A stretch of DNA of 64,000 nucleotides from Pseudomonas frederiksbergensis (lineage in GTDB: Bacteria > Pseudomonadota > Gammaproteobacteria > Pseudomonadales > Pseudomonadaceae): assembly GCF_900105495.1 (NCBI RefSeq), contig NZ_FNTF01000002.1:3323501-3387500 (forward strand). The letters are read 5' to 3'. Within the stretch, counting starts at the first letter, position 1; each line of letters begins with the position of its first letter. Position numbers and translations under genes: made by a program. The notes under the pieces are model-generated. The model worked only from the letters and a program-made list of their open reading frames with translations, ran no database searches and was not told the DNA's origin. Of the stretch, positions 1 to 64,000 are shown piece after piece.

Positions 1-64
1 GGTCTGTGGAACATGCGTTAGTCACTTGTACACGACACCAAGCTAAGCGGTTACAGGCAGGCGG

Positions 65-361
65 CTAATCGTCTTCTGGCGGCGCAACAAACGCGTCGAG
101 CATTTCCGCGACACGTTTACTGACTGTTATTTCGTGTCGCGGAGTGCGCATTGCGTCTGTCGAGCCTTCGGGGCCCAGGGCGTGCGCATTGAGGATCAAG
201 TTCTGAATAGCTTCGTTCTGCTCGCCGACTTGATGCCAGGCCATCAGGTCAGCCAACATCTTCTCGATGCCTGGACGAACCCGGTGCCTCAGCTCTTTTT
301 CTGCGTAGATCTCGCGTTTGGCCGCAGCCAACGCCGATCGCTCACGTGCTGTCATGGCCAT
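65..361 (-). CDS. Small hypothetical phage protein, last gene of the leftward early operon
   Basis: 98 residues, no recognised domain. I start it at ATG 361 because the upstream HNH gene stops at 363 and the junction reads TGA-A-ATG, a layout typical of translational coupling; a longer in-frame reading would run through the HNH gene. The N-terminus is a basic helix (TARERSALAAAKREI) and the rest looks helical. Its architecture resembles the product at 49675..50043 in the eroded second prophage (LMAWHQVGEQNEAIQNLIL here, MKAHSINNQREAYQLLLMN there), so the two may be diverged homologues. The 3' part of the gene contains the first copy of a 35-36 bp palindrome that recurs at 12.0 and 17.0 kb. 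Function unknown. Confidence 0.6.
   Translation of the reverse strand: MAMTARERSALAAAKREIYAEKELRHRVRPGIEKMLADLMAWHQVGEQNEAIQNLILNAHALGPEGSTDAMRTPRHEITVSKRVAEMLDAFVAPPEDD
107..141. repeat. Dispersed palindrome, copy 1
   Basis: Arms CGCGACACG and CGTGTCGCG separated by 17 bp. The perfect arms extend to 11 bp at 105-115 and 133-143. The same arms at nearly the same spacing recur at 12022..12057 and 17043..17078. This copy lies inside the coding region of the small gene 65..361. Confidence 0.75.
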
Positions 362-362
362 T

Positions 363-1013
363 TCAGTAGTCCACTGAGTAGAAGTCGTAATTCGGGCTCG
401 ACCTCCAGCGCTGGCAGAAGAGGTCAGCAGGAAGCCATTTGTGACCCAGGTAGGCGATCCACTCATCCGGCTGCGTGAGCACGACACGGTTAAGCTTGTC
501 GTTATTCATCCAGCGAGGGATCAGTTGCCAGTTATGAGCAGTGTGGAGCCCCGATACTCGCTTACCCTGCAGCGGGAGCATGTGATCAATGGCCCAGCGG
601 ATGCCGGTTGCTTTCTCTCTGTCGGCTCGCAACAAGCAGAGTTCTCGCCAAACAAACCGGTCAAACTCTTCGTTGAAGGTGGGCGTTCTCTGCTTTTGCG
701 ATGCGTATCGCTTGAGGCCGTGCTGCCTTGCCATCTCCCGACGACTAGGTATGTTGTTTCTGGCTTTCCAGTCTTCGTACTCTTCGCTGAGTCCTGGTCG
801 AGTGCTCAGCACTTGCCGGCTCAGGCTATTTGGATCGTTTTTGTAGAGAACCTTGCAGTAAGCGTCGTAGGCAGCGCCTTCTTTCTCAAGCTGCTGCTCA
901 CGTGTCAAAGCATTCCAGAGAGCCTTTTCGGCAGCGCGGACTCGCTTTTTCTCTGTATACGTCAGCACGCGACTGACTCCATCCCACTTCGGTAGCGTTA
1001 TTTTTACTGTCAT
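363..1013 (-). CDS. HNH-type endonuclease-like phage protein
   Basis: 216 residues. Residues 142-171 carry an HNH-like core: IDHMLPLQG (Asp143-His144), then SGLHTAHNWQ and a following Asn pair (MNND), the layout of phage HNH nucleases whose metal site is built from D-H...N. No zinc-binding CxxC pairs are visible, so the fold would be the zinc-free type. The N-terminal 130 residues are helical and basic. It lies in the leftward early operon, upstream of a small gene and downstream of an HTH gene. It could be a homing-type or recombination-associated nuclease; the motif is clear but the substrate is not. Confidence 0.6.
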   Translation of the reverse strand: MTVKITLPKWDGVSRVLTYTEKKRVRAAEKALWNALTREQQLEKEGAAYDAYCKVLYKNDPNSLSRQVLSTRPGLSEEYEDWKARNNIPSRREMARQHGLKRYASQKQRTPTFNEEFDRFVWRELCLLRADREKATGIRWAIDHMLPLQGKRVSGLHTAHNWQLIPRWMNNDKLNRVVLTQPDEWIAYLGHKWLPADLFCQRWRSSPNYDFYSVDY

Positions 1014-1091
1014 TGGCGGCCTCTATCCCTGATATCCCGCTTGGCAGTATATCCAGCCAGGTTTGTCGTTTGCGTTGTTGTGACCGGCTCT

Positions 1092-1436
1092 TCATCGAAA
1101 CGTCGGCTCCAGCTTCGGATAATCGATGTCGTAATCCTTGATCAACCGGTAGAGCAGCGTTGAGCTGATGCCCAGGGCTGCGCAGCATCGCGTTCGGTTC
1201 ATGCCTTTGGCTATGCAGTCCTTCACCTGGGTGACCAGCAATGCATCGGATTCAAGCGCCGTCTTGTTCGGCGCGAAAGCCTTCTTCGGGCCGGCGGTGA
1301 ACTCAATGGCGTAGCGCGCAGCAATGCCCCGAAGAACCCCCATCGTTATACTTTCTTGCTCGCATATTTCGGACCTGGTCAGTTTCTTGGCCAAGGCGCG
1401 GATCCGCGAAATCTGCTGCGACGTTTCGGATTTCAC
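1092..1436 (-). CDS. Small phage protein with probable double helix-turn-helix
   Basis: 114 residues with a GTG start at 1436 that overlaps the TGA of the preceding 56-residue gene (GTGA). Two HTH-like stretches are visible: residues about 8-40 (RIRALAKKLTRSEICEQES) and about 72-100 (VKDCIAKGMNRTRCCAALG followed by ISSTLLYRLI). This suggests a small DNA-binding regulator. A decayed relative with the same two blocks lies at 50125..50640. The target is unknown. Confidence 0.55.
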   Translation of the reverse strand: MKSETSQQISRIRALAKKLTRSEICEQESITMGVLRGIAARYAIEFTAGPKKAFAPNKTALESDALLVTQVKDCIAKGMNRTRCCAALGISSTLLYRLIKDYDIDYPKLEPTFR

Positions 1437-1603
1437 CGCGGGCCGTTGGAAGTTCGGAGGCTGGCGGATAAAGACCTGAGGGGCGCATTGGACTCCGGAG
1501 CGTGGATCTCTCCGCCCATGGCCAGGAACTGCGCGACTCGGGCGGCGAGTTCGTTGGCCACCGGCTGGCGCTCGTTGATGATGTTGAGGTGGTTGCTGAT
1601 CAT
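1433..1603 (-). CDS. 56-residue phage protein, four-base overlaps at both ends
   Basis: The ATG at 1603 overlaps the TGA of the exonuclease gene (ATGA), and its own TGA overlaps the GTG of the next gene (GTGA). These junctions are the main evidence that it is real and fix the start. The product begins MISNHLNIINERQPVANE and has no recognised domain. It is part of the tightly packed leftward operon and probably translationally coupled to the exonuclease. Confidence 0.55.
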   Translation of the reverse strand: MISNHLNIINERQPVANELAARVAQFLAMGGEIHAPESNAPLRSLSASLRTSNGPR

Positions 1604-3231
1604 GCGGCCACCTTTACCAGCCTCACGCCGGCCATGCTGAACTTGGAGCCCTGATTCGCGACAAGAGCATCGAGCGCTTCCCAGTTGACAGACAGAATCG
1701 ATAGAGGGGCCTGGCCGCAAGCCACGGCTTTGACCAGCACCTCAAGATCGAAGACCTCGGCCTGCATATTCACCGCTGGTGCCGTCACAGGTTTGGATGC
1801 CGCCTGATGCATTGTTGGCGCTGCTCTTACTGGCGCGGGTGTCACTACAGGTGCAGTTTCAACAACAGGCGCGACGGCCAATTTGGCCTTTTCATCGTCG
1901 GCGATCCGCTGCAGCTCTTCCTCACGAATTTGCTTCCGAGTGGCTTCGGCTTTCTCTTCCTCGGCTTTCTCATGCTCCGATATCCGAAATTTGATCAGCG
2001 TCACCAGGTCGTCATTGGCTTTTGTCACCAACTGCTGGATGTCGTTGAACAGGAACGCGTGGTCGGTGGCGAGCTCGGCCAGGCTGGTCAGGTTCAGACG
2101 AATGCAGTCAGCTGCCTGGCTCGCATCGATCTTTGCCCGGGCCAGCTCGGTATCAACAGCATCCTGCAGACTGGCGATGGTGCGCTTGTTTTTCATGGCG
2201 CCAGCAAAGTCAGCGGCCACGTTTGGAAGAACCACTTTGCCCAGGGTCTTGTTAATCGCGGCGATGTGATCAATCAGCGCCTGTTCGGCCTTCTGTTTTA
2301 TGTTGGTCTTCACCAGCAGTTCCTGCGCCTTCACCAGCTTGTCTACTTTCAGGCGAGTTTCGCGGGCATGTGCCGAGACGCGATCCAGCGACGAGAACAG
2401 CTCGTCGATGGTTGCGGTTTGCGACAGCGCCTGCTTCTTCGCCGCGGCGACGGCTTCTTCCACATCGCCGCACCATTTCACGGCCTTCTTGGCGTCCGCG
2501 AAGTCCTGGTCCGTTTGCAGCGTGGTTTTCACCGAGTCGATGACCGCCAGTGCTGATTGCTCGAACAGCTTGAGGTTGCTCGCGGTAACCATGCCGGTGA
2601 GTTCGATACGCAGCGCTGGCAGTTCGTCGGGCGCCTTGCCGACGACGATCGAAGGGGCATCAGCCACTACATGGACGCCGAGGTCCGCTTCGAACTGCTT
2701 CCAGCCTTCGATCAACTGTTCGGCGCGGCCAGCGACCGGACGGTATTCCATGCTGACGAAGTTCTCGGCGGTGCCGTCTGAGCAAACGAAGATCACTCGC
2801 TCGGCGCCGCTGACCAGCAGCTGTTGCTCAAGTTGCCAGTAATAGTGCGGGGCCAGGTTTTCAGCCTTCACCTGGGCGACCAGCGATTCGTTCCAGAGCT
2901 TGTGCTCAAACAACGTCTCGCCGAGCATCGTCGCGCCGTCCATTGAGGCCAGCAGATTTCCCAGCGTGCCAACAACCGGATACAGCTCTTCGCCGATCAT
3001 CGCTTCAACCAGCGGACGGGCTGATGCTTCAGTGGCGTGGCCTTTGTCGAAGATGTACTGCTGCGACGGCGTGACGTCCGGGGTGATGCCGGTCTTCTTC
3101 AGGGTCAGCAGGTCGGTGCGGGTCTGGTATTTCGAGGCACCCTTCATTGCAGGGGCTTCGGAGGCGGTGAAGTGTTGAGCGCGCAGTGCGTGCCACTCGG
3201 CGGAGCCTTGAGCTACGTTGTGAATTTTCAT
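1600..3231 (-). CDS. YqaJ/lambda-type viral recombinase exonuclease
   Basis: 543 residues. The N-terminal 200 residues fit the YqaJ family of 5'-3' double-strand exonucleases. They open with GSAEWHALRAQHFTASEAP, then an acidic/lysine core (SMDGAT, then FEHKLWNESLVAQVKAENL) and YYWQLEQQLLVSGAERVIFV, matching the D...ExK catalytic pattern. The C-terminal half is long, helical and charged (EEEKAEATRKQIREEELQRI), longer than lambda Exo, and may hold partner contacts. It follows a RecT-type gene with an ATGA overlap, so the pair forms a two-component recombinase: resection plus annealing for phage recombination or concatemer formation. Confidence 0.85.
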   Translation of the reverse strand: MKIHNVAQGSAEWHALRAQHFTASEAPAMKGASKYQTRTDLLTLKKTGITPDVTPSQQYIFDKGHATEASARPLVEAMIGEELYPVVGTLGNLLASMDGATMLGETLFEHKLWNESLVAQVKAENLAPHYYWQLEQQLLVSGAERVIFVCSDGTAENFVSMEYRPVAGRAEQLIEGWKQFEADLGVHVVADAPSIVVGKAPDELPALRIELTGMVTASNLKLFEQSALAVIDSVKTTLQTDQDFADAKKAVKWCGDVEEAVAAAKKQALSQTATIDELFSSLDRVSAHARETRLKVDKLVKAQELLVKTNIKQKAEQALIDHIAAINKTLGKVVLPNVAADFAGAMKNKRTIASLQDAVDTELARAKIDASQAADCIRLNLTSLAELATDHAFLFNDIQQLVTKANDDLVTLIKFRISEHEKAEEEKAEATRKQIREEELQRIADDEKAKLAVAPVVETAPVVTPAPVRAAPTMHQAASKPVTAPAVNMQAEVFDLEVLVKAVACGQAPLSILSVNWEALDALVANQGSKFSMAGVRLVKVAA

Positions 3232-3980
3232 GCTGCTTCACCTTCGAGTGGCTTGAGCTGGTTAATGGAGTCGATTTGTTCGGCGGTCAGCGTGTATTTG
3301 CTGCTGACAGTGGCGATCACTTGCTCGGGAGACTTGCCGCCCTCGATCGCCTTGCGCCATTTCGGCAGGTTCTCTGTCAGCTTCTCGTCGGGATACGCCT
3401 CTAGCTCCGTCGGTGCCTCGATCTTGGCTACGCTGGCCAGAGGCTGGCCGTTCTCGCGCTCTTTCGGCATGTCCTGCAGCTCTTCGGCGACCGGCATACC
3501 GCGCAACACATCAGGGAATACGTCACGCAAGGCGAAGGCCCGGGCGCGCATCTGGCGCATGCGTTTCGGGTGCTGTGTCCACGGGCCTTGTTTGCCCATC
3601 AGGCCTGCCGTTTTTGCATCTTCCATGTCGAAGGTGCGAGCCTGCTCGTCTTCGCCGCGGCGCTTCACCCGGCAAGTGGCCGTGTGGCCGTCGTCGCTCT
3701 CGTAGACGTACTCGCACAGAGGCGAGCCGCGCACCAAGGCGATCACTGCGTCGCCCCAAAGCGCTGGCCGCCCGTTGATGACCGCGATGTTCTGCATTGC
3801 TTGCAGCGGTTGCAGGCCCAGCTCCAAACCCCACTGGATTGCAACCAAGATGTTGCCCGGGTTGCCGAGGAACTCTTTCGGCACGATGGTCGACTTGGCC
3901 AGGATGTCGGCGAAAGCCATTGCCTCGGTAAGCGACGACGGCGTCAGGCTGAAGCTTTGCTTTGTGGTTAATTCGGACAC
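3228..3980 (-). CDS. RecT-family single-strand annealing protein
   Basis: 250 residues from the GTG at 3980, chosen because an AAGGA box lies just upstream; the frame stays open further but that part looks non-coding. Family-typical blocks are LTEAMAFADILAKSTIVPKE, FLGNPGNILVAIQWGLELG, QPLQAMQNIAVINGRPALWG and the C-terminal KRMRQMRARAFALRDVFPD. RecT proteins coat resected DNA and anneal complementary strands. Its stop overlaps the exonuclease start (ATGA), which supports joint production with the YqaJ nuclease. The last 50 residues are acidic and variable. Confidence 0.85.
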   Translation of the reverse strand: MSELTTKQSFSLTPSSLTEAMAFADILAKSTIVPKEFLGNPGNILVAIQWGLELGLQPLQAMQNIAVINGRPALWGDAVIALVRGSPLCEYVYESDDGHTATCRVKRRGEDEQARTFDMEDAKTAGLMGKQGPWTQHPKRMRQMRARAFALRDVFPDVLRGMPVAEELQDMPKERENGQPLASVAKIEAPTELEAYPDEKLTENLPKWRKAIEGGKSPEQVIATVSSKYTLTAEQIDSINQLKPLEGEAA

Positions 3981-4024
3981 GAGCGAATCCTTGCCGCGAT
4001 GCACGCAGCGTTTGAAGTTGTGGG

Positions 4025-4141
4025 TTATTGAGTGAGCTGCGAGCAGTAGGCGCTTGCCAGCATCCAGGCGGTAAAGAAGAGCAGGGCGATGGCTGAGCCG
4101 CGCCAGAACCAAAAGCGCTTTGCGCGCTGATAGGCAGTCAT
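4025..4141 (-). CDS. 38-residue single-span membrane protein
   Basis: The ATG at 4141 overlaps the TGA of the previous gene (ATGA), and the frame ends in TAA at 4025-4027. The product starts MTAYQRAKRFWFWRG and continues with one hydrophobic stretch (SAIALLFFTAWMLASAYC). A basic N-terminus before a single span predicts an inner-membrane peptide with its N-terminus in the cytoplasm. The operon overlap is the main evidence for expression. Function unknown. Confidence 0.5.
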   Translation of the reverse strand: MTAYQRAKRFWFWRGSAIALLFFTAWMLASAYCSQLTQ

Positions 4142-4332
4142 GGCCGAATTCTCACCGCGATCCGGCCGCCTTTCATGGTTGCCGCCAGACGGCGTGGCAG
4201 GCTGGCAACTAGGGCTTCGCGAGACCTGCCAATCACCTCGTTGAACGGTAGGCCAAAACCCAGCAGGACCAGCTTCGATTCGATCTCGTCGAGCTGCTCG
4301 TCGATCAGTGATTTAACCGATGCAGTACTCAA
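4138..4332 (-). CDS. 64-residue phage protein, early operon
   Basis: Starts at TTG 4332, overlapping the TGA of the upstream gene (TTGA), with a GAGGA box at good distance. The product (MSTASVKSLIDEQLDEIESK at its start) is helical, acidic first and basic at the end. No domain recognised. It lies in a chain of five genes joined by four-base overlaps. Confidence 0.5.
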   Translation of the reverse strand: MSTASVKSLIDEQLDEIESKLVLLGFGLPFNEVIGRSREALVASLPRRLAATMKGGRIAVRIRP

Positions 4333-4544
4333 GTGGAAGTCCTCTTCAAGAAATCATTGCGCTCGCAGAACTTCGCATCAAGCGCATCGCGGAAACGGTT
4401 TGCCGTGGCGCGATCGATAAGCTCGGCGATTTCGGCCAATTCGATCATGCCCATAACAAACGTTCGGTCCGGCACCGGGTTGAAAGAGCGCGAAAGTCTC
4501 GCTATCTCGAACTCAATACAGGCAATAGCTTTCTGGGTGCTCAC
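4329..4544 (-). CDS. 71-residue phage protein, early operon
   Basis: GTG start at 4544 overlapping the preceding TGA (GTGA); its own stop overlaps the next start. The sequence is helical (CIEFEIARLSRSF, then VMGMIELAEIAELIDRATAN). No recognised domain. The coupling to both neighbours supports it being a real gene. Confidence 0.5.
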   Translation of the reverse strand: MSTQKAIACIEFEIARLSRSFNPVPDRTFVMGMIELAEIAELIDRATANRFRDALDAKFCERNDFLKRTST

Positions 4545-4963
4545 AGCTCGCTGTCCTCGGCTTGGGCGATCAGAGCTTCATCGGCCAGTGGCTCAAGTAG
4601 CGCCTCGGCGATTTCGCCAAGCTTGCCCAGTGGGTGATCGCTGGGACCCAGCAGTTCGGCTGTAGCGGTCTTGTCGGCCAGTCCTCGCTCGGCGGTGATG
4701 ATCAGCCAGCCAAGCGCAGAGGTCTGAACCTTGCAGTCAGCAAGGCGATTGTTGACGTACTCATCAACCGCCAGCGCGAATTGATCCGCCGTCACGCCGT
4801 GTGGCTGGCGCATGCGGCGCTGGATGATCACGTCAGAGCCTCGCATCAGGTCCTCGGCAGCGTTGTAAAGCCATTCAGAGCGAGCTGTATTCGGCGGGCT
4901 ACTACTCACTGGAGGCGGCATGCGGGGCTGGTGTTTAATCTGCGAACTATGCGGGGTGTTCAT
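4541..4963 (-). CDS. Hypothetical phage protein, early operon
   Basis: 140 residues from ATG 4963, chosen because GGAGGCGATC directly precedes it; an in-frame start further upstream lacks such a site. Residues 1-25 are proline/serine-rich and probably disordered; the remainder is helical and acidic. LYNAAEDLMRGSDVIIQRRM and ALGWLIITAERGLADKTATA are its most distinctive stretches. Probably an early accessory protein; function not recognised. Confidence 0.55.
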   Translation of the reverse strand: MNTPHSSQIKHQPRMPPPVSSSPPNTARSEWLYNAAEDLMRGSDVIIQRRMRQPHGVTADQFALAVDEYVNNRLADCKVQTSALGWLIITAERGLADKTATAELLGPSDHPLGKLGEIAEALLEPLADEALIAQAEDSEL

Positions 4964-5440
4964 GATCGCCTCCAGATGGGCGAGGTGGAGTAGGCGAGGA
5001 CCACCCATCCGTTTTAAACATATTGACCGCAGCCAATGCGGCGGGATTCATCGGCCATGCGGGCCTTTCGTCAACAAAACTCGGCTGCACTCATCCGTTC
5101 CGCTGGTTGCCGTTGGGCGCGGAGGGGAGTGCATGCGGATTTAGTCGGGAAGGTGCCCAGGCTCGCTACTGGCGACGGCCTGGGTTTGCAGCATCAAGTT
5201 GTCTTCGTGCGCTGGGGTGGCCTACCGGAACTCCGGCCGATGTGCGGTGACATCGACGGCCTACTGTCCGCTGCCTGTATGGGTGTTGGGCGCAGCCTTC
5301 AGGCTTGCTACGCCACGCGGGGAAGCGTTGGTCTATTTCATGATGGTCATCCTTCAATGCGCGCCGTTGGCATCTTGGCGGGCGCTCGCCGTTCTCTGGT
5401 TTGTTGCATGCAGGTGGGCGGTTATAGGCCGCAGTTTCGT

Positions 5441-5461
5441 CCGCATCGGAGAGTGATCGAA
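5441..5461. repeat. Left arm of perfect 21-bp inverted repeat
   Basis: Begins CCGCATCGGAGAG and is the exact reverse complement of 5584..5604. The spacer is 122 bp. See the right arm. Confidence 0.8.
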
Positions 5462-5583
5462 ACACCAGGGCGCAACCCCTGCTTGTTTCCCGCCGCGTTT
5501 ATAGTGTTGGCCGTCTCGCTCATACCGGCTCAGGAGATTCCCGGGGCTTTGCGATCCTAGCGCTGCAGCCCGCTTGGGCACGC

Positions 5584-5604
5584 TTCGATCACTCTCCGAT
5601 GCGG
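5584..5604. repeat. Right arm of perfect 21-bp inverted repeat
   Basis: Begins TTCGATCACTCTCC; reverse complement of 5441..5461. Transcribed RNA could form a long-looped stem; as DNA it could be a recombination or protein site. No gene explains it. Confidence 0.8.
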
Positions 5605-5758
5605 CCAGGTGCTGGGGAGTACCAGGTGCTCGGGATGCAGATGGCCGAATAAGGCCGCTACGTCTATTTGTTGAATGCCTCAGCTCCCGCTGGTCCAAGG
5701 CCACGTCCGCTTTCATCTACATCCGTCTGCCCACTCATTGAATGGGCAGAGGTGATGC

Positions 5759-6523
5759 TCAGTCATAAATGCCGTAGCTGAACTCGTCTTCGTCGCAATC
5801 GACGAGGATCTTTGAAGAGCCGAAGTAGAGTGCGGCGACCATCTTTTCGAACTCAGAACGGAATTTCAGGGTTTGGCTGATCTTCTCGTTGTCGATCTTC
5901 GCGGCGTACACCGATCCGACCTCGCGACCCTTTTCGTCTCGGTCTTTCCCGTGGCGGTCGAAGCTGATGTGGATCGCGTTGTCGAGCAGGTATTCGCTGC
6001 GCTCAGAGCTTCTGGAGTAGCTCGTAATCCCGTGATCCTTGGGTTTCTTATCGAAGTAGATGTGCAGGCCGCCGTAGTCGGATGCTTGGAAGCGGATGTC
6101 GGGGGCCTCCCAGTGTTCTTCTGCAGCGGACTCTTTGTGGTCCTCTACAAAAGCCTCCAGGAGAGCCTGTAAACTGATCACTTCAGGCATCGCGTCTTTG
6201 TTCAGAACCTCATCGATCTGCGTCTGCGCCAAGCGCACCATGTCAGCCTCGACGCCGCTGTTTTCCCACTTTTCTTTCAGTGCAGCGGCGATCATGGCGT
6301 TGTAGCGGGTCAGCTCAAAGATTTCAGTGAGATTGGCTGGCAGAGCGGCCTTGATTGCCTCTTCGACCTGCTTGCCCATGTCGCCATAACGACCGAAGCA
6401 GTTGTCGACCACGTTCGTGAACATCTTCTTGACGTGCTCGTCGATGATTTCGACCGGCTTGTCGCTGTCCGCAAAAGCAGTGACGCGCTGAGCGAGCAGC
6501 GCTTGAAGTGTTTGTTCGCTCAT
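5759..6523 (-). CDS. Hypothetical phage early protein
   Basis: 254 residues, acidic (near the end DCDEDEFSYGIYD). The N-terminal half is helical (MSEQTLQALLAQRVTAFADS, then DNCFGRYGDMGKQVEEAIKA); the C-terminal half looks like mixed alpha/beta. Start ATG 6523 has an ACGGAG box. It is among the first genes after the leftward promoter, before the recombination genes. I do not recognise a catalytic motif; proteins of this position often modify host nucleases or recombination, but that is only analogy. Confidence 0.65.
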   Translation of the reverse strand: MSEQTLQALLAQRVTAFADSDKPVEIIDEHVKKMFTNVVDNCFGRYGDMGKQVEEAIKAALPANLTEIFELTRYNAMIAAALKEKWENSGVEADMVRLAQTQIDEVLNKDAMPEVISLQALLEAFVEDHKESAAEEHWEAPDIRFQASDYGGLHIYFDKKPKDHGITSYSRSSERSEYLLDNAIHISFDRHGKDRDEKGREVGSVYAAKIDNEKISQTLKFRSEFEKMVAALYFGSSKILVDCDEDEFSYGIYD

Positions 6524-6696
6524 TTGATGCTCCGTGCTTGATTGGTTGATTTCCCGTCTGGCCCTGTCGCCAAGGCCAGCCAGTGAAATCTGTTGTCTCC
6601 ACCACGCGCATCGCCGGATTCATATCTCTGGCCGTCGTCGCACATTTCGTGTTCGGTGCTGGTACGGCTGGCTTGCGTGGTTTCGCGTGCATTCAT
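6520..6696 (-). CDS. Possible 58-residue leader gene of the leftward operon
   Basis: The frame ends in TGA overlapping the ATG of the next gene (ATGA at 6520-6523), the same coupling used throughout this operon. The likeliest start is ATG 6696, but no strong ribosome site is seen; ATG 6647 is an alternative. The product is polar and probably disordered. Kept at low confidence because composition alone would not support it. Confidence 0.3.
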   Translation of the reverse strand: MNARETTQASRTSTEHEMCDDGQRYESGDARGGDNRFHWLALATGPDGKSTNQARSIK

Positions 6697-6869
6697 GTGG
6701 AAGGCACGGCCAGTTCCAGAGCTGGCGTGGCATCGACTATTTGTTGCTCGCACTTACCGGCTGAAACCCGGGGTAGTCGATGGCGAGGATCCTGAGCTGT
6801 TAAAGAGCGGCGGATCTCTCGACCCTTCGCAGCTGGTCCCGATGTGGGGACTGGCTTGCGATGGAGTGA

Positions 6870-6898
6870 ACATTACTAGCGATAATATTGCTCGTCAA
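6870..6898 (-). promoter_or_regulatory. Leftward early promoter (PL-like)
   Basis: On the minus strand TTGACG (6893-6898) and TAATGT (6870-6875) are separated by exactly 17 bp. It points into the leftward early operon, and two repressor-type half sites lie just upstream. Confidence 0.65.
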
Positions 6899-6903
6899 GA
6901 CCG

Positions 6904-6931
6904 CAGGTAATAAAATAAATCACAGGTAATA
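6904..6931. promoter_or_regulatory. Putative repressor/Cro operator pair at PL
   Basis: CAGGTAATA occurs at 6904-6912 and 6923-6931, 19 bp apart, and the first is preceded by AAGACCG. The same AAGACCGCAAGTAATA block occurs at the rightward promoter (10955-10970). This suggests that CI and Cro bind both regions, as in lambda OL and OR. Confidence 0.55.
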
Positions 6932-6955
6932 AAAAGCCCGCTCAGTGGCGGGCTT
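6931..6955 (-). terminator. Intrinsic terminator after the DUF1654 gene
   Basis: Stem AAGCCCGC/GCGGGCTT with a six-base loop, followed on the minus strand by five T. It lies directly after the stop of 6959..7210 and isolates that gene from PL. Confidence 0.75.
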
Positions 6956-6958
6956 ATT

Positions 6959-7210
6959 TCACGCTTCGCAGTACTGTCGCCATCCGATCCTGACGGCGCC
7001 GCCGTCCAGATGCTCAATGCGCACGCCGCTCGTTTCTTCGATTTCCTGGATTACCTGTCGCCAAGCCTCTGGGCTTTCATCATCGTTGCGGGCGACGGTG
7101 ACGACCTGGACCTTCTGAACGCCTGGAGCAGCTATCAGACGCTGGATGCGCCGACCTACCAATTCATATGAGTCTCTGGCATGCGAAGCGGGTGACGCGA
7201 TTTGTGACAT
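6959..7210 (-). CDS. DUF1654 family protein, SOS-box controlled
   Basis: 83 residues from ATG 7210, preceded by AAGGAGC; upstream in-frame starts would lie inside the promoter. The core YELVGRRIQRLIAAPGVQKV, then ESPEAWRQVIQEIEETSGV is the DUF1654 signature, a family almost confined to Pseudomonas and its phages. A LexA-type box (7231-7246) sits just upstream of the ribosome site, so the gene is expected to be induced with DNA damage, i.e. when the prophage is. It has its own terminator. Biochemical role unknown. Confidence 0.8.
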   Translation of the reverse strand: MSQIASPASHARDSYELVGRRIQRLIAAPGVQKVQVVTVARNDDESPEAWRQVIQEIEETSGVRIEHLDGGAVRIGWRQYCEA

Positions 7211-7230
7211 GGAAAAGCTCCTTGCTATAA

Positions 7231-7246
7231 CTGTATGTATGTACAG
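7231..7246. promoter_or_regulatory. LexA (SOS) box before the DUF1654 gene
   Basis: CTGTATGTATGTACAG, matching the gamma-proteobacterial CTGT-N8-ACAG consensus, with flanking AA and TA. It lies 20 bp upstream of the start codon, where bound LexA would cover the promoter. Confidence 0.8.
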
Positions 7247-7328
7247 TATTGTTCTTGCCATATTTTGGCAAGAAACATTGGCCTATTTGTTTCGGTAGCC
7301 GGGGTTTGCGAGCTTTTTCTCCAGGCAC

Positions 7329-7352
7329 AAAAAAGCCCGCACTTGGCGGGCT
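7329..7352 (-). terminator. Hairpin terminator, mainly leftward
   Basis: GCCCGC (7335-7340) pairs with GCGGGC (7346-7351), followed on the minus strand by six T. One of two clear terminators in the gene-poor interval 7211-7845. Confidence 0.65.
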
Positions 7353-7465
7353 CTATTCAGATTCTTTTATTCGTTCATGGCGCACGGCCACCATTGGTCG
7401 CCCAGAGTGCCATCATACTGAACGGTCCCTGTAACCTGACCCATAGATCACCACTAGGGGCTCCA

Positions 7466-7555
7466 ATGAGAGAGGCACAGCGAAGACTGGCCATGACAGC
7501 TTGGCGCGAGCTATTCACACTGGCCGGAAGCCAAATGGACGCAGAGGTTAAGTAA
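7466..7555 (+). CDS. Possible 29-residue peptide
   Basis: ATG at 7466 with AGGGG six bases upstream, ending TAA at 7553-7555. Product begins MREAQRRLAMTAWRELFTLA, amphipathic helical. Too short for a family call; the ribosome site is its best support. It lies in a 635-bp interval (7211-7845) that otherwise holds only hairpins and one other tiny frame. Confidence 0.3.
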   Translation: MREAQRRLAMTAWRELFTLAGSQMDAEVK

Positions 7556-7583
7556 CTTCGGTCTGTTGAGGCGGGCTGACGCT

Positions 7584-7688
7584 ATGGAACGCGCCGACCT
7601 TATCACCAGCGACGAGTGGATAAAGCTTGTCCAGCAGGCGGGGGCATTGCTTGCCAGCACCGCAGAGTGCATGGGCGGGCCAGGGTAG
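7584..7688 (+). CDS. Possible 34-residue peptide
   Basis: ATG 7584 to TAG 7688, product beginning MERADLITSDEWIKLVQQAG. It follows 7466..7555 on the same strand and is closed by a strong hairpin at 7697-7722. The ribosome site is weak. Confidence 0.25.
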   Translation: MERADLITSDEWIKLVQQAGALLASTAECMGGPG

Positions 7689-7696
7689 GGTAGAAC

Positions 7697-7722
7697 GAAA
7701 AAGCCCGGCGCTAGGCCGGGCT
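7697..7722. terminator. Strong hairpin, bidirectional terminator
   Basis: AGCCCGG (7702-7708) pairs with CCGGGCT (7716-7722). There is a T run on the minus strand and a shorter T stretch on the plus strand. A related weaker hairpin follows at about 7801-7828, just beyond the end of the DUF3037 gene. Confidence 0.65.
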
Positions 7723-7845
7723 CTTTATGCACGTGGCCAAATCCCTTTGGCTGACTGCAGTGTGCTTGGTAGGTGTGACGAAGGTGTGACAGACGGATAC
7801 GAAAAGCCCGGTGCTGAGCTCAGGCTTTATACGGTAATGCCGCAT

Positions 7846-8676
7846 TCAATGGATGCTGAGAAGGTCTCGGCCTACCAACGAAGACATCAAATTGAAGTAT
7901 TCCGTATGTTCAGCCTTAGACTCTAAGTTGAAAATTCGGTCGCTATATTCTTCGGCTAGGTTGATGTGAGGAAGCACATCTTTTTCTCTTGATGCACTTG
8001 CGGAGTACACAAAGTATCTAGCTGAGTCCTCGCCAAGAAACTTTCTTCCCTCCATGAAAGTCATTACTTTCATTGTTGTTTCTTTGAACTTGGCGCTTGG
8101 ATCATTCAAGTTAAAATCAATGGCTTCTGTAATGTGGAATTTACCATTTTTTAAAAGAAAGTCAGCCGTAAAGCCTGACTTGTCACTAAGGGGGTAATTG
8201 TGAACCACCTTGTGCCTGCTTAGATCGTCGTAGTCTTTTCCTAGCATATCCATTCCGTCGAATATGTTTTTTACATAGGTATGAATTCTTGAGCTTCTAA
8301 CAGTTTTCTCTTTAGATGCATACGGCTTCACTAGTTCATTGAACAAGTTTGAAACTCTTTTTTCATATTGATTAATGTCATCAATTATAAAATAGGAAAT
8401 TTCGCCCATAAATGAATTAGAAGAGTCAAACGTCTTTAGGAAACTAATCGCCTGTTCTGAAGTGGTCGCCCAAGCTGCAATCGACTCAAGACCTTTTTTA
8501 AGGGAGTCCAAATCAGCTACGCTTGAGGTGCCATCAATTACCCGTACTTTCGCGGATGCGTTCAGTACACGAACATCGACCTTTTGCTCTGTAAAGACGA
8601 CCAGGCCAACATTGACTACCTCGCCTCGCTTAGGGTCAGGCATGTACTTAACTATTGAATATTTAAAGGTAATCAC
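7846..8676 (-). CDS. DUF3037 family protein, partner of HipA-like kinase
   Basis: 276 residues from GTG 8676, chosen because a perfect AGGAGG lies eight bases upstream. The N-terminus FKYSIVKYMPDPKRGEVVNV followed by GLVVF is the hallmark of DUF3037, a family repeatedly found next to HipA-like kinases. The rest is mixed alpha/beta with no membrane segment or signal peptide. It starts 12 bp after the kinase stop, so the two are one operon. The DNA is visibly more AT-rich than the phage core. Role unknown; the fixed partnership suggests a two-gene toxin-antitoxin, regulatory or phage-defence unit. Confidence 0.75.
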   Translation of the reverse strand: MITFKYSIVKYMPDPKRGEVVNVGLVVFTEQKVDVRVLNASAKVRVIDGTSSVADLDSLKKGLESIAAWATTSEQAISFLKTFDSSNSFMGEISYFIIDDINQYEKRVSNLFNELVKPYASKEKTVRSSRIHTYVKNIFDGMDMLGKDYDDLSRHKVVHNYPLSDKSGFTADFLLKNGKFHITEAIDFNLNDPSAKFKETTMKVMTFMEGRKFLGEDSARYFVYSASASREKDVLPHINLAEEYSDRIFNLESKAEHTEYFNLMSSLVGRDLLSIH

Positions 8677-8687
8677 TTTATTACCTC

Positions 8688-9515
8688 CTACAATAATTTC
8701 ATTAAAGAGTCGATTCTGTCGTGTCGCGCCTGCGAGCTCCACCAATCAATATATGACTTTCGATCATGTTTTGACATCCAAGACGATGGAAAGTTCTCTA
8801 GAATAGTCGAAACATCCTCACTGCTTATAACTCGAATCTCTTCAAGGCAAGCTACCGCTTCTGCGCGAATATAGTTCTTTGAAACGTTAAGCATGGAGAA
8901 TATTAGCTGTGTCTTAGTGCTGGGGTGGGTAGCCTCAAAGCCAGAGTGTCCAACTTCAAAGCAAGCTTTGCTAAAGTCAAACGCCAGCGCAATAAGAGAA
9001 TCGCCAAAACTGGTGCGCCATAAGTAGTTGTTCCAGTGGCGATCGACATTGTTTACAAATAAATCGAAGGCATACAATCTGCTAAAAAAGCTTTGCAGGT
9101 TTGTAACCTTTACGTTTCCGCGTAAAACGTTGTCGATGAATGTAGGGTAGTCAATTTTGCTATTGCCATTTATTACGCCTCCCTCCCACGCTGATCCGAA
9201 AGCCAACTCTCCAGTCGGCAATTTGATTAAGGAATAGGACGGAGTGGGGATCACCACGCGGTAAGCGAGCTCATAGCAAAAGAGCTCTGACGCAGGGATT
9301 TTGCCAGCGCCATCGCTGGTCGTTTTTACCGCGTAGTGTTTTCCGTCACGACCTTCGACGATAGTCTTGAGGTCGGCAGTGCCCAGAGTACTTGTGAAGG
9401 TCGTAATCGCATCCACAGGAATTAATGTCTTTTGATACCGAGCCTCTACTGGCAGTCGCTTTCCCGGCTCTTGGGTTGGATCGCTGTCATTGCCAGGGAG
9501 AATCTCATCGGTCAT
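8688..9515 (-). CDS. HipA-like protein kinase
   Basis: 275 residues from ATG 9515 (GGACGG upstream; a TTG at 9527 is an alternative). Visible kinase-type blocks: a glycine-containing N-lobe (VEGRDGKHYAVKTTSDGAGK) with the lysine of AVK; a catalytic loop FDLFVNNVDRHWNNYL with the D-R-H...N arrangement; and AFDFSKACFE as the metal-binding DFx segment. The length and lack of a HipB-like partner set it apart from classical HipA; it fits the shorter HipA-like group that pairs with DUF3037. It lies between the leftward promoter region and the repressor operon, a usual place for genes expressed in the lysogen. Confidence 0.75.
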   Translation of the reverse strand: MTDEILPGNDSDPTQEPGKRLPVEARYQKTLIPVDAITTFTSTLGTADLKTIVEGRDGKHYAVKTTSDGAGKIPASELFCYELAYRVVIPTPSYSLIKLPTGELAFGSAWEGGVINGNSKIDYPTFIDNVLRGNVKVTNLQSFFSRLYAFDLFVNNVDRHWNNYLWRTSFGDSLIALAFDFSKACFEVGHSGFEATHPSTKTQLIFSMLNVSKNYIRAEAVACLEEIRVISSEDVSTILENFPSSWMSKHDRKSYIDWWSSQARHDRIDSLMKLL

Positions 9516-9734
9516 GGGTCCGTCCAAAAATATGATGAATGCTATTAAGGTGGAATTGCTTGCAGTCTAGTTGAGACTGGCACCGCTGAGCCAGCCCTAT
9601 CGATGGGCTCGGAAAACCCTTCAGAAAAAAGACGAAGGTTCACGAACAGTTAAAGCTTTCCACGTACGCAATCCGTCATGCCTTTACCTCGCCGGCGTAA
9701 GCAGTCAGCCGATCCCGCCACATCAGTTCATCAT

Positions 9735-9923
9735 TCAGCATGCCATCGTAATTCGTAGCGCTACCGCAGCCTCAAGCAGCTTATTCGCCTGGTTCGAGAC
9801 AGCCGCCGCCAAGACATCATTTCCGGCGTCTTTCAGCATTGCCGCCAAATCGAGCAGTTTGCCAATCTCGATCTCAACGACGCGAACGGATTCAGTTATC
9901 TGGTATTGAACTGAGTGCGCCAT
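9735..9923 (-). CDS. Small helical protein, third gene of the repressor operon
   Basis: 62 residues from ATG 9923 with a GAGGG site. MAHSVQYQITESVRVVEIEI then a long helix (GKLLDLAAMLKDAGNDVLAA). No recognised family. It follows the repressor and a similar small gene on the same strand, so it is probably made in the lysogen. Confidence 0.5.
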   Translation of the reverse strand: MAHSVQYQITESVRVVEIEIGKLLDLAAMLKDAGNDVLAAAVSNQANKLLEAAVALRITMAC

Positions 9924-9957
9924 GCCATCAACCCTCGTTCCAGATCCAAGACGGTAT

Positions 9958-10158
9958 TCAATGAAGAACCCTGCGACTTTCGCCAATCCTGATCCGATCT
10001 AGCGCACGGATTAACGCATCCAAGGCATCGAGGAGGGCTTTCGCCTCGGTCTCTCGACCATCTCCCCAAAGGCGCTCAGCCATTTTGTTCAGTGCCTGGA
10101 TCGATCTCTCGATATCTGCAGCACTTGCTGCAGTGTCGGCTGGCCGCTTCTTTGGCAT
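9958..10158 (-). CDS. Small helical protein directly after the repressor gene
   Basis: 66 residues. The ATG at 10158 lies two bases after the repressor TGA, so translation is likely coupled. Predicted all-alpha (SAADIERSIQALNKMAERL, then EAKALLDALDALIRALDRI). Its pattern resembles 9735..9923, and the two may form a pair. Function unknown. Confidence 0.55.
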   Translation of the reverse strand: MPKKRPADTAASAADIERSIQALNKMAERLWGDGRETEAKALLDALDALIRALDRIRIGESRRVLH

Positions 10159-10160
10159 TG

Positions 10161-10895
10161 TCAGAACTTCTGCAACGCTCGCACGACGACGCCCACGATC
10201 CGGCATTGCTCGTCAAACGGTTCAATCGGGTACCCAGGGTTCAACGGCTTCAGAAACAGCTTGCCGCCGTCATTGACCAGCTTCTTGAAGGTCGCTTCGT
10301 TGCTATCCGGCAGCTTGGCGATCACTAGCTTCCCGGGGGCAGCCTCTGCTTCCGTATCGACCAGAATTAGAGTCCCTTCGGTAATGCTTTGCCCAACCGG
10401 TGAAGTCATCGAGTCGCCTTTGACCTCAAGCCAAAACGCCGCACCTTTTGAGTCGTACTCGGAAAACTCATAGCGATCCGAGAAGCCGGCCGGGTAGGGC
10501 TCCACTGCTTCGGCCCATGCGCCAGCGGCGACCCAACTGATCACCGGGTAGCGGTAGGACTCAATGGGCTGACGGGATTCGCCGACGTTGGATTCTGAAT
10601 AGCCAGAAATCCCCTTGATCTCTTTGGCCAGGCGCTCGCTGAAATCGGAAACCGGTACTTGGAGGTAGCGAGCGAACACTGCGGCGGCTTCAATATTTAG
10701 GGCATTTCGCCCGGTCAAGTAATGGCTTGCAGCGCTCTGGCTGTTCGCCTTCAAGCCCTCGATCGCAATCTTCTCTTGGCTGATCCCAAGAGCCTTCTTT
10801 TTTGCCTTGTAAATGGCATTCAGCGCGGAACACTCAGCCGCCTCTATCTCAGATAGGGGGCGTTTTTTGGCTGGCTTTTTATCAGGAATTTTCAT
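10161..10895 (-). CDS. CI-type prophage repressor, HTH plus S24 self-cleavage domain
   Basis: 244 residues. N-terminal XRE-type HTH about residues 22-75 (ALGISQEKIAIEGLKANSQS, then AASHYLTGRNALN). The C-terminal S24/LexA-like domain has the Ala-Gly cleavage site in SWVAAGAWAEA, the nucleophile in VKGDSMTS and a likely general-base lysine in EATFKKLVNDGG. RecA-stimulated cleavage would induce the prophage. It is transcribed leftward, divergent from the Cro gene, with shared operators between. It heads a three-gene operon with two small helical proteins. Confidence 0.9.
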   Translation of the reverse strand: MKIPDKKPAKKRPLSEIEAAECSALNAIYKAKKKALGISQEKIAIEGLKANSQSAASHYLTGRNALNIEAAAVFARYLQVPVSDFSERLAKEIKGISGYSESNVGESRQPIESYRYPVISWVAAGAWAEAVEPYPAGFSDRYEFSEYDSKGAAFWLEVKGDSMTSPVGQSITEGTLILVDTEAEAAPGKLVIAKLPDSNEATFKKLVNDGGKLFLKPLNPGYPIEPFDEQCRIVGVVVRALQKF

Positions 10896-10902
10896 CGGCC
10901 AA

Positions 10903-10973
10903 CTGTATTACTTCGGGTATTAACATTCTAAGACCGCCGATATTGACTTAATAAAGACCGCAAGTAATACTTG
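10903..10973. promoter_or_regulatory. Rightward promoter PR with repressor/Cro operators
   Basis: The rightward promoter has TTGACT (10943-10948), 17 bp, AATACT (10966-10971). A perfect palindrome CAAGTAATACTTG (10961-10973) covers the -10. A related site, CCGAAGTAATACAG on the minus strand, lies at 10903-10916 next to the repressor start. The left promoter carries CAGGTAATA sites of the same family. Occupation of 10961-10973 would shut PR; the 10903 site probably controls repressor synthesis. Confidence 0.65.
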
Positions 10974-11000
10974 TGCATGCATCGCGCAGGAGAATCCCGT

Positions 11001-11201
11001 ATGCAACGCACACCACTTAAAGAGTTCGTGACAAAGGTCGGGCAGATCAAGGCTGCTGCCGCTCTTGGGCTTACCCAAGGCGGAATCAGCAAAGCAATTC
11101 GTGCAGATCGGGTCGTCTACGTGATCGAGCTCGAGGACGGATCTTTCAAGGCTGAAGAGATCAAGCCATTTCCCGGGCAAGTCCAGCGCCTTGCCAGCTA
11201 A
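11001..11201 (+). CDS. Cro-like repressor
   Basis: 66 residues from ATG 11001, chosen because GCAGGAG lies just upstream. MQRTPLKEFVTKVGQIKAAA then LGLTQGGISKAIRADR is a compact HTH of the lambda Cro type: helix 2 around QIKAAAALG, recognition helix around QGGISKAI. It ends in a basic tail (KPFPGQVQRLAS). First gene of the rightward operon, divergent from the CI-type gene. Confidence 0.8.
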   Translation: MQRTPLKEFVTKVGQIKAAAALGLTQGGISKAIRADRVVYVIELEDGSFKAEEIKPFPGQVQRLAS

Positions 11202-11493
11202 CCAACAACTCGCTGCGAGCTGAGCGAGGCAGTAGCCCGTTCGAAGCCGCGCAACTCTTCACGGTCAAGCCTCCTTCTAAGAGGGCTGGCAACTCGCTCA
11301 AACGCAGGCCAAAGCTTGAGCTGAGAAGACAGGGGAAGGGTGGAAGCAAGGGCGACCACCATGCAACAAAGGACGGATATCTCACCTTGCAATTCGGAAT
11401 TAGAGGTCACGGATGCGTCCCTGATCAGTTGATGAACGAATGATCGCCTTGTTGGCATTACGCCGCCACGGAAACAGAAACGAGGTTTTACGA

Positions 11494-11916
11494 ATGGACA
11501 AGTTCTTGCGGGCCTGCCACGACGCGGTCAAGGACAACGAAGCGAAGTCGCTTAGCGCCAAGATGGGAGTTCCGCATGTGAGCCTGCTCCAGCGCGCAAA
11601 CCCGGACAACGATGCTCACCACCTGACCATCGAGCACCTGTACGGGATCTTGCTACACACCGGCGACAAAGGTCCGCTGGCAGCCTTGGCCGACGAGTTC
11701 AGTTTTGACTTGGTGGAGCGTGAGCGTCCGGCAGCGAAACCGCTGATGGTTGCGCTGTGCCATTTGACCGCCGAGTGCGGCGACGTCGGCCGACTGATCT
11801 TCGACGCCGCTTCTGACAACCACATCAGCCAGCACGAAAAAGCCCAGGGCGACAAAGCCATCCAGGAAGCCATCGACGCGCTGCACGTTCTGCGCGAGTC
11901 GCTGAAGGCTGCCTGA
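11494..11916 (+). CDS. CII-like phage regulatory protein (CP76 family)
   Basis: 140 residues from ATG 11494 (GAGG upstream). MDKFLRACHDAVKDNEAKSL then SAKMGVPHVSLLQRANP and DAHHLTIEHLYGILLHTGD match the CP76/CII-like family of phage regulators. The C-terminal part is helical (QGDKAIQEAIDALHVLRESL). It lies between Cro and the replication genes, the position of lambda cII, so it is likely a decision or maintenance regulator. The 292-bp gap before it shows only a weak 23-codon frame (near 11362). Confidence 0.75.
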   Translation: MDKFLRACHDAVKDNEAKSLSAKMGVPHVSLLQRANPDNDAHHLTIEHLYGILLHTGDKGPLAALADEFSFDLVERERPAAKPLMVALCHLTAECGDVGRLIFDAASDNHISQHEKAQGDKAIQEAIDALHVLRESLKAA

Positions 11917-11927
11917 GTTTCAGGCAC

Positions 11928-11953
11928 AAAAAAGCCGACGGAGAAGGTCGGCT
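11928..11953 (-). terminator. Hairpin after the CII-like gene
   Basis: GCCGAC (11934-11939) pairs with GTCGGC (11947-11952). The T run lies on the minus strand, so it would stop leftward antisense transcripts; rightward strength is low, which suits a leaky or antiterminated site. Confidence 0.45.
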
Positions 11954-11980
11954 GATTCGCAAAACTAGAGAGCGCCGATT

Positions 11981-12091
11981 ATGCAGAGCCAACCCAATTC
12001 AAGCAATACCCCGAACCATGTCGCGACACGTTTTGTTAATCCCGAGAACGTGTCGCGCATCAAATATCGTTCTCAGGGAGTCAAGCAATGA
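11981..12091 (+). CDS. 36-residue peptide coupled to the replication initiator
   Basis: ATG 11981 to TGA 12091; the TGA overlaps the initiator ATG (ATGA), a strong sign that the frame is translated. The product begins MQSQPNSSNTPNHVATRFVN and has a basic end. The second dispersed palindrome lies inside this frame. It may be a leader peptide whose translation feeds the initiator gene. Confidence 0.45.
   Translation: MQSQPNSSNTPNHVATRFVNPENVSRIKYRSQGVKQ
12022..12057. repeat. Dispersed palindrome, copy 2
   Basis: CGCGACACGTT and AACGTGTCGCG (perfect 11-bp arms) separated by 14 bp, 30 bp before the initiator start. Same element as 107..141 and 17043..17078. Confidence 0.8.
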
Positions 12092-12957
12092 CTCCCGACA
12101 ACATCATCCAGCTGAACAGCAGCAGGGGATTCACCCGTATGGACAACAGCCTGATGGAGGCTTTGGCTACGGTTGACCTGCCAGCGCGCGAATTGCGCGT
12201 TCTCATGGCCATTGCACGGCAGACCATCGGCTATCAACTCGAAACCAAGCGCCTGACCGCCGACGATATCGGCAAGCAGACCAACATGCGCCGAGACGTC
12301 ACGTCGAAAGCGATCAGTCATCTCCTTGAGCGTCGAATCATTTTCCGGGTAGGGGGAAGCCGAGGTGATATCGGGATTTCCCCTATTCGCGAGTGGTCCT
12401 TCTATGAGGAAAAACCTGACCGTCTCACTGAGACCAAAACGTCTCACTCAGCCCAAATCGTCTCACTGAGACCTGAGGCGAGTGAGACCAAAACAGCAAC
12501 TTGCCTTCTTTATACAAAGAAAGAACCCCTATTAACTCTTTCTTCGAAAGAGATTAATCCGCCCCAAGCGCAATTGGCTTCGCCGAAGCTTGAGCGCAAG
12601 AAGCCGTTCGGCAAAATCCAGATGCTGGCCAACAACCCAAACGCCATCCCTGAGCAACTGCTGGTCGACTGGTTGTCCCTACGCAAGACCAAGCGCGCCG
12701 CGACCACCGCGACCGTTTGGGATTCGCTGAACGCCGAGCTGGTCAAGTGCCAGGCCGATCACGGGATCGACGTGAAGACCGCCATGACGGAGGCACTGTC
12801 CGCTGGATGGCAGGGTTTCAAGGCTGAGTGGATCGCCAAGCGCCTGGCTGACCAGCCCACCGCCAAAACTGCCCCACCGAGCCGCCACACTGGCTTCACT
12901 GACCGCGACTACACCGCTGGCTTGATCAAGCGGGAGGATGGCACCTATGCGTTCTGA
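12088..12957 (+). CDS. Replication initiator, phage O-like
   Basis: 289 residues. The N-terminal domain (residues 12-110) is the phage replication protein O winged helix: GFTRMDNSLMEALATVDLPA, RELRVLMAIARQTIGYQLET, then TADDIGKQTNMRRDVTSKAI. It binds origin iterons, which lie inside its own gene at 12422-12488. The C-terminal half is variable and probably contacts the DnaC-like loader encoded next. The start is fixed by the ATGA overlap with the upstream peptide gene. Confidence 0.85.
   Translation: MTPDNIIQLNSSRGFTRMDNSLMEALATVDLPARELRVLMAIARQTIGYQLETKRLTADDIGKQTNMRRDVTSKAISHLLERRIIFRVGGSRGDIGISPIREWSFYEEKPDRLTETKTSHSAQIVSLRPEASETKTATCLLYTKKEPLLTLSSKEINPPQAQLASPKLERKKPFGKIQMLANNPNAIPEQLLVDWLSLRKTKRAATTATVWDSLNAELVKCQADHGIDVKTAMTEALSAGWQGFKAEWIAKRLADQPTAKTAPPSRHTGFTDRDYTAGLIKREDGTYAF
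12422..12488. other. Predicted replication origin: four iterons in the initiator gene
   Basis: GTCTCACT occurs at 12422, 12441 and 12460 (19-bp steps), usually continuing as GAGACC, and inverted as AGTGAGAC at 12481-12488. An AT-rich tract follows (about 12500-12560). Iterons inside an O-type gene with adjacent AT-rich DNA reproduce the lambda ori layout. Confidence 0.8.
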
Positions 12958-13753
12958 GCCTGTTCCGACAACCCCTGAGTTCCCGCCAGGAACTCGCATC
13001 CAGCCCGCCGACTGTGACACCCACGGCGAGTTCGAGCAGAAGATCTTCTCGGTCATCGGCCGCGAGCTGAAGACCGGTTGCCCCGAGTGTTCCCGCATTG
13101 CCCAGGAAGCGACGGATGAGTCCGAGCGCCAGAGTAAGGCGCTGATGCTCCGCATGGCCATGGAGCGCAAGCTTGGCTCGGCGCTGATCCCGAAGCGCTT
13201 CGCTGGCAAGACCTTCGAGGGCTACGTGGCCACCACCGCCGAGCAGCAGAAAGCGCTGAACACCTGCCGCCGCTACGCCGCTGAGTTCTCGCAGGTCGCC
13301 GAGTCGGGCCGCTGCCTGTTGCTGCTGGGCAAACCGGGAACGGGCAAAACGCACCTGTCCGTGGCGATCGCCAACGAGATCATGGCCAGATCGAGCGCCA
13401 CCGCCGTGTACCGCACTGTCGGCGCCGTGCTGCAAGCGATTCGCGCCAGCTACGACCGGACCAGCGAGCAGAGTGAAAGCCAGATCTTGTCGAGCCTCAT
13501 CAGCCCCTCTCTGCTGATCCTCGATGAGATCGGCGTCAGCAAGGAAAAGCCCAGCGACTTCGAGCTGACCACGCTGTTCGCAATCATCAACGGCCGTTAC
13601 GAGGAGCAGCGCCCGACGGTGATCGTTTCCAACCTCGACGCCAAGGCACTGCCGGCCGCCATCGGCGAACGCTGCGCGGATCGTCTGCGGGAGGGTGGAG
13701 TGATCGTCATTCCGTTCGAGTGGGAATCTCAGCGCGGCAAGGAGGGTTTCTGA
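12947..13753 (+). CDS. DnaC/IstB-type helicase loader ATPase
   Basis: 268 residues from ATG 12947; an ATG at 12938 is too close to the GGGAGG site. Walker A LLLGKPGTGKTHLS, Walker B SLLILDEIGV, and sensor-type VIVSNLDAKALP with an arginine-rich end (GERCADRLREG) define an AAA+ loader like DnaC. An N-terminal region with CDTHG and CPEC cysteines may bind zinc. It would deliver the host DnaB helicase to the origin marked by the O-like protein. Confidence 0.85.
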   Translation: MRSEPVPTTPEFPPGTRIQPADCDTHGEFEQKIFSVIGRELKTGCPECSRIAQEATDESERQSKALMLRMAMERKLGSALIPKRFAGKTFEGYVATTAEQQKALNTCRRYAAEFSQVAESGRCLLLLGKPGTGKTHLSVAIANEIMARSSATAVYRTVGAVLQAIRASYDRTSEQSESQILSSLISPSLLILDEIGVSKEKPSDFELTTLFAIINGRYEEQRPTVIVSNLDAKALPAAIGERCADRLREGGVIVIPFEWESQRGKEGF

Positions 13754-13848
13754 TGATCCCTAAATCTGCAAACACACTGGCCTGCACCTTCGCCGGCTTT
13801 GCCATCGGCGTGTTCTGCGTCCTGATCACAATGGCGGTGACGGCATGA
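13753..13848 (+). CDS. 31-residue single-span membrane peptide
   Basis: ATG 13753 overlaps the loader TGA (TGATG) and its TGA overlaps the next ATG (ATGA). MIPKSANTLACTFAGFAIG then VFCVLITMAVTA is one hydrophobic span. Tight coupling on both sides supports it. Function unknown. Confidence 0.5.
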   Translation: MIPKSANTLACTFAGFAIGVFCVLITMAVTA

Positions 13849-14315
13849 GCGACAAAATCAGTGTCAACAGCCAGGCCAAGCTCTCTGAGGCCATCACCTG
13901 CCTGACCACCATGTACCGCGACAAGAAGTTCGTAGTGGTTTCCCTGCGCCCGGGCAAGGACCGCACGCTCGATCAGAACTCATTGTGGTTCGGAATGTAC
14001 AAGCGCATCGCCGAGATGACTCAGATCGGCGATGCGGCCGACGCCCGTCGCTACTGCAAACTGCACTTCGGCGTGCAGATCCTGCTGAACGAGGATTCAG
14101 GATTCCAGGCTGCGTGGTACCGGGTCATGCGCCATCTGCCCTACGAGGAGAAGCTGGCAATGATGGGGGAGTGCAAGTTGTTCGGCCCGGACGGCTTCCC
14201 GGTGACCAGCCTGTTCAATCGCGCCCAGGGAGTCCAGTACACCGACCGCATCGCCACGTTCTTCACCGGCCAAGGCGTGGTCTTCACCGATTTGCTGAGC
14301 AAGGAGGCTGCATGA
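13845..14315 (+). CDS. NinB-like recombination protein
   Basis: 156 residues. VVVSLRPGKDRTLDQNSLWF is the hallmark of NinB/Orf, the lambda protein that helps RecA-type recombination by acting on single-strand-binding-protein-coated DNA. RRYCKLHFGVQILL and MRHLPYEEKLAMM are further family-like stretches. It lies in a nin-like block directly before NinG, with four-base overlaps at both ends. Confidence 0.85.
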   Translation: MSDKISVNSQAKLSEAITCLTTMYRDKKFVVVSLRPGKDRTLDQNSLWFGMYKRIAEMTQIGDAADARRYCKLHFGVQILLNEDSGFQAAWYRVMRHLPYEEKLAMMGECKLFGPDGFPVTSLFNRAQGVQYTDRIATFFTGQGVVFTDLLSKEAA

Positions 14316-14887
14316 TCGCCAAGCAACCCAAGCCGAAAACCTGCAAGAACCCGGCGTGCGGCATCAGCTTCCCGCCGCAGCGCTTGGGTCAGGCGGTGTG
14401 CAGCCCTAAGTGTGGCCTGGCCATCAAGGATGTGAATCAGGAGAAGGCTCGCAAGTCGCTGGCCCAGATCGAGCGCAAAGAGATCAAGGTCCGCAAGGAG
14501 AAGCTGAAGAGCCGGGCCGACCACCTCAAGGACACGCAGATCGCCTTCAATGCATGGGTACGCGAGCGGGATGCTGAGTTGCCGTGCATCAGCTGCGGAC
14601 GGCACCACCAGGGCAAGTACGACGCGGGGCATTATCGCACCGTCGGCAGCAACCCCGCACTGCGCTTCGAGCCGCTGAATTGCCATCGCCAGTGCTCGCC
14701 GTGCAACACCCAGCTGTCTGGGAACATCGTCAATTACCGCATCGCGCTGGTGAAGCGGATCGGGGTCGAGTCCGTCGACTGGCTGGAAGGTCCGCATGAG
14801 CCGAAGAAGTACACCATCGAAGAACTGAAGGCGATGACCGCTGACTATCGGGCAAAGACCAGAGACTTGAAAAAGGACGCAGCATGA
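14312..14887 (+). CDS. NinG-like (Rap) Holliday-junction nuclease
   Basis: 191 residues from ATG 14312 (ATGA overlap with ninB). N-terminal CKNPACGISFPPQRLGQAVC plus SPKCG is a four-cysteine zinc site. The second half has LPCISCGRHHQGKYDAGHYR and NCHRQCSPCNTQLSGN, the HNH-like NinG core. Rap resolves branched recombination intermediates. It works with NinB and the RecT/exonuclease pair of this phage. Confidence 0.85.
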   Translation: MIAKQPKPKTCKNPACGISFPPQRLGQAVCSPKCGLAIKDVNQEKARKSLAQIERKEIKVRKEKLKSRADHLKDTQIAFNAWVRERDAELPCISCGRHHQGKYDAGHYRTVGSNPALRFEPLNCHRQCSPCNTQLSGNIVNYRIALVKRIGVESVDWLEGPHEPKKYTIEELKAMTADYRAKTRDLKKDAA

Positions 14888-15561
14888 AACTGATCAACGC
14901 AAGACAGGTATGGACCGAAGCTCAGCACGAATCGAACGCGTCTATCAGCGCGGTGGCAATCGACAAGGGCGAATCGGCGCCGGTACAGAAGGGCAACCGC
15001 ATGCGCCGCCATGAGGCCGTGTTTGCCGCCCTGGGCGATGACAAGGAAGAACGCATCCAGATCGTTCGGCAGAAGATCAGCATCAGCGAGACACGCCGTA
15101 CACCTATTGGCCGATCTACCGCACGCGCCGCGCACCTGGCAACCATCGGCAAGGTCTTGCGCGCCATCGACACACTGCCGTTCCAGGTGCAGCAGTTCGG
15201 TCACTACCTCTACCACCCTGCAATGACCATGCGCCACGTTATGAATGCAGTACTGCTGATTACCGCGCACGCCAAGTTGCCAGACCTGACATCGGCCAAG
15301 CGCGTGAAGGCGCAGTACCTGGTGACCCTGGCGCTGCAATCGTACAAGGGTGAGGTCGTCGGGGCGGCAGAGTGGGGGCCGGCTCGGGTCGCCGCCGAGA
15401 TGAAGACTTTCTTCGGCGTGACGATTGATCCGAAGAACTGGACGCGAGACTGGCTCGACCTATGGGAATCCCTAAAAGAAGTGATCGCTGAAGTGGATAT
15501 TCAGGCACAACAACCGGTATGGCAGGTGATTCACGCGGAAAAAGAAGAAGAGGCGGCATAA
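14884..15561 (+). CDS. Probable late antiterminator (Q position), Pseudomonas phage family
   Basis: 225 residues, start overlapping ninG (ATGA). MKLINARQVWTEAQHESNAS, then NRMRRHEAVFAALGDDKEER is a sequence I associate with many Pseudomonas lambdoid phages. The middle (HYLYHPAMTMRHVMNAVLLI) is helical. I see no proven motif for antitermination. The call rests on position: last gene of the early rightward operon, followed at once by a sigma70-like promoter and a terminator, as lambda Q is followed by pR'-tR'. Confidence 0.6.
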   Translation: MKLINARQVWTEAQHESNASISAVAIDKGESAPVQKGNRMRRHEAVFAALGDDKEERIQIVRQKISISETRRTPIGRSTARAAHLATIGKVLRAIDTLPFQVQQFGHYLYHPAMTMRHVMNAVLLITAHAKLPDLTSAKRVKAQYLVTLALQSYKGEVVGAAEWGPARVAAEMKTFFGVTIDPKNWTRDWLDLWESLKEVIAEVDIQAQQPVWQVIHAEKEEEAA

Positions 15562-15566
15562 TAATA

Positions 15567-15595
15567 TTGACATGACGGGGGATTGCACGTACTTT
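15567..15595 (+). promoter_or_regulatory. Putative late promoter (pR'-like)
   Basis: TTGACA (15567-15572), 17 bp, TACTTT (15590-15595), right after the stop of the Q-position gene and about 45 bp before an intrinsic terminator. Confidence 0.65.
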
Positions 15596-15636
15596 TCCCA
15601 TAGTGCGCAACTTACCTCCAGCGCAAGCCTCTTCTA

Positions 15637-15664
15637 AAGCCCGGCCATTGAGTCGGGCTTTTTT
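15637..15664 (+). terminator. Intrinsic terminator (tR'-like)
   Basis: AAGCCCG (15637-15643) pairs with CGGGCTT (15654-15660), then six T. It lies in the leader of the late transcript, so late expression would need antitermination. Confidence 0.8.
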
Positions 15665-15712
15665 ATGGAATATCTGTAAAAATCGGTAATTCCCATTGAT
15701 CGGATGTGACAG

Positions 15713-16030
15713 ATGTTCGCTCTTGCAGTATCACTTGTTGATTTCGTAGATCTACCTAGCGATTTTGTAGCCATCGCCAAGGCATGGCAGCCTAAAAAGA
15801 AGGTCCCAGGGCCATTTTGGGCAGTGTGGTTTGAAGGGAAAATTGTGGCGATTTACTTGGACCCCAACAAAGCCTTCGCCCACATGCTTGATCTACAGCC
15901 AATGGTGAACACGGGGAAGATACCGAGAAAGCAGACCATCAACGATGTGGACACCCCTGCGTTGATATTGAAGCGACGGTTGGCAAAAGTAGCCCGGGAA
16001 GATTCATCTGATTCTACGAAGACTCCGTAG
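15713..16030 (+). CDS. Hypothetical phage protein, start of late region
   Basis: 105 residues from ATG 15713. MFALAVSLVDFVDLPSDFVA, then KKVPGPFWAVWFEGKIVAIY; basic C-terminus (ILKRRLAKVAREDS). No membrane span is convincing and no family recognised. The ribosome site is weak, so the start is uncertain. It lies alone between two terminators, first in the late transcript before the holin. Confidence 0.5.
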   Translation: MFALAVSLVDFVDLPSDFVAIAKAWQPKKKVPGPFWAVWFEGKIVAIYLDPNKAFAHMLDLQPMVNTGKIPRKQTINDVDTPALILKRRLAKVAREDSSDSTKTP

Positions 16031-16065
16031 GTCCGACCCATTAGATTCGCAGTAAACAAATTTAA

Positions 16066-16092
16066 GGCCTCGCCATTGTGCGGGGCTTTTTC
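16066..16092 (+). terminator. Hairpin terminator before the holin gene
   Basis: CCTCGC/GCGGGG stem around the loop CATTGT, then five T. One of several late-region terminators with a CCATTG-type loop. Confidence 0.6.
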
Positions 16093-16188
16093 GTTTTCGG
16101 CTCCACCACAACCATCGCTCTGAGCTGGGAGTGCTGCTGGAGTCGGATCTATCAATCTCCCCAAGAGGGAGTCATTGGATTCTCAATC

Positions 16189-16503
16189 ATGCCGGACAGA
16201 CCTGAGAGCTGGACCAAGTTCTGGGAGGCAATGAGCAATCCACTCCTACAGGGCGCAATTATGGCGATCCTCATCTCCCTCTTGCGCGTGCTCTATGACG
16301 CCAAAGAAACCAGCAAGCGCCGAATCATCTTCGAGGCGCTGATCTGCGGAGGCCTGAGCCTGTCAGCCAGTAGCGTTATCGCCTGGATGGAGTGGCCATC
16401 GAACCTTTCGGTCGCGGCCGGTGGTGCTATTGGCTTTCTTGGCGTCACAGCCATTCGTGAGCTGGTGACCCGCTTCCTGGGTCGCAAGGTTGATTCGTTA
16501 TGA
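16189..16503 (+). CDS. Holin, LydA/holin superfamily III-like
   Basis: 104 residues from ATG 16189. Hydrophobic segments at about residues 18-32 (LLQGAIMAILISLLRVLY), 45-62 (IFEALICGGLSLSASSVIAW) and 72-90 (VAAGGAIGFLGVTAIRELV), with a charged end (RFLGRKVDSL). Three spans, small size and position before the spanins fit a LydA-type holin that permeabilises the inner membrane at lysis. The endolysin is not next to it but at 43786..44211. The nearest GGAG box is 18 bp away, so the true start could be slightly upstream. Confidence 0.7.
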   Translation: MPDRPESWTKFWEAMSNPLLQGAIMAILISLLRVLYDAKETSKRRIIFEALICGGLSLSASSVIAWMEWPSNLSVAAGGAIGFLGVTAIRELVTRFLGRKVDSL

Positions 16504-16877
16504 AGGCCTTTGCAGCTGCAGCAATCATCGCCCTCGTTGCCTGCCTGTTGCTGGGTATCCAGCACTACCAGGTCATTGCACTCGAAGGGCAGGTGACGAT
16601 CGAGGCCAAGGGCAAGCAGGACGCCATCGCGGCCAACACCGAGAGCCAGGCGACCATCACCACGTTACGGGCCGAAGCCCAGCGCAATGCTGACTACCTG
16701 AAAGACCTGAACAAGCGAATCAAGGCCAGCGAAGACAAAGCCAAAAAGGCGAGGAAAGACTTTGAAGATCTCAAGCGCAACAGCAAGCCTGTTCGTGATT
16801 GGGCTGCTCAGCCTCTGCCTGACGGCCTGCGCGGGAAGCCCGGCAGTGGTAACAAAGACACAGGCAGTAAGAATTGA
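16500..16877 (+). CDS. Rz: Inner-membrane spanin (Rz-like)
   Basis: 125 residues, overlapping the holin stop. An N-terminal signal anchor (FAAAAIIALVACLLLGIQHY) is followed by a periplasmic coiled coil (KDLNKRIKASEDKAKKARKD). The end is proline/glycine-rich. Rz joins the o-spanin across the periplasm and fuses the membranes during lysis. The o-spanin gene is nested in its 3' end in another frame, the classical Rz/Rz1 arrangement. Confidence 0.8.
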   Translation: MKAFAAAAIIALVACLLLGIQHYQVIALEGQVTIEAKGKQDAIAANTESQATITTLRAEAQRNADYLKDLNKRIKASEDKAKKARKDFEDLKRNSKPVRDWAAQPLPDGLRGKPGSGNKDTGSKN

Positions 16878-17040
16878 AGCGCCTGAGCTAATTCCCTGTG
16901 AGCGGATCGACGCGACCGAGTCTGAGGCTGGCCTTCGCCTGAACGGCGATGTGTGGGAGCTCAAGGATCAGGCCATCAAGCTGCTGGACACGTGTGCTGA
17001 CCAGGTGGACGCCCAGATCAAGCGCAGTCAGAGCAAGTAG
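16762..17040 (+). CDS. Rz1: Outer-membrane spanin lipoprotein (Rz1-like), nested in Rz
   Basis: 92 residues from TTG 16762 with GAGGA upstream. Signal peptide MKISSATASLFVIGLLSLC, then lipobox LTAC with the modified cysteine at about residue 23. It starts out of frame inside Rz and extends 163 bp beyond it. The rest is acidic and helical. The overlapping-frame layout and lipobox make the call firm even without sequence identity. Confidence 0.8.
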   Translation: MKISSATASLFVIGLLSLCLTACAGSPAVVTKTQAVRIEAPELIPCERIDATESEAGLRLNGDVWELKDQAIKLLDTCADQVDAQIKRSQSK

Positions 17041-17042
17041 TC

Positions 17043-17078
17043 CGCGACACGTTTCGCGAATCATCAAATCGTGTCGCG
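17043..17078. repeat. Dispersed palindrome, copy 3
   Basis: CGCGACACG (17043-17051) and CGTGTCGCG (17070-17078), 18-bp spacer, starting two bases after the Rz1 stop and ending 15 bp before the next ATG. Confidence 0.8.
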
Positions 17079-17093
17079 ACATTGGAGAGAGTC

Positions 17094-17315
17094 ATGAGCG
17101 ATCAGTCAGGCGAGCACGCCCACTGGGTGAACGATGGACGAGGGCGGCGGTTGATATTCATCGACGGCGAGCGCATCAGCTGGGTGCTATACGCCGACAC
17201 CAAAGCCGGAATAGCAGTGGTGTGTGATGACCCGCCTACTTGCTTGGATGGCGAACACATCGACTTCCACCCTGTATGGGGCGAGATCACTGTGGTTCCT
17301 GTGGAGGGTGCATGA
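17094..17315 (+). CDS. Hypothetical phage protein
   Basis: 73 residues from ATG 17094, preceded by GGAGAGAG. Predicted mostly beta (RRLIFIDGERISWVLYADTK). The C-terminus FHPVWGEITVVPVEGA runs into the next gene by ATGA overlap. Not recognised. Confidence 0.6.
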   Translation: MSDQSGEHAHWVNDGRGRRLIFIDGERISWVLYADTKAGIAVVCDDPPTCLDGEHIDFHPVWGEITVVPVEGA

Positions 17316-17500
17316 CCAATGTCACCCGCCTGCATCATGCATTGCCACTTAGTCCTGCCATCAACCAGGCGATCACTGGACTGGATAGCGCCATTGCCAA
17401 AGCGATTGACGCCGCCAAGGGCGCCGGCCTTCCTCAAGGCTTGGTCGTATCGCTGCTGCACGGGCACGCGCTGATGCAGACCAACATCATGGTGAGCTGA
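17312..17500 (+). CDS. Hypothetical phage protein
   Basis: 62 residues, start overlapping the previous stop (ATGA). One helix-rich unit (ALPLSPAINQAITGLDSAIA). Its TGA is immediately followed by the next ATG. No family recognised. Confidence 0.6.
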   Translation: MTNVTRLHHALPLSPAINQAITGLDSAIAKAIDAAKGAGLPQGLVVSLLHGHALMQTNIMVS

Positions 17501-17755
17501 ATGACCGTCAAGGTTCTGGAATTCAAGCGGGAGGACTGGCGCGACGCCGCCAAAACCCTGCGCAAGATTGCTGATGATCTCGATGCCGGCGAGCATCCGG
17601 ATTGTACTGTTGGAGCCTTAACCCTGATCGGCCCAAAAGGCGAGGTTACAGTGTTCGGGTTGGGGCCTAAGTGCGACGACCTGCAGTGCTTGGGTGCCAT
17701 GCGTCTGGGTGAGCAGAAGTTGATTGATGTGCTGCTGGATGGCGGGGAAGGGTAG
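17501..17755 (+). CDS. Hypothetical phage protein
   Basis: 84 residues, directly abutting the previous gene. MTVKVLEFKREDWRDAAKTL then a small beta-rich part (LTLIGPKGEVTVFGLGPK). Third member of a small operon between the lysis and packaging modules. Not recognised. Confidence 0.6.
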   Translation: MTVKVLEFKREDWRDAAKTLRKIADDLDAGEHPDCTVGALTLIGPKGEVTVFGLGPKCDDLQCLGAMRLGEQKLIDVLLDGGEG

Positions 17756-17801
17756 GTGTGCCGCAGGTGAGTGCGGCACGAAAGCTTAAATCATCCAGCG
17801 G

Positions 17802-18065
17802 TCAACGATTTGGAAAGACTACACATTGCACCAATGGCTGGGATGCTGCGATGCACTCCTCACCTCGTTCGTGCAACGGCTGATAGAGACTTCCCAAAAT
17901 GAATCCCATGATCGCGCAAACCACGCAGTAGATCTTAGGTCGTTCTTTAGGGCCATCTGTGCCGTTTGCATACGCGATACCCTTCCGCACTTGGCGGGAT
18001 AGCAAGTAAAGCAAAGGACACAAGACTGCTAAAGCAAAGCTGAAAAGACCAATCGTAGGGGTCAT
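17802..18065 (-). CDS. Small membrane protein, antisense cargo gene
   Basis: 87 residues on the strand opposite to its late-gene neighbours. Two membrane spans: residues 3-22 (PTIGLFSFALAVLCPLLYLL) and about 46-62 (YCVVCAIMGFILGSLY). A basic loop lies between. An isolated inverted gene between lysis and terminase is typical of a moron expressed in the lysogen, e.g. for membrane exclusion, but function is unknown. Confidence 0.55.
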   Translation of the reverse strand: MTPTIGLFSFALAVLCPLLYLLSRQVRKGIAYANGTDGPKERPKIYCVVCAIMGFILGSLYQPLHERGEECIAASQPLVQCVVFPNR

Positions 18066-18222
18066 ATCTGTTTCTCAAAAGCTGATAGGGAGCTCAATCC
18101 TTTGTGCGGTTCTCAGTTCAGCCAAAAAATGACGCCATTTAAATGACTGACTAATTGGATCCAATTAATACAGGCTACTCGCCATCTTTTCAATCCCCCT
18201 TTCGAACTATCAGGGAAAACTC

Positions 18223-18747
18223 ATGACAACCAAGCAACCCGACTGGGAGGCAATCGAACGCGCCTACCGGGCCGGGATGCTTTCTTTGCGAGCAATGGCG
18301 GAACAGTTCGGCTCCAAGGAGTCGACAATCCGCAGTAGGGCATCCAAGAACGGATGGAAGATGGATTTGACCGCCCAGGTAAAGGCGGCGACCAAAGAGA
18401 AGCTTTCGCGCAGTACTTCGCGCACGACTGTCGCGCAATCGGATGTGCGCGAAGATGCGCAGATTATCGAGGAAGCCTCCGACGTGGCGGCCTCTATCGT
18501 GCTGTCGCACCGCACCGATCTTGCGCAATGGCGTGGTATAGCCAACAAGTTGCGCGATGCGCTCGATACGCTACCGGTTACGGAAGACAACCACGGTGAC
18601 TTCGCCCGATCCTTGAACGCTGGCGTTGACGCACAGCTGAAGGTCATCAAGGGCGAACGCCAGGCCTATAACCTCGACACGGAGACAGGTGACAAGACAG
18701 TCAGCGACCTGGCCGCGATGATGGACGAACTATCGAAGGAAGCCTGA
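18223..18747 (+). CDS. terS: Terminase small subunit
   Basis: 174 residues. N-terminal HTH (WEAIERAYRAGMLSLRAMAE, then QFGSKESTIRSRASKNGWK) for pac/cos recognition, then a long helical oligomerisation region and an acidic end (TVSDLAAMMDELSKEA). It directly precedes the large subunit (1 bp apart). Confidence 0.85.
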   Translation: MTTKQPDWEAIERAYRAGMLSLRAMAEQFGSKESTIRSRASKNGWKMDLTAQVKAATKEKLSRSTSRTTVAQSDVREDAQIIEEASDVAASIVLSHRTDLAQWRGIANKLRDALDTLPVTEDNHGDFARSLNAGVDAQLKVIKGERQAYNLDTETGDKTVSDLAAMMDELSKEA

Positions 18748-18748
18748 C

Positions 18749-20239
18749 ATGAAGCCCGAGCACATGAAGCTGCTCCGGGATAAGCGTTGGCGCCTGAACA
18801 ATCTCTACTTCATCACGGACAAGCAGGGCAAGAAGGTCCGCTTCCGGATGACGGACGAGCAGATCGAGTACTTCGATGGGATGCACACCCGCAACATCAT
18901 CCTGAAGGCTCGGCAGCTCGGCTTCACCACTGAGTGTTGCATCATCCAGTTGGACGCGGCGCTGTTCGAGTCAGCCAAGTGCGCCCTGATTGCTCACACC
19001 CTGAACGACGCTAAGCGCCTGTTCCGGGAGAAGGTGAAGTATGCGTACGACAACCTGCCGGCTGATATTCGCGCAGCCAACCCGGCGAGCAACGATGCGG
19101 CTGGGGAGCTGGTATTCAGCAAAGGCGGCTCACTCTACGTTTCCACGTCCTTCCGGGGCGGCACGCTGCGTTACCTGCATGTGTCTGAGTTCGGGAAGAT
19201 CTGCGCCAAGTTCCCGCACAAGGCCCGCGAGATTGTCACCGGCGCCTTTGAGGCTGTGGCAACCGACTGCTTCGTCACGATTGAATCAACGGCGGAAGGT
19301 CGGGCCGGCTACTTCTTCGATTACTCGCAGAGTGCCGAGCGCCAGCAACTGGCCGGTGTGCCCCTGGGCCTGCTCGATTGGAAGTTTTTCTTTTTCAGCT
19401 GGTGGAAGAACAAGGCCTACTGGCTTGACCCCACCGACGTGGTCATCCCGCAGCGCCTGACCGATTACTTCAACGAACTGGCAGCCAAACACGGGATCGT
19501 CACGAACCCCGGACAGCGCGCCTGGTACGCGGCCAAGGAGAAGACGCTCGGCGACGACATGAAGCGAGAATACCCGTCTCTGCCGGCCGAAGCTTTCCAG
19601 CAGTCGATCGAGGGCGCGTATTACGCCAAGCAGTTCACCAAGCTTTACGCCGCTCAGCGTATCGGAGCGCTGCCCGACAACAGCCATCTGCCGGTCCATA
19701 CGATCTGGGATATTGGCGTAGGCGACTCCACCGCGATCTGGTTTGTCCGGATCGTTGGCGAGGAATATCACGTCATCGATTTCTACGAGAACAGCGGTGA
19801 AGGCCTGCGGCACTACATGAAGGTGCTCAAGGATCGCAAATACACGTATGGCGATCACTGGGGGCCGCACGACATCGATAACCGGGAGTTCGGCAGCGAC
19901 GGCAAAACTCGTCGCGAGCTGGCCCGCGAGGGCTACGAGATCGACGGTCAGAAATACAGCCTCAAGTTCAGCGTCGTTCCTAAGCTCGGCATCGACGAGG
20001 GCATTGAGCAGGTTCGGGAGATCCTTCCGGCCTGCGCCTTTGATGAGTCGAAGTGCGAACTGGGCATTTCCTGCCTGGAGAACTACCGCAAAGAGTGGGA
20101 CGACAAGCGCGGCTGCTGGAAAGACAAACCTTTACACGACTGGTCATCACACGGCGCGGATGCATTCCGCTACTTCGCTGTTTCGATGGGCAGGCGCAAA
20201 CGCACAGGCGGTGTCCGCCGTATTGGAGGATTGGCCTGA
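18749..20239 (+). CDS. terL: Terminase large subunit
   Basis: 496 residues. The ATPase half includes RNIILKARQLGFTTECCIIQ (Walker A-like, atypical) and GTLRYLHVSEFGKI (Walker B region with the acidic residue). The C-terminal nuclease half has VHTIWDIGVGDSTAIWFV as the first metal-binding Asp and ends with HDWSSHGADAFRYFAVSM. It cuts and pumps DNA into the prohead. A piece of a related gene lies at 50712..50921. Confidence 0.9.
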   Translation: MKPEHMKLLRDKRWRLNNLYFITDKQGKKVRFRMTDEQIEYFDGMHTRNIILKARQLGFTTECCIIQLDAALFESAKCALIAHTLNDAKRLFREKVKYAYDNLPADIRAANPASNDAAGELVFSKGGSLYVSTSFRGGTLRYLHVSEFGKICAKFPHKAREIVTGAFEAVATDCFVTIESTAEGRAGYFFDYSQSAERQQLAGVPLGLLDWKFFFFSWWKNKAYWLDPTDVVIPQRLTDYFNELAAKHGIVTNPGQRAWYAAKEKTLGDDMKREYPSLPAEAFQQSIEGAYYAKQFTKLYAAQRIGALPDNSHLPVHTIWDIGVGDSTAIWFVRIVGEEYHVIDFYENSGEGLRHYMKVLKDRKYTYGDHWGPHDIDNREFGSDGKTRRELAREGYEIDGQKYSLKFSVVPKLGIDEGIEQVREILPACAFDESKCELGISCLENYRKEWDDKRGCWKDKPLHDWSSHGADAFRYFAVSMGRRKRTGGVRRIGGLA

Positions 20240-21699
20240 TGCCAGTGCAATCGACAAACCCCGACTTCGACGCGCACATCGCCGAATGGGAAATGATGGA
20301 CGACGCGCTCGAAGGCGAGGGCGCCATCAAGCGCAACGATCGGAACCTGCCCAAGCCCAGCGGCATGGTGGAAGCTGAAAAGCTCGACGCCACCGGCAAT
20401 AAATACCTGTACCAGAACTATACAAACCGGGCGCAGTACGAACACTGGGTGCGCGACTCGCTGCGGTCGATGATGGGGCTGGTGACCCGGCTGATTCCTG
20501 AAATCGCATTGCCGTCTGGTCTGAAAGGGCTGGAAGACAATGCCACTTCGGACGGCTTCGGCCTAAAGCAGTTGTTCTTCCGAATGGTGCGCCAGGCCAT
20601 TTCCCATGGCCGGGTGCCGCTGGTGGTGAACATCGACGATGCAGGTGAGCCGTATTTCTCGACCTATGCCACCCGCAACGCCATCAACTGGAAAGTGGGC
20701 AGCCAAGGCGGCCGGCAGGACCTGGTGCTAGGGGTGTTCATCGAGTTCCGAGACGACAAGGAAGACGAGTTCGACCACGACTGCAAGATGGTCTATCGCG
20801 TCTTCAAGATGGTCGGCAACGTTTGCCACAGCGAGGTGCTGGGTGAAAACGGAGAGGTCATCGAGGATTTGAAGCCGCTCGGCACTACCGGCACCGACAA
20901 TCGCCTGGTGCGAGGCCTGGAGTTTCTGCCAGTGATCTACTGCGGCTCGACCGACAACTCGCCTGACGTGGATGAAGTGCCGCTGCTGACGATGGCCCGG
21001 GCCGCGTTGAAGTCCTACCAGCTCAGCGCTGACTACTTTACTGCTCTGCACCAGACCAGCCATCCACAACCGTGGGTGGCGGGAATGGATGAAACGGTGG
21101 AGCTCAGCGTCACTGGGCCATCTGCTGCATGGGATCTTGGTCCGAATGGCAAATGCGGCTATTTGGAGTTTCAAGGCGCAGGCATTGAAGCCGTCCGGAC
21201 GGCGATGGATGACCAGCGCAACGCCGCTGTTGAGGCTGGTGCGAAGGTGATGGACGTCGGGGGCACTGAGTCAGGCGAGGCGCGCAAAACGCGCCAGAAC
21301 GATCAGCACGCCACGCTGCACAGCATCGTCATCACCGTGGCCGAGGCGGTAGAGCAGGCGTTGCGATATGCCGCCGAATGGAAGGGCTACGACCCGAAAC
21401 AGGTGACGTTCAAGGTCAATCCTGAGTTCGTGATTCCACAGGTCGATCCTCAGGTCCTGTCCGAGCTTCAAAAGAGCGTCATGGCCGGCACGGTCAGCGC
21501 CGACACCTACTGGCAGTACCTCACGACCGGGAAACTGCCGGAACGTCTCTACGACGAAGAAGCCGAACTGATCAGCGAAGAGCGCGAATCGGTCGGCCTT
21601 AACCTGGACAAAGATGATGCCGACAGCAAACCAGGAACAGGCCGACAGCCAGCTACTGGAGCAGACGACCCGTCACTCAGTGATGATCGAGCGGCTTAA
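20239..21699 (+). CDS. Portal protein, DUF4055 family
   Basis: 486 residues from ATG 20239, overlapping the terL stop (TGATG). Early blocks ATGNKYLYQNYTNRAQYEHW and LKQLFFRMVRQAISHGRVPL, later AALKSYQLSADYFTALHQTS and VTFKVNPEFVIPQVDPQVLS, fit DUF4055, the portal group that pairs with this terminase type. The dodecameric ring forms the DNA entry vertex. The acidic C-terminus is overlapped by the MuF gene. Confidence 0.8.
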   Translation: MPVQSTNPDFDAHIAEWEMMDDALEGEGAIKRNDRNLPKPSGMVEAEKLDATGNKYLYQNYTNRAQYEHWVRDSLRSMMGLVTRLIPEIALPSGLKGLEDNATSDGFGLKQLFFRMVRQAISHGRVPLVVNIDDAGEPYFSTYATRNAINWKVGSQGGRQDLVLGVFIEFRDDKEDEFDHDCKMVYRVFKMVGNVCHSEVLGENGEVIEDLKPLGTTGTDNRLVRGLEFLPVIYCGSTDNSPDVDEVPLLTMARAALKSYQLSADYFTALHQTSHPQPWVAGMDETVELSVTGPSAAWDLGPNGKCGYLEFQGAGIEAVRTAMDDQRNAAVEAGAKVMDVGGTESGEARKTRQNDQHATLHSIVITVAEAVEQALRYAAEWKGYDPKQVTFKVNPEFVIPQVDPQVLSELQKSVMAGTVSADTYWQYLTTGKLPERLYDEEAELISEERESVGLNLDKDDADSKPGTGRQPATGADDPSLSDDRAA

Positions 21700-22729
21700 G
21701 ACCGGCGAGGTCAAGAAGTTCGAGAAGTACCTGCGCCAGATTGATGCTCTGGTACGGGAGCAACTGACCCGCAAAGAGTTGACGACCTACAGTCGCGATC
21801 GCCTTGAGAAGTTCCTTGGTCGGGTCGACGGAAAACTACTGGAGATCTACAAAGCCTTCAGTGATGTGGTGCAGGCCGATCTGGTGGATATCGCTCTGTA
21901 TGAGTCCACCTTCGAAGCCAATAGCCTCAGTCATGCGATGTCGATTGACGCAGTGGTCCCGGCCAACGCAGTGATTCGCGCCGCGGTGTTTTCGTATCCG
22001 CTTCAGGTCAAAGGGTTGGATGGCGGCAAGCTGCTGAAGAGCTTTCTCAGTGGTTGGACCAGAGCCGAGACGATGCGGGTGACGAACACGATCCGGCTCG
22101 GCTTCGGCCAAGGCCAGACGAACGCGCAGATCATCCAGGCCGTGCGCGGCACCGCGGCGCAAAACTTCACCGACGGCATTCTCGCTGTGAGCAACCGCAA
22201 CGCGGCATCAGTGGTGCAGACGGCGATCCAACATGTGGCCACAACGGCACGAATGGAAACGCTGAAGGCCAACAGTGACGTGGTGCTGGGTTATCGTTGG
22301 TTGTCGACGCTCGACCGCAAGACTTCACAGCAGTGCAAGGGCCTGGACGGGATGCGTTTCGACCTGGGTAAGGGGCCGTTGCCGCCAGCGCACATCAACT
22401 GCCGATCGACGACCGTACCTATCACCAGACTTTCGGAGTTGTTCGCGAAAGACGCCACACGCGCATCGATCGGCGACAAGGGGGCCGGTCAGGTCGATGC
22501 AGGCTTGAACTATTATGAGTGGCTGGCAACGCAGCCAGCGCGCTTCCAGGATCATGCTCTCGGGCCGGTGCGGGGCAAGTTGTTCCGCGACGGCGGCCTG
22601 ACGCCTGAGAAGTTCGCCATGCTGCAGCTCGACAAGAAATTCAAGCCGCTGACGCTGGCCGAACTGAAGGCCATTGAACCTGACATGTTCACCCGGGCAG
22701 GCGTTACACTCGGGGCTCCACCAGGTTGA
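21614..22729 (+). CDS. Phage head morphogenesis protein, MuF-like
   Basis: 371 residues, starting inside the portal gene (86-bp overlap). The C-terminal MuF-type core is clear: GYRWLSTLDRKTSQQCKGLD, then GKGPLPPAHINCRSTTVPI. The N-terminal half is helical. MuF-like proteins sit inside the capsid near the portal. ATG 21614 or 21617 both fit; the N-terminal ANQEQADSQLLEQTTRHSV looks family-like, which favours the upstream start. Confidence 0.8.
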   Translation: MMPTANQEQADSQLLEQTTRHSVMIERLKTGEVKKFEKYLRQIDALVREQLTRKELTTYSRDRLEKFLGRVDGKLLEIYKAFSDVVQADLVDIALYESTFEANSLSHAMSIDAVVPANAVIRAAVFSYPLQVKGLDGGKLLKSFLSGWTRAETMRVTNTIRLGFGQGQTNAQIIQAVRGTAAQNFTDGILAVSNRNAASVVQTAIQHVATTARMETLKANSDVVLGYRWLSTLDRKTSQQCKGLDGMRFDLGKGPLPPAHINCRSTTVPITRLSELFAKDATRASIGDKGAGQVDAGLNYYEWLATQPARFQDHALGPVRGKLFRDGGLTPEKFAMLQLDKKFKPLTLAELKAIEPDMFTRAGVTLGAPPG

Positions 22730-22737
22730 GATGACCG

Positions 22738-23229
22738 ATGCAGATCATTGTCGAGGACGGGCAGGGAAGGCCAGACGCCAACAGCCTTGTGTCCCTGGAA
22801 AAGCTAACCTTCTACCGCGACTACTACGGTTTTCGGATCCCCGGAGTCGAGGCTGAGCAGATCGCGTTGCTGCTGCGCGCTGCGGCGGATATCAACGCTC
22901 GCGAATGGAAAGGGCGCAAAGCCAACCCCAATCAGGCAATGGCTTGGCCTCGACGTGAGTGCAAGATCGAACATCAGACGCTCTCAGAGACGTTCGTGCC
23001 CTTTGAGCTTGAATGGGGGCAGGTGCGGCTCGCGGTCGAGCTTTATGCCGCGGAGCATGGCTTTCAGATCGAAGAGCCAACGCATTGCACTGAGCCAAAT
23101 GGCCGCCGCACCCGACTCAATCGCGATACGCCAGGCTTCCGCATGAGGCCGCCGCCGTACGCACCGAGCAGGACGCAGTTCGCCGATTATCTGATAATGC
23201 GTGGATTGCATATAGTCGCTAAGGAGTAG
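22738..23229 (+). CDS. DnaT-like/head-completion family protein
   Basis: 163 residues. MQIIVEDGQGRPDANSLVSL opens like the phage family named putative DnaT-like ssDNA-binding (MxxIVEDGxGxxxANxxxS), and PNQAMAWPRRE matches its conserved AxxWPR. In other phages this family sits in the connector block after the capsid gene; here it lies before the scaffold. It is probably structural rather than a replication protein. An adjacent cargo gene suggests reshuffling here. Confidence 0.6.
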   Translation: MQIIVEDGQGRPDANSLVSLEKLTFYRDYYGFRIPGVEAEQIALLLRAAADINAREWKGRKANPNQAMAWPRRECKIEHQTLSETFVPFELEWGQVRLAVELYAAEHGFQIEEPTHCTEPNGRRTRLNRDTPGFRMRPPPYAPSRTQFADYLIMRGLHIVAKE

Positions 23230-23232
23230 CTG

Positions 23233-23829
23233 ATGTTCAAATTGCTGCGGTGGGCATTCCTGCTCGTAGTATTGGCCACCATTATTGGCCTCGCTTTTTT
23301 GCTCGGCCTATCGTTTGGCCTTGGCAACAACCACGACAAGTTCATTACCGAGACGGTGCCAGTGCTGTCAATGCTTGGCGGATGGGTCGCAGGTATCGGC
23401 GCGTTGGCAGCGGTTCTCACCACTCTGTGGTTGGCCGACAAGCAGCGAAGGGAAGACGTAGAAAGTTTACAGGTGCAGGTTAGGTCGGCGATTGCGATGA
23501 ACGGTCAAGGGGGCTGGTTCATAGCTTTGAATGTAATAAGTGATGGAAAGCGGCCTGTTGAGGTGACCAGCATTTCCGTTATTTCGCCTCATGCGAAGGC
23601 ATACATCCCAATCACCGATCTTGCCTATGGAAGTAGTGCCCTGCCTGCTTCTCTTTCCTATGGACAAAGAGCGTCCTTCCATTTACTCGCTGGATTTGAG
23701 AGGGAAATAAGAGGCTTTGTGAACAGTCACTGTAAAGGTAGGGCGGCAGGGTTGAAGGTCGTAATCAGCACAACGTTAAAAGACTTCGATGCACCGCTTC
23801 CAGAGCATCTTCTAACACTCAATGATTAG
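23233..23829 (+). CDS. Membrane-anchored cargo protein in the head module
   Basis: 198 residues, 3 bp after its neighbour. Two spans near the N-terminus (WAFLLVVLATIIGLAFLLGL and SMLGGWVAGIGALAAVLTTL), a basic turn (WLADKQRREDVESLQVQ), then a beta-rich soluble domain of about 130 residues. Such proteins are not part of a virion; this is most likely a moron altering the lysogen's envelope or excluding other phages. The second half is less GC-rich than flanking head genes, consistent with acquisition. Confidence 0.55.
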   Translation: MFKLLRWAFLLVVLATIIGLAFLLGLSFGLGNNHDKFITETVPVLSMLGGWVAGIGALAAVLTTLWLADKQRREDVESLQVQVRSAIAMNGQGGWFIALNVISDGKRPVEVTSISVISPHAKAYIPITDLAYGSSALPASLSYGQRASFHLLAGFEREIRGFVNSHCKGRAAGLKVVISTTLKDFDAPLPEHLLTLND

Positions 23830-23871
23830 CGGAATGAGTTACTGAAGATCAGTAACCATCCTTACAGACGA

Positions 23872-23896
23872 ACCTCGGCCATGCCGGGGTTTTTTT
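23872..23896 (+). terminator. Hairpin terminator before the scaffold gene
   Basis: CCTCGGC/GCCGGGG stem, then seven T, after the cargo gene and 42 bp before the scaffold start. It would insulate the capsid genes unless antiterminated. Confidence 0.65.
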
Positions 23897-23937
23897 ATGC
23901 CCGCAAAGCGGGAAATCAAACCCAAGGGGTGCACCAA

Positions 23938-24675
23938 GTGGCAGACGAAAACACGATTGATCTTGAAGACCCTGCAGTGAAAACCGCCATCGCGGCAGCA
24001 GTCGACGCTGCGACCCTGGGCCTCAAGAATAAAAACACCGAGCTGCTTGGCTCGCTCCGGACCACCAAAACTGAACTGGACGGATTCAAGACCCAGTTCG
24101 AAGGTCTGGACATCAATGCGGTGAAAGGCCTGCTGACAAAGGTCGGACAGGACGAAGAAACCCGACTTCTGGCAGAGGGCAAGCTCGACGAGGTGATCAC
24201 CAAGCGTACTGAGCGCCTGCGCACCGACTACGACACCAAGCTGGCCGCCGAGAAGACCCGTGCCGACAAGGCCGAGGCCTTCGCAGCCAAGTACAGCGAC
24301 AAGGTTCTGGCTGACTCCATCCGCGCTGCCGCCATCAAAGCTGGCGCGCTTCCCGAGGCTGCCGAGGACATCATCCTACGCGCCCGGGGCACTTTTAAAC
24401 TCAGTGAAGACGGCGAGGCGATCGCCACCGACCGTGACGGCGAGGTCGTTTACGGGAAGGACGGGAAAACCCCGCTGTCGCCGCTCGAATGGGCGGAATC
24501 GCTGCGTGAAACAGCAACACACCTGTGGCCTAGGGCTCAGGGTGCCGGTCCGACCGGCGATCAAGGTGGCAAGGCCACGAAGAAGTGGGGTGAGTACACG
24601 GAAACCGAGCGCGCTGCGCTTGCCCGCGACAACCCCGAGCAGTTCAAAAAACTCTTGGCCACCAAAGGAACCTAA
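23938..24675 (+). CDS. Capsid scaffold protein
   Basis: 245 residues from GTG 23938 (AAGGGGTG upstream). Highly charged and helical: LKNKNTELLGSLRTTKTELD, then a coiled coil (LAAEKTRADKAEAFAAKYSD) and a terminal helix (TERAALARDNPEQFKKLLAT). Position immediately before the capsid gene and composition match phage scaffold proteins. Confidence 0.75.
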   Translation: MADENTIDLEDPAVKTAIAAAVDAATLGLKNKNTELLGSLRTTKTELDGFKTQFEGLDINAVKGLLTKVGQDEETRLLAEGKLDEVITKRTERLRTDYDTKLAAEKTRADKAEAFAAKYSDKVLADSIRAAAIKAGALPEAAEDIILRARGTFKLSEDGEAIATDRDGEVVYGKDGKTPLSPLEWAESLRETATHLWPRAQGAGPTGDQGGKATKKWGEYTETERAALARDNPEQFKKLLATKGT

Positions 24676-24678
24676 TCC

Positions 24679-25656
24679 ATGGCAACTACCCAGCTGGCAG
24701 ACATCTTCGTCGCCGATTACTACGGCGCTCTGGCGCCGGTCAACTCCCCGGAAAAGACCGCTGTCTTTGAGTCGGGCATCATCACCAAATCCCCCGAGCT
24801 TGATGCCATTGCGCAGAACGGCCAGGGCACCTCGGAAATCAGCTACTGGCAGGATCTGGACGCTGATGAAGAGCCGAACATCTCCAACGACAACCCGGAT
24901 GACCTGGGTGAAGTTGGCAAGGCCGAGCAAGGCAGCATGCGTGCCCGCACTCTGTACCTCAACAAAGGTTACGGCGTAGCGGATTTGACCTCGGAGCTCG
25001 CCAACTCCGAACCGATGCAGCACATCCGCAACCGCTTCGGTACTTACTGGACTCGCCGCTGGCAGCGTTACCTGCTCGGTGCAGCCCGTGGCGTGATTGC
25101 TTCGAACATCTTGAATGATGCCGGTGACATGGTTGTGGATGCGGGCGCGACCATCAGCGCCGGTGCGTTCCAAGATGCAGCTTTCACCTCTGGCGATGCT
25201 GCTGATGTGTTCGCAGCTATCGGCGTGCACTCCGTGGTGATGAACCAGATGGTCAAGCAGGACCTCATCGAATACCTGCGCGACTCCGACGGCAAGATCA
25301 TCCTGGCTACCTATCTCGGTAAGCCGGTGTTCATGGACGACAGCCTGGTATACGGCCCTGGTCGCTACCTGTCGGTTTTCTTCGGTCAAGGCGCGTTCGG
25401 TTACGGCGAAGGCAATCCAACCGTGCCTGTCGAACTGGAGCGCAAAGCTTCCGGCGGTAACGGTGGCGGTGCCGAGGTGCTGTGGGAGCGGAAGACGCTC
25501 ATCCTGCAACCAGCCGGCTTCAGCTGGAAGGGCAGCACCAATCAGAACCTCAGCCCGACTGCCGCGCAGTACGCCGCAGCGGCAAACTGGGAACGTGTCT
25601 TCGACCGCAAGCAGGTTCCTTTCGCTGCCGTAATCAGCGGCACCGCCACCCCGTAA
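24679..25656 (+). CDS. Major capsid protein
   Basis: 325 residues. YYGALAPVNSPEKTAVFESG, then RWQRYLLGAARGVIASNILN, GDAADVFAAIGVHSVVMNQM and LATYLGKPVFMDDSLVY fit an HK97-fold capsid of the group with a separate scaffold. No N-terminal propeptide is apparent. It follows the scaffold by 3 bp. Confidence 0.85.
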   Translation: MATTQLADIFVADYYGALAPVNSPEKTAVFESGIITKSPELDAIAQNGQGTSEISYWQDLDADEEPNISNDNPDDLGEVGKAEQGSMRARTLYLNKGYGVADLTSELANSEPMQHIRNRFGTYWTRRWQRYLLGAARGVIASNILNDAGDMVVDAGATISAGAFQDAAFTSGDAADVFAAIGVHSVVMNQMVKQDLIEYLRDSDGKIILATYLGKPVFMDDSLVYGPGRYLSVFFGQGAFGYGEGNPTVPVELERKASGGNGGGAEVLWERKTLILQPAGFSWKGSTNQNLSPTAAQYAAAANWERVFDRKQVPFAAVISGTATP

Positions 25657-25707
25657 GCCAACCTCGGCGGGGCGCTTCGCGGCGCCCCAGTCGACACGGA
25701 GAGAATC

Positions 25708-26142
25708 ATGAAGGTTATCTACACCGACAAGCCGGGCAACGAGCCTGAGGTTTGCTATCGCCTACTCAATGAGTTCTTCGGGGTCATCAGTTCGGCAAAG
25801 GAAGTGGTGGTGGACGGCGACAAGCCCAACATCATTGAAGCCTACAAGCGCGCTGGCATCATCGTCACCGACGGTAAGACTCCGTCGTTGCGTGAAGACG
25901 GCCCAACAGTCGCCGAGTTTATGGACGCTGGTTATCAGGCAGCCAACTACCCGCCGCAAGGCTATGTCTCCCGCAGCACGCCGGAAGAAATTGCGGAAGC
26001 CATAAAGGGCCAGGCCAATCCCGAAACCGACCCGCTGAAAATGAAGGTCGCCGACCTGAAAGAGTGGCTGACCGGCAAGGGCATCGCGTTCGATGCCTCC
26101 GCATTGAAAGAAGACCTTCAGGCCCTGGTGCCAAAGGAATAA
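25708..26142 (+). CDS. Virion-associated protein with C-terminal LEM/HeH-like domain
   Basis: 144 residues. MKVIYTDKPGNEPEVCYRLL, a middle that resembles short phage head accessory proteins, then LKMKVADLKEWLTGKGIAFD, ASALKEDLQALVPKE at the end, a helix-extended-loop-helix (HeH/LEM) type domain. Such domains occur in phage head/connector genes. Its position between capsid and connectors agrees. Confidence 0.6.
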   Translation: MKVIYTDKPGNEPEVCYRLLNEFFGVISSAKEVVVDGDKPNIIEAYKRAGIIVTDGKTPSLREDGPTVAEFMDAGYQAANYPPQGYVSRSTPEEIAEAIKGQANPETDPLKMKVADLKEWLTGKGIAFDASALKEDLQALVPKE

Positions 26143-26152
26143 GGACAAGCAC

Positions 26153-26530
26153 ATGACCGACTTCATCACTGTTGCCTACGTTGACACCCTGCTGGGTCCT
26201 GGCTGGGCGGGCACCGGTGATCCGGTCCTTGCTGTGAGCATGGCGAATGCCTGGCTCACGGCCAAGATTAAGCGGGTTGTTCCCGATCCGGTTCCGGCTG
26301 AGATCAAAACAGCCGGCGCCCAAATCGCCAAAGAGGCGGCAGCGGGCAATCTGTACAAGGCCACCCAGAAGGAAGTCCTCAGCAAGACGGTATCCGCTCA
26401 ATCTGGCACCTCGACGAGCAAGACCTATGCGGCCGGGTCAAAGGACCTGTCTGCCGGCGAGAACTTCGCCATGGCATTGCTGGTGCCCTGGACCAAGCGC
26501 TCCGGCGTCATGATGCTCAAGAGGATCTGA
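26153..26530 (+). CDS. Head-tail connector-like protein
   Basis: 125 residues. FITVAYVDTLLGPGWAGTGD, then VSMANAWLTAKIKRVVPDPV, a helical adaptor pattern, ending LVPWTKRSGVMMLKRI. Position after the capsid and the length support an adaptor. The family was not named from a motif. Confidence 0.6.
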   Translation: MTDFITVAYVDTLLGPGWAGTGDPVLAVSMANAWLTAKIKRVVPDPVPAEIKTAGAQIAKEAAAGNLYKATQKEVLSKTVSAQSGTSTSKTYAAGSKDLSAGENFAMALLVPWTKRSGVMMLKRI

Positions 26531-26532
26531 TC

Positions 26533-26922
26533 ATGGGCATGCGCGACGAGATTCAGGCTGAGATGGTCGAGGCTTTCGACGATCCTGATGGTTTGGCAGA
26601 TGCCGTAAAGCCGGTAGCTGGCATTCGGAAGGTGGCGGGTGAATACGACCCCGACACTGGCACAGCGCCCGAAGTGACCATCACCTACGGCGGCCGTGGA
26701 GTGTTCGGCAGCTACCTGGCCAAGGAAATCGACGGCTCGCTGATCCAGACAACTGACGAAAAGCTTCTGGTACTCCAGAACGAGCTGTTCATCACGTTTT
26801 TGGGTGCTTCGACAGCAATTCTTGCAGTTCCAGAAATAGGCGATGTCATCGGCGGTAAGCGCGCTTTGAACGTCAGCCAGGACCCGGTCGGCGCTACCTG
26901 GACAGTCCAGTTGAGGGTTTGA
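26533..26922 (+). CDS. Head closure/neck protein
   Basis: 129 residues, beta-rich (VTITYGGRGVFGSYLAKEID, then EIGDVIGGKRALNVSQDPVG). Size, predicted fold and order (adaptor, closure, completion, terminator) suggest a head-tail stopper. No diagnostic motif. Confidence 0.55.
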   Translation: MGMRDEIQAEMVEAFDDPDGLADAVKPVAGIRKVAGEYDPDTGTAPEVTITYGGRGVFGSYLAKEIDGSLIQTTDEKLLVLQNELFITFLGASTAILAVPEIGDVIGGKRALNVSQDPVGATWTVQLRV

Positions 26923-26924
26923 AG

Positions 26925-27521
26925 ATGGCAAACAATCGCGCCGGCCAATCCGGCAGTTTCGCGCTGAGCCTTGCCGAGTTTGCGGCCCAAGCCACGGAAG
27001 CCATCGATGCCAGTCTGCGCGAGATCATCATCGAGGTCGGTAGCAGCGTTATCCGGATGTCACCGGTCGGCAACCCTGAGATCTGGGCGCAGAACACTGT
27101 GGCCCATCAGTACAACAAGGCCGTGGACGATCACAACAGCGATTTGCGCAGCGATCCGGTCAACCTGACGAAGGCGGGTCGCCTCAAGCCGGGTCGCAAG
27201 CTGAACGACGGCATGGACATCGTTGCCCCTGAAGGCTACGCCGGCGGGCGGTTCCGAGCCAACTGGCACCTCTCGATCGATGTAGTGGAGAACGTGACCT
27301 TTGACGAGGTCGACCCGAGTGGGCAAGAGACGATTGCAGCACTGGTTTCGGCTGTCAGCGACTTCACCGCCGGACAGACTGCCTACCTCATCAACAACTT
27401 GCCTTACGCCATCCCTCTGGAGTTCGGACATTCGACCCAAGCACCGGGTGGCATGGTCCGCATCACCGTGGCCCGCTTCCAGCAGATCGTGCAGGAGGCC
27501 ATCAGGAACAACCAGATATGA
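26925..27521 (+). CDS. Tail completion protein, HK97 gp10-like
   Basis: 198 residues from ATG 26925 (GAGGG upstream). SFALSLAEFAAQATEAIDAS, then GRFRANWHLSIDVV and LPYAIPLEFGHSTQAPGGMV; the GRFRANW and LEFGHSxQAPxGM blocks are typical of the gp10-like minor structural family. It overlaps the tail terminator by four bases. Confidence 0.7.
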   Translation: MANNRAGQSGSFALSLAEFAAQATEAIDASLREIIIEVGSSVIRMSPVGNPEIWAQNTVAHQYNKAVDDHNSDLRSDPVNLTKAGRLKPGRKLNDGMDIVAPEGYAGGRFRANWHLSIDVVENVTFDEVDPSGQETIAALVSAVSDFTAGQTAYLINNLPYAIPLEFGHSTQAPGGMVRITVARFQQIVQEAIRNNQI

Positions 27522-27934
27522 GTCACAACATCATTGCCTCAATCTACGAGGCCAAGCTGATCAACTGGGCGAAAGCCTTGCCGGTACCGCTGAAGGTCGT
27601 CGTCGAGAACGAGGCTTTCACGCCCGTCGACGGCGCCACCTACCTGAAGGCGTTCACGCTGCCAGCGGACACCGCAAGCAACACGCTCGGCGGCGACCAC
27701 AAGCTGTACACCGGCATGTTTCAGATCAGCATCGTGACGCCGTCGGGCAAGTACCGCGGTGCAGCCGGTGCGCTGGCTGATCAGATCGCCACGCTGTTCC
27801 CTCTGTACGAGCGGAACACGAAAGACGCATTGACCGTTGTGACGATGACGCCGGTTGACCCAGGCCCCGGCATTCCAGACGACACCACTTTCACGGTGCC
27901 GGTTTCGTTCTTGTACCGAGCCGACACCAACTGA
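27518..27934 (+). CDS. Tail terminator protein (DUF4128-like)
   Basis: 138 residues. IYEAKLINWAKALPVPLKVV, then YTGMFQISIVTPSGKYRGA and FTVPVSFLYRADTN. Length, fold pattern and order match tail terminators that cap the tail tube and contact the neck. Confidence 0.7.
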   Translation: MSHNIIASIYEAKLINWAKALPVPLKVVVENEAFTPVDGATYLKAFTLPADTASNTLGGDHKLYTGMFQISIVTPSGKYRGAAGALADQIATLFPLYERNTKDALTVVTMTPVDPGPGIPDDTTFTVPVSFLYRADTN

Positions 27935-27957
27935 ATTAGCCCGTTGGGCAAACCCAG

Positions 27958-27979
27958 AACCCGCCATTGAGCGGGTTTT
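27958..27979 (+). terminator. Hairpin before the major tail gene
   Basis: AACCCGC/GCGGGTT stem, loop CATTGA, four T then G. Weak terminator of the recurrent late-region type. Confidence 0.55.
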
Positions 27980-28004
27980 GTCATTTCTGCAAAGAGGAAA
28001 ACCC

Positions 28005-28652
28005 ATGAGTGTCAAGATTCCCAACGGCACCACATTCGAGATCGCGTCCACGCTGAGCCTTGCGAAACCTTTCACTGCAATCAGTAACGCCAAGCCCGCA
28101 GTGCTGACCGCTGCCGCGCACGGCCTGGCCAATGGCGACGTGGTCGTCATTGATTCGGCGTGGGCGAAGCTGAACGGCCGTCCTGCACGAGTGATTGATT
28201 CCGATGTGGGCGACTTCGCGGCTGAAGGCGTGGATACCACTAGCGTGAAGAGTTACCCGTCCGGCTCCGGTGCCGGCACTGTCCGGGCCGCTTCTGGCTG
28301 GACGCAGATCGCGCAGATCACTGAGCCAGCTGCCAACGGCGGCGAGCAGCAGTTCCTCACTTACGGCTTCCTCGAAGATGATGATGACCGACAACTGCCC
28401 ACCACCAAGTCGGCCAGCAGCATGACGCTGCCGGTTGCTGATGATCCGGCTCAAGCGTACGTCGCGATTGTCGAGGCTGCCGACGAAGACAAAGAGCCGC
28501 GTCTGGTGCGCGCGAACCTCCCGGGCGGCGCGACCATTTACTACTACGCGTACGTGTCGATCACCGCGACCCCGACGCTGAGTCGCAACAACATCATGAC
28601 GCGGACCATCACGCTGTCGTTCGCCTCCCGCCCAACTCGCTACAACGCCTAA
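28005..28652 (+). CDS. Major tail tube protein
   Basis: 215 residues from ATG 28005 with GAGGAAAA upstream. An immunoglobulin-like beta-rich region (AAAHGLANGDVVVIDSAWAK) is followed by the tube fold ending SRNNIMTRTITLSFASRPTR. Position directly before the G/GT chaperone genes supports tail tube. Confidence 0.75.
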   Translation: MSVKIPNGTTFEIASTLSLAKPFTAISNAKPAVLTAAAHGLANGDVVVIDSAWAKLNGRPARVIDSDVGDFAAEGVDTTSVKSYPSGSGAGTVRAASGWTQIAQITEPAANGGEQQFLTYGFLEDDDDRQLPTTKSASSMTLPVADDPAQAYVAIVEAADEDKEPRLVRANLPGGATIYYYAYVSITATPTLSRNNIMTRTITLSFASRPTRYNA

Positions 28653-28661
28653 GGGGTTCCC

Positions 28662-29045
28662 ATGGCAAAGTTTTCCATCGCGCCAAAGCCGACGTTCACT
28701 GTCGACGTGGCCATCCCGCAGGTTGGCGACAGGCCGGCAATGGTGCCGTTCACCTTCAAGTATCGCGATCGCACGGCACTGGCTGAGCTGTTCGATGCCT
28801 GGAAGGCAAAAGCGGAAGAGCTCGGGGAGCGCTTCAAAGGAACTGAACCAACACTCGCGGAAATCACTGCGGCTGAAGTCGAGCAAGGTGTCGATCAGAT
28901 CAGGGATTTGGTTGTTTCGTGGGGCTTCGGCGAAAAGCTCGACGATGAGTCGATCACAGCCCTGGTGAAGAGCTGCGTCGGTGTTTCAGATGCCGTGGTG
29001 AAGGCCTACAGCGAAGCCTTCGGCAAGGCCCGCCTGGGAAACTGA
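28662..29045 (+). CDS. Tail assembly chaperone (G-like)
   Basis: 127 residues. PFTFKYRDRTALAELFDAWK, then GVDQIRDLVVSWGFGEKLDD and the end SEAFGKARLGN. Chaperones of this type bind the tape measure. The stop follows immediately after GGGAAAC, a -1 slippery heptamer, so a longer G-T protein is expected. Confidence 0.8.
   Translation: MAKFSIAPKPTFTVDVAIPQVGDRPAMVPFTFKYRDRTALAELFDAWKAKAEELGERFKGTEPTLAEITAAEVEQGVDQIRDLVVSWGFGEKLDDESITALVKSCVGVSDAVVKAYSEAFGKARLGN
29036..29042 (+). other. Programmed -1 frameshift site
   Basis: G-GGA-AAC in the zero frame directly before TGA, matching X-XXY-YYZ. A -1 slip re-reads 29042 as the first base of CTG and enters the T frame (29042..29365), giving a 234-residue fusion. 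Same place as the lambda G/T slip. Confidence 0.85.
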
Positions 29046-29365
29046 CCGCCGCTGCCCGCGCGCTCTACGAGGCCGACGGCGACCCCGAGCAAATGGCGAT
29101 GTTCGGCTTCTCGCCAGAGGACTACGACGAAACCTTCGAAGTTTGGCCGGACAACTGGAAGGCCTTCCTCGTCATGGATTCGATGGGGACTCAGTGGCGA
29201 ACAGGCGCATGCGGCGCAACTGGACTCGATTACGGCGTCCTTCCGAACGTGATGAGGCTCGTCGGTGTTTCGGCGACGGATCGCCCAGGTGTGTTTCAGG
29301 ACATCCGCGTAATGGAATCGGAAGCCATCGCGGTCATGGCCCAAGCCCGCGACAACAGCCCGTGA
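29042..29365 (+). CDS. Tail assembly chaperone T extension (DUF1799-like)
   Basis: 107 residues read after the -1 slip: LTAAARALYEADGDPEQMAM, then FGFSPEDYDETFEVWPDNWK, ending AIAVMAQARDNSP. The EVWPDN and GLDYG elements resemble DUF1799, the family of T-type tail proteins. An internal ATG at 29093 exists but has no ribosome site, which supports expression only as the G-T fusion. Confidence 0.75.
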   Translation: MTAAARALYEADGDPEQMAMFGFSPEDYDETFEVWPDNWKAFLVMDSMGTQWRTGACGATGLDYGVLPNVMRLVGVSATDRPGVFQDIRVMESEAIAVMAQARDNSP

Positions 29366-29392
29366 AAACGGGCACTTATTCAAGGTGAGTCG

Positions 29393-32300
29393 ATGAACAT
29401 TGCAGAACTCGGCATTAAGGTCGACTCGGCTGATGCTGCCCAGGCTGCGACCGATCTCGACAAGCTGACCAAGTCCGGTGAGCGTGCAGAGCAATCCGCC
29501 GTTGGCCTGATGAAAGAGATGGAAGCGCTGGAGAAGTCGTTGTCGAAAGGCGCGACCACTACGCAGGAACTGGCCAAGCAGCGCGAGAGTCTGGCGAAAC
29601 TCTCCAAGACCGGCGCTTATGGCGAGGCCGAATTCACCAAGATCACCGCGCAGCTCGATAAACAACAAGTGGCCCTGGCCAAGTCCACCCTGGACGAGCA
29701 GAAGGCCCTGAATAGTCTGCTCGGAGCGATCGACCCGGCACGTGCGGCCATGGGCAAGCTCGACACCCAAGTCGAGCAGCTGGGCAAGCATCTCGACGCA
29801 GGCCGGATCAGCCAGGACCAGTACAACTCGGCGCTCAGCAAGATCGACGGCAATTATGCGGCGCTGGAGAAAACCGCCACCGGTTTCGACCGGCTGAAGC
29901 TTGGCACCCGCCAGGCGCAGGAAAACGTCGTTCAGCTCGGCAACGCGTTGTCGTCCGGTGATTGGGGGAGCGGCGTGCGCGCCGTCGCTCAGCTGGGTGC
30001 AGGTGCTGGCGCTTCAGCTGCCGGCCTGCTTGCCATCCTTGCCCCGATCGCGCTGGCCACTGCCGCCGTCGGCGCTCTGGCTGTTGCCTATTACAAAGGC
30101 AGCGAGGAGCAAGACGCATACAACAAGTCGCTGGTGATGACCGGTAGTTTCGCCGGTGTCAGCGCTGGTCAACTGGGCGAAATGGCCCGGCAGGTAAGCG
30201 CTACGGTGGGTACCACTGGCCAAGCTGCTGCTGTTCTCGCGCTGCTGGCTGGCAACGGCAAGATCGCGGGCGAGAGTTTCACGGGCATCACCCAGGCCGC
30301 CGTTTCCATGCAGGAAGCGACGGGCAAGGCTGTCAGCGAAACCGTCGCCGAGTTCTCGAAGCTTGCCGACGATCCGGTGAAGGCATCTGCCGCACTGAAC
30401 GCGCAGTACCACTACCTGACTGCCTCGGTTTACTCGCAGATCGCGGCGCTGGAAGAACAGGGCGACCACGCAGGCGCTGTGAAGCTGGCGACCGAGCAAT
30501 ATGCGGACGCCATCAACGAGCGCACGCCGAGAATCCTCGAAAACCTAAGCTTCTGGGAGAAGGGTTACAACGCTGTCGCGCGTGCTGCTGACAACCTGAA
30601 AAACATCGGCCGCAGCAACATCGGCTCCGATATTGAGCAGGCTCAGCGTGATCTGGCCCGGGCAGAGTCTGGGGATGTTGGCCTGTTTCAAAACAAGCAG
30701 GAAATGATCGACCTCTACCGCAACCGGCTGAATATGCTGGAGGACCAGAAGGCCGCTGAAGCTGACATTGCCAAGTACGACGGCGAGCAGGCCAAGGCAC
30801 AGCAAAGCGCAGTCGTGGCGATGTCCAAAGTGGACGCGATCACCAAGTCTTCGCTAACCAACGAGCAGAAGCGCGCCGAGGCGATCAAGGATTACAAGAA
30901 AAGCCTTGATGATATCCGGAAGGTAGACCCGAAAGACTCTCGGCTTGATCCGGCAGCGGTCGCCAAGAACATGGCGAACCTCAATGACAAGTTCAAGGAT
31001 CCGAAAGCTGCCGCAGGCAGTGCTGACCTGACCAGCTTCAACAACGCGAAGAACGTATTGGCCGAAACCCTGGCCTACTACAAAAGCGCGGACAAGGAGC
31101 TCGAAGCATCGCAGCGGGCCGGGGTGATCTCTCAGGCCAGCTTCACCGAGCAACGTGTCAGCCTGCTGAAGCAACAGTCGGAAGAGGTAGCCCAGAGTTA
31201 CCAGTCGGAAATCTATGCGCTCGAAGCGGCCAAGGCAAAAAAGGGCACAACCGCGGCGCAGGTCATCCAGATCGATCAGAAGATCGCCGATGCCCGCAGC
31301 GCCATGGTCAAGGCGCAGCAGGATAGCGACAGCGAACTGTCGATCATCGGCACCAACGAAGAAGGTCGCCTGCGCAAGCAGACTCTGGCTGTCAGCACAT
31401 ACACCAGCGCGCTGCAGCAACAGGTCGAGACACTTCGGCAGCAGGGTATGCGCGCGGCTTCTGGTCTTGGTCAGGGTGACCGCCAACGTGCGCTGACGGA
31501 TCAGCAGAACGGTATCGATGATCGCTTCAACCAGCAGAGCCTTGAACTGGCCAACCAGTATGGTGATGGCTCGCGAGGCATGAGCCTTGACGAGTACACC
31601 CAGAAGCTGGCGGCGCTGAAAACCACCCAGCAGGATCTGCACGACACCGTGCAATCCAACTATGACGAGATGACAGCCGCCCAGGGTGACTGGAGCGCTG
31701 GCGCATCGTCGGCGTGGCAGAACTACCTGGAGTCGGCGCGGGATGTTGCCGGACAGACGAAAAGCTTGTTCAGCAACGCCTTCAGCTCGATGGAAGACGC
31801 GATCGTAAACTTCGCCATGACTGGGAAGGCGTCGTTCGGTGATTTCGCGAAGTCGATCATTGCAGACATGGCGCGCATAGCTACTCGGCAGGCCAGTTCG
31901 GCGTTGCTGGGTAGCTTGGTCGGGGCCGCCACCAGTTATTTCACTGGCAGCGGTACCGCCGCTTCGGCGGGATCTACTCAGGCAGGCTACAGCGGCGACC
32001 TATCTGGCTTCACTCCGGGCAGTATTCAGGCCGAAGGTGGCGCCTGGTCGTCCGGCGTGCAGTTGTTTGCCAACGGTGCAGCCTTCACCAATAGCGTAGT
32101 GAGCAAGCCAACAGCCTTCGGCATGGCCGGTGGCGATATCGGAATCATGGGGGAGGCGGGGGAAGAGGCGATCATGCCGCTGACCAGAACAGCAGGCGGC
32201 CAGCTTGGCGTGCGGGCTTTGGGTGGTGGCAGCAGCGGATCGACCATCAGCATCAACGCACCGGTCACCGTGGCGATTCCCGATCGCAGCTCTGAAGGGA

Positions 32301-32428
32301 TGCAGCTCGACCAACAGGCGCTTTCGCAAAACCTCCAGATGCAGATGAAGGCCGCAGCAGAGAGAGCGGTGGCCGAGTCGTGGCGTGCCGGCGGCGTAAG
32401 TTTCCGCAACGTTAACGGGAGAGCCTGA
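29393..32428 (+). CDS. Tape measure protein
   Basis: 1011 residues, the usual order right after G-T. Long helices (residues 1-190), a hydrophobic segment at about 203-232 (LLAILAPIALATAAVGALAV), more coiled coil, and a lambda-type C-terminus (FGDFAKSIIADMARIATRQA, then GIMGEAGEEAIMPLTR). It sets tail length and is ejected with DNA. A length of 1011 predicts a tail of roughly 150 nm if 1.5 angstrom per residue holds. Confidence 0.9.
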   Translation: MNIAELGIKVDSADAAQAATDLDKLTKSGERAEQSAVGLMKEMEALEKSLSKGATTTQELAKQRESLAKLSKTGAYGEAEFTKITAQLDKQQVALAKSTLDEQKALNSLLGAIDPARAAMGKLDTQVEQLGKHLDAGRISQDQYNSALSKIDGNYAALEKTATGFDRLKLGTRQAQENVVQLGNALSSGDWGSGVRAVAQLGAGAGASAAGLLAILAPIALATAAVGALAVAYYKGSEEQDAYNKSLVMTGSFAGVSAGQLGEMARQVSATVGTTGQAAAVLALLAGNGKIAGESFTGITQAAVSMQEATGKAVSETVAEFSKLADDPVKASAALNAQYHYLTASVYSQIAALEEQGDHAGAVKLATEQYADAINERTPRILENLSFWEKGYNAVARAADNLKNIGRSNIGSDIEQAQRDLARAESGDVGLFQNKQEMIDLYRNRLNMLEDQKAAEADIAKYDGEQAKAQQSAVVAMSKVDAITKSSLTNEQKRAEAIKDYKKSLDDIRKVDPKDSRLDPAAVAKNMANLNDKFKDPKAAAGSADLTSFNNAKNVLAETLAYYKSADKELEASQRAGVISQASFTEQRVSLLKQQSEEVAQSYQSEIYALEAAKAKKGTTAAQVIQIDQKIADARSAMVKAQQDSDSELSIIGTNEEGRLRKQTLAVSTYTSALQQQVETLRQQGMRAASGLGQGDRQRALTDQQNGIDDRFNQQSLELANQYGDGSRGMSLDEYTQKLAALKTTQQDLHDTVQSNYDEMTAAQGDWSAGASSAWQNYLESARDVAGQTKSLFSNAFSSMEDAIVNFAMTGKASFGDFAKSIIADMARIATRQASSALLGSLVGAATSYFTGSGTAASAGSTQAGYSGDLSGFTPGSIQAEGGAWSSGVQLFANGAAFTNSVVSKPTAFGMAGGDIGIMGEAGEEAIMPLTRTAGGQLGVRALGGGSSGSTISINAPVTVAIPDRSSEGMQLDQQALSQNLQMQMKAAAERAVAESWRAGGVSFRNVNGRA

Positions 32429-32766
32429 TGGCGATTGAGACATTCACCTGGCCAACTCAGCACGGCGACGCACCTGAAATTACCTATCGGGTGCGCACCT
32501 CGCAGTTCGGTAACGGCTACAAGCAGACGGCCGGCGATGGCCCGAACAATAAAGAGGACGCCTATCCGATTACTTACAGCGGCCCAAAAGTCAAAGTTCT
32601 GGAGATTATGGCGTTTCTCGACCGGCACGCTGGGGCAAAGGCATTCCTCTGGACCACGCCTCTAGGCCAGCTCGGCCTGTTCACCTGCAAGAATCCCGTA
32701 CCCACTCCCGTGGGTGGTGGAGTTTTCAAACTCACGGCAACTTTTGACCGTGCATTCCAACCATAA
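32428..32766 (+). CDS. Minor tail protein M
   Basis: 112 residues; starts within the tape measure stop (TGATG). IETFTWPTQHGDAPEITYRV, SQFGNGYKQTAGDGPN and AFLWTTPLGQLGLFTCKN are typical of the lambda M family at the tail tip. Confidence 0.85.
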   Translation: MAIETFTWPTQHGDAPEITYRVRTSQFGNGYKQTAGDGPNNKEDAYPITYSGPKVKVLEIMAFLDRHAGAKAFLWTTPLGQLGLFTCKNPVPTPVGGGVFKLTATFDRAFQP

Positions 32767-32775
32767 GGGGCAACC

Positions 32776-33525
32776 ATGCCGCTGATCAGTGATATCCAAG
32801 TCCTTGAGCCTGGCAGCGAAGTGCTGCTCTTTGAATTGGACGGTACGGACTATGGAGCGGATGTGTTGCGCTTCCACGGGCATGCGATCCCGCACTCGCC
32901 GGAGGAACTAATTGCCGTCGGCGCCGATGCGAATCAGCTGCCCGCGAAGGCGATTTGGTGGCAGGGCAACGAGTACGGCGCTTGGCCGATGCAAATCGAC
33001 GGGATCGAAGCCAACGGCGACGGCACGGCCGTACGGCCAACGCTGTCAGTCGGTAACGTGAACGGACGTATCACGGCGTTGTGCTTGGCCTTCGACGACC
33101 TGCTCGAGTTCAAGCTGACCATGCGGCACACGCTGGGCACGTACCTGGACGCGCAGAACTTCCCAGCCGGTAACCCTAGCGCTGATCCGACTCAAGAGAC
33201 GATCGAAGTCTGGTATATCGACCAGAAGACGAACGAGGACGGGGAGACGGTCAGTTGGGAGCTTGCCAGCCCGGGTGACGTGGGCGGCGAGTCAATCGGC
33301 CGTCAGGCTACAACCTTGTGCCACTGGTGCCTCACCGGCGGCTATCGCGGGCCGAACTGCGGCTACACCGGGGGATACGTCACGAAGGATGGCGTGCCAA
33401 CCGACAACCCGGAGATGGATGAATGCGACGCGACGCTGGGCCGGGGTTGTATCCCGCGCTTCGGCGAGGGTAACCCGCTGTCATTCGGTGGCTTCCCCGC
33501 TGTCTCACTCATCGCACGGAGCTGA
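32776..33525 (+). CDS. Minor tail protein L
   Basis: 249 residues. The C-terminal half has CHWCLTGGYRGPNCGYTGGY and DECDATLGRGCIPRF, a cysteine set that in L proteins binds an iron-sulfur cluster. The N-terminal half is beta-rich. Order M-L-K is as in lambda. Confidence 0.85.
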   Translation: MPLISDIQVLEPGSEVLLFELDGTDYGADVLRFHGHAIPHSPEELIAVGADANQLPAKAIWWQGNEYGAWPMQIDGIEANGDGTAVRPTLSVGNVNGRITALCLAFDDLLEFKLTMRHTLGTYLDAQNFPAGNPSADPTQETIEVWYIDQKTNEDGETVSWELASPGDVGGESIGRQATTLCHWCLTGGYRGPNCGYTGGYVTKDGVPTDNPEMDECDATLGRGCIPRFGEGNPLSFGGFPAVSLIARS

Positions 33526-33527
33526 CA

Positions 33528-34292
33528 ATGCGCAAGCAAATCTTGAGCGCAATCCAGGCTCACGCGGCTGCCGAGTACCCGAAAGAGTGCTGCGGCCTGC
33601 TGCTGAGCATTGGGCGCAAACAGCAGTATTACCCGTGCCGAAACATCGCATCTGAACCCAGCGAGGAATTCCGGATTGATCCGGAGGACTACGCCGCGGC
33701 CGAAGACATAGGTGAAGTGATCGGCATCGTCCATTCGCACCCGGATGCCACCAGCAGGCCGTCTCCCCGCGACCTGGCCATGTGCGAAGCGACCGCGATG
33801 CCGTGGCACATCCTCAGTTGGCCGGAGGGTGACTTGCGCACGGTGATGCCAGCCGGCGCCGTTCCGCTGCTGAAGCGTCCGTTCGTGCATGGCGCTTGGG
33901 ATTGCTGGCAGGTCTGCGCGGATTGGTATCAGCGCGAGTGGGGACTGGAGTTTGAAGCCTTCAATCGCGCCGACGGCTGGTGGGAGAGCAAGGACAACAC
34001 CAGCCTGTACGAGGCGAATTACGAGGCCGCCGGCTTCTATAAAGTCGACCAGCCGCAGCGAGGCGACATGATCGTGATGGAAGTGGGTCGGACGGTTTAC
34101 CCAAATCACGCGGGGATATTCCTCGGCACCAACCCGGAACTTCCTAGTGAGGATGCTGCGACTTTCGGCCCAGGGCCTTTCCTGCTGCATCACCTTTACG
34201 GCAGGCCGAGTGAGATCATCGTTTTCGGTGGTCCATGGCTTGACCGGACGCGCCTGATCCTCAGGCACAAAGATGCACAACCAACCATATGA
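33528..34292 (+). CDS. Minor tail protein K: JAMM peptidase plus NlpC/P60 domain
   Basis: 254 residues. The JAMM motif is HSHPDATSRPSPRD with an upstream glutamate (ECCGLLLS). The NlpC/P60 part has WDCWQVCADW with the catalytic cysteine and NHAGIFLG with the histidine. K-type proteins act in tail tip assembly and may open peptidoglycan on infection. Normally protein I follows; here about 2.2 kb of cargo genes separate K and I. Confidence 0.9.
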   Translation: MRKQILSAIQAHAAAEYPKECCGLLLSIGRKQQYYPCRNIASEPSEEFRIDPEDYAAAEDIGEVIGIVHSHPDATSRPSPRDLAMCEATAMPWHILSWPEGDLRTVMPAGAVPLLKRPFVHGAWDCWQVCADWYQREWGLEFEAFNRADGWWESKDNTSLYEANYEAAGFYKVDQPQRGDMIVMEVGRTVYPNHAGIFLGTNPELPSEDAATFGPGPFLLHHLYGRPSEIIVFGGPWLDRTRLILRHKDAQPTI

Positions 34293-34318
34293 TGCGGCAG
34301 GGCCGCAGGAGGCTTGCA

Positions 34319-34521
34319 TGAGCAAAGACAAAGCAGAATCACATGGCACAGCGGAAGACTGCTTCCCTGGTCATCGTGACGCAGGGAAGGTTTTGGAGTG
34401 GGTTAGTCAGCAGATTGCGGCGACTGAACTGGGTGCAAGCCTTTTATCAAAGCTCGCAGCGCCAGCTGATGGCCCGACGATCCGTCCGCGTATTCGCGAT
34501 CAACAGGCAGCGCTTCGATAA
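34319..34521 (+). CDS. Possible small gene after K, antisense to 34403..34648
   Basis: 67 residues from ATG 34319 with a very good AGGAGG site. After the first 35 residues the frame reads VSQQIAATELGASLLSKL, close in pattern to GQIGETELGQDLLDEI in the J protein of this phage, so it may be a scrap of a tail gene. Its 3' half lies antisense to a better-looking minus-strand gene. Either gene or relic. Confidence 0.3.
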
Positions 34522-34648
34522 GAGCCTGCGCGGCATCGCTGATCAACGTGCGCTTCGATACGTCTAGCGTTGCGAGCGCGGTACCTATTAGGGTGATCGC
34601 GGCGAGCGTGCCCGTCTCGAATGAACTCAGTACTTTTTTGTCACTCAT
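34403..34648 (-). CDS. Small protein, cargo between tail genes K and I
   Basis: 81 residues from ATG 34648 with AAGGAAAG at good spacing. ETGTLAAITLIGTALATLDV is mildly hydrophobic, then SKRTLISDAAQALIEALPVD. On the opposite strand to the tail genes, like 34794..35525. Not recognised. Confidence 0.5.
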   Translation of the reverse strand: MSDKKVLSSFETGTLAAITLIGTALATLDVSKRTLISDAAQALIEALPVDREYADGSSGHQLALRALIKGLHPVQSPQSAD

Positions 34649-34793
34649 TTCACTTTCCTTGCGTTATCCGCGCCGAGATTGGCGCAATCCCAGTCCTTGG
34701 GCTTGCAGGCAAAGGACTGGGGAATCCGTTGTTTTTTTGTGTGGGATATGAGCATCAAATACCACTCTTGATGGTATCGAGATCTCCTTGTTT

Positions 34794-35525
34794 TTACTGC
34801 TTAATTGAAGGTTCTTGTGCCGGAGTGTGGATGGCAGGAGATACCGGAATATTTGGGACCTTCTCAATCATTTGCAAAGTTTGTTTTTGTTCTTTTTCTA
34901 GTTTTGTTTTGTATGTGCTAGCGCCTACATAGATTCCGAAAGTAATAACTGAATAGAATCCTATGGTGACTGTAAGTAACGAATATTTACGAATGCGCCT
35001 GTAACCGATTTCTCCTTTCTTGACCAGGGTCCACGTACTTTTTAAGATTGGTGCGGCTTTCGATCTTATTTCATTGCAAGAGATTAAAACGCTCTCAAAA
35101 TCCCCTTTAGCTGAGAACTCCCTTGCCTTTGAGATTGCTTTCATTAGTTCGGATTCTGGCGTTGTTGCATCCTCAGAAATATGATCTGCGTTCAACCTTA
35201 ACTGAATCCTAGTGAGATTTTCGATTGCTCGTGAAAATGCATCTCGTGTTTCCTTATACCATTCAATATGAAGCGTGTTTTTTTCCTGAGGGGTATGAAA
35301 TTTCTCCGCATCGAATGTATTGGTAACACGTACAAGCTCTTGTGCAGCTGAGATGTACTCGGCTATTTCGTTTCTAAGGCCATCTATCCAAGCAAGTCTA
35401 AATTCGGATACTTTATTTTCTTTTGAGCTGACCATGTTCATGAAAGAAAAAAAGCCACTTAGAAGTGCAGCAGTAATTACGCCGAAGGCAACATAAACTG
35501 TTGCTGGGATTGAGGTTATGTCCAT
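34794..35525 (-). CDS. Two-span membrane protein, cargo between K and I
   Basis: 243 residues. Span 1 about residues 9-30 (VYVAFGVITAALLSGFFSFM), a long helical cytoplasmic part (residues 38-170, AWIDGLRNEIAEYISAAQEL), span 2 about 183-203 (SLLTVTIGFYSVITFGIYVG) and a tail. The DNA is clearly AT-richer than the surrounding tail genes, and the orientation is opposite. This fits a lysogenic-conversion or exclusion gene. The general layout (short span, coiled middle, span) resembles hypothetical proteins often found in mobile DNA; no function known. Confidence 0.65.
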   Translation of the reverse strand: MDITSIPATVYVAFGVITAALLSGFFSFMNMVSSKENKVSEFRLAWIDGLRNEIAEYISAAQELVRVTNTFDAEKFHTPQEKNTLHIEWYKETRDAFSRAIENLTRIQLRLNADHISEDATTPESELMKAISKAREFSAKGDFESVLISCNEIRSKAAPILKSTWTLVKKGEIGYRRIRKYSLLTVTIGFYSVITFGIYVGASTYKTKLEKEQKQTLQMIEKVPNIPVSPAIHTPAQEPSIKQ

Positions 35526-35724
35526 TTAACTTTCCAATAGTTATAAGTGCTTAAAGCACAACATTTTTGATAAATTGTGATGAAGGCATTGTGCCATTTA
35601 TTCGCGATGAGCAATACTGTGGATCCATACATAGGGAGAGCCTGCATATGTGGTGCTTCCATGTGGCTCACACGTTAGTGCTACAGTTACGCCAGACCAA
35701 ATTAGGTAACGATATGAGGATTTG

Positions 35725-35975
35725 ATGGGCGCGCTTGTGTTGGCTTCTGTGCTTTTACTTGCAGGGTGTGCTGGAACAGATTTTCCTGCGATGAAGCACG
35801 AAAGGTTCAAATCGGTATGACGGAGGATCAGGTCTTCGAGATTATGGGGTCGCTATATTCCGTTGTTTCTCGAGCTGATGGTCAGATGTGGGTATGGAGT
35901 CACGCGAACGGAGTGACCGATGTTACTCGAGTCATTTTCTTCCGAAGTTCCCCAATTCCGGCTAGCTTTAAATAG
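35725..35975 (+). pseudogene. Frameshifted small lipoprotein gene (BamE/SmpA-like)
   Basis: Frame 1 from ATG 35725 encodes a lipoprotein signal, MGALVLASVLLLAGCAG, then ends at TGA after AMKHERFKSV. The next frame carries KVQIGMTEDQVFEIMGS, then DGQMWVWSHANG, the GMTxxQVxxxMG pattern of SmpA/BamE-like lipoproteins. Joining them needs one frameshift near 35790-35805. Either the gene is dead or there is a sequencing error. Confidence 0.6.
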
Positions 35976-36062
35976 GCTGGCACCACGTTGCTGACCAGCT
36001 TCGATTATTTTGTTTTCGCCACCCAGTGATATCTTGCATCCTTTTCCACAGGAGTGACCTGC

Positions 36063-36485
36063 ATGAAATTATTCGTAGGGGCGTTGGCTGTTGTGTTGGT
36101 GGCGGGATGTGCGACATCCCCCACGCCGTCGAGCGAAGCGAAGCAGGCGCCGGCAAGCCAGTTGACTGCGTACCAGCAGAAGCCATCAGGATCGTTTGGA
36201 GTACTCCAAGTAATCCGGGACTCGGGCCATACGGGTAGCTTGTGCTCAATGGCTGTATTTATTGAAGGTAGGCAGGTTGCTCGGCTTGATGCGGGGCAAA
36301 AAGGTTCGTTCTATCTTCCACCTGGCGCTGTATCGGTGGGGGCTGCTTATACGGGATCCGGAATCTGCTCGATGGGCGCTGATCGGGTAGAGCGAGAGGC
36401 CACCGTCAAAGATGGTGCAGTGAAGAAATACAGAGTTTTCACCGGCGGTGATGGGCAGATAGACATTCTTCCCACAACGCTTTGA
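36063..36485 (+). CDS. Lipoprotein, cargo before tail gene I
   Basis: 140 residues from ATG 36063 (AGGAG upstream). Signal peptide MKLFVGALAVVLVAGC with the lipobox cysteine at 16, a Ser/Pro-rich linker, then a beta-rich domain (SFGVLQVIRDSGHTGSLCSM, DAGQKGSFYLPPGAVSVGAA). Likely outer-membrane attached; a receptor-masking role, as for other phage-encoded lipoproteins, is inference. A terminator follows. Confidence 0.7.
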   Translation: MKLFVGALAVVLVAGCATSPTPSSEAKQAPASQLTAYQQKPSGSFGVLQVIRDSGHTGSLCSMAVFIEGRQVARLDAGQKGSFYLPPGAVSVGAAYTGSGICSMGADRVEREATVKDGAVKKYRVFTGGDGQIDILPTTL

Positions 36486-36489
36486 ACAT

Positions 36490-36514
36490 GACCGCCTCCG
36501 GGCGGTTTTTTTAT
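36490..36514 (+). terminator. Terminator after the cargo lipoprotein
   Basis: ACCGCC/GGCGGT stem with short loop and seven T, 16 bp before the start of gene I. Confidence 0.75.
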
Positions 36515-36529
36515 TGTCCGGAGAATGGC

Positions 36530-37138
36530 ATGTGCTCAGCTATCACTTACACCCCGACAACGACAGTAATGCTTTCAGGTTCGCTTGCTAAAAAGTTCTA
36601 CCGCAGCAGGCCATATCTCCTGGATGGAGGTTCTATTGGGGAGGTGTTCCGCGCGCTAAACGCAACGATCGAGGGGTTCGCCGAAGAAATAAAGCGCCTT
36701 GAGCGTCTTGGATTGAAGTTCGCGATCTTTCGCAACCGTAAGAACGTCGGTATGGATGGATTCGATCTCGGCGGTACCAGAGAAATCCGCATTGTGCCGG
36801 TGATCGGGGGTAGCAAACGCGCCGGGGGCTTACAGACGATTATTGGCACGGTAATGATTGCCGCCGCTTACGTGCTGTCGTTCACACCATTCGCAGCAGC
36901 ATCCCCTTTCTTGTATGCGGCCGGCACGGCCAGTGTTGCTGGTGGTGTGATCCAGATGCTCAGCCCCCAGCAGGGCGGCTTGTCGCAAAGCGCATCCCCT
37001 GAGAACTCGCCGTCGTATGCATTCGGCTCCGCCAAAAACACCACTGCCAGCGGCAACCCGGTACCGATCTGCATCGGCGAACGCCGGTGGGGCGGCATGA
37101 TCATTTCCGCATCGATCCTCGCCGAAGACAAAGCGTAA
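36530..37138 (+). CDS. Tail assembly protein I
   Basis: 202 residues from ATG 36530 (CCGGAG upstream). TVMLSGSLAKKFYRSRPYLL, GSIGEVFRALNATIEGFAEE, then two hydrophobic segments (GTVMIAAAYVLSFTPFAAAS) and SPENSPSYAFGSAKNTTASG-NPVPI near the end fit lambda I. It precedes J. Confidence 0.85.
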   Translation: MCSAITYTPTTTVMLSGSLAKKFYRSRPYLLDGGSIGEVFRALNATIEGFAEEIKRLERLGLKFAIFRNRKNVGMDGFDLGGTREIRIVPVIGGSKRAGGLQTIIGTVMIAAAYVLSFTPFAAASPFLYAAGTASVAGGVIQMLSPQQGGLSQSASPENSPSYAFGSAKNTTASGNPVPICIGERRWGGMIISASILAEDKA

Positions 37139-37155
37139 ACCGCACGCAACAAGCA

Positions 37156-37180
37156 GGCCGCCCATGAGGCGGTTTTTTTT
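37156..37180 (+). terminator. Hairpin between I and J
   Basis: CCGCC/GGCGG stem with loop CATGA and eight T; the J ribosome site GGAGG follows directly. Confidence 0.7.
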
Positions 37181-37195
37181 CGCCTGGAGGAAAGC

Positions 37196-40100
37196 ATGGG
37201 CGCAGCACAGAAGATCGACATCCACGGCGCGAAGGGCGGGGAGAGCAAACCAAAATCACCGACCGAGGCCAGCGATAGCCTGCGCTCGACCAACCTGGCC
37301 AAGCTGCTTATCGCCGTGGGCGAGGGCGAGTTCGACGAAGTCCCAACCGATTACGACATCTATCTGGACAACACCCCGATCCGGGACGCGAGCGGTAACT
37401 ACAACTTCCCTAATGTGAAGTGGGACTGGCGCTCGGGTTCCGTCGACCAAACCTATATCCCTGGTATTCCATCGGTCGAAAACGAAACCTCGCTCAACGT
37501 CGAGTTGCGCAGCGATGCACCCTGGGTGCGCTCAATCAGCAACATCCAGTTGTCTGCCGTGCGCGTGCGCCTGGCCTGGCCGGCGCTTCAGCAGCAAGAC
37601 GATGAAGGCAACGTCGGCGGGTATCGAATCGAGTACGCCATCGACGTGGCCACTGACGGCGGAGCCTATCAGCAGGCGCTGGTCGACGCTGTGGATGGCA
37701 AGACCACCACGCGTTACGAGCGTTCGCCACGCATCAATCTGCCCGATGCGACTACTGGCTGGCAGATCCGCGTCCGCCGCCTGACACAAAACCAGAACAG
37801 CAACAAGATCGCAGACACGATGCTGATCGCCGGCTACACCGAAGTCATTGACGCAAAGCTGCGCTACCCAAATACCGCATTGCTCTACATCGAGTTCGAC
37901 GCCGAGCAGTTCACCAACATTCCAGCCGTCACCGTGAAGTGCCGTGCGCGCAGGTGGCAGGTGCCGAGTAATTACGACCCGATCGCGCGGACCTACACCG
38001 GCACATGGGACGGCTCCATGAAGCAGGCCTGGACCAATAACCCGGCTTGGATCACGTACGGTATTTGCACTGAGGACCGCTTCGGCCTGGGCAAGCGAGT
38101 CAAGTCGTTCATGGTCGACAAGTGGGAGCTCTATCGGATTGCGCAATATGCCGATCAACTGGTACCGAATGGCCTCGGCGGCGTAGAGCCTCGCTTTCTT
38201 TGCGACATGAACCTGCAAGGCAAGGCTGATGCATGGTCCCTACTGCGCGATATCGCCGGCATTTACCGAGGCATGACCTACTGGGCCCAGGGCCAGTTGG
38301 TAATGCAAGCGGACATGCCTCGCGCGCAGGACTTCGACTACGTCTTCACTCGAGCCAACGTCATCGACGGCAAGTTCTCCTACGGCAGCGCCTCGGCCAA
38401 GACTCGGTACACCCGGGCTCTGGTCAGCTACGACAATCCGGCGAACAACTACGACACCGACGTCATTCCGTTCGCGGACCTGGACCTTCAGCGACGCATG
38501 GGCGACAAGCCGACCGAGCTGAGCGCCATCGGTTGCACCCGAGCGTCGGAAGCCCAGCGCCGCGGTAAGTGGGCGATCCTCAGTAACAATCAGGACCGCA
38601 CCATTTCGTTCAAGACCGGCATGGAAGGGGTGATCCCGCTCCCGGGCCACATCATTCCTGTGGCTGATTCGCTGCTGGCAGGTCGTGAGGTCGGCGGGCG
38701 CATCTCTGCTGTCGCTGGTCGTGTCGTGACGCTGGATCGTGACACCCAGGCCAAGGCCGGTGATCGCCTGATTATCAACCTGCCGGGTGGCAGGGCCGAA
38801 GGTCGCACCGTGCAGAGCGTGAATGGTCGCGCTGTGACTGTCACCACCAATTACAGCGAGCCACCGCTGCCACAGTTGCAATGGGCATTGGACGCTGATG
38901 ATCTGGCGATCCCGCTCTATCGCGTACTGCGGACCAAGCGCACAACCGAAGGCGACTTCGAGATCAGTGCGTTGCAGTACGATCCGAGCAAGTTCGCCTA
39001 CATCGACACCGGCGCGCGATTGGAAGAGCGGCCGATCAGCGTTATTCCGATCACCGTCGTTCCGGCGCCGACCAGCGTTACCGTTACGTCGAACTCGGTT
39101 GTCTCCCAGGGTATCGCCGTGGCTACCATGACCATCACCTGGCCTGCGGTAAACGGAGCTGTCGGGTTCGACGTCGAGTGGCGCAAGGACAGCGGCAATT
39201 GGATCAAACTGCAGCGCACCGGGATGACCAGTGTCGACGTGGTGGGCATCTACGCTGGTGCTTATGTGGCTCGTGTCCGCGCGGTGAGTGCTTTCGATAT
39301 CTCGTCGATCTGGCGTAACTCGATCCTGACCAACCTGAAGGGGAAGGAGGGTCTGCCGCCGGCGCTCAGCTATCTGACGGCCACGCCGCTGCTGTTTGGC
39401 ATCTATCTAAAGTGGGGATTCCCGGCCGGTGCCGAGGACACGCAGCGGACGGAGATCTGGCACGGCCCGACGACCAGTCTGGAGGCAGCCACCAAGCTGA
39501 CAGACCTGTCGTACCCGCAAAGCGATTTCTCGATGCTGGGCTTGCGCGCAGGCGTGACGCTCTACTTCTGGGGTCGCCTAGTGGATCGGATTGGCAACAT
39601 CGGTCCGTGGTACCCGATTGGCATGGGCGTGCAAGGTCAGTCCAGCGCCGACGCAGCGGCCATTCTAGAGATGATTGCCGGCCAAATTGGCGAAACTGAA
39701 TTGGGCCAGGACCTGCTGGACGAGATCAACAAAATCCCGGGACTTCAGGATCAGATCGATGCGCTGGACGGACTGAAGGGTTACGACCCGGAAGCCTCCT
39801 ACGTTGAATACGATCTGGTTGTGGTTGGCAAGCGCATCTATCAGGCGACCGGCGACGTGCCGCTCGATACCCCGCCACCGAATGAGAACTACTGGCTGGA
39901 TGTTGGCCAAACCGTCGAGACGGCCAACGGCCTGGCGCAACAGGTCGCGACCAACACGGCCGAGATCACCGAGCTCGACGGCGTGGTCACGGCCCAATCG
40001 ACAGCGTTCCAGGCTCTGCGCGCTTCTTTCCGTGATGATGACGGGCAAGGCGACTTGGATGGCGCGCTGAAGGAGTGGGGGAGTACCGCGGCCATTGCCA

Positions 40101-40759
40101 CTGAAGAGAAGGTGCGGGCGTCGGAGAATCTTGCCAGCGCGCAGAAGATCACCACTCTGACCGCCGCAGTCGGCGAGAACGAAGCCAATGTCATCGACCT
40201 GCGCCAGACTGTCGCGACGGACAAGGAGGCCACTGCTACGGCGATCACCCAAGTCAATGTAAAGGTCGGCGAGAATACTGCTGCCATTCAGGAAACCTCG
40301 ACCGCCTACGCGGACACCAGCGGCAAGCTCTCGACCATGTGGTCGGTGAAGATGCAGATCACCGCAGGCGGGCAGTACGTCGCAGCCGGCATCGGCTTGG
40401 GCATCGAGAACACCGGCGCGGGTCTGCAAAGCCAGTTCCTGGTGAGTGCCGATCGCTTCGCCATCGTCAACACCATCGCCGGCGGCGCCATCTCGGTTCC
40501 GTTTGCGGTGCAGGGTGGTCAGGTGTTCATGAACTCGGCGTTTATCGCGGACGGCACCATCACCAACGCCAAGATCGGTAGCTACATCAGCTCGACCAAC
40601 TACATCGCTGGCCAGCAAGGCTGGATTCTCAATAAAGATGGAACGCTTGAAATTAACGGCATCGTTCCCGGGCAGGGGCGGCTGGTGATCAATGCGCTGA
40701 ACGTCTCGGTCTACGACGCGAACAATGTACTGCGTGTCCGTCTCGGTTATTTGGGGTGA
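37196..40759 (+). CDS. Tail tip/host specificity protein J
   Basis: 1187 residues. The N-terminal 550 residues resemble lambda J (KLLIAVGEGEFDEVPTDYDI, then WITYGICTEDRFGLGKRVKS, LCDMNLQGKADAWSLLRDIA). Fibronectin-like parts follow at about 640-730 (VTVTSNSVVSQG, MTITWPAVNGAVGFDVEWRK). Coil and fibre-like ends include GQIGETELGQDLLDEINKIP and a DUF1983-type terminus (FAVQGGQVFMNSAFIADGTI). It binds the bacterial receptor. Confidence 0.9.
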   Translation: MGAAQKIDIHGAKGGESKPKSPTEASDSLRSTNLAKLLIAVGEGEFDEVPTDYDIYLDNTPIRDASGNYNFPNVKWDWRSGSVDQTYIPGIPSVENETSLNVELRSDAPWVRSISNIQLSAVRVRLAWPALQQQDDEGNVGGYRIEYAIDVATDGGAYQQALVDAVDGKTTTRYERSPRINLPDATTGWQIRVRRLTQNQNSNKIADTMLIAGYTEVIDAKLRYPNTALLYIEFDAEQFTNIPAVTVKCRARRWQVPSNYDPIARTYTGTWDGSMKQAWTNNPAWITYGICTEDRFGLGKRVKSFMVDKWELYRIAQYADQLVPNGLGGVEPRFLCDMNLQGKADAWSLLRDIAGIYRGMTYWAQGQLVMQADMPRAQDFDYVFTRANVIDGKFSYGSASAKTRYTRALVSYDNPANNYDTDVIPFADLDLQRRMGDKPTELSAIGCTRASEAQRRGKWAILSNNQDRTISFKTGMEGVIPLPGHIIPVADSLLAGREVGGRISAVAGRVVTLDRDTQAKAGDRLIINLPGGRAEGRTVQSVNGRAVTVTTNYSEPPLPQLQWALDADDLAIPLYRVLRTKRTTEGDFEISALQYDPSKFAYIDTGARLEERPISVIPITVVPAPTSVTVTSNSVVSQGIAVATMTITWPAVNGAVGFDVEWRKDSGNWIKLQRTGMTSVDVVGIYAGAYVARVRAVSAFDISSIWRNSILTNLKGKEGLPPALSYLTATPLLFGIYLKWGFPAGAEDTQRTEIWHGPTTSLEAATKLTDLSYPQSDFSMLGLRAGVTLYFWGRLVDRIGNIGPWYPIGMGVQGQSSADAAAILEMIAGQIGETELGQDLLDEINKIPGLQDQIDALDGLKGYDPEASYVEYDLVVVGKRIYQATGDVPLDTPPPNENYWLDVGQTVETANGLAQQVATNTAEITELDGVVTAQSTAFQALRASFRDDDGQGDLDGALKEWGSTAAIATEEKVRASENLASAQKITTLTAAVGENEANVIDLRQTVATDKEATATAITQVNVKVGENTAAIQETSTAYADTSGKLSTMWSVKMQITAGGQYVAAGIGLGIENTGAGLQSQFLVSADRFAIVNTIAGGAISVPFAVQGGQVFMNSAFIADGTITNAKIGSYISSTNYIAGQQGWILNKDGTLEINGIVPGQGRLVINALNVSVYDANNVLRVRLGYLG

Positions 40760-40762
40760 ACT

Positions 40763-41119
40763 ATGGCTTCATTTGGCTTGCGTGTTTTTGATGGAAGCGG
40801 TGGCCTGTCCATGGACACCAACAGTTTCACCTATCAGGTGATCTGGCAGGGCGTGATCGACTTCAGTGGAGCCACGCCTAGTTACACGCTGAACATTCCG
40901 GGGTTCAATCCAGCTAACTGCGTGTTCATGATCATTCCGTCCAGGGCACAGGATGTGCAGTCATCCGAAACCGATGGGAGTGGTAACACTAAATCCTATC
41001 CGTACGTCACTCCCTCGGTAGGGCAGGTGGTCGTTTTGCCTAAAAACCCATCGGCCCGCGCGTCGACACTCCAGACAAGGATTGTCGCCAAGGCCTACGC
41101 GGTGAGGTTTGCAACATGA
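40763..41119 (+). CDS. Tail tip accessory protein
   Basis: 118 residues, 3 bp after J. FGLRVFDGSGGLSMDTNSFT, beta-rich (SYTLNIPGFNPANCVFMIIP). This kind of small protein often follows J in Pseudomonas siphophages. Function unknown, probably virion-associated. Confidence 0.6.
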   Translation: MASFGLRVFDGSGGLSMDTNSFTYQVIWQGVIDFSGATPSYTLNIPGFNPANCVFMIIPSRAQDVQSSETDGSGNTKSYPYVTPSVGQVVVLPKNPSARASTLQTRIVAKAYAVRFAT

Positions 41120-41775
41120 GCTTTGGATTTCAGAGCATCAACGACAATGCATTTGTGCAGATTGACGCCGAGGCGCCGCGGCTTTGCATGCTCGCCAAGG
41201 GGGTATATTCAGGGACGACCAATGCGTCGGGGGTGTTTGCCAGGGCAATCACAAGCGCAGATCCGCCGCTGGTGTTCGTTCGCCCGGATCCGGGGGCGAT
41301 CCAGGTTCCGATATCGGTGTGGTTCACCGGTGGCCCTGGAAACTGGACCGGGTTCACCATGAAGGCATCCAACGTCAACGCAACGTTAAGCGGCCAGTAT
41401 TTCGCGGCAACCTGGGCGTCCATGGGCACGGCGGCCTATGGCCTGCGGTTATGGGATCAGAATGCGACGCTTGTTTATGACAGTGGCGCGCCAGCGGTTG
41501 TCGTGACCTTCGCGGCAGGAAACTGGACGTACCTCGGAGAGGAGCAGCTGACCGTAGGCCACCGGTATTTCTGGGGAATCAACAAGATGCTCGGCGCAGG
41601 CGAGTACGTCTCCCTAAATCCTTTCGCCATGAACTGCCACAACAATGCATCGGGTGGCGGTTGCGCACTGGGCGTCGATTACGCCAACGGCCGGATCATG
41701 ATGTACAGCCTCGCCACAACTGCCTGGACTGACCAAGGTCACCGTCCATTCCTCTGCGCCAAATTACTGGCCTGA
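41116..41775 (+). CDS. Tail accessory/fibre-like protein
   Basis: 219 residues, start overlapping the previous stop. SFGFQSINDNAFVQIDAEAP, then beta-rich repeats and GHRYFWGINKMLGAGEYVSL. Likely part of the tail tip complex; no enzyme motif. Confidence 0.6.
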   Translation: MSFGFQSINDNAFVQIDAEAPRLCMLAKGVYSGTTNASGVFARAITSADPPLVFVRPDPGAIQVPISVWFTGGPGNWTGFTMKASNVNATLSGQYFAATWASMGTAAYGLRLWDQNATLVYDSGAPAVVVTFAAGNWTYLGEEQLTVGHRYFWGINKMLGAGEYVSLNPFAMNCHNNASGGGCALGVDYANGRIMMYSLATTAWTDQGHRPFLCAKLLA

Positions 41776-41814
41776 CTTCTTCCGCTTCGCACAAATTCTT
41801 TCTGGAGATACTCA

Positions 41815-43029
41815 ATGCCCTGGTACAAATCAGGAACAGTCTCTGTCGTCCTAAATTCGAACGCCGTGATCGGCGCTGATACCGCATTCATTGCCAACAG
41901 CCGTGTCGGTGATGCGTTTCGCGGGCCCGATGGTGGCTGGTACGAAGTCACCAACATTGCCGGCGATACGGCAATGTCCATCTCGCCGAATTACCTGGGC
42001 GCGACGAATGCGGCTGGGGCCTACGCTCTGGCCCCGATGCAGGGCTACGTCAAAGATTCGGCCGATGCACTGCGCGCGCTGGTCAATCAGTTTGGCGAGC
42101 AGCTGGCTGCGTTGACCGACACCGACGGCCTATCGGAGGGAGCCACCAACAAGTATTTCACCGAAACCAGAGTCCGTACCGCGTTGCTCTCAGGATTGGT
42201 CCTGACCGAGGCTGAGCCTGTTGTTGAAGCAGATTCGGTATTGGCCGCAGCGGGAAAACTCCAGGCGCAAGTTACCGGGCGCCTACCCTTGGCCGGCGGA
42301 AAGATGACCGGAGCGATGAACGAGGCGACGCCGGTGGCTCTGGCTTCAGCTGCGACGGTCGACATCGGTGGCGCTGCGTCTAATACCGTCACTATCAGCG
42401 GAACAAGCACCGTTACAAGCTTAGGAACTGTTGCAGCCGGGGCCGTCCGCACGGTCCGATTTCTTGGTTCGCTACTTCTTACGCATAGCGCCGCGTCTCT
42501 GATACTGCCGACTGGCGCCAGTATCGCTACAGCGGCTAATGATACGGCTGTGTTTTTGAGCCTGGGCGGCGGCAACTGGTTTTGCCTGGAGTACAACAGG
42601 GCAAGCGGCAAAGCACTTGCCAAGGATTTCTCCTACGACCGAACAAACCTCGTCGGCCCTGTTGGTGATTTGGCTGGCATTCCGAATGGCGCGGCTTTTG
42701 ATAGTGGGACAATCAACGCGACGCGCTATGTCAAGCTCGCTGATGGCACTCTTTTCCAATACAAGACCGTCACCATCGGGGGCGGCACGGTTGCGAACGG
42801 CAACGTATTCAAGTCTCTCTCTTATGACATGGGTTACTTGGCAATTTCGCCGGTGGGGGACTGGGTCGTTGCTTCCTACGGAATCTCACAATCGTCTGGC
42901 GGCGGCTGGGCCGGACAACAAACATTCGGTGCCGCGGGGACCTGGGGCACGTGGGCGGCTTACACCAGTACCGCAGCCACAGGCAGCATCACTATATCTT
43001 TGGTAGGGATCGGTCGATGGAAACTATGA
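41815..43029 (+). CDS. Tail fibre protein
   Basis: 404 residues. MPWYKSGTVSVVLNSNAVIG, GYVKDSADALRALVNQFGEQ and TNKYFTETRVRTALLSG are typical of side-fibre N-terminal and shaft parts. RLPLAGGKMTGAMNEATPV is a fibre collar-like repeat, and the glycine/serine-rich C-terminus (SGGGWAGQQTFGAAGTWGTW) resembles fibre tips. It is followed by two small genes of the fibre-assembly type. Confidence 0.8.
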   Translation: MPWYKSGTVSVVLNSNAVIGADTAFIANSRVGDAFRGPDGGWYEVTNIAGDTAMSISPNYLGATNAAGAYALAPMQGYVKDSADALRALVNQFGEQLAALTDTDGLSEGATNKYFTETRVRTALLSGLVLTEAEPVVEADSVLAAAGKLQAQVTGRLPLAGGKMTGAMNEATPVALASAATVDIGGAASNTVTISGTSTVTSLGTVAAGAVRTVRFLGSLLLTHSAASLILPTGASIATAANDTAVFLSLGGGNWFCLEYNRASGKALAKDFSYDRTNLVGPVGDLAGIPNGAAFDSGTINATRYVKLADGTLFQYKTVTIGGGTVANGNVFKSLSYDMGYLAISPVGDWVVASYGISQSSGGGWAGQQTFGAAGTWGTWAAYTSTAATGSITISLVGIGRWKL

Positions 43030-43361
43030 ATATCCGTGTCTGTGGCCAGCGATTTGAAGACGGCGTTTCGCTTGAGGTGGAAAAGCGCGGAAAAGTTTTG
43101 ATTCTTAACGGTGAAGAATTTGATTTTTCGCCAATGCTCGAAGGTTCAACCCTGCCGGTACAGGCTATTAATTCTGACTGGTTTGTTGGTGATGCAAGTT
43201 GTAGGGATGGCGCTATCTCGATACAGCTGAGGTATCCAATTCCGTTTAACTTCAGCCCGGAGCAGGCGACACCTCAGGACCTGCTCAGCGTTCCAGACGG
43301 CGATGTACTGTTCCCCGCCGCACTTCCAGATCCTTTCGCACAAGGAGAGGGCAATGAGTAA
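43026..43361 (+). CDS. Small fibre-associated protein
   Basis: 111 residues, ATG 43026 overlapping the fibre stop (ATGA); ATG 43017 is an alternative. IRVCGQRFEDGVSLEVEKRG, GEEFDFSPMLEGSTLPVQ, ending PDPFAQGEGNE. Probably a fibre chaperone or attached protein. Confidence 0.6.
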   Translation: MNIRVCGQRFEDGVSLEVEKRGKVLILNGEEFDFSPMLEGSTLPVQAINSDWFVGDASCRDGAISIQLRYPIPFNFSPEQATPQDLLSVPDGDVLFPAALPDPFAQGEGNE

Positions 43362-43722
43362 CATCGACTGGTCTCGACTGATCACTGCTGAGATGAAAGC
43401 TGCCGTAATTGCGTCCGAGCAGCTTGCCTTAGCCAAAGCCGAGCTATCCGCCAGAAACGGGGGGGCGGCCGTACAGATAGCCCGCATTCAGGACCGCATC
43501 GACACGATCGGCTTCGGTATCGAAGTTGGCGAATCGACCGAGGAAGATGAGGCGGAGCAGGCCGCGCTGCTGATCAATCTCAAAGCCTGGAAAACCTACA
43601 AGTTCGCACTGGGCAAAGTCACCGTGCAGCCGACCTGGTATGCCGCGCCGGTATGGCCGGTTGAGCCAGTGGTGCCGGTAATCGTGGCCGATCCGCAAAC
43701 TGTGGCCGCCGGCCTGACCTGA
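43354..43722 (+). CDS. Tail fibre assembly-type protein
   Basis: 122 residues from ATG 43354 (GGAGAGGG upstream). A helical N-terminus (DWSRLITAEMKAAVIASEQL) with ALLINLKAWKTYKFALGKVT, then a proline/valine-rich end (VQPTWYAAPVWPVEPVVPVI). The KxWKxYxxAL pattern resembles fibre-assembly (Tfa-like) C-termini. Confidence 0.6.
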   Translation: MSNIDWSRLITAEMKAAVIASEQLALAKAELSARNGGAAVQIARIQDRIDTIGFGIEVGESTEEDEAEQAALLINLKAWKTYKFALGKVTVQPTWYAAPVWPVEPVVPVIVADPQTVAAGLT

Positions 43723-43742
43723 CGCGCCACCGCAGTACAACG

Positions 43743-43770
43743 CAACCCGCCATCGAGCGGGATTTTTTTT
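43743..43770 (+). terminator. Terminator before the endolysin gene
   Basis: ACCCGC/GCGGGA stem with loop CATCGA and eight T; the endolysin ribosome site follows at once. Confidence 0.7.
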
Positions 43771-43785
43771 GCCTGGAGAAACGTG

Positions 43786-44211
43786 ATGCCAGTTACCGAC
43801 AAAGACCGCGACATTCTCGCCCGCACGCTGTGGGGCGAGGCCAGAGGAGAATCGCTGGAGGGCCAAATCGCCGTGGCTTGGACGATCCGCAACCGCGTGA
43901 ACGATGGCAAAGCCAAGTCATGGTGGGGGGAGGGCTATGCAGGTGTGTGCCAGAAGCCGTACCAGTTCAGCTGCTGGAACAAAAACGACCCGAACTACGT
44001 TTACCTAAATGGCGCGAAGCCCATCCCGTTTCGCGAGTTCGCCCAAGCACAGATCGCTGCTGACCAGGTGATTGCCGGAAAGGTGCCAGATCCCACTGGC
44101 GGCGCCACACACTACTACGCGACCACCATGCCGAAGCCACCGACGTGGGTGAAGGGTGCCAAGCAGACGTTGAAACTCGGTCACCACGTCTTCTTCAAGG
44201 ATGTGCCATGA
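43786..44211 (+). CDS. Endolysin, SleB-type cell wall hydrolase
   Basis: 141 residues from ATG 43786 with TGGAGAAA. ILARTLWGEARGESLEGQIA carries the catalytic glutamate (GEARGE), followed by VAWTIRNRVNDGKAKSWWGE, PYQFSCWN and GATHYYATTMPKPPTW, the SleB/hydrolase_2 pattern. No signal peptide, so it depends on the holin at 16189..16503, almost 28 kb away in this linear map. Confidence 0.85.
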   Translation: MPVTDKDRDILARTLWGEARGESLEGQIAVAWTIRNRVNDGKAKSWWGEGYAGVCQKPYQFSCWNKNDPNYVYLNGAKPIPFREFAQAQIAADQVIAGKVPDPTGGATHYYATTMPKPPTWVKGAKQTLKLGHHVFFKDVP

Positions 44212-44439
44212 CAGCCTTCAGCCGGTTGTCTCGCGTGCTGGCCAAGTCCGAAGAGGATCGGCTGTTCTTCGAATGCCCTGGCTGCAACATGGTCCACGGC
44301 ATTTCGCATGGCTCAGGCCCGGGCCAAGGAAGAAGCCAAGTCCGACTACGCCGCAGCCAATCGACTACTACAGGAGCGTACTGGCGGCGACCCGGCCCAG
44401 GCAGCCGCATCGATCATTGATCAGGAGTTAGGGTTATGA
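44208..44439 (+). pseudogene. Deletion fusion: start of one gene joined to the end of an Rz-like spanin
   Basis: Frame 1 from ATG 44208 (ATGA overlap with the endolysin) reads SRLSRVLAKSEEDRLFFECP then GCNMVHGI, the start of a phage protein resembling the DUF6527 type. From about 44310 another frame reads MAQARAKEEAKSDYAAANRL then LQERTGGDPAQAAASIIDQE, the C-terminus of a Pseudomonas i-spanin, ending at TGA 44437. The anchor and coiled coil of the spanin are absent, so a deletion near 44310 removed them. Confidence 0.6.
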
Positions 44440-44693
44440 GGTTGGTGTTGATGGGGTTGGTGGTGTTGCTGGTGGGGTGCGCGACCCAGGTGCCTGAGGT
44501 GCGCACAGTACGGATGGAGGTTCCGGTGCTGGTGTCGTGCAAGACGCAGGAGGTGGCGGTGCCGCCTTGGGCTGCGGCGAGCCTTAAGAAGGCCGATCCG
44601 CTGGAGCTGAAGGTGCGGGCGCTGCTGGCTGAGCGGCGCCAGCGTATAGGATACGAGCGCGGTCTGATCGCAGCAGTCGTGGCGTGCCAGTAG
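44436..44693 (+). CDS. Second o-spanin-like lipoprotein (Rz1-like)
   Basis: 85 residues, ATG overlapping the spanin remnant's TGA. Signal peptide MRLVLMGLVVLLVGCA with the lipobox cysteine, then VPEVRTVRMEVPVLVSCKTQ and a helical end. Intact although its i-spanin partner is truncated, so lysis presumably relies on the 16.5-17.0 kb pair. Confidence 0.7.
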   Translation: MRLVLMGLVVLLVGCATQVPEVRTVRMEVPVLVSCKTQEVAVPPWAAASLKKADPLELKVRALLAERRQRIGYERGLIAAVVACQ

Positions 44694-44747
44694 GCGGGAT
44701 ATGCCCATAGGATCATTTCCCACCTACTGAGCGGATCATGCGATTAG

Positions 44748-45092
44748 TCAACTTGGTAATTTAAATAGCTCTTTCAAATCCACTTCAACAATAGGTGCGG
44801 TGAAGCGCGGAAGACTATTTAAGTTGTCGAGTTCTGTATCGTTTCCGTCAGTGGATAAAAAGGTCTCATCATATACGTGCACATTTGCACGGGCCTCGAA
44901 CTTTTTGGTCTGACGATTTCGGGTCGCTGTTTTGAATGTCGCTGAACCTGTGTTTATGAGGTCAGCAACATATTCTCGGTCTGCCAACCAAGCGTCCTTA
45001 ACCTTGTCGTCGACAGATCTGGTCAGCATCACCCAGCTGATATGCTGCTCTTCTTCTGAGTAAGCAGCTGCAATAATCCAGTATTCAGTCAT
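44748..45092 (-). CDS. DUF3892-like protein
   Basis: 114 residues. MTEYWIIAAAYSEEEQHISW, AWLADREYVADLINTGSATF, then VHVYDETFLSTDGNDTELDN ending LNSLPRFTAPIVEVD; the VHVY...T...DNLxxLP layout matches DUF3892. Last conversion gene before the prophage 1 attachment end. Function unknown. Confidence 0.55.
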   Translation of the reverse strand: MTEYWIIAAAYSEEEQHISWVMLTRSVDDKVKDAWLADREYVADLINTGSATFKTATRNRQTKKFEARANVHVYDETFLSTDGNDTELDNLNSLPRFTAPIVEVDLKELFKLPS

Positions 45093-45148
45093 AAATTGTT
45101 CCGCTTCCTGCGCCCGAAATTGAGCCTGACGAATATGAGGTCGATCCC

Positions 45149-45262
45149 TTAATTTGCAAGAGGGATGAGGGCCTTTTGCCTCTGTTTACAGTGACGGCAG
45201 GTTTCGAGCTCAGTCGGGCTGCCGAGCCAGTCGCTGGTGTCTTCGATTTCGAGAGGGTCCAC
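45149..45262 (-). CDS. 37-residue cysteine-containing peptide under an SOS box
   Basis: GTG 45262 to TAA 45149. MDPLEIEDTSDWLGSPTELE then CRHCKQRQKALIPLAN; the CxxC followed by a basic stretch suggests a zinc knuckle or redox site. AAGGCG lies upstream, and a perfect CTGT-N8-ACAG LexA-type box lies 19 bp before the start. Expression is therefore expected after DNA damage. Confidence 0.45.
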   Translation of the reverse strand: MDPLEIEDTSDWLGSPTELETCRHCKQRQKALIPLAN

Positions 45263-45280
45263 GGTCGCGCCTTGTTTTTA

Positions 45281-45296
45281 CTGTTCGGATATACAG
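45281..45296. promoter_or_regulatory. LexA (SOS) box before the small CxxC gene
   Basis: CTGTTCGGATATACAG, matching CTGT-N8-ACAG with flanking A and TA. Second SOS box of the window. Confidence 0.7.
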
Positions 45297-45349
45297 TAGT
45301 CTGGACGCAAGTCTTGGGCGAGGATGAGGCGACGAGCTGTCGCTCTCGG

Positions 45350-45559
45350 TCACTCCGGGGTCATCAGGACTGCGAGCGTCAGCTTGATGACCTCTTCGTT
45401 CTTGTCGATGGTGTCCAGGGCGCCGCGTACGTTGTCGGCGACGTCAGCCTAGCCGCGGGCCTCGACCCAATTCGAAAGCTCCATGATGGCGGCCTCAAGG
45501 GCGAGCTGGTTTTTGTTGATCTTGAATAGTAGGGAGGGGAGCAGGTCTGAATTTGGCAA
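45350..45559 (-). pseudogene. Small gene interrupted by an amber codon
   Basis: From TTG 45559 (GAGGA upstream): LPNSDLLPSLLFKINKNQLA, LEAAIMELSNWVEARG, then TAG at 45449-45451, and in the same frame ADVADNVRGALDTIDKNEEV to TGA 45350. The sequence is coherent on both sides of the single stop, as in intact proteins of this type that I associate with Pseudomonas prophage ends. Dead gene, suppressed stop or sequencing error. Confidence 0.55.
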
Positions 45560-45750
45560 GGCGATTCCTCTGTGTGGTTGGGAAAAGCGTAGCAGTCAAA
45601 AAAGGATTGGTGTTCGGTCGGCAGGACGCCGTGGGAGGGTGCGTGACTTTTGCGTGACTCTCTCACGCACGTGTAAGCACTTGTGGGCATTCGATTGCAG
45701 CGAGCGCCAGTAAAAACGGCCATTTCACAAGGTCTTACAGGGGTACTGCG

Positions 45751-45799
45751 TGCATGGGGTGCTAGGGGTCGAGTGTTCGAATCACTCCGTCCCGACCAT
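45751..45799 (+). other. Attachment-site core, inner copy (attR of prophage 1)
   Basis: 49 bp identical to 52201..52249. It holds a T-arm (GAGTG, TTCGAAT, CACTC) and ends CGTCCCGACCA, i.e. the 3' end of a tRNA-type gene. The sequence 40-135 bp upstream shares blocks GTCGGCAGGACGCCG and TTGCAGCGAGCGCCAG with the region before the outer copy. Confidence 0.8.
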
Positions 45800-45858
45800 T
45801 ATTCCTGAGTAAAATCAGACACTTGAGCCGATCAGATGGAATCGGCTTTTTTGTGTCT

Positions 45859-45889
45859 GCGCAAAACCCGCGCAAAACTGGCGCAAAAC
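45859..45889. repeat. Three tandem 9-mers, candidate integrase arm sites
   Basis: GCGCAAAAC at 45859, 45870 and 45881, exactly 11 bp apart (one helical turn), about 60 bp from the att core. Arm-type sites for a tyrosine integrase are arranged like this. Confidence 0.6.
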
Positions 45890-45922
45890 CCATTGAAGAA
45901 ATGTCGTTTGAAAGGTGGCTTT

Positions 45923-46420
45923 ATGGTGAATGTAGAGTTCAGCAAGAAACACGACAAACGATTCGAAAAGCACTTTTCATCGCAGATGGATGACATAACA
46001 CTCATCTTGAAATGTCACCTGATGCTGGAAGAAATGCTTCGTGATTTCTGTTCTGAGATGGTTCCCCAGCCCCAGTTTTTGAAAGACTCTCGCTTTACGT
46101 TTGCTCAAATCCTTGACCTATCTCGGGCTTTGTACCCCGCGGACATTAAACTTGGCGGCATGGTGGAGTTGTGGTCACTGTGCGAGAAGATCAATCGTAT
46201 TCGCAACATCATGGCCCATGCGCTGGACCCGGACTCTTCCAAATTAGATAGCCACAAGGCCGCTATCATTGAGGCTGTCAGGTTGCGTGGAGAGGGGAGC
46301 ACCTCTGCATTGGAGTTCGTGGGATGCCTCACATACGTCTTGGGTGCGTTTAGTCTGATACTGCAGGTTGGTGTTACACACAACAATGGCGAAGATTTTC
46401 GGGATATACCACGCAAGTAG
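45923..46420 (+). CDS. HEPN-like protein
   Basis: 165 residues from ATG 45923. All-helical; ILKCHLMLEEMLRDFCSEM opens the helical core and ELWSLCEKINRIRNIMAHAL contains RNIMAH, the R-x4-H motif of HEPN ribonucleases and HEPN partners. It occupies the place beside the att core where the second prophage's integrase would be expected. Single HEPN genes act in toxin-antitoxin and abortive-infection systems; that role here is inference. Confidence 0.6.
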   Translation: MVNVEFSKKHDKRFEKHFSSQMDDITLILKCHLMLEEMLRDFCSEMVPQPQFLKDSRFTFAQILDLSRALYPADIKLGGMVELWSLCEKINRIRNIMAHALDPDSSKLDSHKAAIIEAVRLRGEGSTSALEFVGCLTYVLGAFSLILQVGVTHNNGEDFRDIPRK

Positions 46421-46436
46421 TCATGTGTTGGCGATT

Positions 46437-46572
46437 TCTTAATCAGCGCCGTCGCCGCTTTGATGTGCTCGACGTGGATCATGGCGGTAGATCGCAGTTC
46501 GAATCGGTAAACGATTGTTTCGCCGTCCGACGGGCAGACAGCCGCGAATGTGTGCCGGTAGGTATTCATCAT
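46437..46572 (-). pseudogene. Truncated small phage protein
   Basis: ATG 46572 overlaps the preceding TGA. MMNTYRHTFAAVCPSDGETI then VYRFELRSTAMIHVEHIKAA is coherent, but from about 46440 the frame runs antisense through the HEPN gene. The C-terminus appears to have been replaced by the HEPN-containing insertion. Confidence 0.45.
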
Positions 46573-46622
46573 CGCGGCCCCTTGTAGCAGCACACGTAGG
46601 CGAACCAGGCGAGGGCGATCAT
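46569..46622 (-). CDS. 17-codon coupled frame
   Basis: ATG 46622 overlaps the TGA of 46619..47002, and its TGA overlaps the next ATG. MIALAWFAYVCCYKGPR is a very short hydrophobic peptide; either coupling peptide or membrane peptide. Confidence 0.3.
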   Translation of the reverse strand: MIALAWFAYVCCYKGPR

Positions 46623-47002
46623 GGCGTCACCTGCTCCGCCAGATCCTCGGCGGTGAGTGTGTATTCGACTACGTTGCGCACTCGGTAGAACGTGGCGTTG
46701 CAATGCTTGCTGGCCCATGCGGCCAAGACCGCATCCAGTTCCAAGCGAGCATCGGCTGATACGTCTGGCCAGTCCTCAGCGACTTCACCGACATCGTCAT
46801 AGGCGCGCTCGCCGAGCATTTCGATGACATCGCCGGCGTCGACATAACCGGTGATGTTCACCGTGAATTTCTCTCCCTTCCATACGCTGTCGCCGACGGC
46901 CAGTTCGTCGTTCTCGTTGAGCAGTTCGTTGAGGCTGTCGCAGTTGAACATCTCGTTATCGGCTAACCAGGTTTCCTCGCGGGAGGTGTTTTCTTCAGGC
47001 AT
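46619..47002 (-). CDS. Acidic hypothetical phage protein
   Basis: 127 residues, strongly acidic. MPEENTSREETWLADNEMFN, then KFTVNITGYVDAGDVIEMLG and LDAVLAAWASKHCNATFYRV. Left-arm early gene of the second prophage with coupled small genes behind it. Not recognised. Confidence 0.6.
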   Translation of the reverse strand: MPEENTSREETWLADNEMFNCDSLNELLNENDELAVGDSVWKGEKFTVNITGYVDAGDVIEMLGERAYDDVGEVAEDWPDVSADARLELDAVLAAWASKHCNATFYRVRNVVEYTLTAEDLAEQVTP

Positions 47003-47008
47003 GACTTC

Positions 47009-47029
47009 GTCCTTGCCGCTATAGCGGCT
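47009..47029. repeat. 21-bp direct repeat, left copy
   Basis: Starts GTCCTTGCCGCTAT and contains the 14-bp palindrome GCCGCTATAGCGGC. Identical to 47321..47341; the two copies flank the gene 47085..47315. Confidence 0.8.
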
Positions 47030-47084
47030 TTCAAATTCGTTCAGCGGAGTTGTATCGTTGCCACCTCAGATTGGGAGGTGCGAT

Positions 47085-47315
47085 GTGGTCGTACACGGAG
47101 TCGAATACAAGTTTTTTACCGCCTCACACGTGACAAATGGGCATGACGGCTTGGGGATCGAGTGCTGGCGCGGCAACGATATGGTCTTTGAGATATTCAG
47201 GAATGACGAAACGCTGCGCTTTGAGGTGACCTTTTTCGAACAAGATGTCCCTTTAGAGCTGCTTGAGTATGCGATCCCAACTGCTCGCGAAAGCCTAGGT
47301 CAATTCGTGCCGTAG
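47085..47315 (+). CDS. Small protein in a repeat-flanked cassette, RBS in a hairpin
   Basis: 76 residues from GTG 47085 (GGGAGG eight bases upstream; a TTG at 47058 is less likely). HGVEYKFFTASHVTNGHDGL, then FEIFRNDETLRFEVTFFEQD, alpha/beta. The GGGAGG site pairs with CCACCTC 15 bp before it, so translation may be gated. Flanked by 21-bp direct repeats. Unknown function. Confidence 0.5.
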   Translation: MVVHGVEYKFFTASHVTNGHDGLGIECWRGNDMVFEIFRNDETLRFEVTFFEQDVPLELLEYAIPTARESLGQFVP

Positions 47316-47320
47316 ATGCC

Positions 47321-47341
47321 GTCCTTGCCGCTATAGCGGCT
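47321..47341. repeat. 21-bp direct repeat, right copy
   Basis: Identical to 47009..47029, 312 bp apart; contains palindrome GCCGCTATAGCGGC. Confidence 0.8.
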
Positions 47342-47455
47342 GACTTTGAAGGGGGAGGGTTTAAATTGGTTTTTGACTTAGTATTGGCTCGCCCCTACGG
47401 CGCTTGGTAGGCGTTGTGGCGAGGGAAGCTAGACCAATCGAAGGGACAGAGTTTT

Positions 47456-47842
47456 ATGGGTATGGAAAGCGTCGCCTTGGCGTTCTTGAGACGCTATCGG
47501 TACTTGCTACTGTCGTTGATGATTACGGCTTCATTTGTAAACGCTTTTGAGCGTTTTTCTGGGGATTGGAGCAATTTCTTTGGGGCGTTGTTCGTGCATG
47601 GATGGTTCATCCAAGCAGTGTTTGCTTACTTTCGAGGAGGCTGGGTCTGTATCGGACCCGGTGGACTACCCAAGGATGCGAACCCCATGGGCAGGGCAGC
47701 GTTAGCCGCAACGGCGTTCGCGTTTTACCTTTTGATGTTCACCTACGATGGATACAGCCGTGATGAATCGGTCCATGAAAGAACAGCTTCGGACTGGACG
47801 ATGCCTACTGGAGAAGAGTTCAGGCGAGCTCCAGAGCAATAG
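47456..47842 (+). CDS. Three-span membrane protein
   Basis: 128 residues from ATG 47456 (AAGGGACAG upstream). Hydrophobic segments at 16-33 (YLLLSLMITASFVNAF), 43-60 (FFGALFVHGWFIQAVFAYF) and 79-98 (AALAATAFAFYLLMFTY). Polar ends. Unknown; cargo in the second prophage. Confidence 0.55.
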   Translation: MGMESVALAFLRRYRYLLLSLMITASFVNAFERFSGDWSNFFGALFVHGWFIQAVFAYFRGGWVCIGPGGLPKDANPMGRAALAATAFAFYLLMFTYDGYSRDESVHERTASDWTMPTGEEFRRAPEQ

Positions 47843-47866
47843 CCAACTCGTATGAGCATCGGTTGC

Positions 47867-48359
47867 TCATAATGCAATCTCCATCGATACCAGATCATGG
47901 GCATTCACAACCGTCATGTCGAGGAGGTGGGCAATCTGGACTTCAAAACGCGCACCTTCTGAATTTTCCCAGCCAGGCAGTAGGGCGATCATTCCGCACA
48001 GACCCAAGCGCGTCAGGTCATAGGCCATGTAATCGGCCCAATCGGCCGGGTACGATGCCGTGCTCTGCGGGGTTCTCGACCACGTAGCCACAGGCGCACA
48101 GGTCGGCGGCCATTTTGTTGAAGGCAGGGAAGTTGAAGTCTTCGAAGCCGGTCATTGGGCCAGTCAAGTACACGCGGTTGCTGCGTGCGCCGGCCAGAGT
48201 CACGACCCCCTTAGTCAGCTGCGCACCGCGATTCAAGCCCATGGCATAGGCCTGATCCTGGAGCGCGATAAGTTGGTCTGAGATGCACTCGGAGTGGAGT
48301 TGGTGCAAGTTTTCGACGGCGTGGCGGTCATCTGGATGGTTTCGGTTTTCTGTGGGCAT
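47867..48359 (-). pseudogene. Frameshifted DUF4406-type gene (nucleoside deoxyribosyltransferase-like)
   Basis: Frame 1 from ATG 48359: RVYLTGPMTGFEDFNFPAFN, then CGYVVENPAEHGIVP. The next frame continues with DWADYMAYDLTRLGLCGMIA, then LPGWENSEGARFEVQIAHLL. Together they give the DUF4406 fold (YLTGPM, NPAE, LPGWENSxGA). One base is inserted near 48040-48060. Intact members handle nucleotides; this copy appears inactivated. Confidence 0.75.
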
Positions 48360-48492
48360 GGGGCGTCCTATGCCGGGTCATGCCCGGGCGGTGGGAGGAG
48401 GGGGATCGCGTTGCGGTCTATCTATCCCAATTTGCTTTGGTGCATTATTGTGATGGGGGAAAAATTGGATCGACAATTTTATGGAAGAAAAT

Positions 48493-49146
48493 ATGAGTCA
48501 GCTCGTAGTTACTTTAATCGTCATAATGCTCCCAGGAATAATCGCTGCAATAGTCAGTGATAAAATCACTTTTCACGAGAAGTGGGATTCATTTCGATTC
48601 GGTTTGTATTCTCTTGTGCTGGGGGTTTTGTCATACGGTGGATTACAAGCTGGTTGGCTTTTTATCGATATTTTGCGTGCTTGGGGCGTCCCGGCGCAGT
48701 GGACTTGGCTAGGGATATGGCAAGCAGCTCTAAAGGCAGAAACAAGCGTAAATGCTATTGAGGTTTTTGGGGCGGCGGTTCTCGCGTTGCCCATAGCCCT
48801 ATTTGCTTCATTTTGTATTAATCATAAGCTATTTAATAAACTTGCAAGATTTTTTGGTGTCTCGACGAAGTATGGTGATGAAAACCTTTTTTCCTATTTT
48901 ATGGGTGGAAAGGACATAACTTGGATATATGTTCGCGACAAGCCAGATGATCTAACTTATGAAGGTCATGTTATAAGCTATGCAGAAAATTCCTCGTGTC
49001 ATGAGGTTGTACTCGCGGAAGTTAAGGTATATAGGTATAGCGATTCAGAGTTTCTTTACGAGGTGCCATTCGTGTACCTTTGTAAGCCATTCGGCAGCAT
49101 CGTTATTGAGTCAATCCCCAAAAGTCAGTGGAGCAACATTCCATGA
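48493..49146 (+). CDS. DUF6338-like membrane protein
   Basis: 217 residues from ATG 48493 (GGAAG before it; ATG 48481 possible). Three spans: LVVTLIVIMLPGIIAAIVSD, GLYSLVLGVLSYGGLQAGWL, IEVFGAAVLALPIALFASFC. The cytoplasmic half (ITWIYVRDKPDDLTYEGHVI) is beta-rich, the layout of DUF6338 (N-terminal spans, C-terminal small domain). AT-rich DNA. It overlaps the next gene by four bases. Possibly defence-related; not proven. Confidence 0.6.
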   Translation: MSQLVVTLIVIMLPGIIAAIVSDKITFHEKWDSFRFGLYSLVLGVLSYGGLQAGWLFIDILRAWGVPAQWTWLGIWQAALKAETSVNAIEVFGAAVLALPIALFASFCINHKLFNKLARFFGVSTKYGDENLFSYFMGGKDITWIYVRDKPDDLTYEGHVISYAENSSCHEVVLAEVKVYRYSDSEFLYEVPFVYLCKPFGSIVIESIPKSQWSNIP

Positions 49147-49280
49147 GCGAAAAATTCAGAGAAGGCAACGTACGCGGCGGCGAGAAAGTGCAGGTGTTTA
49201 ATGATGGGTCTTCAAAAAAGGTCATCGTCTCGCAACGGCCATCTTCTCCACCACCAGCTCCAAAACCAGCAAAAAAATGA
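49143..49280 (+). CDS. 45-residue basic partner of the DUF6338-like protein
   Basis: ATG 49143 overlaps the upstream TGA (ATGA). MSEKFREGNVRGGEKVQVFN, then a basic, proline-rich tail (PPPAPKPAKK). A small, charged, probably disordered peptide made with the membrane protein. Confidence 0.5.
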   Translation: MSEKFREGNVRGGEKVQVFNDGSSKKVIVSQRPSSPPPAPKPAKK

Positions 49281-49367
49281 TCCGTAAGCGCCTGCGTCGC
49301 TAGTTGGCATCATTCGTTGAGGTGAGTATTTTTTCAACTCGGATGGAGCTGGAACAAGGAGAAAATC

Positions 49368-49694
49368 GTGGAAAAGCTTAAAATTGAATCGTTTACGGTC
49401 ACCGCACCGCCGGCGTTCGTCCACTACGAAGTAAAACTTGGAATCGATCCGGTTTTTCTCGAGGCGCTCGGTGATGCTCCTGGTCGGTACAAGGTCATCC
49501 TTCGGGAAGGGCAATTCCACCACTCTGGCAGTCCAACTGGTGATGGTGAATACACTATCCAGCTCGAAAATGGCGCGCATCATTCGGGAAGGGTTCTGTA
49601 CACCGTCCCGAGGACTACGCCGGAAGGGAAAAACTCTCCGGAAATTTTGGAGTTTCATCTGCAGATGGGCGTTCTCACTGACAAGGATCAATGA
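49368..49694 (+). CDS. Hypothetical protein
   Basis: 108 residues from GTG 49368 with AAGGAGAAAA. Beta-rich: EKLKIESFTVTAPPAFVHYE, YKVILREGQFHHSGSPTGDG, ending LEFHLQMGVLTDKDQ. Possibly belongs with the two genes before it (about 90 bp away). Unknown. Confidence 0.5.
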   Translation: MEKLKIESFTVTAPPAFVHYEVKLGIDPVFLEALGDAPGRYKVILREGQFHHSGSPTGDGEYTIQLENGAHHSGRVLYTVPRTTPEGKNSPEILEFHLQMGVLTDKDQ

Positions 49695-50043
49695 TTACGT
49701 CGCCTACCTCGCCGGGATGCTTCGCTAAGTGTTGCAGCCCGGCTGCTCTCAATTGTCGCAACACCTTTTCACTTGGCTCGTAAGGTGTCGTGACACAGCG
49801 CAGCATCTTGGCCTGGGTCTCGAAGTCTGCGCCGATCAGGTTCATCAGCAACAGCTGGTAAGCCTCCCGCTGATTGTTAATGCTGTGGGCTTTCATCACT
49901 CGATGCAGGTCAGGTTTGAACACCCCGGCCACTTCGATCTGAAACTTTCCAATGCCCAGGGCTGCGTCCTTTGCTGCTGACTTCTCTCGCTTCCTGCGCT
50001 GCTTGAGCGCTTCCGCCGTCGGCTGCTGCTGTTCCTCGGCCAT
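49675..50043 (-). CDS. Phage early protein of prophage 2, paralogue-like to 65..361
   Basis: 122 residues from ATG 50043 (GAGGCAGG upstream). A basic N-terminus (LKQRRKREKSAAKDAAL), then FKPDLHRVMKAHSINNQREA and PYEPSEKVLRQLRAAGLQHL. Like 65..361 in layout and in lying after an HTH-type gene. It suggests that both prophages share left-arm ancestry. Confidence 0.55.
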   Translation of the reverse strand: MAEEQQQPTAEALKQRRKREKSAAKDAALGIGKFQIEVAGVFKPDLHRVMKAHSINNQREAYQLLLMNLIGADFETQAKMLRCVTTPYEPSEKVLRQLRAAGLQHLAKHPGEVGDVIIDPCQ

Positions 50044-50124
50044 GGCCTGCCTCTTCAATTCCGTGGGCCGGTATATCCAGCCATGTCTGTCGTCGGCGCT
50101 GGCGCACCTGGTTGCTGATGCGCC

Positions 50125-50640
50125 TCATGCTGAGGCCGGGAAGTCGAGCGAGTAATCGGCGATCAAGCATCGGCACAACGTTTCGCTGATTTCCAAATGC
50201 CTGCTGGCCTTGTAGCGCGTCAAACCCGCCGCTTTGCATCCCATCAAACGAGTAGCCAGGGTGAGCGGTGGTGGTCCGTCCGCGCTTGCTCTTTTGCTCT
50301 TCGATCGTTCTGTACTTGTAGGCCGGCTTCGGCGCCTGCAGCACGCCTGGGCTGTCCATGCAGGCGCCGGTCGGAATCAGTTGAGACTGACCACCAGAGA
50401 AAAAAGGCAGCCTTCGCCGCCTCCAGTGCACTTTGCCGCTTTGCAGCCTCTTCGATTGCTGGGCCCTTATCAAGATGTTCGTGAGTTGAGGGTGATGCCG
50501 TGAAAGCGGCCGATACGGCGCAAGGTCATGCGACTGATGCCGAGTTGTTCGGCGATAGCCATTTGGCTAATGTTGGCCTTGGCCACCCGCCGGATGCGCG
50601 GTACTAGCTTAGCCTCTTCCTTGCGGCGCTCCTCAAGAGT
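50125..50640 (-). pseudogene. Decayed HTH regulator gene
   Basis: RIRRVAKANISQMAIAEQLG, ISRMTLRRIGRFHGITL in one frame (stop at 50470) and LTRYKASRHLEISETLCRCL, IADYSLDFPASA in another (stop 50125) match the first and second HTH blocks of 1092..1436. At least two frameshifts lie between. Confidence 0.5.
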
Positions 50641-50711
50641 TCGCTGGTGGGCGTCGCGAACTTGATGCCGTACAGCGCGGCGATGTAGTTGATGGTCCGA
50701 GTCGCTTATCC

Positions 50712-50921
50712 GGCACGCCACTGGGCAAGCGGACTGGAAGTTCTTCTTCAGGAGGAAGAACAAGGCCTACTGGCTCGATCCGGTCGAGGCGGTCATCCCG
50801 AAGCGCCTGATCGACTACTTCAATGAGCTGTCCGCCAAGCACGGTATCCACACTAACCCAGGGCAGCGCACCTGGTACGCCGCTAAGGAGAAGAAACTCG
50901 GTGACGATATGAAGCGTTAAT
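50712..50921 (+). pseudogene. Terminase large subunit fragment
   Basis: Reads NKAYWLDPVEAVIPKRLIDY, FNELSAKHGIHTNPGQRTWY, AAKEKKLGDDMKR then TAA. This matches residues about 215-275 of the intact terL at 18749..20239 (NKAYWLDPTDVVIPQRLTDY) with many substitutions. The upstream part is shifted in frame. Confidence 0.85.
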
Positions 50922-51028
50922 CCCCGTCGATGATCCCGATCTCGGTGGGGTTACGTATGCGAGATCTGGGGGCCAACATCGGCCCAGTCAAATAAGAGGG
51001 GCGTGCGGATTTGCGCATCGCCGTGGCT

Positions 51029-51315
51029 GGTGATGGCTTCAAGTACCTTGGCCGTGGCTGATTCAGGTTACCGGGCGGGCGAACTATGCGGCGTGCGGTG
51101 AAGCCTTGGGTGTGGAGATGGTCAATCACTCCGAGCTGCGCGAGCAACCGCAACACGCCTGGCCTGTCTGCCGCCTGGTTCTGAGCGACAAAAGATTGAA
51201 CACACTGGCTGATGCTGGCTACTTCGAGCGGATTACGCGCCGTATCAATGGCGGGGTCAACGGGCAGGCTGACCGGTTGGCATTGTGGAAGAAAGCCCGC
51301 GAGGTACTGACATAA
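51029..51315 (+). pseudogene. Frameshifted GH19 (chitinase-like) endolysin, C-terminal part
   Basis: GDGFKYLGRG then a premature TGA; one missing base near 51058 restores LIQVTGRANYAACGEALG, then SDKRLNTLADAGYFERITRR and INGGVNGQADRLALW, the GH19 phage endolysin end. The N-terminus with the catalytic glutamate is absent. Confidence 0.8.
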
Positions 51316-51398
51316 CCAGCGAACGGAGACGGCGGCAGCCTTGAATAAAATCTTGTGGCCCGACACACTTCCGCTACCCCTTTAGAGAGTATTGCTCA

Positions 51399-51518
51399 AT
51401 GTTGACATCGGAACTTATATCGATTCTTCGCGGAGAAATTGACAGGGCAAAAGGGAGCGGCCTATCAGACGTTTCACTCGATAGCTTTTCGAAGCTGGTC
51501 GACATGATTGAGACGTGA
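51399..51518 (+). CDS. 39-residue peptide
   Basis: ATG 51399, TGA 51516-51518; MLTSELISILRGEIDRAKGS, GLSDVSLDSFSKLVDMIET, helical and acidic. Overlaps the next gene by about 10 bp. Confidence 0.4.
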   Translation: MLTSELISILRGEIDRAKGSGLSDVSLDSFSKLVDMIET

Positions 51519-51996
51519 GTCACGTCAAACACCGGAAAACGTTGAACACGTGCAGGCTCGTCTGGAGCAGTTCAAGTCTAACTTGGTGGATTGGCAAAAT
51601 AATAATCAGCGAGATCATGAGAGCCTGCTGGAGATGTTGCGGGCGACTATCGCGACGTCTCATTTAGCTATTAAGAGTGCCTTAATAATTAATGGGGGGG
51701 CCGCTGTCGCCTTTCTGGCATTCCTTGGAACAGCTTGGTCGCGTTTTAGCGGCGCAACGGTCAAGGGACTCTTGGCTGTGTCACTGGAGCATTTCGTTAT
51801 TGGGGTTATGTTTACTGGATTGGGCGCGTGCTTGGCGTATGTGTGCCAGGCGGCATTCGGCGGGGAGTTTGGCAAGCAAAGCAAAAACATTGGAGAAATA
51901 CTTCGCTGGGTCGCAGTTCTTCTTATTCTCGGTTCGTTTTGGAAATTCTACGAGGGATGCATGGCGGCGCTTCAGGCTTTCACAAGTGCAGGGTGA
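51508..51996 (+). CDS. Membrane protein next to the outer att site
   Basis: 162 residues from TTG 51508 (a GTG 42 bp further in is possible). A polar helical start (VQARLEQFKSNLVDWQNNNQ), then spans SALIINGGAAVAFLAFLGTA, FVIGVMFTGLGACLAYVCQA and ILRWVAVLLILGSFW. This arrangement, coil then three spans, is common in cargo genes; no function known. Confidence 0.55.
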   Translation: MRRESRQTPENVEHVQARLEQFKSNLVDWQNNNQRDHESLLEMLRATIATSHLAIKSALIINGGAAVAFLAFLGTAWSRFSGATVKGLLAVSLEHFVIGVMFTGLGACLAYVCQAAFGGEFGKQSKNIGEILRWVAVLLILGSFWKFYEGCMAALQAFTSAG

Positions 51997-52200
51997 TTTT
52001 TGCCATTGATAGATAGCCTGGGAAGGAGTTTCAATGAGAAGTAGTGGAAGTTGCAGTCGGCAGGACGCCGGGAACGATGGGAGAGTGGCTCAGTGACTTT
52101 CCGAGTGACTTTGTCAAACACAGTTGCGCACTGTTGGGCATCGTTGCAGCGAGCGCCAGGCGCGAAGCCTTATATTTGGCGGGTTTCAGCGATCTAAGCT

Positions 52201-52249
52201 TGCATGGGGTGCTAGGGGTCGAGTGTTCGAATCACTCCGTCCCGACCAT
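52201..52249 (+). other. Attachment-site core, outer copy (attR of the tandem array)
   Basis: 49 bp identical to 45751..45799. Followed by a strong terminator, as expected at the 3' end of a tRNA gene. No full tRNA is present in the window: the intact gene should be at the far left end of the array. Confidence 0.8.
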
Positions 52250-52256
52250 ATTTTTC

Positions 52257-52291
52257 AAGGGGTTGCGAGATTTTATCTCGCGACCCCTTTT
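52257..52291 (+). terminator. Strong terminator after the att core
   Basis: AAGGGGTTGCGAGAT pairs with ATCTCGCGACCCCTT (one mismatch) around a TTT loop, then T-rich. Probably the native terminator of the tRNA used as attB. Confidence 0.8.
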
Positions 52292-53041
52292 TATTATTCG
52301 GCGTTTTTACCCCCACAAAACCACTGGCTCTGGTGTGAGTTCACGCCGTTTTTGGCCCTTTTTCGCGCTGCCTTTGGCACCAATCCTGTTTGATATTTCT
52401 CTTCCTTTCTCAGCTTTTTCGCATGTCAGATGGTCTTGCCTAACGCCTTGTTTCCGGGCAATTAGGGCGTTTTCCCTCACCCGCTCCGCGACGCTAAACC
52501 CTGGAAGCTCAGTTCCGATTCTTCGTTCTTAACGGTCACCATCCCAAATCAGCGAAACCGGCTGTACGTCACGCGGGTCGTGCCTTTGAAGACAAACGGA
52601 AGCAGCGAAAGCCGGACTTCCGATTGTGCGCTAGGGAAACGGAATAGAGCGCGGGGAGGGCGCATCTATTCGAATTGATTGCTGACGGGCTGTGGGCCTT
52701 GTGAAGCCTCGTTGATTACAAAGCCCAGGGGCCGATATGGAATCAAACCATCGCGTCCGAGAGCCTGACTCAAACCTCCAAATTCGACGTTTTTGGGCCC
52801 AAATCGCAGTGCCAAACAGACCGCAAATTCACCCGATTTCTTGCTGTTTTGGTGACAAACCATTTTGCAGGTAGTTGGCACCGATTGAGTGCCGCTGAAC
52901 CCTCGAAAGATCCGTCGGCCGCGGTTTCTAGCGGTCAGCTCGGAATCTCTTGCAAGGTCCTGGTCGGTGCCAAATCCGCTGCTAACTCACAAAAACCACC
53001 GGCTCTGGGTGGGGCCTATGGTTAGATCGGTGGCGACGAAT
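52292..53041. other. Host interval without convincing genes
   Basis: Short frames on both strands have unlikely composition and no ribosome sites. A frame at 52666..52881 (minus, 71 codons) is the longest coherent one but has no family. A hairpin near 52987-53012 (CCACCGG region) may end the gene at 53042. Confidence 0.4.
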
Positions 53042-53791
53042 TCAGCTTGCCGTGTTGAAGCTCCGATTAAATTCAACTACGTCATGATGAGAGGGATTTT
53101 TGGCGAACAGGGCAGAGAGTTGCGCATTGAATGCCTCTCGCTTCTGCGCTGCGACTCCCTTGACTGCGGCATTCAACATGGGACGCATCTCATCAGCGGT
53201 GTAATCGCAGCAGTACGCTGGCGTACAAGGTTGTTGACGCCATGAGTCCTCCAGGCGGCCACTGTCGACTGGCTCGAATCCAACTTCATTGACAAGTTGC
53301 ATCACGAGACGCTTGTGATTTGCATCGTCACCAGCAACGGCGACTCCCAGACGGTTTTCCGCACCTTTTGGCTTACCAAGATTTTCTAGCGAATAAGCCA
53401 GAATATTATTGAATGCCTTGATCACCGGTCGGCCAAGCTGCTCGCTAACCCAGACGCTCTCCGTTTGACCATTTTCCAAAGCAGCGATGCGCTCGTCTCT
53501 CAGGCCTGGGTAGTAATTACTCGTGTCGATCACTGGAACCGAAGATGGCAATGCCGCCAGCAGGTTATTGGGAAGAGCCGCCATGGCTGGTTGGGGGATG
53601 GAAACAATCACAGTATCGGCGCCGTCGAAGACATCGTTCAGATCGCAAGCAATAGCACCCGCTTCCTTGGCAAAAGTGCTTACCGAGTCTTTTCCGCGAG
53701 AGTTGGCGACGCTGACCTCATGGCCAGCAGTGACGAGCTTTCGGGCAAGGGTTCCGCCGATAGACCCAATACCAACGATCGCGATTTTCAT
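53042..53791 (-). CDS. NAD(P)-binding oxidoreductase, F420-reductase-like
   Basis: 249 residues. N-terminal Rossmann motif IAIVGIGSIGGTLARKLVTA, then GHEVSVANSRG, VIVSIPQPAMAALP and VIDTSNYYPG. This is the family of predicted dinucleotide-binding enzymes near NADPH:F420 reductase. Divergent from an HxlR regulator, which probably controls it. Substrate unknown. Confidence 0.8.
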   Translation of the reverse strand: MKIAIVGIGSIGGTLARKLVTAGHEVSVANSRGKDSVSTFAKEAGAIACDLNDVFDGADTVIVSIPQPAMAALPNNLLAALPSSVPVIDTSNYYPGLRDERIAALENGQTESVWVSEQLGRPVIKAFNNILAYSLENLGKPKGAENRLGVAVAGDDANHKRLVMQLVNEVGFEPVDSGRLEDSWRQQPCTPAYCCDYTADEMRPMLNAAVKGVAAQKREAFNAQLSALFAKNPSHHDVVEFNRSFNTAS

Positions 53792-53892
53792 AATGCCTCC
53801 AGAGATTCAAAGTCTGGATACGTTAGTATTCGTACTGCAGGTTCAGCAAGAACCGACGATTTAGTCTGTAACCCACCAAAAGGTAAGTATCG

Positions 53893-54300
53893 ATGGCGCG
53901 TGAGTGGGAATGTGAGAACCCTTTACGACGGCAGGCCTGGTCTGCCGCTATAAACGCCACGCTTCGCGTTTTGGAGGGCAAATGGAAAATTGTGATTATC
54001 AATGAGTTGATGGCCGCTAAAGGCCGGCCGCTTCGGTTCTCCGAACTGGAGAAGCTCATTCCCGATGTCACGCAGAAGATGCTCATTCAGCAATTGAAAG
54101 GGCTTCAGCAGGACGACATCGTTCAGCGTACCGTATACCCAGAGGTGCCGCCGCGGGTGGAGTACGCGCTAACGGCGCTGGGGCATGCACTCGGCCCGGC
54201 TATGACTGCCCTTATAGACTGGGCTGAGCTTCGTCATCAGCACGAGGCAAAGGGCATAAACCTGTCTAGCGTTAGCGACAATGAGCTGTTGGAACGCTAA
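53893..54300 (+). CDS. HxlR-family transcriptional regulator
   Basis: 135 residues. ATLRVLEGKWKIVIINELM, RPLRFSELEKLIPDVTQKML, IQQLKGLQQDDIVQRTVYPE then VPPRVEYALTALGHAL is the HxlR winged helix. AAAAGGTAAG precedes the ATG. Its partner is the divergent oxidoreductase 101 bp away; such regulators usually sense reactive electrophiles or redox stress. Confidence 0.9.
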   Translation: MAREWECENPLRRQAWSAAINATLRVLEGKWKIVIINELMAAKGRPLRFSELEKLIPDVTQKMLIQQLKGLQQDDIVQRTVYPEVPPRVEYALTALGHALGPAMTALIDWAELRHQHEAKGINLSSVSDNELLER

Positions 54301-54373
54301 TGCGCCATGTTGGGCTACCCAAAACGTCAGCTCGTTTCAAATCTGATCAGCTGTGGTTTCAAAACGTAGATTT

Positions 54374-54397
54374 GTGACTATGTATTTGTTTGGTCAC
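54374..54397. promoter_or_regulatory. TetR operator 1, upstream of tetR
   Basis: GTGACT, 12 bp, GGTCAC. 36 bp before the regulator start; implies autoregulation. Confidence 0.7.
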
Positions 54398-54433
54398 ATT
54401 GTAAGTCCTCGATAGGGTGAGTAAGCTATTTCC

Positions 54434-55054
54434 ATGAATCAGCCATCAATATCTTCGCCTAGCCCCCGTGGCCCAATCGATCACGAGATTCGCGATCAAA
54501 TTGTCGCGGCGGCCAACGAACACTTCAGTCAATACGGCTATGGCAAAACCACGGTTTCCGACCTGGCCAAGGCCATCGGGTTTTCAAAGGCCTACATCTA
54601 CAAATTTTTTGATTCCAAGCAGGCGATCGGTGAAGCCATCTGCGCAAATTGTCTGGCAGAAATCGTCGTGGCTGTGGAGAAGGCTATCAATGTAGAAGAC
54701 CTGTCGCCGACGGAGCGCTTTCGACGTTTGGTCAAAACGGTGATCGCTACAGGTGTGAATTTGTTCTTTAACGACCGAAAACTCTATGACATTGCAGCGT
54801 TCGCAGCGTCGGAAAGCTGGCCCAGTACGCAGGCTTATGAGGCACAGATCAAACGCTTCGTGTTGCAAATCGTGCGAGAGGGGCGAGAGATTGGCGAATT
54901 TGAACGCAAGACTCCGCTGGACGAGACAGTAGAAGCGATACATCTCGCGCTGCGGCCATTCGTTAACCCCTTGCTGCTGCAGTACAACCTCGATTTTGTC
55001 GAGGAGGCGCCCACGCTCACCTCCAACCTCATCTTGCGTAGCCTCATGCCTTGA
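54434..55054 (+). CDS. TetR-family repressor of the efflux locus
   Basis: 206 residues. The HTH is QIVAAANEHFSQYGYGKTTV then SDLAKAIGFSKAYIYKFFDS. The C-terminal ligand domain is variable. Four 24-bp sites with GTGAC-N14-GTCAC lie near this gene and the pump genes, so it is expected to repress itself, the outer-membrane factor and the MFP-RND operon until a ligand binds. Confidence 0.9.
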   Translation: MNQPSISSPSPRGPIDHEIRDQIVAAANEHFSQYGYGKTTVSDLAKAIGFSKAYIYKFFDSKQAIGEAICANCLAEIVVAVEKAINVEDLSPTERFRRLVKTVIATGVNLFFNDRKLYDIAAFAASESWPSTQAYEAQIKRFVLQIVREGREIGEFERKTPLDETVEAIHLALRPFVNPLLLQYNLDFVEEAPTLTSNLILRSLMP

Positions 55055-55161
55055 CCTTCGGCTAAGGTTTATCGCATATCGCGGGTACCCGTCAGAATCT
55101 TCAATGGCTTTTCACTTTGCCCTTCTTCCATCCCTCGAAGGGCATTTTATTTATCTGTGAT

Positions 55162-55185
55162 GTGACCATTTGTCGATTTAGTCAC
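55162..55185. promoter_or_regulatory. TetR operator 2, without an obvious target
   Basis: GTGACC, 12 bp, AGTCAC. It lies between the tetR stop and the convergent outer-membrane-factor stop; no gene with a ribosome site follows. Confidence 0.6.
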
Positions 55186-55315
55186 ATGAGTAAACAGGGC
55201 GGTTCCTCTCTTCTAATGCTTCATCTCGTCAGTCAGTGAGCGAAGCCCGCTCTCGGGTTTTGGTAGTAGCTGAAAGAAGAGGGGCGTGCATTAAGTGCCG
55301 CGTCATCCGGTTAAG

Positions 55316-56776
55316 TCATCGGGTCGCTACAGGCTGGGCGTCAGGCGGTTGCCAGCCGCCACCAAGCGCTTTGAATGCCGCGACCGCCGCCTGTGCCGAT
55401 TCCGTTCGTGCTTGCGCTCGGGCATCGGAAGCCTGCAGCATCGTCTCGTCGGCATGAAGGACATCGATCAGGCTGGCCGTACCTTTCTGATAGGCAATGA
55501 ATGACGATTGGCGAGCTTGCGTCAGAGACGCCTCTCCCCCGGTGAGGGTGGTTGCTTGAGCTTCCCGATTTACCAGTGCGGAGAACGCGTTCTCGACATC
55601 CTCGGTGGCGCGCAGCACAGACTGACGGTAAGCGGCCAGGGTTTCGGCTTCCTGTCCCTTGGCTTGGTCGATCTGGGCGTTTATGCGACCGAAGTCGAAG
55701 AGTCTCCAGCGTAACCCCAATACACCCGCCGACTGGCTGGCTCCGCCGGTAAAAAGGTTGCCTGCGGATACAGCCGTGGCACTGCCCAGCAATGCGCTCA
55801 GGGAGAATTTCGGGTAGTACTCGGCAATCGCCTCCCCGATGCGTGCATTTGAGGCTGCGAGATGGCGCTCAGCAACAATGAGATCTGGCCTGCGGCGCAG
55901 CAGATCGGCCGGCGTTCCCGTGGCCTTTATCTGCGGCGCTACAGGAATGTTCCCCGTATTTGCCAATTGCGTGCGGTGAGTGCCTGGCGGCGTGCCGAGC
56001 ATGACATCCAGTGCATTCATGGCAGCATCCAGGCCGGTCTGCAGGGCCGGCACTGTCGCTTGGACCTGCGATAGTGCCCCCTCAGTCTGACGAACCTGAT
56101 AGTTGGCGGCGAGGCCCTTGCTGTAGAGCAATTGGACTTTCTCTAGTAGCTCCTGCTGCGTTTTGACTTGTCGGTTCGCAATGTCCAACCGGGTCTGCAA
56201 TCCGCGGATAGTGATGTAGATATCGGCGGTCTGCGCGGCGATGGTCAGTCGTGTGGCAGCGACACCCGCTTCGGAAGCCTGGTACTCGGCCAGTGCAGCC
56301 TCGCGTCCGCGTCGCAATCCGCCAAAGACGTCCACCTCCCAACTGGCATCGAGGTTGACCTCGTAGGAACTTCCGTACCGATCATAGCCAGGCGTTGAGT
56401 TCAACACCTGGCCGAGTGGGGTCTCGATTGACTGGTAGGAACGCGCGGCTTGGCCGCTGATGTTTCCCGAGGGTAGTAAAGCGGCATTTGCGGCGCCTAG
56501 TCCTGCCCGTGCCTGGGTTACTCGCGCCGACGCCTGCGCTAGATCCAGGTTCTGCTCAAGTGCCTTGGAGACGAAGTCGGCGAGCAGTGGATCACCAAAG
56601 CCTTCCCACCAGGCGACAAGACTGGCAGGCGTCACCCCAGGCCTCTGTTCGACAGAAGGCTGACCCAAGTAACGGTCCGAAAGCGGGGCGTCCGGACGGT
56701 GATAGTCCGGACCGATCGCGCAACCTGTCATCAAGCTGGCACTCACCAAGAGAGCAACGGGGCGGAGGGGAGGCAT
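55316..56776 (-). CDS. RND outer-membrane factor lipoprotein (NodT/OprM-type)
   Basis: 486 residues from ATG 56776 (AAGGAGCC upstream). Signal peptide and lipobox PVALLVSASLMTGC, then AIGPDYHRPDAPLSDRYLG. Two OEP repeats: DLAQASARVTQARAGLGAAN and TPADLLRRRPDLIVAERHLA, the latter the conserved LLRRRPDL. It forms the trimeric exit duct for the pump encoded divergently. Confidence 0.9.
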   Translation of the reverse strand: MPPLRPVALLVSASLMTGCAIGPDYHRPDAPLSDRYLGQPSVEQRPGVTPASLVAWWEGFGDPLLADFVSKALEQNLDLAQASARVTQARAGLGAANAALLPSGNISGQAARSYQSIETPLGQVLNSTPGYDRYGSSYEVNLDASWEVDVFGGLRRGREAALAEYQASEAGVAATRLTIAAQTADIYITIRGLQTRLDIANRQVKTQQELLEKVQLLYSKGLAANYQVRQTEGALSQVQATVPALQTGLDAAMNALDVMLGTPPGTHRTQLANTGNIPVAPQIKATGTPADLLRRRPDLIVAERHLAASNARIGEAIAEYYPKFSLSALLGSATAVSAGNLFTGGASQSAGVLGLRWRLFDFGRINAQIDQAKGQEAETLAAYRQSVLRATEDVENAFSALVNREAQATTLTGGEASLTQARQSSFIAYQKGTASLIDVLHADETMLQASDARAQARTESAQAAVAAFKALGGGWQPPDAQPVATR

Positions 56777-56802
56777 TGAGGCTCCTTCAATTGAGCATGT
56801 TT

Positions 56803-56826
56803 GTGACCATGTTACGTTATGGTCAC
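56803..56826. promoter_or_regulatory. TetR operator 3, outer-membrane-factor side
   Basis: GTGACC, 12 bp, GGTCAC; a perfect six-base dyad, 27 bp before the outer-membrane-factor start. Confidence 0.75.
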
Positions 56827-56924
56827 TTCCTGTCAATCGACGCTTGTTCAGTCAAGTTCGAATTTGACTCAGCGTATACGGCGAATTAGCCGCTGAGGTG
56901 GAAGGGCTTAGAACTTCATAGCGT

Positions 56925-56960
56925 GTGACCGTTGACATAAATGGTCACTAGACTGAGAAT
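56925..56960 (+). promoter_or_regulatory. Pump operon promoter with TetR operator 4
   Basis: Operator GTGACC-N12-GGTCAC at 56925-56948. TTGACA (56932-56937), 17 bp, GAGAAT (56955-56960) form the promoter, so the -35 lies inside the operator: a bound repressor excludes polymerase. Confidence 0.75.
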
Positions 56961-56996
56961 ATGACGCCTGTCCTATTTGTTTAAGTAAGGGAACCT

Positions 56997-58106
56997 ATGC
57001 GCCGGCTTCGACCTTTCCCCATTGCCGCTTGCTTGTTGCCTCTCGTCCTGACGGCATGTGGCGACTCATCCACCGTTGACGATCCACGCACGCATGCCCC
57101 TTTGGTGAGGTCCACTGCTGTTCAGGCTTCGTCCGATGTCTCGCGTTCTTTCAGTGGTGTCGTGGTTGCCCGCGTCCAGGGCGACCTGGGCTTTCGGGTA
57201 TCAGGCAAGGTGCTTGAGCGTCTGGTTGACACCGGTCAGACCGTTAAGCGTGGTCAGCTACTCATGCGCCTTGACCCAATCGACCTGGGGTTGCAGGCGC
57301 GAGCGCAGCAAGAGTCGGTCATAGCCGCACGGGCCCGAGCCAAGCAGACAGCAGATGACGAGGCGCGATACCGCAGTCTGGTTGCCGCAGGCGCTATTTC
57401 TGCATCGGCCTACGACCAGATCAAAGCCGCAGCGGATACCGCAAAGGCGCAGCTTGGCGCTGCAGAAGCGCAGGCTGACGTTGCCCGTAATGCTTCTGGT
57501 TATGCGGTGCTGCTTGCCGATTCCGACGGCGTGGTGGTGGAGACGCTCGCCGAGCCAGGACAAGTTGTCAGCCCGGGACAGCCCGTGGTTCGACTGGCGC
57601 GGGCAGGACAGCGCGAAGCCATCGTGCACCTGCCCGAGACGTTGCGCCCCGCAGCAGGATCCACTGCGCAGGCGACGCTTTATGGCAATTCCACGGATGC
57701 TGTTACAGCAAAGCTCAGGCTGCTGTCTGACTCGGCCGACCGAATGACACGCACCTTCGAGGCGCGGTACGTGCTTGAGGGCGCGTTGGCCAATGCACCG
57801 ATAGGTTCGACCGTCACACTTCGGATCGCTGAAGTCATCACGCAAGGGCAGGGGCTGCAAGTACCGATCGCTGCCGTTTATGACCCAGGCCAAGGCACGG
57901 GCGTGTGGGTGATCGCCGGTACGCCGGCGAAGGTGACCTGGCGACCTGTACAAGTCCTGGGCTTGAGCGACGACACAGTGCGAGTCGCGGGCGACCTCAA
58001 AATCGGCGAGCAGATCGTAGCGTTAGGCGCACATTTGTTGCGCGAAGGTGAAGAGGTGAGATTGCCTCAACAGGATGACGAAAAAGTTGCCGGGGGGCGT
58101 CCATGA
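56997..58106 (+). CDS. RND membrane fusion protein
   Basis: 369 residues from ATG 56997 (AAGGGAAC). Lipoprotein signal PIAACLLPLVLTAC (cysteine about 21). Lipoyl-type halves GDLGFRVSGKVLERLVDTGQ and DSDGVVVETLAEPGQVVSPG, coil between, then beta-barrel and end. It connects the RND transporter to the outer-membrane factor. ATGA overlap with the next gene. Confidence 0.9.
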   Translation: MRRLRPFPIAACLLPLVLTACGDSSTVDDPRTHAPLVRSTAVQASSDVSRSFSGVVVARVQGDLGFRVSGKVLERLVDTGQTVKRGQLLMRLDPIDLGLQARAQQESVIAARARAKQTADDEARYRSLVAAGAISASAYDQIKAAADTAKAQLGAAEAQADVARNASGYAVLLADSDGVVVETLAEPGQVVSPGQPVVRLARAGQREAIVHLPETLRPAAGSTAQATLYGNSTDAVTAKLRLLSDSADRMTRTFEARYVLEGALANAPIGSTVTLRIAEVITQGQGLQVPIAAVYDPGQGTGVWVIAGTPAKVTWRPVQVLGLSDDTVRVAGDLKIGEQIVALGAHLLREGEEVRLPQQDDEKVAGGRP

Positions 58107-61100
58107 GCGAGGGTCGCTTCAATCTTTCCGCGATCGCCGTTCGTGAGCGCTCCATTACGGTGTTTCTGATCTTCCTGATTGCCGTTGCAGGCACCCTGGC
58201 GTTCTTCCAGCTGGGGCGTGCGGAAGATCCGCCGTTTACGGTCAAGCAGTTGACGATCATTACCGCGTGGCCGGGCGCCACGGCGCAGGAGATGCAGGAT
58301 CAGGTAGCAGAGCCACTTGAAAAACGCCTGCAAGAACTGAAATGGTACGACCGCACGGAAACCTATACGCGGCCCGGTCTCGCTTTCACCATGGTGTCGT
58401 TGTTGGATCGCACGCCACCCTCACAGGTGCAGGAAGAGTTTTATCAGGCGCGCAAAAAGCTCGATGACGAAGCCACCAAGCTACCGGCGGGTGTGATCGG
58501 GCCATTGGTCAACGACGAGTATTCGGACGTGACGTTTGCGCTGTTCGCCCTCAAAGCCAAAGGCGAGCCGCAGCGACTGTTGGTGCGTGATGCTGAGGCG
58601 TTACGCCAACAACTGTTGCATGTGCCGGGTGTAAAGAAAGTCAACATCATCGGTGAGCAAGCCGAGCGCATCTTTGTGTCCTTTTCCCATGACCGATTGG
58701 CCACCTTGGGCGTTTCTCCCCAGGACCTCTTTGCCGCGCTGAATAATCAAAACGTGCTCACACCCGCCGGTTCGATCGAAACCAATGGGCCACAGGTCTT
58801 CCTCCGGCTGGATGGCGCCTTCGATAAGGTGCAGAAGATTCGGGACACACCCATTGCGGTTCAGGGGCGCACGCTCAAACTCGCCGACGTGGCGACAATC
58901 GAGCGTGGTTATGAAGATCCCGCAACCTTCCTGGTGCGCAATAAGGGCGAAGAGGCCTTGTTGCTGGGGGTCATAATGCGCGAGGGCTGGAATGGCCTGG
59001 ACCTGGGCAAGGCGCTGGACGCCGAAACGACGAAGATAAATGAAGGCATGCCGCTGGGTATGACGCTGACCAAGGTCACTGATCAAGCCGTGAACATTGA
59101 CTCGGCCGTTGGCGAGTTCATGGTCAAATTTTTTGTCGCGCTGCTGGTGGTGATGCTGGTCTGCTTTCTCAGCATGGGCTGGCGGGTAGGCGTCGTGGTC
59201 GCAGCGGCGGTTCCGTTGACGCTGGCGATCGTGTTTGTGGTGATGGCGGCCACCGGAAAGAATTTTGACCGTATTACCCTTGGTTCGTTGATTCTGGCGC
59301 TGGGACTGCTGGTGGACGACGCCATCATTGCTATCGAAATGATGGTAGTGAAAATGGAGGAGGGCTACGACCGAATCAAAGCTTCCGCGTATGCCTGGAG
59401 TCATACGGCCGCGCCGATGCTTTCCGGTACGCTGGTAACGGCGATTGGCTTCATGCCCAACGGTTTCGCCCAGTCCACTGCCGGCGAGTACACCAGCAAC
59501 ATGTTCTGGATCGTCGGCATTGCTCTGATCGCTTCCTGGGTCGTCGCGGTGGCTTTCACCCCTTACCTGGGAGTGAAGTTGTTGCCGGACATCAAGAAGG
59601 TCGAGGGTGGGCATGCGGCTATCTACAACACTCCCCATTACAACCGCTTCCGCCGGGTTCTGACACGCGTCATCGCCCGTAAATGGCTGGTGGCCGGCAC
59701 GGTTATCACGCTGTTTTTCGTGGCAGTTCTGGGCATGAGCCTGGTGAAGAAGCAGTTCTTCCCGACCTCGGACCGTCCCGAGGTGATGGTCGAGGTGCAA
59801 ATGCCCTACGGAACCTCCATCGAGCAGACCAGTGCCACTGCGGCAAAGGTCGAGGCCTGGCTGCAACAGCAGGAAGAGGCAAAAATCGTCACGGCTTATA
59901 TCGGGCAGGGCGCGCCGCGTTTCTTCCTGGCGATGGCGCCAGAACTGCCCGATCCATCGTTCGCCAAGATCGTGGTGCTAACGGACAGTCAGGAGGCGCG
60001 TGAAACCCTCAAGTTCCGTCTTCGCGAAGCGGTCGCTGCAGGCCTCGCCCCAGAGGCCCGAGTCAGGGCATCTCAAATTGTGTTCGGTCCGTATTCGCCA
60101 TTCCCGGTGGCCTACCGGGTGATGGGGCCGGACCCGACGAAGCTGCGCGAGATTGCGGGTCGTGTGCAAGATGTCATGCAAGCCAGCCCGATGATGCGGA
60201 CGGTCAACAGCGACTGGGGCCCTCTGACGCCGACGTTGCATTTCAGCTTGGATCAGGATCGCTTGCAGGCGGTTGGACTGACATCCAGTGCAGTCGCCCA
60301 GCAGTTGCAATTCCTGCTGACCGGAGTGCCGATCACGGCGGTTCGTGAAGGCATTCGTTCAGTGCAGGTGGTGGGGCGCGCCGCCGGGGACATCCGGCTC
60401 GATCCCGCCCGGATTGAAGGCTTCACCTTGGTGGGCGCGGCGGGTCAGCGTATCCCTCTGTCCCAGGTCGGAGAGGTGGATGTGCGTATGGAGGATCCGA
60501 TCCTTAGGCGCCGTGACCGCACGCCGACCATTACCGTGCGCGGCGACATTGCCGAAGGCTTGCAGCCACCGGACGTCTCGAGCGTGATCACGAAGGAGCT
60601 GCAGCCGATCATAGACAAGCTGCCTGCCGGGTACCGGATCGAGCAGGCGGGTGCGATCGAGGAATCGGGCAAGGCCGGCCAGGCGATAGTGCCGCTGGTT
60701 CCCATCATGATTGCCCTGACGCTGCTGATTATCATTGTCCAGGTGCGTTCTATCTCGGCAATGATCATGGTGTTCTTCACCTCGCCGCTGGGATTGATTG
60801 GGGTGGTGCCAACGCTGCTGATCTTCCAGCAGCCGTTTGGTATCAACGCCCTGGTCGGGCTGATCGCGCTGTCGGGCATTTTGATGCGCAATACGCTCAT
60901 TCTGATTGGGCAAATTCATCACAACGCGCAAGAAGGGCTGGACCCGTTTCACGCAGTGGTCGAAGCCACGGTACAGCGTGCCCGCCCGGTACTGCTAACG
61001 GCGATGGCGGCCATCCTGGCATTCATCCCGCTGACCCATTCTGTTTTTTGGGGCACGCTGGCCTACACCCTGATCGGCGGCACTTTGGTCGGAACCATCA

Positions 61101-61252
61101 TGACGCTGGTGTTCCTGCCTGCGATGTACGCCATCTGGTTCAAGATCCGTCCAGACAATACGGGTCAAACTGAAACAGCGAGTAAGCAAGCAAACCTGGT
61201 GGATAGGACACCACCGCGTCCTCTCGCCGTTCACCTCACCACAAAGCTTTAG
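58103..61252 (+). CDS. RND efflux transporter, AcrB/HAE1-type
   Basis: 1049 residues. First span around residues 15-34 (ITVFLIFLIAVAGTLAFFQL). TM4 proton-relay aspartates are in LGLLVDDAIIAIEMM. Two periplasmic loops, e.g. TAWPGATAQEMQDQVAEPLE, and the last TM block LTHSVFWGTLAYTLIGGTLV. Proton-driven export of hydrophobic compounds from the inner membrane/periplasm. More like the MexK/TriC-like branch than MexB by eye; the substrate cannot be deduced. Confidence 0.9.
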   Translation: MSEGRFNLSAIAVRERSITVFLIFLIAVAGTLAFFQLGRAEDPPFTVKQLTIITAWPGATAQEMQDQVAEPLEKRLQELKWYDRTETYTRPGLAFTMVSLLDRTPPSQVQEEFYQARKKLDDEATKLPAGVIGPLVNDEYSDVTFALFALKAKGEPQRLLVRDAEALRQQLLHVPGVKKVNIIGEQAERIFVSFSHDRLATLGVSPQDLFAALNNQNVLTPAGSIETNGPQVFLRLDGAFDKVQKIRDTPIAVQGRTLKLADVATIERGYEDPATFLVRNKGEEALLLGVIMREGWNGLDLGKALDAETTKINEGMPLGMTLTKVTDQAVNIDSAVGEFMVKFFVALLVVMLVCFLSMGWRVGVVVAAAVPLTLAIVFVVMAATGKNFDRITLGSLILALGLLVDDAIIAIEMMVVKMEEGYDRIKASAYAWSHTAAPMLSGTLVTAIGFMPNGFAQSTAGEYTSNMFWIVGIALIASWVVAVAFTPYLGVKLLPDIKKVEGGHAAIYNTPHYNRFRRVLTRVIARKWLVAGTVITLFFVAVLGMSLVKKQFFPTSDRPEVMVEVQMPYGTSIEQTSATAAKVEAWLQQQEEAKIVTAYIGQGAPRFFLAMAPELPDPSFAKIVVLTDSQEARETLKFRLREAVAAGLAPEARVRASQIVFGPYSPFPVAYRVMGPDPTKLREIAGRVQDVMQASPMMRTVNSDWGPLTPTLHFSLDQDRLQAVGLTSSAVAQQLQFLLTGVPITAVREGIRSVQVVGRAAGDIRLDPARIEGFTLVGAAGQRIPLSQVGEVDVRMEDPILRRRDRTPTITVRGDIAEGLQPPDVSSVITKELQPIIDKLPAGYRIEQAGAIEESGKAGQAIVPLVPIMIALTLLIIIVQVRSISAMIMVFFTSPLGLIGVVPTLLIFQQPFGINALVGLIALSGILMRNTLILIGQIHHNAQEGLDPFHAVVEATVQRARPVLLTAMAAILAFIPLTHSVFWGTLAYTLIGGTLVGTIMTLVFLPAMYAIWFKIRPDNTGQTETASKQANLVDRTPPRPLAVHLTTKL

Positions 61253-61298
61253 CCATAGGCCATAGCGTGGGCGTCGACTGAAAAATGAAGAGGGTTCA

Positions 61299-62597
61299 AT
61301 GATTAATCTCGAAGGTCAAAAGCGAATCGTGGTCACGGGCGTCGGAATTGTCGGGCCTCTGGGGTGCGGAGTAGAAGAAGTCTGGAAGAGACTGCTGGCT
61401 GGGCGCTCTGGCATCCGTAAGCTGCCCGACGATATTACTGAGGGTACGGGCGTTGCAGTAGGCGGCCAGGTGCCGTCTCTGGAAGATGATGCCATCGCCG
61501 GTTACGACCCGGAGCGCATCATCTCGGCCAAGGATCGCAAGAAGATGGATCGCTTCATCGAGTTTGCACTTGTGGCAGCGCACGAAGCTCTGGAGCAGGC
61601 AGGCTGGCATCCGACAGAAGTCACAGACCAGGAGCGGACCGCCACGATCATTTCATCGGGCGTGGGTGGCTTTGGCGCGATAGCCGACGCTGTCCGCACT
61701 ACCGATGCGCGTGGTCCTCGCCGATTGTCGCCATTCACTGCGCCGTCTTTTCTCGCCAACATGGCGGCCGGGCACGTATCCATTCGGAACGGATTCAAAG
61801 GCCCGCTCGGCGCTCCGGTAACAGCCTGTGCTGCTGGAGTACAAGCCATCGGCGATGCGGCCAGAATCATCAGAAGTGGTGAGGCGGATATCGCCATATG
61901 CGGCGGTACCGAAGCCGCGATAGACCGTGTAACCCTGGGTTGTTTTGCGGCGGCCCGCGCGCTATCTACTGGCTTTGCCGAGTACCCACAGCAGGCTTCA
62001 CGTCCCTTTGATCGCGACCGTGACGGCTTCGTCATGTCCGAAGGTGCCGGGTTACTGGTGATCGAGTCACTGGAGCATGCGTTGGCTCGTGGAGCCAAAC
62101 CACTGGCGGAACTGGTCGGTTACGGCACCAGCGCCGATGCCTATCACTTGACGGCGGGGCCGGAGGACGGCAGCGGCGCACGCCGCGCCATGGAACAGGC
62201 ACTGCGCCAGGCGGCTGTGAGTCCTGCCGATGTTCAGCATATCAATGCACACGCGACCTCCACGCAGGTCGGTGACAAAGGCGAACTGGCAGCGATTCGT
62301 TCGATATTCGGGAGCGACTCAGGCGTCGCGATCAGCTCGACCAAGTCCGCCACCGGGCATCTGCTTGGAGCGGCTGGAGGCATTGAAGCTGTGTTCACTG
62401 TACTAGCGCTTCGCGACCAGGTGGTGCCGCCCACACTGAATCTCGATCATCCCGATGAGGCGGCCGGCGGCCTTGACCTGGTCGCACTCAACGCTCGGCA
62501 GTTGTCGATCACGCATGCGCTATCAAATGGGTTCGGTTTCGGCGGTGTTAACGCCAGCGTGCTGTTTCGCCGTTGGGAGCCGGAGTCAGAAGTGTGA
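61299..62597 (+). CDS. FabF-type 3-oxoacyl-ACP synthase (KAS II), pump-linked
   Basis: 432 residues, GAGGG upstream, 46 bp after the transporter. Catalytic cysteine in GAPVTACAAGVQ, histidines in INAHATSTQVGDKGE and KSATGHLLGAAGG, C-terminal GFGFGGVN. Complete condensing-enzyme triad C-H-H. Likely an extra copy, separate from the housekeeping fabF, co-regulated with the efflux genes. It could be an inhibitor-insensitive enzyme or a modifier of lipid composition. Confidence 0.85.
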   Translation: MINLEGQKRIVVTGVGIVGPLGCGVEEVWKRLLAGRSGIRKLPDDITEGTGVAVGGQVPSLEDDAIAGYDPERIISAKDRKKMDRFIEFALVAAHEALEQAGWHPTEVTDQERTATIISSGVGGFGAIADAVRTTDARGPRRLSPFTAPSFLANMAAGHVSIRNGFKGPLGAPVTACAAGVQAIGDAARIIRSGEADIAICGGTEAAIDRVTLGCFAAARALSTGFAEYPQQASRPFDRDRDGFVMSEGAGLLVIESLEHALARGAKPLAELVGYGTSADAYHLTAGPEDGSGARRAMEQALRQAAVSPADVQHINAHATSTQVGDKGELAAIRSIFGSDSGVAISSTKSATGHLLGAAGGIEAVFTVLALRDQVVPPTLNLDHPDEAAGGLDLVALNARQLSITHALSNGFGFGGVNASVLFRRWEPESEV

Positions 62598-62732
62598 CGC
62601 TCAAATGACGACAACCGGAGCTGAGCAGTGGGTGCAGGGGATCCAGACCGCTTTACTGCATCAATTATTGGGCTGATGACAGCTTATGTTCGTATTACGG
62701 CGATCTGGTTTGGCTCCATGTGCATTCTGTCG

Positions 62733-62748
62733 CACACACACACACACA
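62733..62748. repeat. (CA)n tract
   Basis: A run of alternating CA of about 15 bases between the FabF gene and the convergent AraC gene. A simple-sequence stretch in a non-coding gap. Confidence 0.6.
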
Positions 62749-62757
62749 AATCCGACC

Positions 62758-63795
62758 TCAACGGGTATTGAACATCTCGCGAATCAGGTTGGGCGTGCTG
62801 CCGGTCCAGCGTTTGAAGGAGCGCCGGAAGTTAGCTGCATCGTTGAATCTCAGATAGTCCGCCACTTGTTCATTACTGAATCCCTTGATCTGATACAGGT
62901 AAAGCGCCACGTGCTTGCGCACCAAATCCACCTGCTGTTGAAATCCGGTGTCGTGTTTTTGCAGTTTGCGCTTGAGCGTGGCGGGACTCATGGCGAAGGC
63001 CTGGGCGGCTTGTTCGAGGTTGGGAGCTTGGCGCACGTGGCTTTGCAGGTAGCGGTTAACACAATCGATGAAGCTTGAGGCAAAGCCCAATTGTTCGATT
63101 TGTCGGTGGGCTTCCTGACGGGCGACCTGGCCCGCGGTGGCCGAGGCGTCGGGCCAGGATTGGGCGAGAAATTCCCGGGGGATGCGCATGAGGTCCAGCG
63201 GGCGTTTGAACTGTGTGTGCTCGCCCAGGTGCACCCAGTACTGCTCGACATAACGCGGTTCGGCATGGCTGAAGCTGCATTCCCACGGCAGGCGCTGGCC
63301 GCTCTGTGACCGGCTCATGGCAACGATTGAGGTCATGCTCGCCTCCAGCAAAAAACGCCATTGCTCGCCCGCGCCGCAGCTGTCCAGCCAGTAGAAATAG
63401 GCATGCTTTTCGTCCAGCACCAGCCGCGGCGTGGCCAGCGGGCAGAGCACCGCCTGCTGTTGCACCAGAGTGTCGAGGGCCTGGTGCAGGTTTTGCGCGT
63501 GTCGCAGGGCGTGGCTGGCAGGGCCGTAATGCCCCGGCAGCAAGCGCTGGCCGAACAAAAAACTGCTGTCATCGGCATCCAGCAAGCGCCGGCTATTGCC
63601 GATCAACCCTAGAAATTGTTGCGGGCTGAGACGAGTCTGGCCGGCCAGGATGTCCTCATGAAACAGTCCAGTCCCGCGCAGCAGGCGATGGCTGTCAATG
63701 TCCCGGGACAGCGCCAGATCAATCAGGGTTGCGGGTTGGTAATGCCCGGGAATGAAACGGCTGTCAGCTTCGAACCAGGTATTTTTCAGGGTCAT
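62758..63795 (-). CDS. AraC-family regulator, OruR-like
   Basis: 345 residues. The N-terminal ligand domain of the arabinose-binding-like type (PATLIDLALSRDIDSHRLLR, HYGPASHALRHAQNLHQALD). The C-terminal AraC double HTH has LEQAAQAFAMSPATLKRKLQ, then GFSNEQVADYLRFNDAANFR and RSFKRWTGSTPNLIR. Activators of this architecture control amino-acid or lipid catabolism genes nearby. Convergent to FabF. Confidence 0.9.
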   Translation of the reverse strand: MTLKNTWFEADSRFIPGHYQPATLIDLALSRDIDSHRLLRGTGLFHEDILAGQTRLSPQQFLGLIGNSRRLLDADDSSFLFGQRLLPGHYGPASHALRHAQNLHQALDTLVQQQAVLCPLATPRLVLDEKHAYFYWLDSCGAGEQWRFLLEASMTSIVAMSRSQSGQRLPWECSFSHAEPRYVEQYWVHLGEHTQFKRPLDLMRIPREFLAQSWPDASATAGQVARQEAHRQIEQLGFASSFIDCVNRYLQSHVRQAPNLEQAAQAFAMSPATLKRKLQKHDTGFQQQVDLVRKHVALYLYQIKGFSNEQVADYLRFNDAANFRRSFKRWTGSTPNLIREMFNTR

Positions 63796-63804
63796 GAGCG
63801 GGCC

Positions 63805-64000
63805 TCAGGCAATTTTTGCCAAGGGCTGTTTGGCCCGGGCCAGTGCCAGGTTGAGGCGTTTGAGCAGGGCGTCCGGCGCTTCTTCCACGGCCATGACCAC
63901 TGCCGTGCTGGCCGACAGGTGTATGCGTTCGCCGTGTTGTCGGGTTTTGTGGGCCAGCCCTTGTACTGCCTGTTGCAGTTCCAGCGCCAGCAAGCGTGCC
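63805..64000 (-). CDS. C-terminal end of a gene running off the window
   Basis: Stop at 63805. The visible end (ASTAVVMAVEEAPDALLKRL, then NLALARAKQPLAKIA) resembles the last helix of a GGDEF domain (xLLxRADxALxxAK), so a diguanylate-cyclase-type protein is possible, but most of the gene is outside. Only 9 bp from the AraC gene start. Confidence 0.4.
   Translation of the reverse strand, partial: ARLLALELQQAVQGLAHKTRQHGERIHLSASTAVVMAVEEAPDALLKRLNLALARAKQPLAKIA

What the first reader, a model, noticed from the sequence alone, without database searches (positions are those of the whole stretch)
7846..9515. HipA-like kinase plus DUF3037 as lysogeny cargo
The kinase shows AVK, DRH...N and DFS elements, and DUF3037 follows 12 bp later with a perfect AGGAGG. 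The pair is known to co-occur widely, but its role is to my knowledge undescribed. It sits between the leftward early promoter region and the repressor operon, is AT-richer than the phage core and is followed by stacked terminators. That is the typical place of superinfection-exclusion or toxin-antitoxin modules.
Basis: partly seen in the sequence, partly recalled or inferred. Interest (0 to 1): 0.75.

Follow-up and report, generated by a model that had tools for sequence, protein, structure and literature searches.

The report
Prophage-borne HipA kinase defence pair
A dormant virus in a Pseudomonas chromosome carries, right behind its master repressor gene, a two-gene kinase toxin and partner of a recently described kind that most likely protects its host from other viruses; the kind is known, but its recurrent place behind phage repressors and the nuclease-like shape of the partner are worth testing.

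Summary
At 8688-9515 (-) lies a HipA_2-family kinase with an intact catalytic set, followed after 11 bp by a DUF3037 protein (7846-8676, GTG, AGGAGG). The pair sits between a candidate OL (6897-6913) and cI (10161-10895), facing like cI: the rexAB slot of lambda. That its role is undescribed is out of date: the pair fits PADLOC candidate PDC-M66, published as HipAD/DS-6 (kinase residue needed for defence, PMC13092281) and beside retron Sda1 (kinase needed; deleting DUF3037 toxic, PMC12548924). I file it as a new member of that kind. Added here: kinase directly before DUF3037 on one strand in 98 of 98 loci holding both; a CI-like gene within 1 kb upstream in 45 of 66 distinct loci, within 1 kb downstream in 0 of 66; related prophages carry other cargo in the slot; the C-terminal half of DUF3037 models as a restriction-endonuclease-like fold without an apparent (D/E)xK. 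Best mechanism: toxin-antitoxin-type abortive infection, DUF3037 restraining the kinase and, by inference only, sensing DNA. Target and trigger are unknown; nothing was tested at the bench.

The parts
8688..9515 (-). HipA-like kinase gene (275 aa), putative toxin/effector
7846..8676 (-). DUF3037 gene (276 aa, GTG start), putative antitoxin/sensor; two modelled domains, about 1-115 and 130-270
8684..8689 (-). AGGAGG ribosome-binding site of the DUF3037 gene, overlapping the kinase stop
   Evidence: read in sequence
9553..9569 (+). weak operator-like 17-mer (4 mismatches) just upstream of the kinase start; may be chance
   Evidence: one of three 4-mismatch sites in the window; random sequence gave 0-2 sites with up to 4 mismatches per 64 kb in 10 runs
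9735..9986 (-). small ORF between cI and the cargo; conserved right flank of the cargo slot
   Evidence: found in 18 of 396 genus genomes at E 1e-15; flank comparison
9958..10206 (-). second small ORF behind cI
   Evidence: conserved in relatives
10161..10895 (-). CI-like repressor (Peptidase_S24 + weak HTH_3)
   Evidence: Pfam Peptidase_S24 94.1 bits; PHROG repressor
10905..10970 (.). candidate OR: three operator-like sites (10905-10921, 10930-10945, 10954-10970); the middle one has 3 mismatches
10971..11201 (+). Cro-like gene (ORF from its first start codon)
   Evidence: Pfam Cro 78.5 bits
6897..6913 (.). candidate OL operator, 2 mismatches to the seed site at 10954-10970
7694..7732 (-). strong leftward terminator hairpin; part of the conserved left flank 7693-7827
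   Evidence: fold -20.3 kcal/mol, z -4.05; flank comparison
7324..7362 (-). second strong leftward terminator hairpin
   Evidence: fold -15 kcal/mol, z -3.59
7797..7833 (-). weak leftward terminator-like hairpin directly behind the DUF3037 gene
   Evidence: fold -9.9 kcal/mol, z -1.65

Best explanation
A prophage-borne HipAD (PDC-M66) module: a HipA-like Ser/Thr kinase toxin with a DUF3037 partner that restrains it, expressed in the lysogen from the rexAB slot behind cI and acting by abortive infection against superinfecting phage. Shown here by sequence: the intact kinase active site, the two-gene order, the slot, and the exchange of cargo in that slot. Shown by others on homologues, not on this pair: the kinase is needed for defence, and deleting DUF3037 is toxic. 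Inferred: that the kinase stops growth by phosphorylating a host protein, as HipA and HipT do with tRNA synthetases; that DUF3037 senses DNA with its nuclease-like C-terminal domain; and that transcription comes from the repressor promoter.
For: HipA_2 and DUF3037 over Pfam cut-offs. At E 0.01 PDC-M66B matches 26 of 26 and PDC-M66A 23 of 27 representatives scanned. Same strand with the kinase first in 98 of 98 loci that hold both; 69 of 73 distinct DUF3037 proteins have a kinase ORF in the locus; 37 of these 69 pairs overlap by 4 bp and 60 of 69 lie within -20 to +27 bp. Pairwise distances of the two proteins correlate at r 0.957 (63 pairs; largest of 1000 permutations 0.105) and 0.941 (50 non-redundant; 0.151). 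CI-like gene within 1 kb upstream in 45 of 66 distinct loci, within 1 kb downstream in 0 of 66. E. coli prophage at icd: cro, cI, kinase, DUF3037, kil, gam, bet, exo, the lambda layout. Published: PMC13092281 (passages and the first third of the reference list) and PMC12548924 (passages).
Against: No experiment on this pair. The window kinase scores only 13.6 bits (E 0.0071) with PDC-M66A and more, 26.1 bits, with PDC-M03A; PDC-M03A models also match up to 19 of 27 representatives. DS-6B is described with DUF3037 and DUF1829; no DUF1829 match in 26 members at E 0.01. The E. coli-type and other distant members are only about 30% identical to the window's. No consensus promoter was found between cI and the kinase and transcription was not tested. 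The distance correlation is partly shared ancestry. No HTH or other DNA-binding Pfam domain was found in DUF3037 at E 0.1.
Confidence: 0.75

Rival explanations
1. A plain toxin-antitoxin addiction module that stabilises the prophage in the lysogen, with no real phage defence.
For: Same toxin/antitoxin logic; a PIN_10 + DUF433 + HTH_66 set and an HTH_3-containing set occupy the same slot in other loci.
Against: Two published homologous pairs protect against phage (PMC12548924, PMC13092281); the slot behind cI holds rexAB in lambda and the RexAB-type defence genes of P. putida prophage P1 (PMC12894663).
Confidence: 0.12
2. DUF3037 is the effector: an active PD-(D/E)XK-like nuclease that cuts phage DNA, and the kinase only switches it on.
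For: C-terminal fold like PspGI on DNA, Can2/Cdn1, BstEII; polar residues D/E172 68/68, H181 65/68, E184 64/68, D187 67/68.
Against: No canonical (D/E)xK is apparent: strand 179-187 reads H-x-T/S. In the pair beside retron Sda1 deleting DUF3037 is toxic and the authors read the kinase as the toxin (PMC12548924). Foldseek alone gave no PDB match at E 1e-3 or better.
Confidence: 0.08
3. The pair regulates the lysogeny decision (for example by acting on CI or Cro) rather than superinfection.
For: Tight linkage to cI; a weak operator-like site lies at 9553-9569.
Against: In the 7 loci where a match to the window's CI was found, it is only 33-47% identical, and related prophages lack the pair and carry other cargo.
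Confidence: 0.04

Closest known systems
HipAD / DS-6 (Brenes and Laub 2025, title only; DefensePredictor, PMC13092281)
   Same: HipA-family kinase plus DUF3037 partner; the 2025 title speaks of E. coli prophages
   Different: DS-6B is described with a DUF1829 domain, not detected here by Pfam; the DS-6 sequence was not at hand for comparison; other host and phage
PDC-M66 (PADLOC candidate) and the HipA/DUF3037 genes beside retron Sda1 (PMC12548924)
   Same: same two families; there the kinase is needed for defence and DUF3037 deletion is toxic
   Different: none of the seven neighbouring ORFs scanned with the pair is a reverse transcriptase; the window kinase is a weak match to PDC-M66A
lambda rexAB and P. 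putida RexABpp (PMC12894663)
   Same: same slot behind cI and same direction; in P1 also separated from cI by two further genes
   Different: no membrane effector here; kinase and DUF3037 instead
HipBA and HipBST toxin-antitoxin systems
   Different: no HipB-like HTH partner found; toxin gene first; closest solved folds are CtkA, then PI4KII

Membership tests
HipAD / PDC-M66 | HipA-family kinase with intact catalytic residues | tested here: met
   HipA_2 over cut-off (HipA_C is below its own cut-off); K64, E77, D158, N163, D180 in 65-66 of 66
HipAD / PDC-M66 | adjacent DUF3037 partner, kinase first | tested here: met
   DUF3037 over cut-off, 11 bp apart; PDC-M66B 51.9 bits
HipAD / PDC-M66 | kinase recognised by the PDC-M66A model | tested here: inconclusive
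   13.6 bits, E 0.0071; PDC-M03A scores 26.1 bits
HipAD / PDC-M66 | DUF1829 in the partner (as stated for DS-6B) | tested here: inconclusive
   0 of 26 by Pfam at E 0.01; a search of 149 genomes for DUF1829 rang in no genome and no control, so says nothing
HipAD / PDC-M66 | kinase toxicity neutralised by DUF3037; protection against phage | not testable with these tools
   published for homologues only (PMC12548924, PMC13092281)
HipBA / HipBST | HipB-like HTH antitoxin as the partner | tested here: not met
   no HTH match in the DUF3037 protein at E 0.1
HipBA / HipBST | HipA N-terminal subdomain or a HipS partner | tested here: inconclusive
   HipA chains align from residue 64 to 149 onward, depending on the entry; DUF3037 residues before about 119-128 were not covered by the structural matches
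lambda RexAB | membrane effector RexB plus RexA-like sensor | tested here: not met
   the two genes are a kinase and DUF3037
lambda RexAB | place between OL and cI, same direction as cI | tested here: met
   against the lambda record; operators are by sequence repeat only
PD-(D/E)XK nuclease fold (DUF3037 C-terminal domain) | restriction-endonuclease-like fold | tested here: met
PD-(D/E)XK nuclease fold (DUF3037 C-terminal domain) | catalytic D ... (D/E)xK | tested here: inconclusive
   acidic residue at 172 in 68/68, but H-x-T/S where (D/E)xK is expected by strand order; no residue-by-residue superposition available

The most novel reading that the evidence does not exclude
DUF3037 is a DNA-reading antitoxin built on a catalytically altered restriction-endonuclease domain: it holds the kinase silent and lets go when it meets foreign or replicating phage DNA. 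The slot behind cI would then be a general interchangeable defence socket of lambda-like phages, in which RexAB, HipAD, PDC-M24-like and PIN-type modules replace one another while keeping a common plan: DNA-reading partner plus toxic effector.
Probability: 0.3. Interest if true: 0.65.

Novelty: new member of a known kind. Interest (0 to 1): 0.42.

Why it matters
It places a newly described defence kind in a precise, recurrent spot of phage genomes, next to the lysogeny switch, which makes discovery by position possible. If the nuclease-like half of DUF3037 is the phage sensor, it gives a concrete answer to how a HipA-type toxin is triggered by infection, which the passages that I read leave open.

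Tried and rejected
tblastn of both proteins, and of the E. coli-type DUF3037, against 50,697 phage records gave nothing at E 1e-5. That is not absence from phages: both window proteins match PHROG families of unknown function (phrog_3162, phrog_5137) and 63 IMG/VR loci were found. NCBIfam gave no match. PDB by single sequence gave nothing useful; by profile DUF3037 gave only unconvincing matches, best an interferon chain at E 0.0028, and the kinase's best match, HipT(Lp) at E 0.0034, is followed by a xylanase at 0.0057. Below-cut-off Pfam matches such as TcdB_N (14.2 bits, cut-off 27) were taken as chance. Comparison of DUF3037 with the DUF1828 cargo protein of L136 found no relation, though a viral DUF1828 protein is rank 9 (E 0.012) in the viral fold library, where the four matches at E 1e-3 or better include none of known function. 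The DUF1829 search rang nowhere, controls included.

I tested whether the 280-aa + 147-aa pair of L133 is RexAB. Size, four hydrophobic stretches and place fit, but no sequence relation to lambda RexA or RexB was found, so it is called RexAB-like in anatomy only; the P. putida RexA sequence was not at hand.

Empty sites: L132 (48 bp), L139 (22 bp) and L141 (17 bp) between the same two flanks looked like clean proof of insertion, but the ORFs to their left look chromosomal by eye (a permease-like protein in L132; naming from recall), so I do not count them as empty prophage sites, although L132 also has a CI-like end beside the small ORFs. The 15-nt repeat around the cargo (7640-7654 and 9549-9563) was put aside as chance-level. 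Promoter of the pair's own: none found between cI and the kinase; 3 promoter-like sites in the region against 3.9 in shuffles. A hairpin in the gap at 9600-9645 is no better than shuffles (z 0.12). Rfam: nothing in 6400-11300. Gerdes et al. 2021 on HipA families (PMC8262856; abstract, start of the introduction, term search) has no occurrence of CtkA or DUF in its main text. PMC6711988 uses 'DUF3037' for the plant RST1/human focadhesin domain (passage); I took this as another domain (recall, not tested).

Full report
What is there. Reading leftward from the control region, the window holds a Cro-like gene (10971-11201, +), three operator-like sites (10905-10970), a CI-like repressor (10161-10895, -), two small ORFs (9958-10206 and 9735-9986, -), the kinase (8688-9515, -), DUF3037 (7846-8676, -), leftward terminators, a DUF1654 gene (6959-7261, -) and a further operator-like site (6897-6913) in front of the next leftward gene. 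The 16-nt operator pattern occurs without mismatch twice in 64 kb, at 6897 and 10954; with up to 3 mismatches there are 5 matches against 2.35 expected, and 7 of 100 shuffles reach 5, so the weaker sites rest on their position. Phage lambda has the same order: OL, rexB, rexA, cI, OR, cro. So the pair occupies the rexAB slot. The genus is Pseudomonas: a genus-mate found is the P. peli record.

How widespread. By the DUF3037 profile 20 loci were found in genome contigs and 63 in viral contigs, by the kinase profile 15 in viral contigs, overlapping the former. Within the genus the protein is rare: 5 of 398 genomes at E 1e-10, the window's own included. In E. coli a close group is in 24 of 5426 genomes, 25 places, all chromosomal. 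tblastn found nothing in 50,697 phage records at E 1e-5. Of 102 loci with a DUF3037 ORF (the window counts four times, some contigs twice) there are 73 distinct proteins; 69 have a kinase ORF in the locus (in L038 only a fragment); the four without are L024, L076, L085 and L090. In the 98 loci with both, they lie on one strand with the kinase first. The two proteins' pairwise distances correlate closely, which fits a partnership but is inflated by shared ancestry.

Where it sits. A repressor profile, grown from the window's CI and the CI of an E. coli prophage through the ORFs of these same loci, finds a CI-like gene on the same strand within 1 kb upstream of the kinase in 45 of 66 distinct loci (median 135 bp; 38 of 48 viral, 7 of 18 genome loci), in 50 of 66 within 3 kb, and within 1 kb downstream of DUF3037 in 0 of 66; 13 of 66 have such a gene on the opposite strand upstream. 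Of the 16 without one within 3 kb, four have under 1.2 kb of upstream sequence. The 66 are the distinct DUF3037 proteins with a kinase, less the window's own and two (L004/L015 and L006) that the script skipped because their representative lay on the other strand; L015 does have Cro and CI matches upstream. Many of these phages are related, so the counts are not independent. Of 36 loci tested with window proteins (some the same contig), ten have a match other than the pair; in eight (L015, L028, L029, L032-L035, L041) these are Cro, CII, CI, replication, DUF1654, RecT or phrog_2600 relatives around the pair, and the CI matches among them are 33-43% identical to the window's. The annotated E. 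coli prophage at icd reads cro, cI, kinase, DUF3037, kil, gam, bet, exo, further on excisionase and integrase.

Exchange of cargo. The flanks of the window's cargo are the terminator block 7693-7827 and the small ORF 9735-9986. The ORF is in 21 places of 18 of 396 genus genomes; I fetched ten 10-kb regions. L133, from the same species, is a clear relative (RecT 98% over the 180 residues in the stretch, phrog_2600 51%, CII 58%, Cro 41%, both flanks) and carries a 280-aa protein plus a 147-aa hydrophobic protein in place of the kinase pair. L135 (phrog_2600 77%, part of a CII, both flanks) carries PIN_10, DUF433 (23.4 bits, just under its cut-off of 23.6) and HTH_66 proteins, a toxin-antitoxin-like set. 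L136 (right flank, only scraps of the left) carries a DUF1828 protein that matches PDC-M24B and a protein weakly like DUF6978 (below cut-off); L140 (both flanks, the left at 79%) an HTH_3 protein, a DUF6941 protein and an unassigned 148-aa protein; CI- and CII-like proteins are present in L136 and L140 taken together. L134, a second place in the window's own genome, holds a CBS-like protein (named by eye, no family search). L132, L139 and L141 have 48, 22 and 17 bp between the flanks but lie beside chromosomal-looking ORFs; L137 and L138 lack the left flank. P. putida prophage P1 has the same plan: CI-like PP_3896, two further genes, then rexA and rexB, both needed for defence against phages (PMC12894663; abstract and sections 7, 8 and 12 read).

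Known work. DS-6/HipAD: kinase plus DUF3037/DUF1829 protein, defence lost on mutating a kinase residue, complex and DNA contact predicted by AlphaFold3; the passages I read do not call the partner nuclease-like (PMC13092281). Retron Sda1: HipA deletion abolishes defence against Bas51, DUF3037 deletion is toxic, DUF3037 strongly associated with HipA-like genes, PDC-M66 by PADLOC; the authors see similarity of the DUF3037 C-terminus to a DNA-binding protein of type III-A1 retrons (PMC12548924, passages). I did not have the sequences of either system, so kinship with the window pair is by family and architecture.

Judgement. The finding is real, and it belongs to a known kind published in 2025-2026. 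New here are the member, the measured preference for the slot behind cI, the cargo exchange in this prophage group and the nuclease-like fold of the partner. The last is the most interesting and the least certain.

Noticed in passing
window 34794-35525 (-), within the AT-rich stretch 34.6-36.4 kb: A second low-GC island (43% GC at 35-36 kb) with a 243-aa ORF on the - strand, just before the + strand tail genes, and no Pfam or PHROG match; looks like another moron. Only fragments of 3-5% of the stretch match phage records.
   Followed up: partly
L136:2848-4205 (+): Two-gene cargo of a weakly DUF6978-like protein and a DUF1828 protein (PDC-M24B) beside the same small ORF; a possible further defence pair in the same slot.
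   Followed up: partly
L133:5251-6533 (-): 280-aa protein plus 147-aa hydrophobic protein in the slot; 129 relatives of the 280-aa protein at E 1e-3, and the names shown among the 120 listed are 'hypothetical' or 'uncharacterized'; no Pfam match.
   Followed up: partly
window 9958-10206 and relatives: 168 of 398 genus genomes match the region 9535-10895, and many of the listed matches cover only the DNA of this small ORF: a widespread small gene of unknown role.
   Followed up: no
window 7694-7816 and L132, L134: The terminator block behind the phage cargo is 92-93% identical to DNA beside a permease-like ORF in two genomes of the species (name by eye), suggesting past exchange between the prophage and that locus.
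   Followed up: no
window 1600-4112 (-): RecE-like exonuclease and RecT-like annealing genes downstream in the leftward early region.
   Followed up: no
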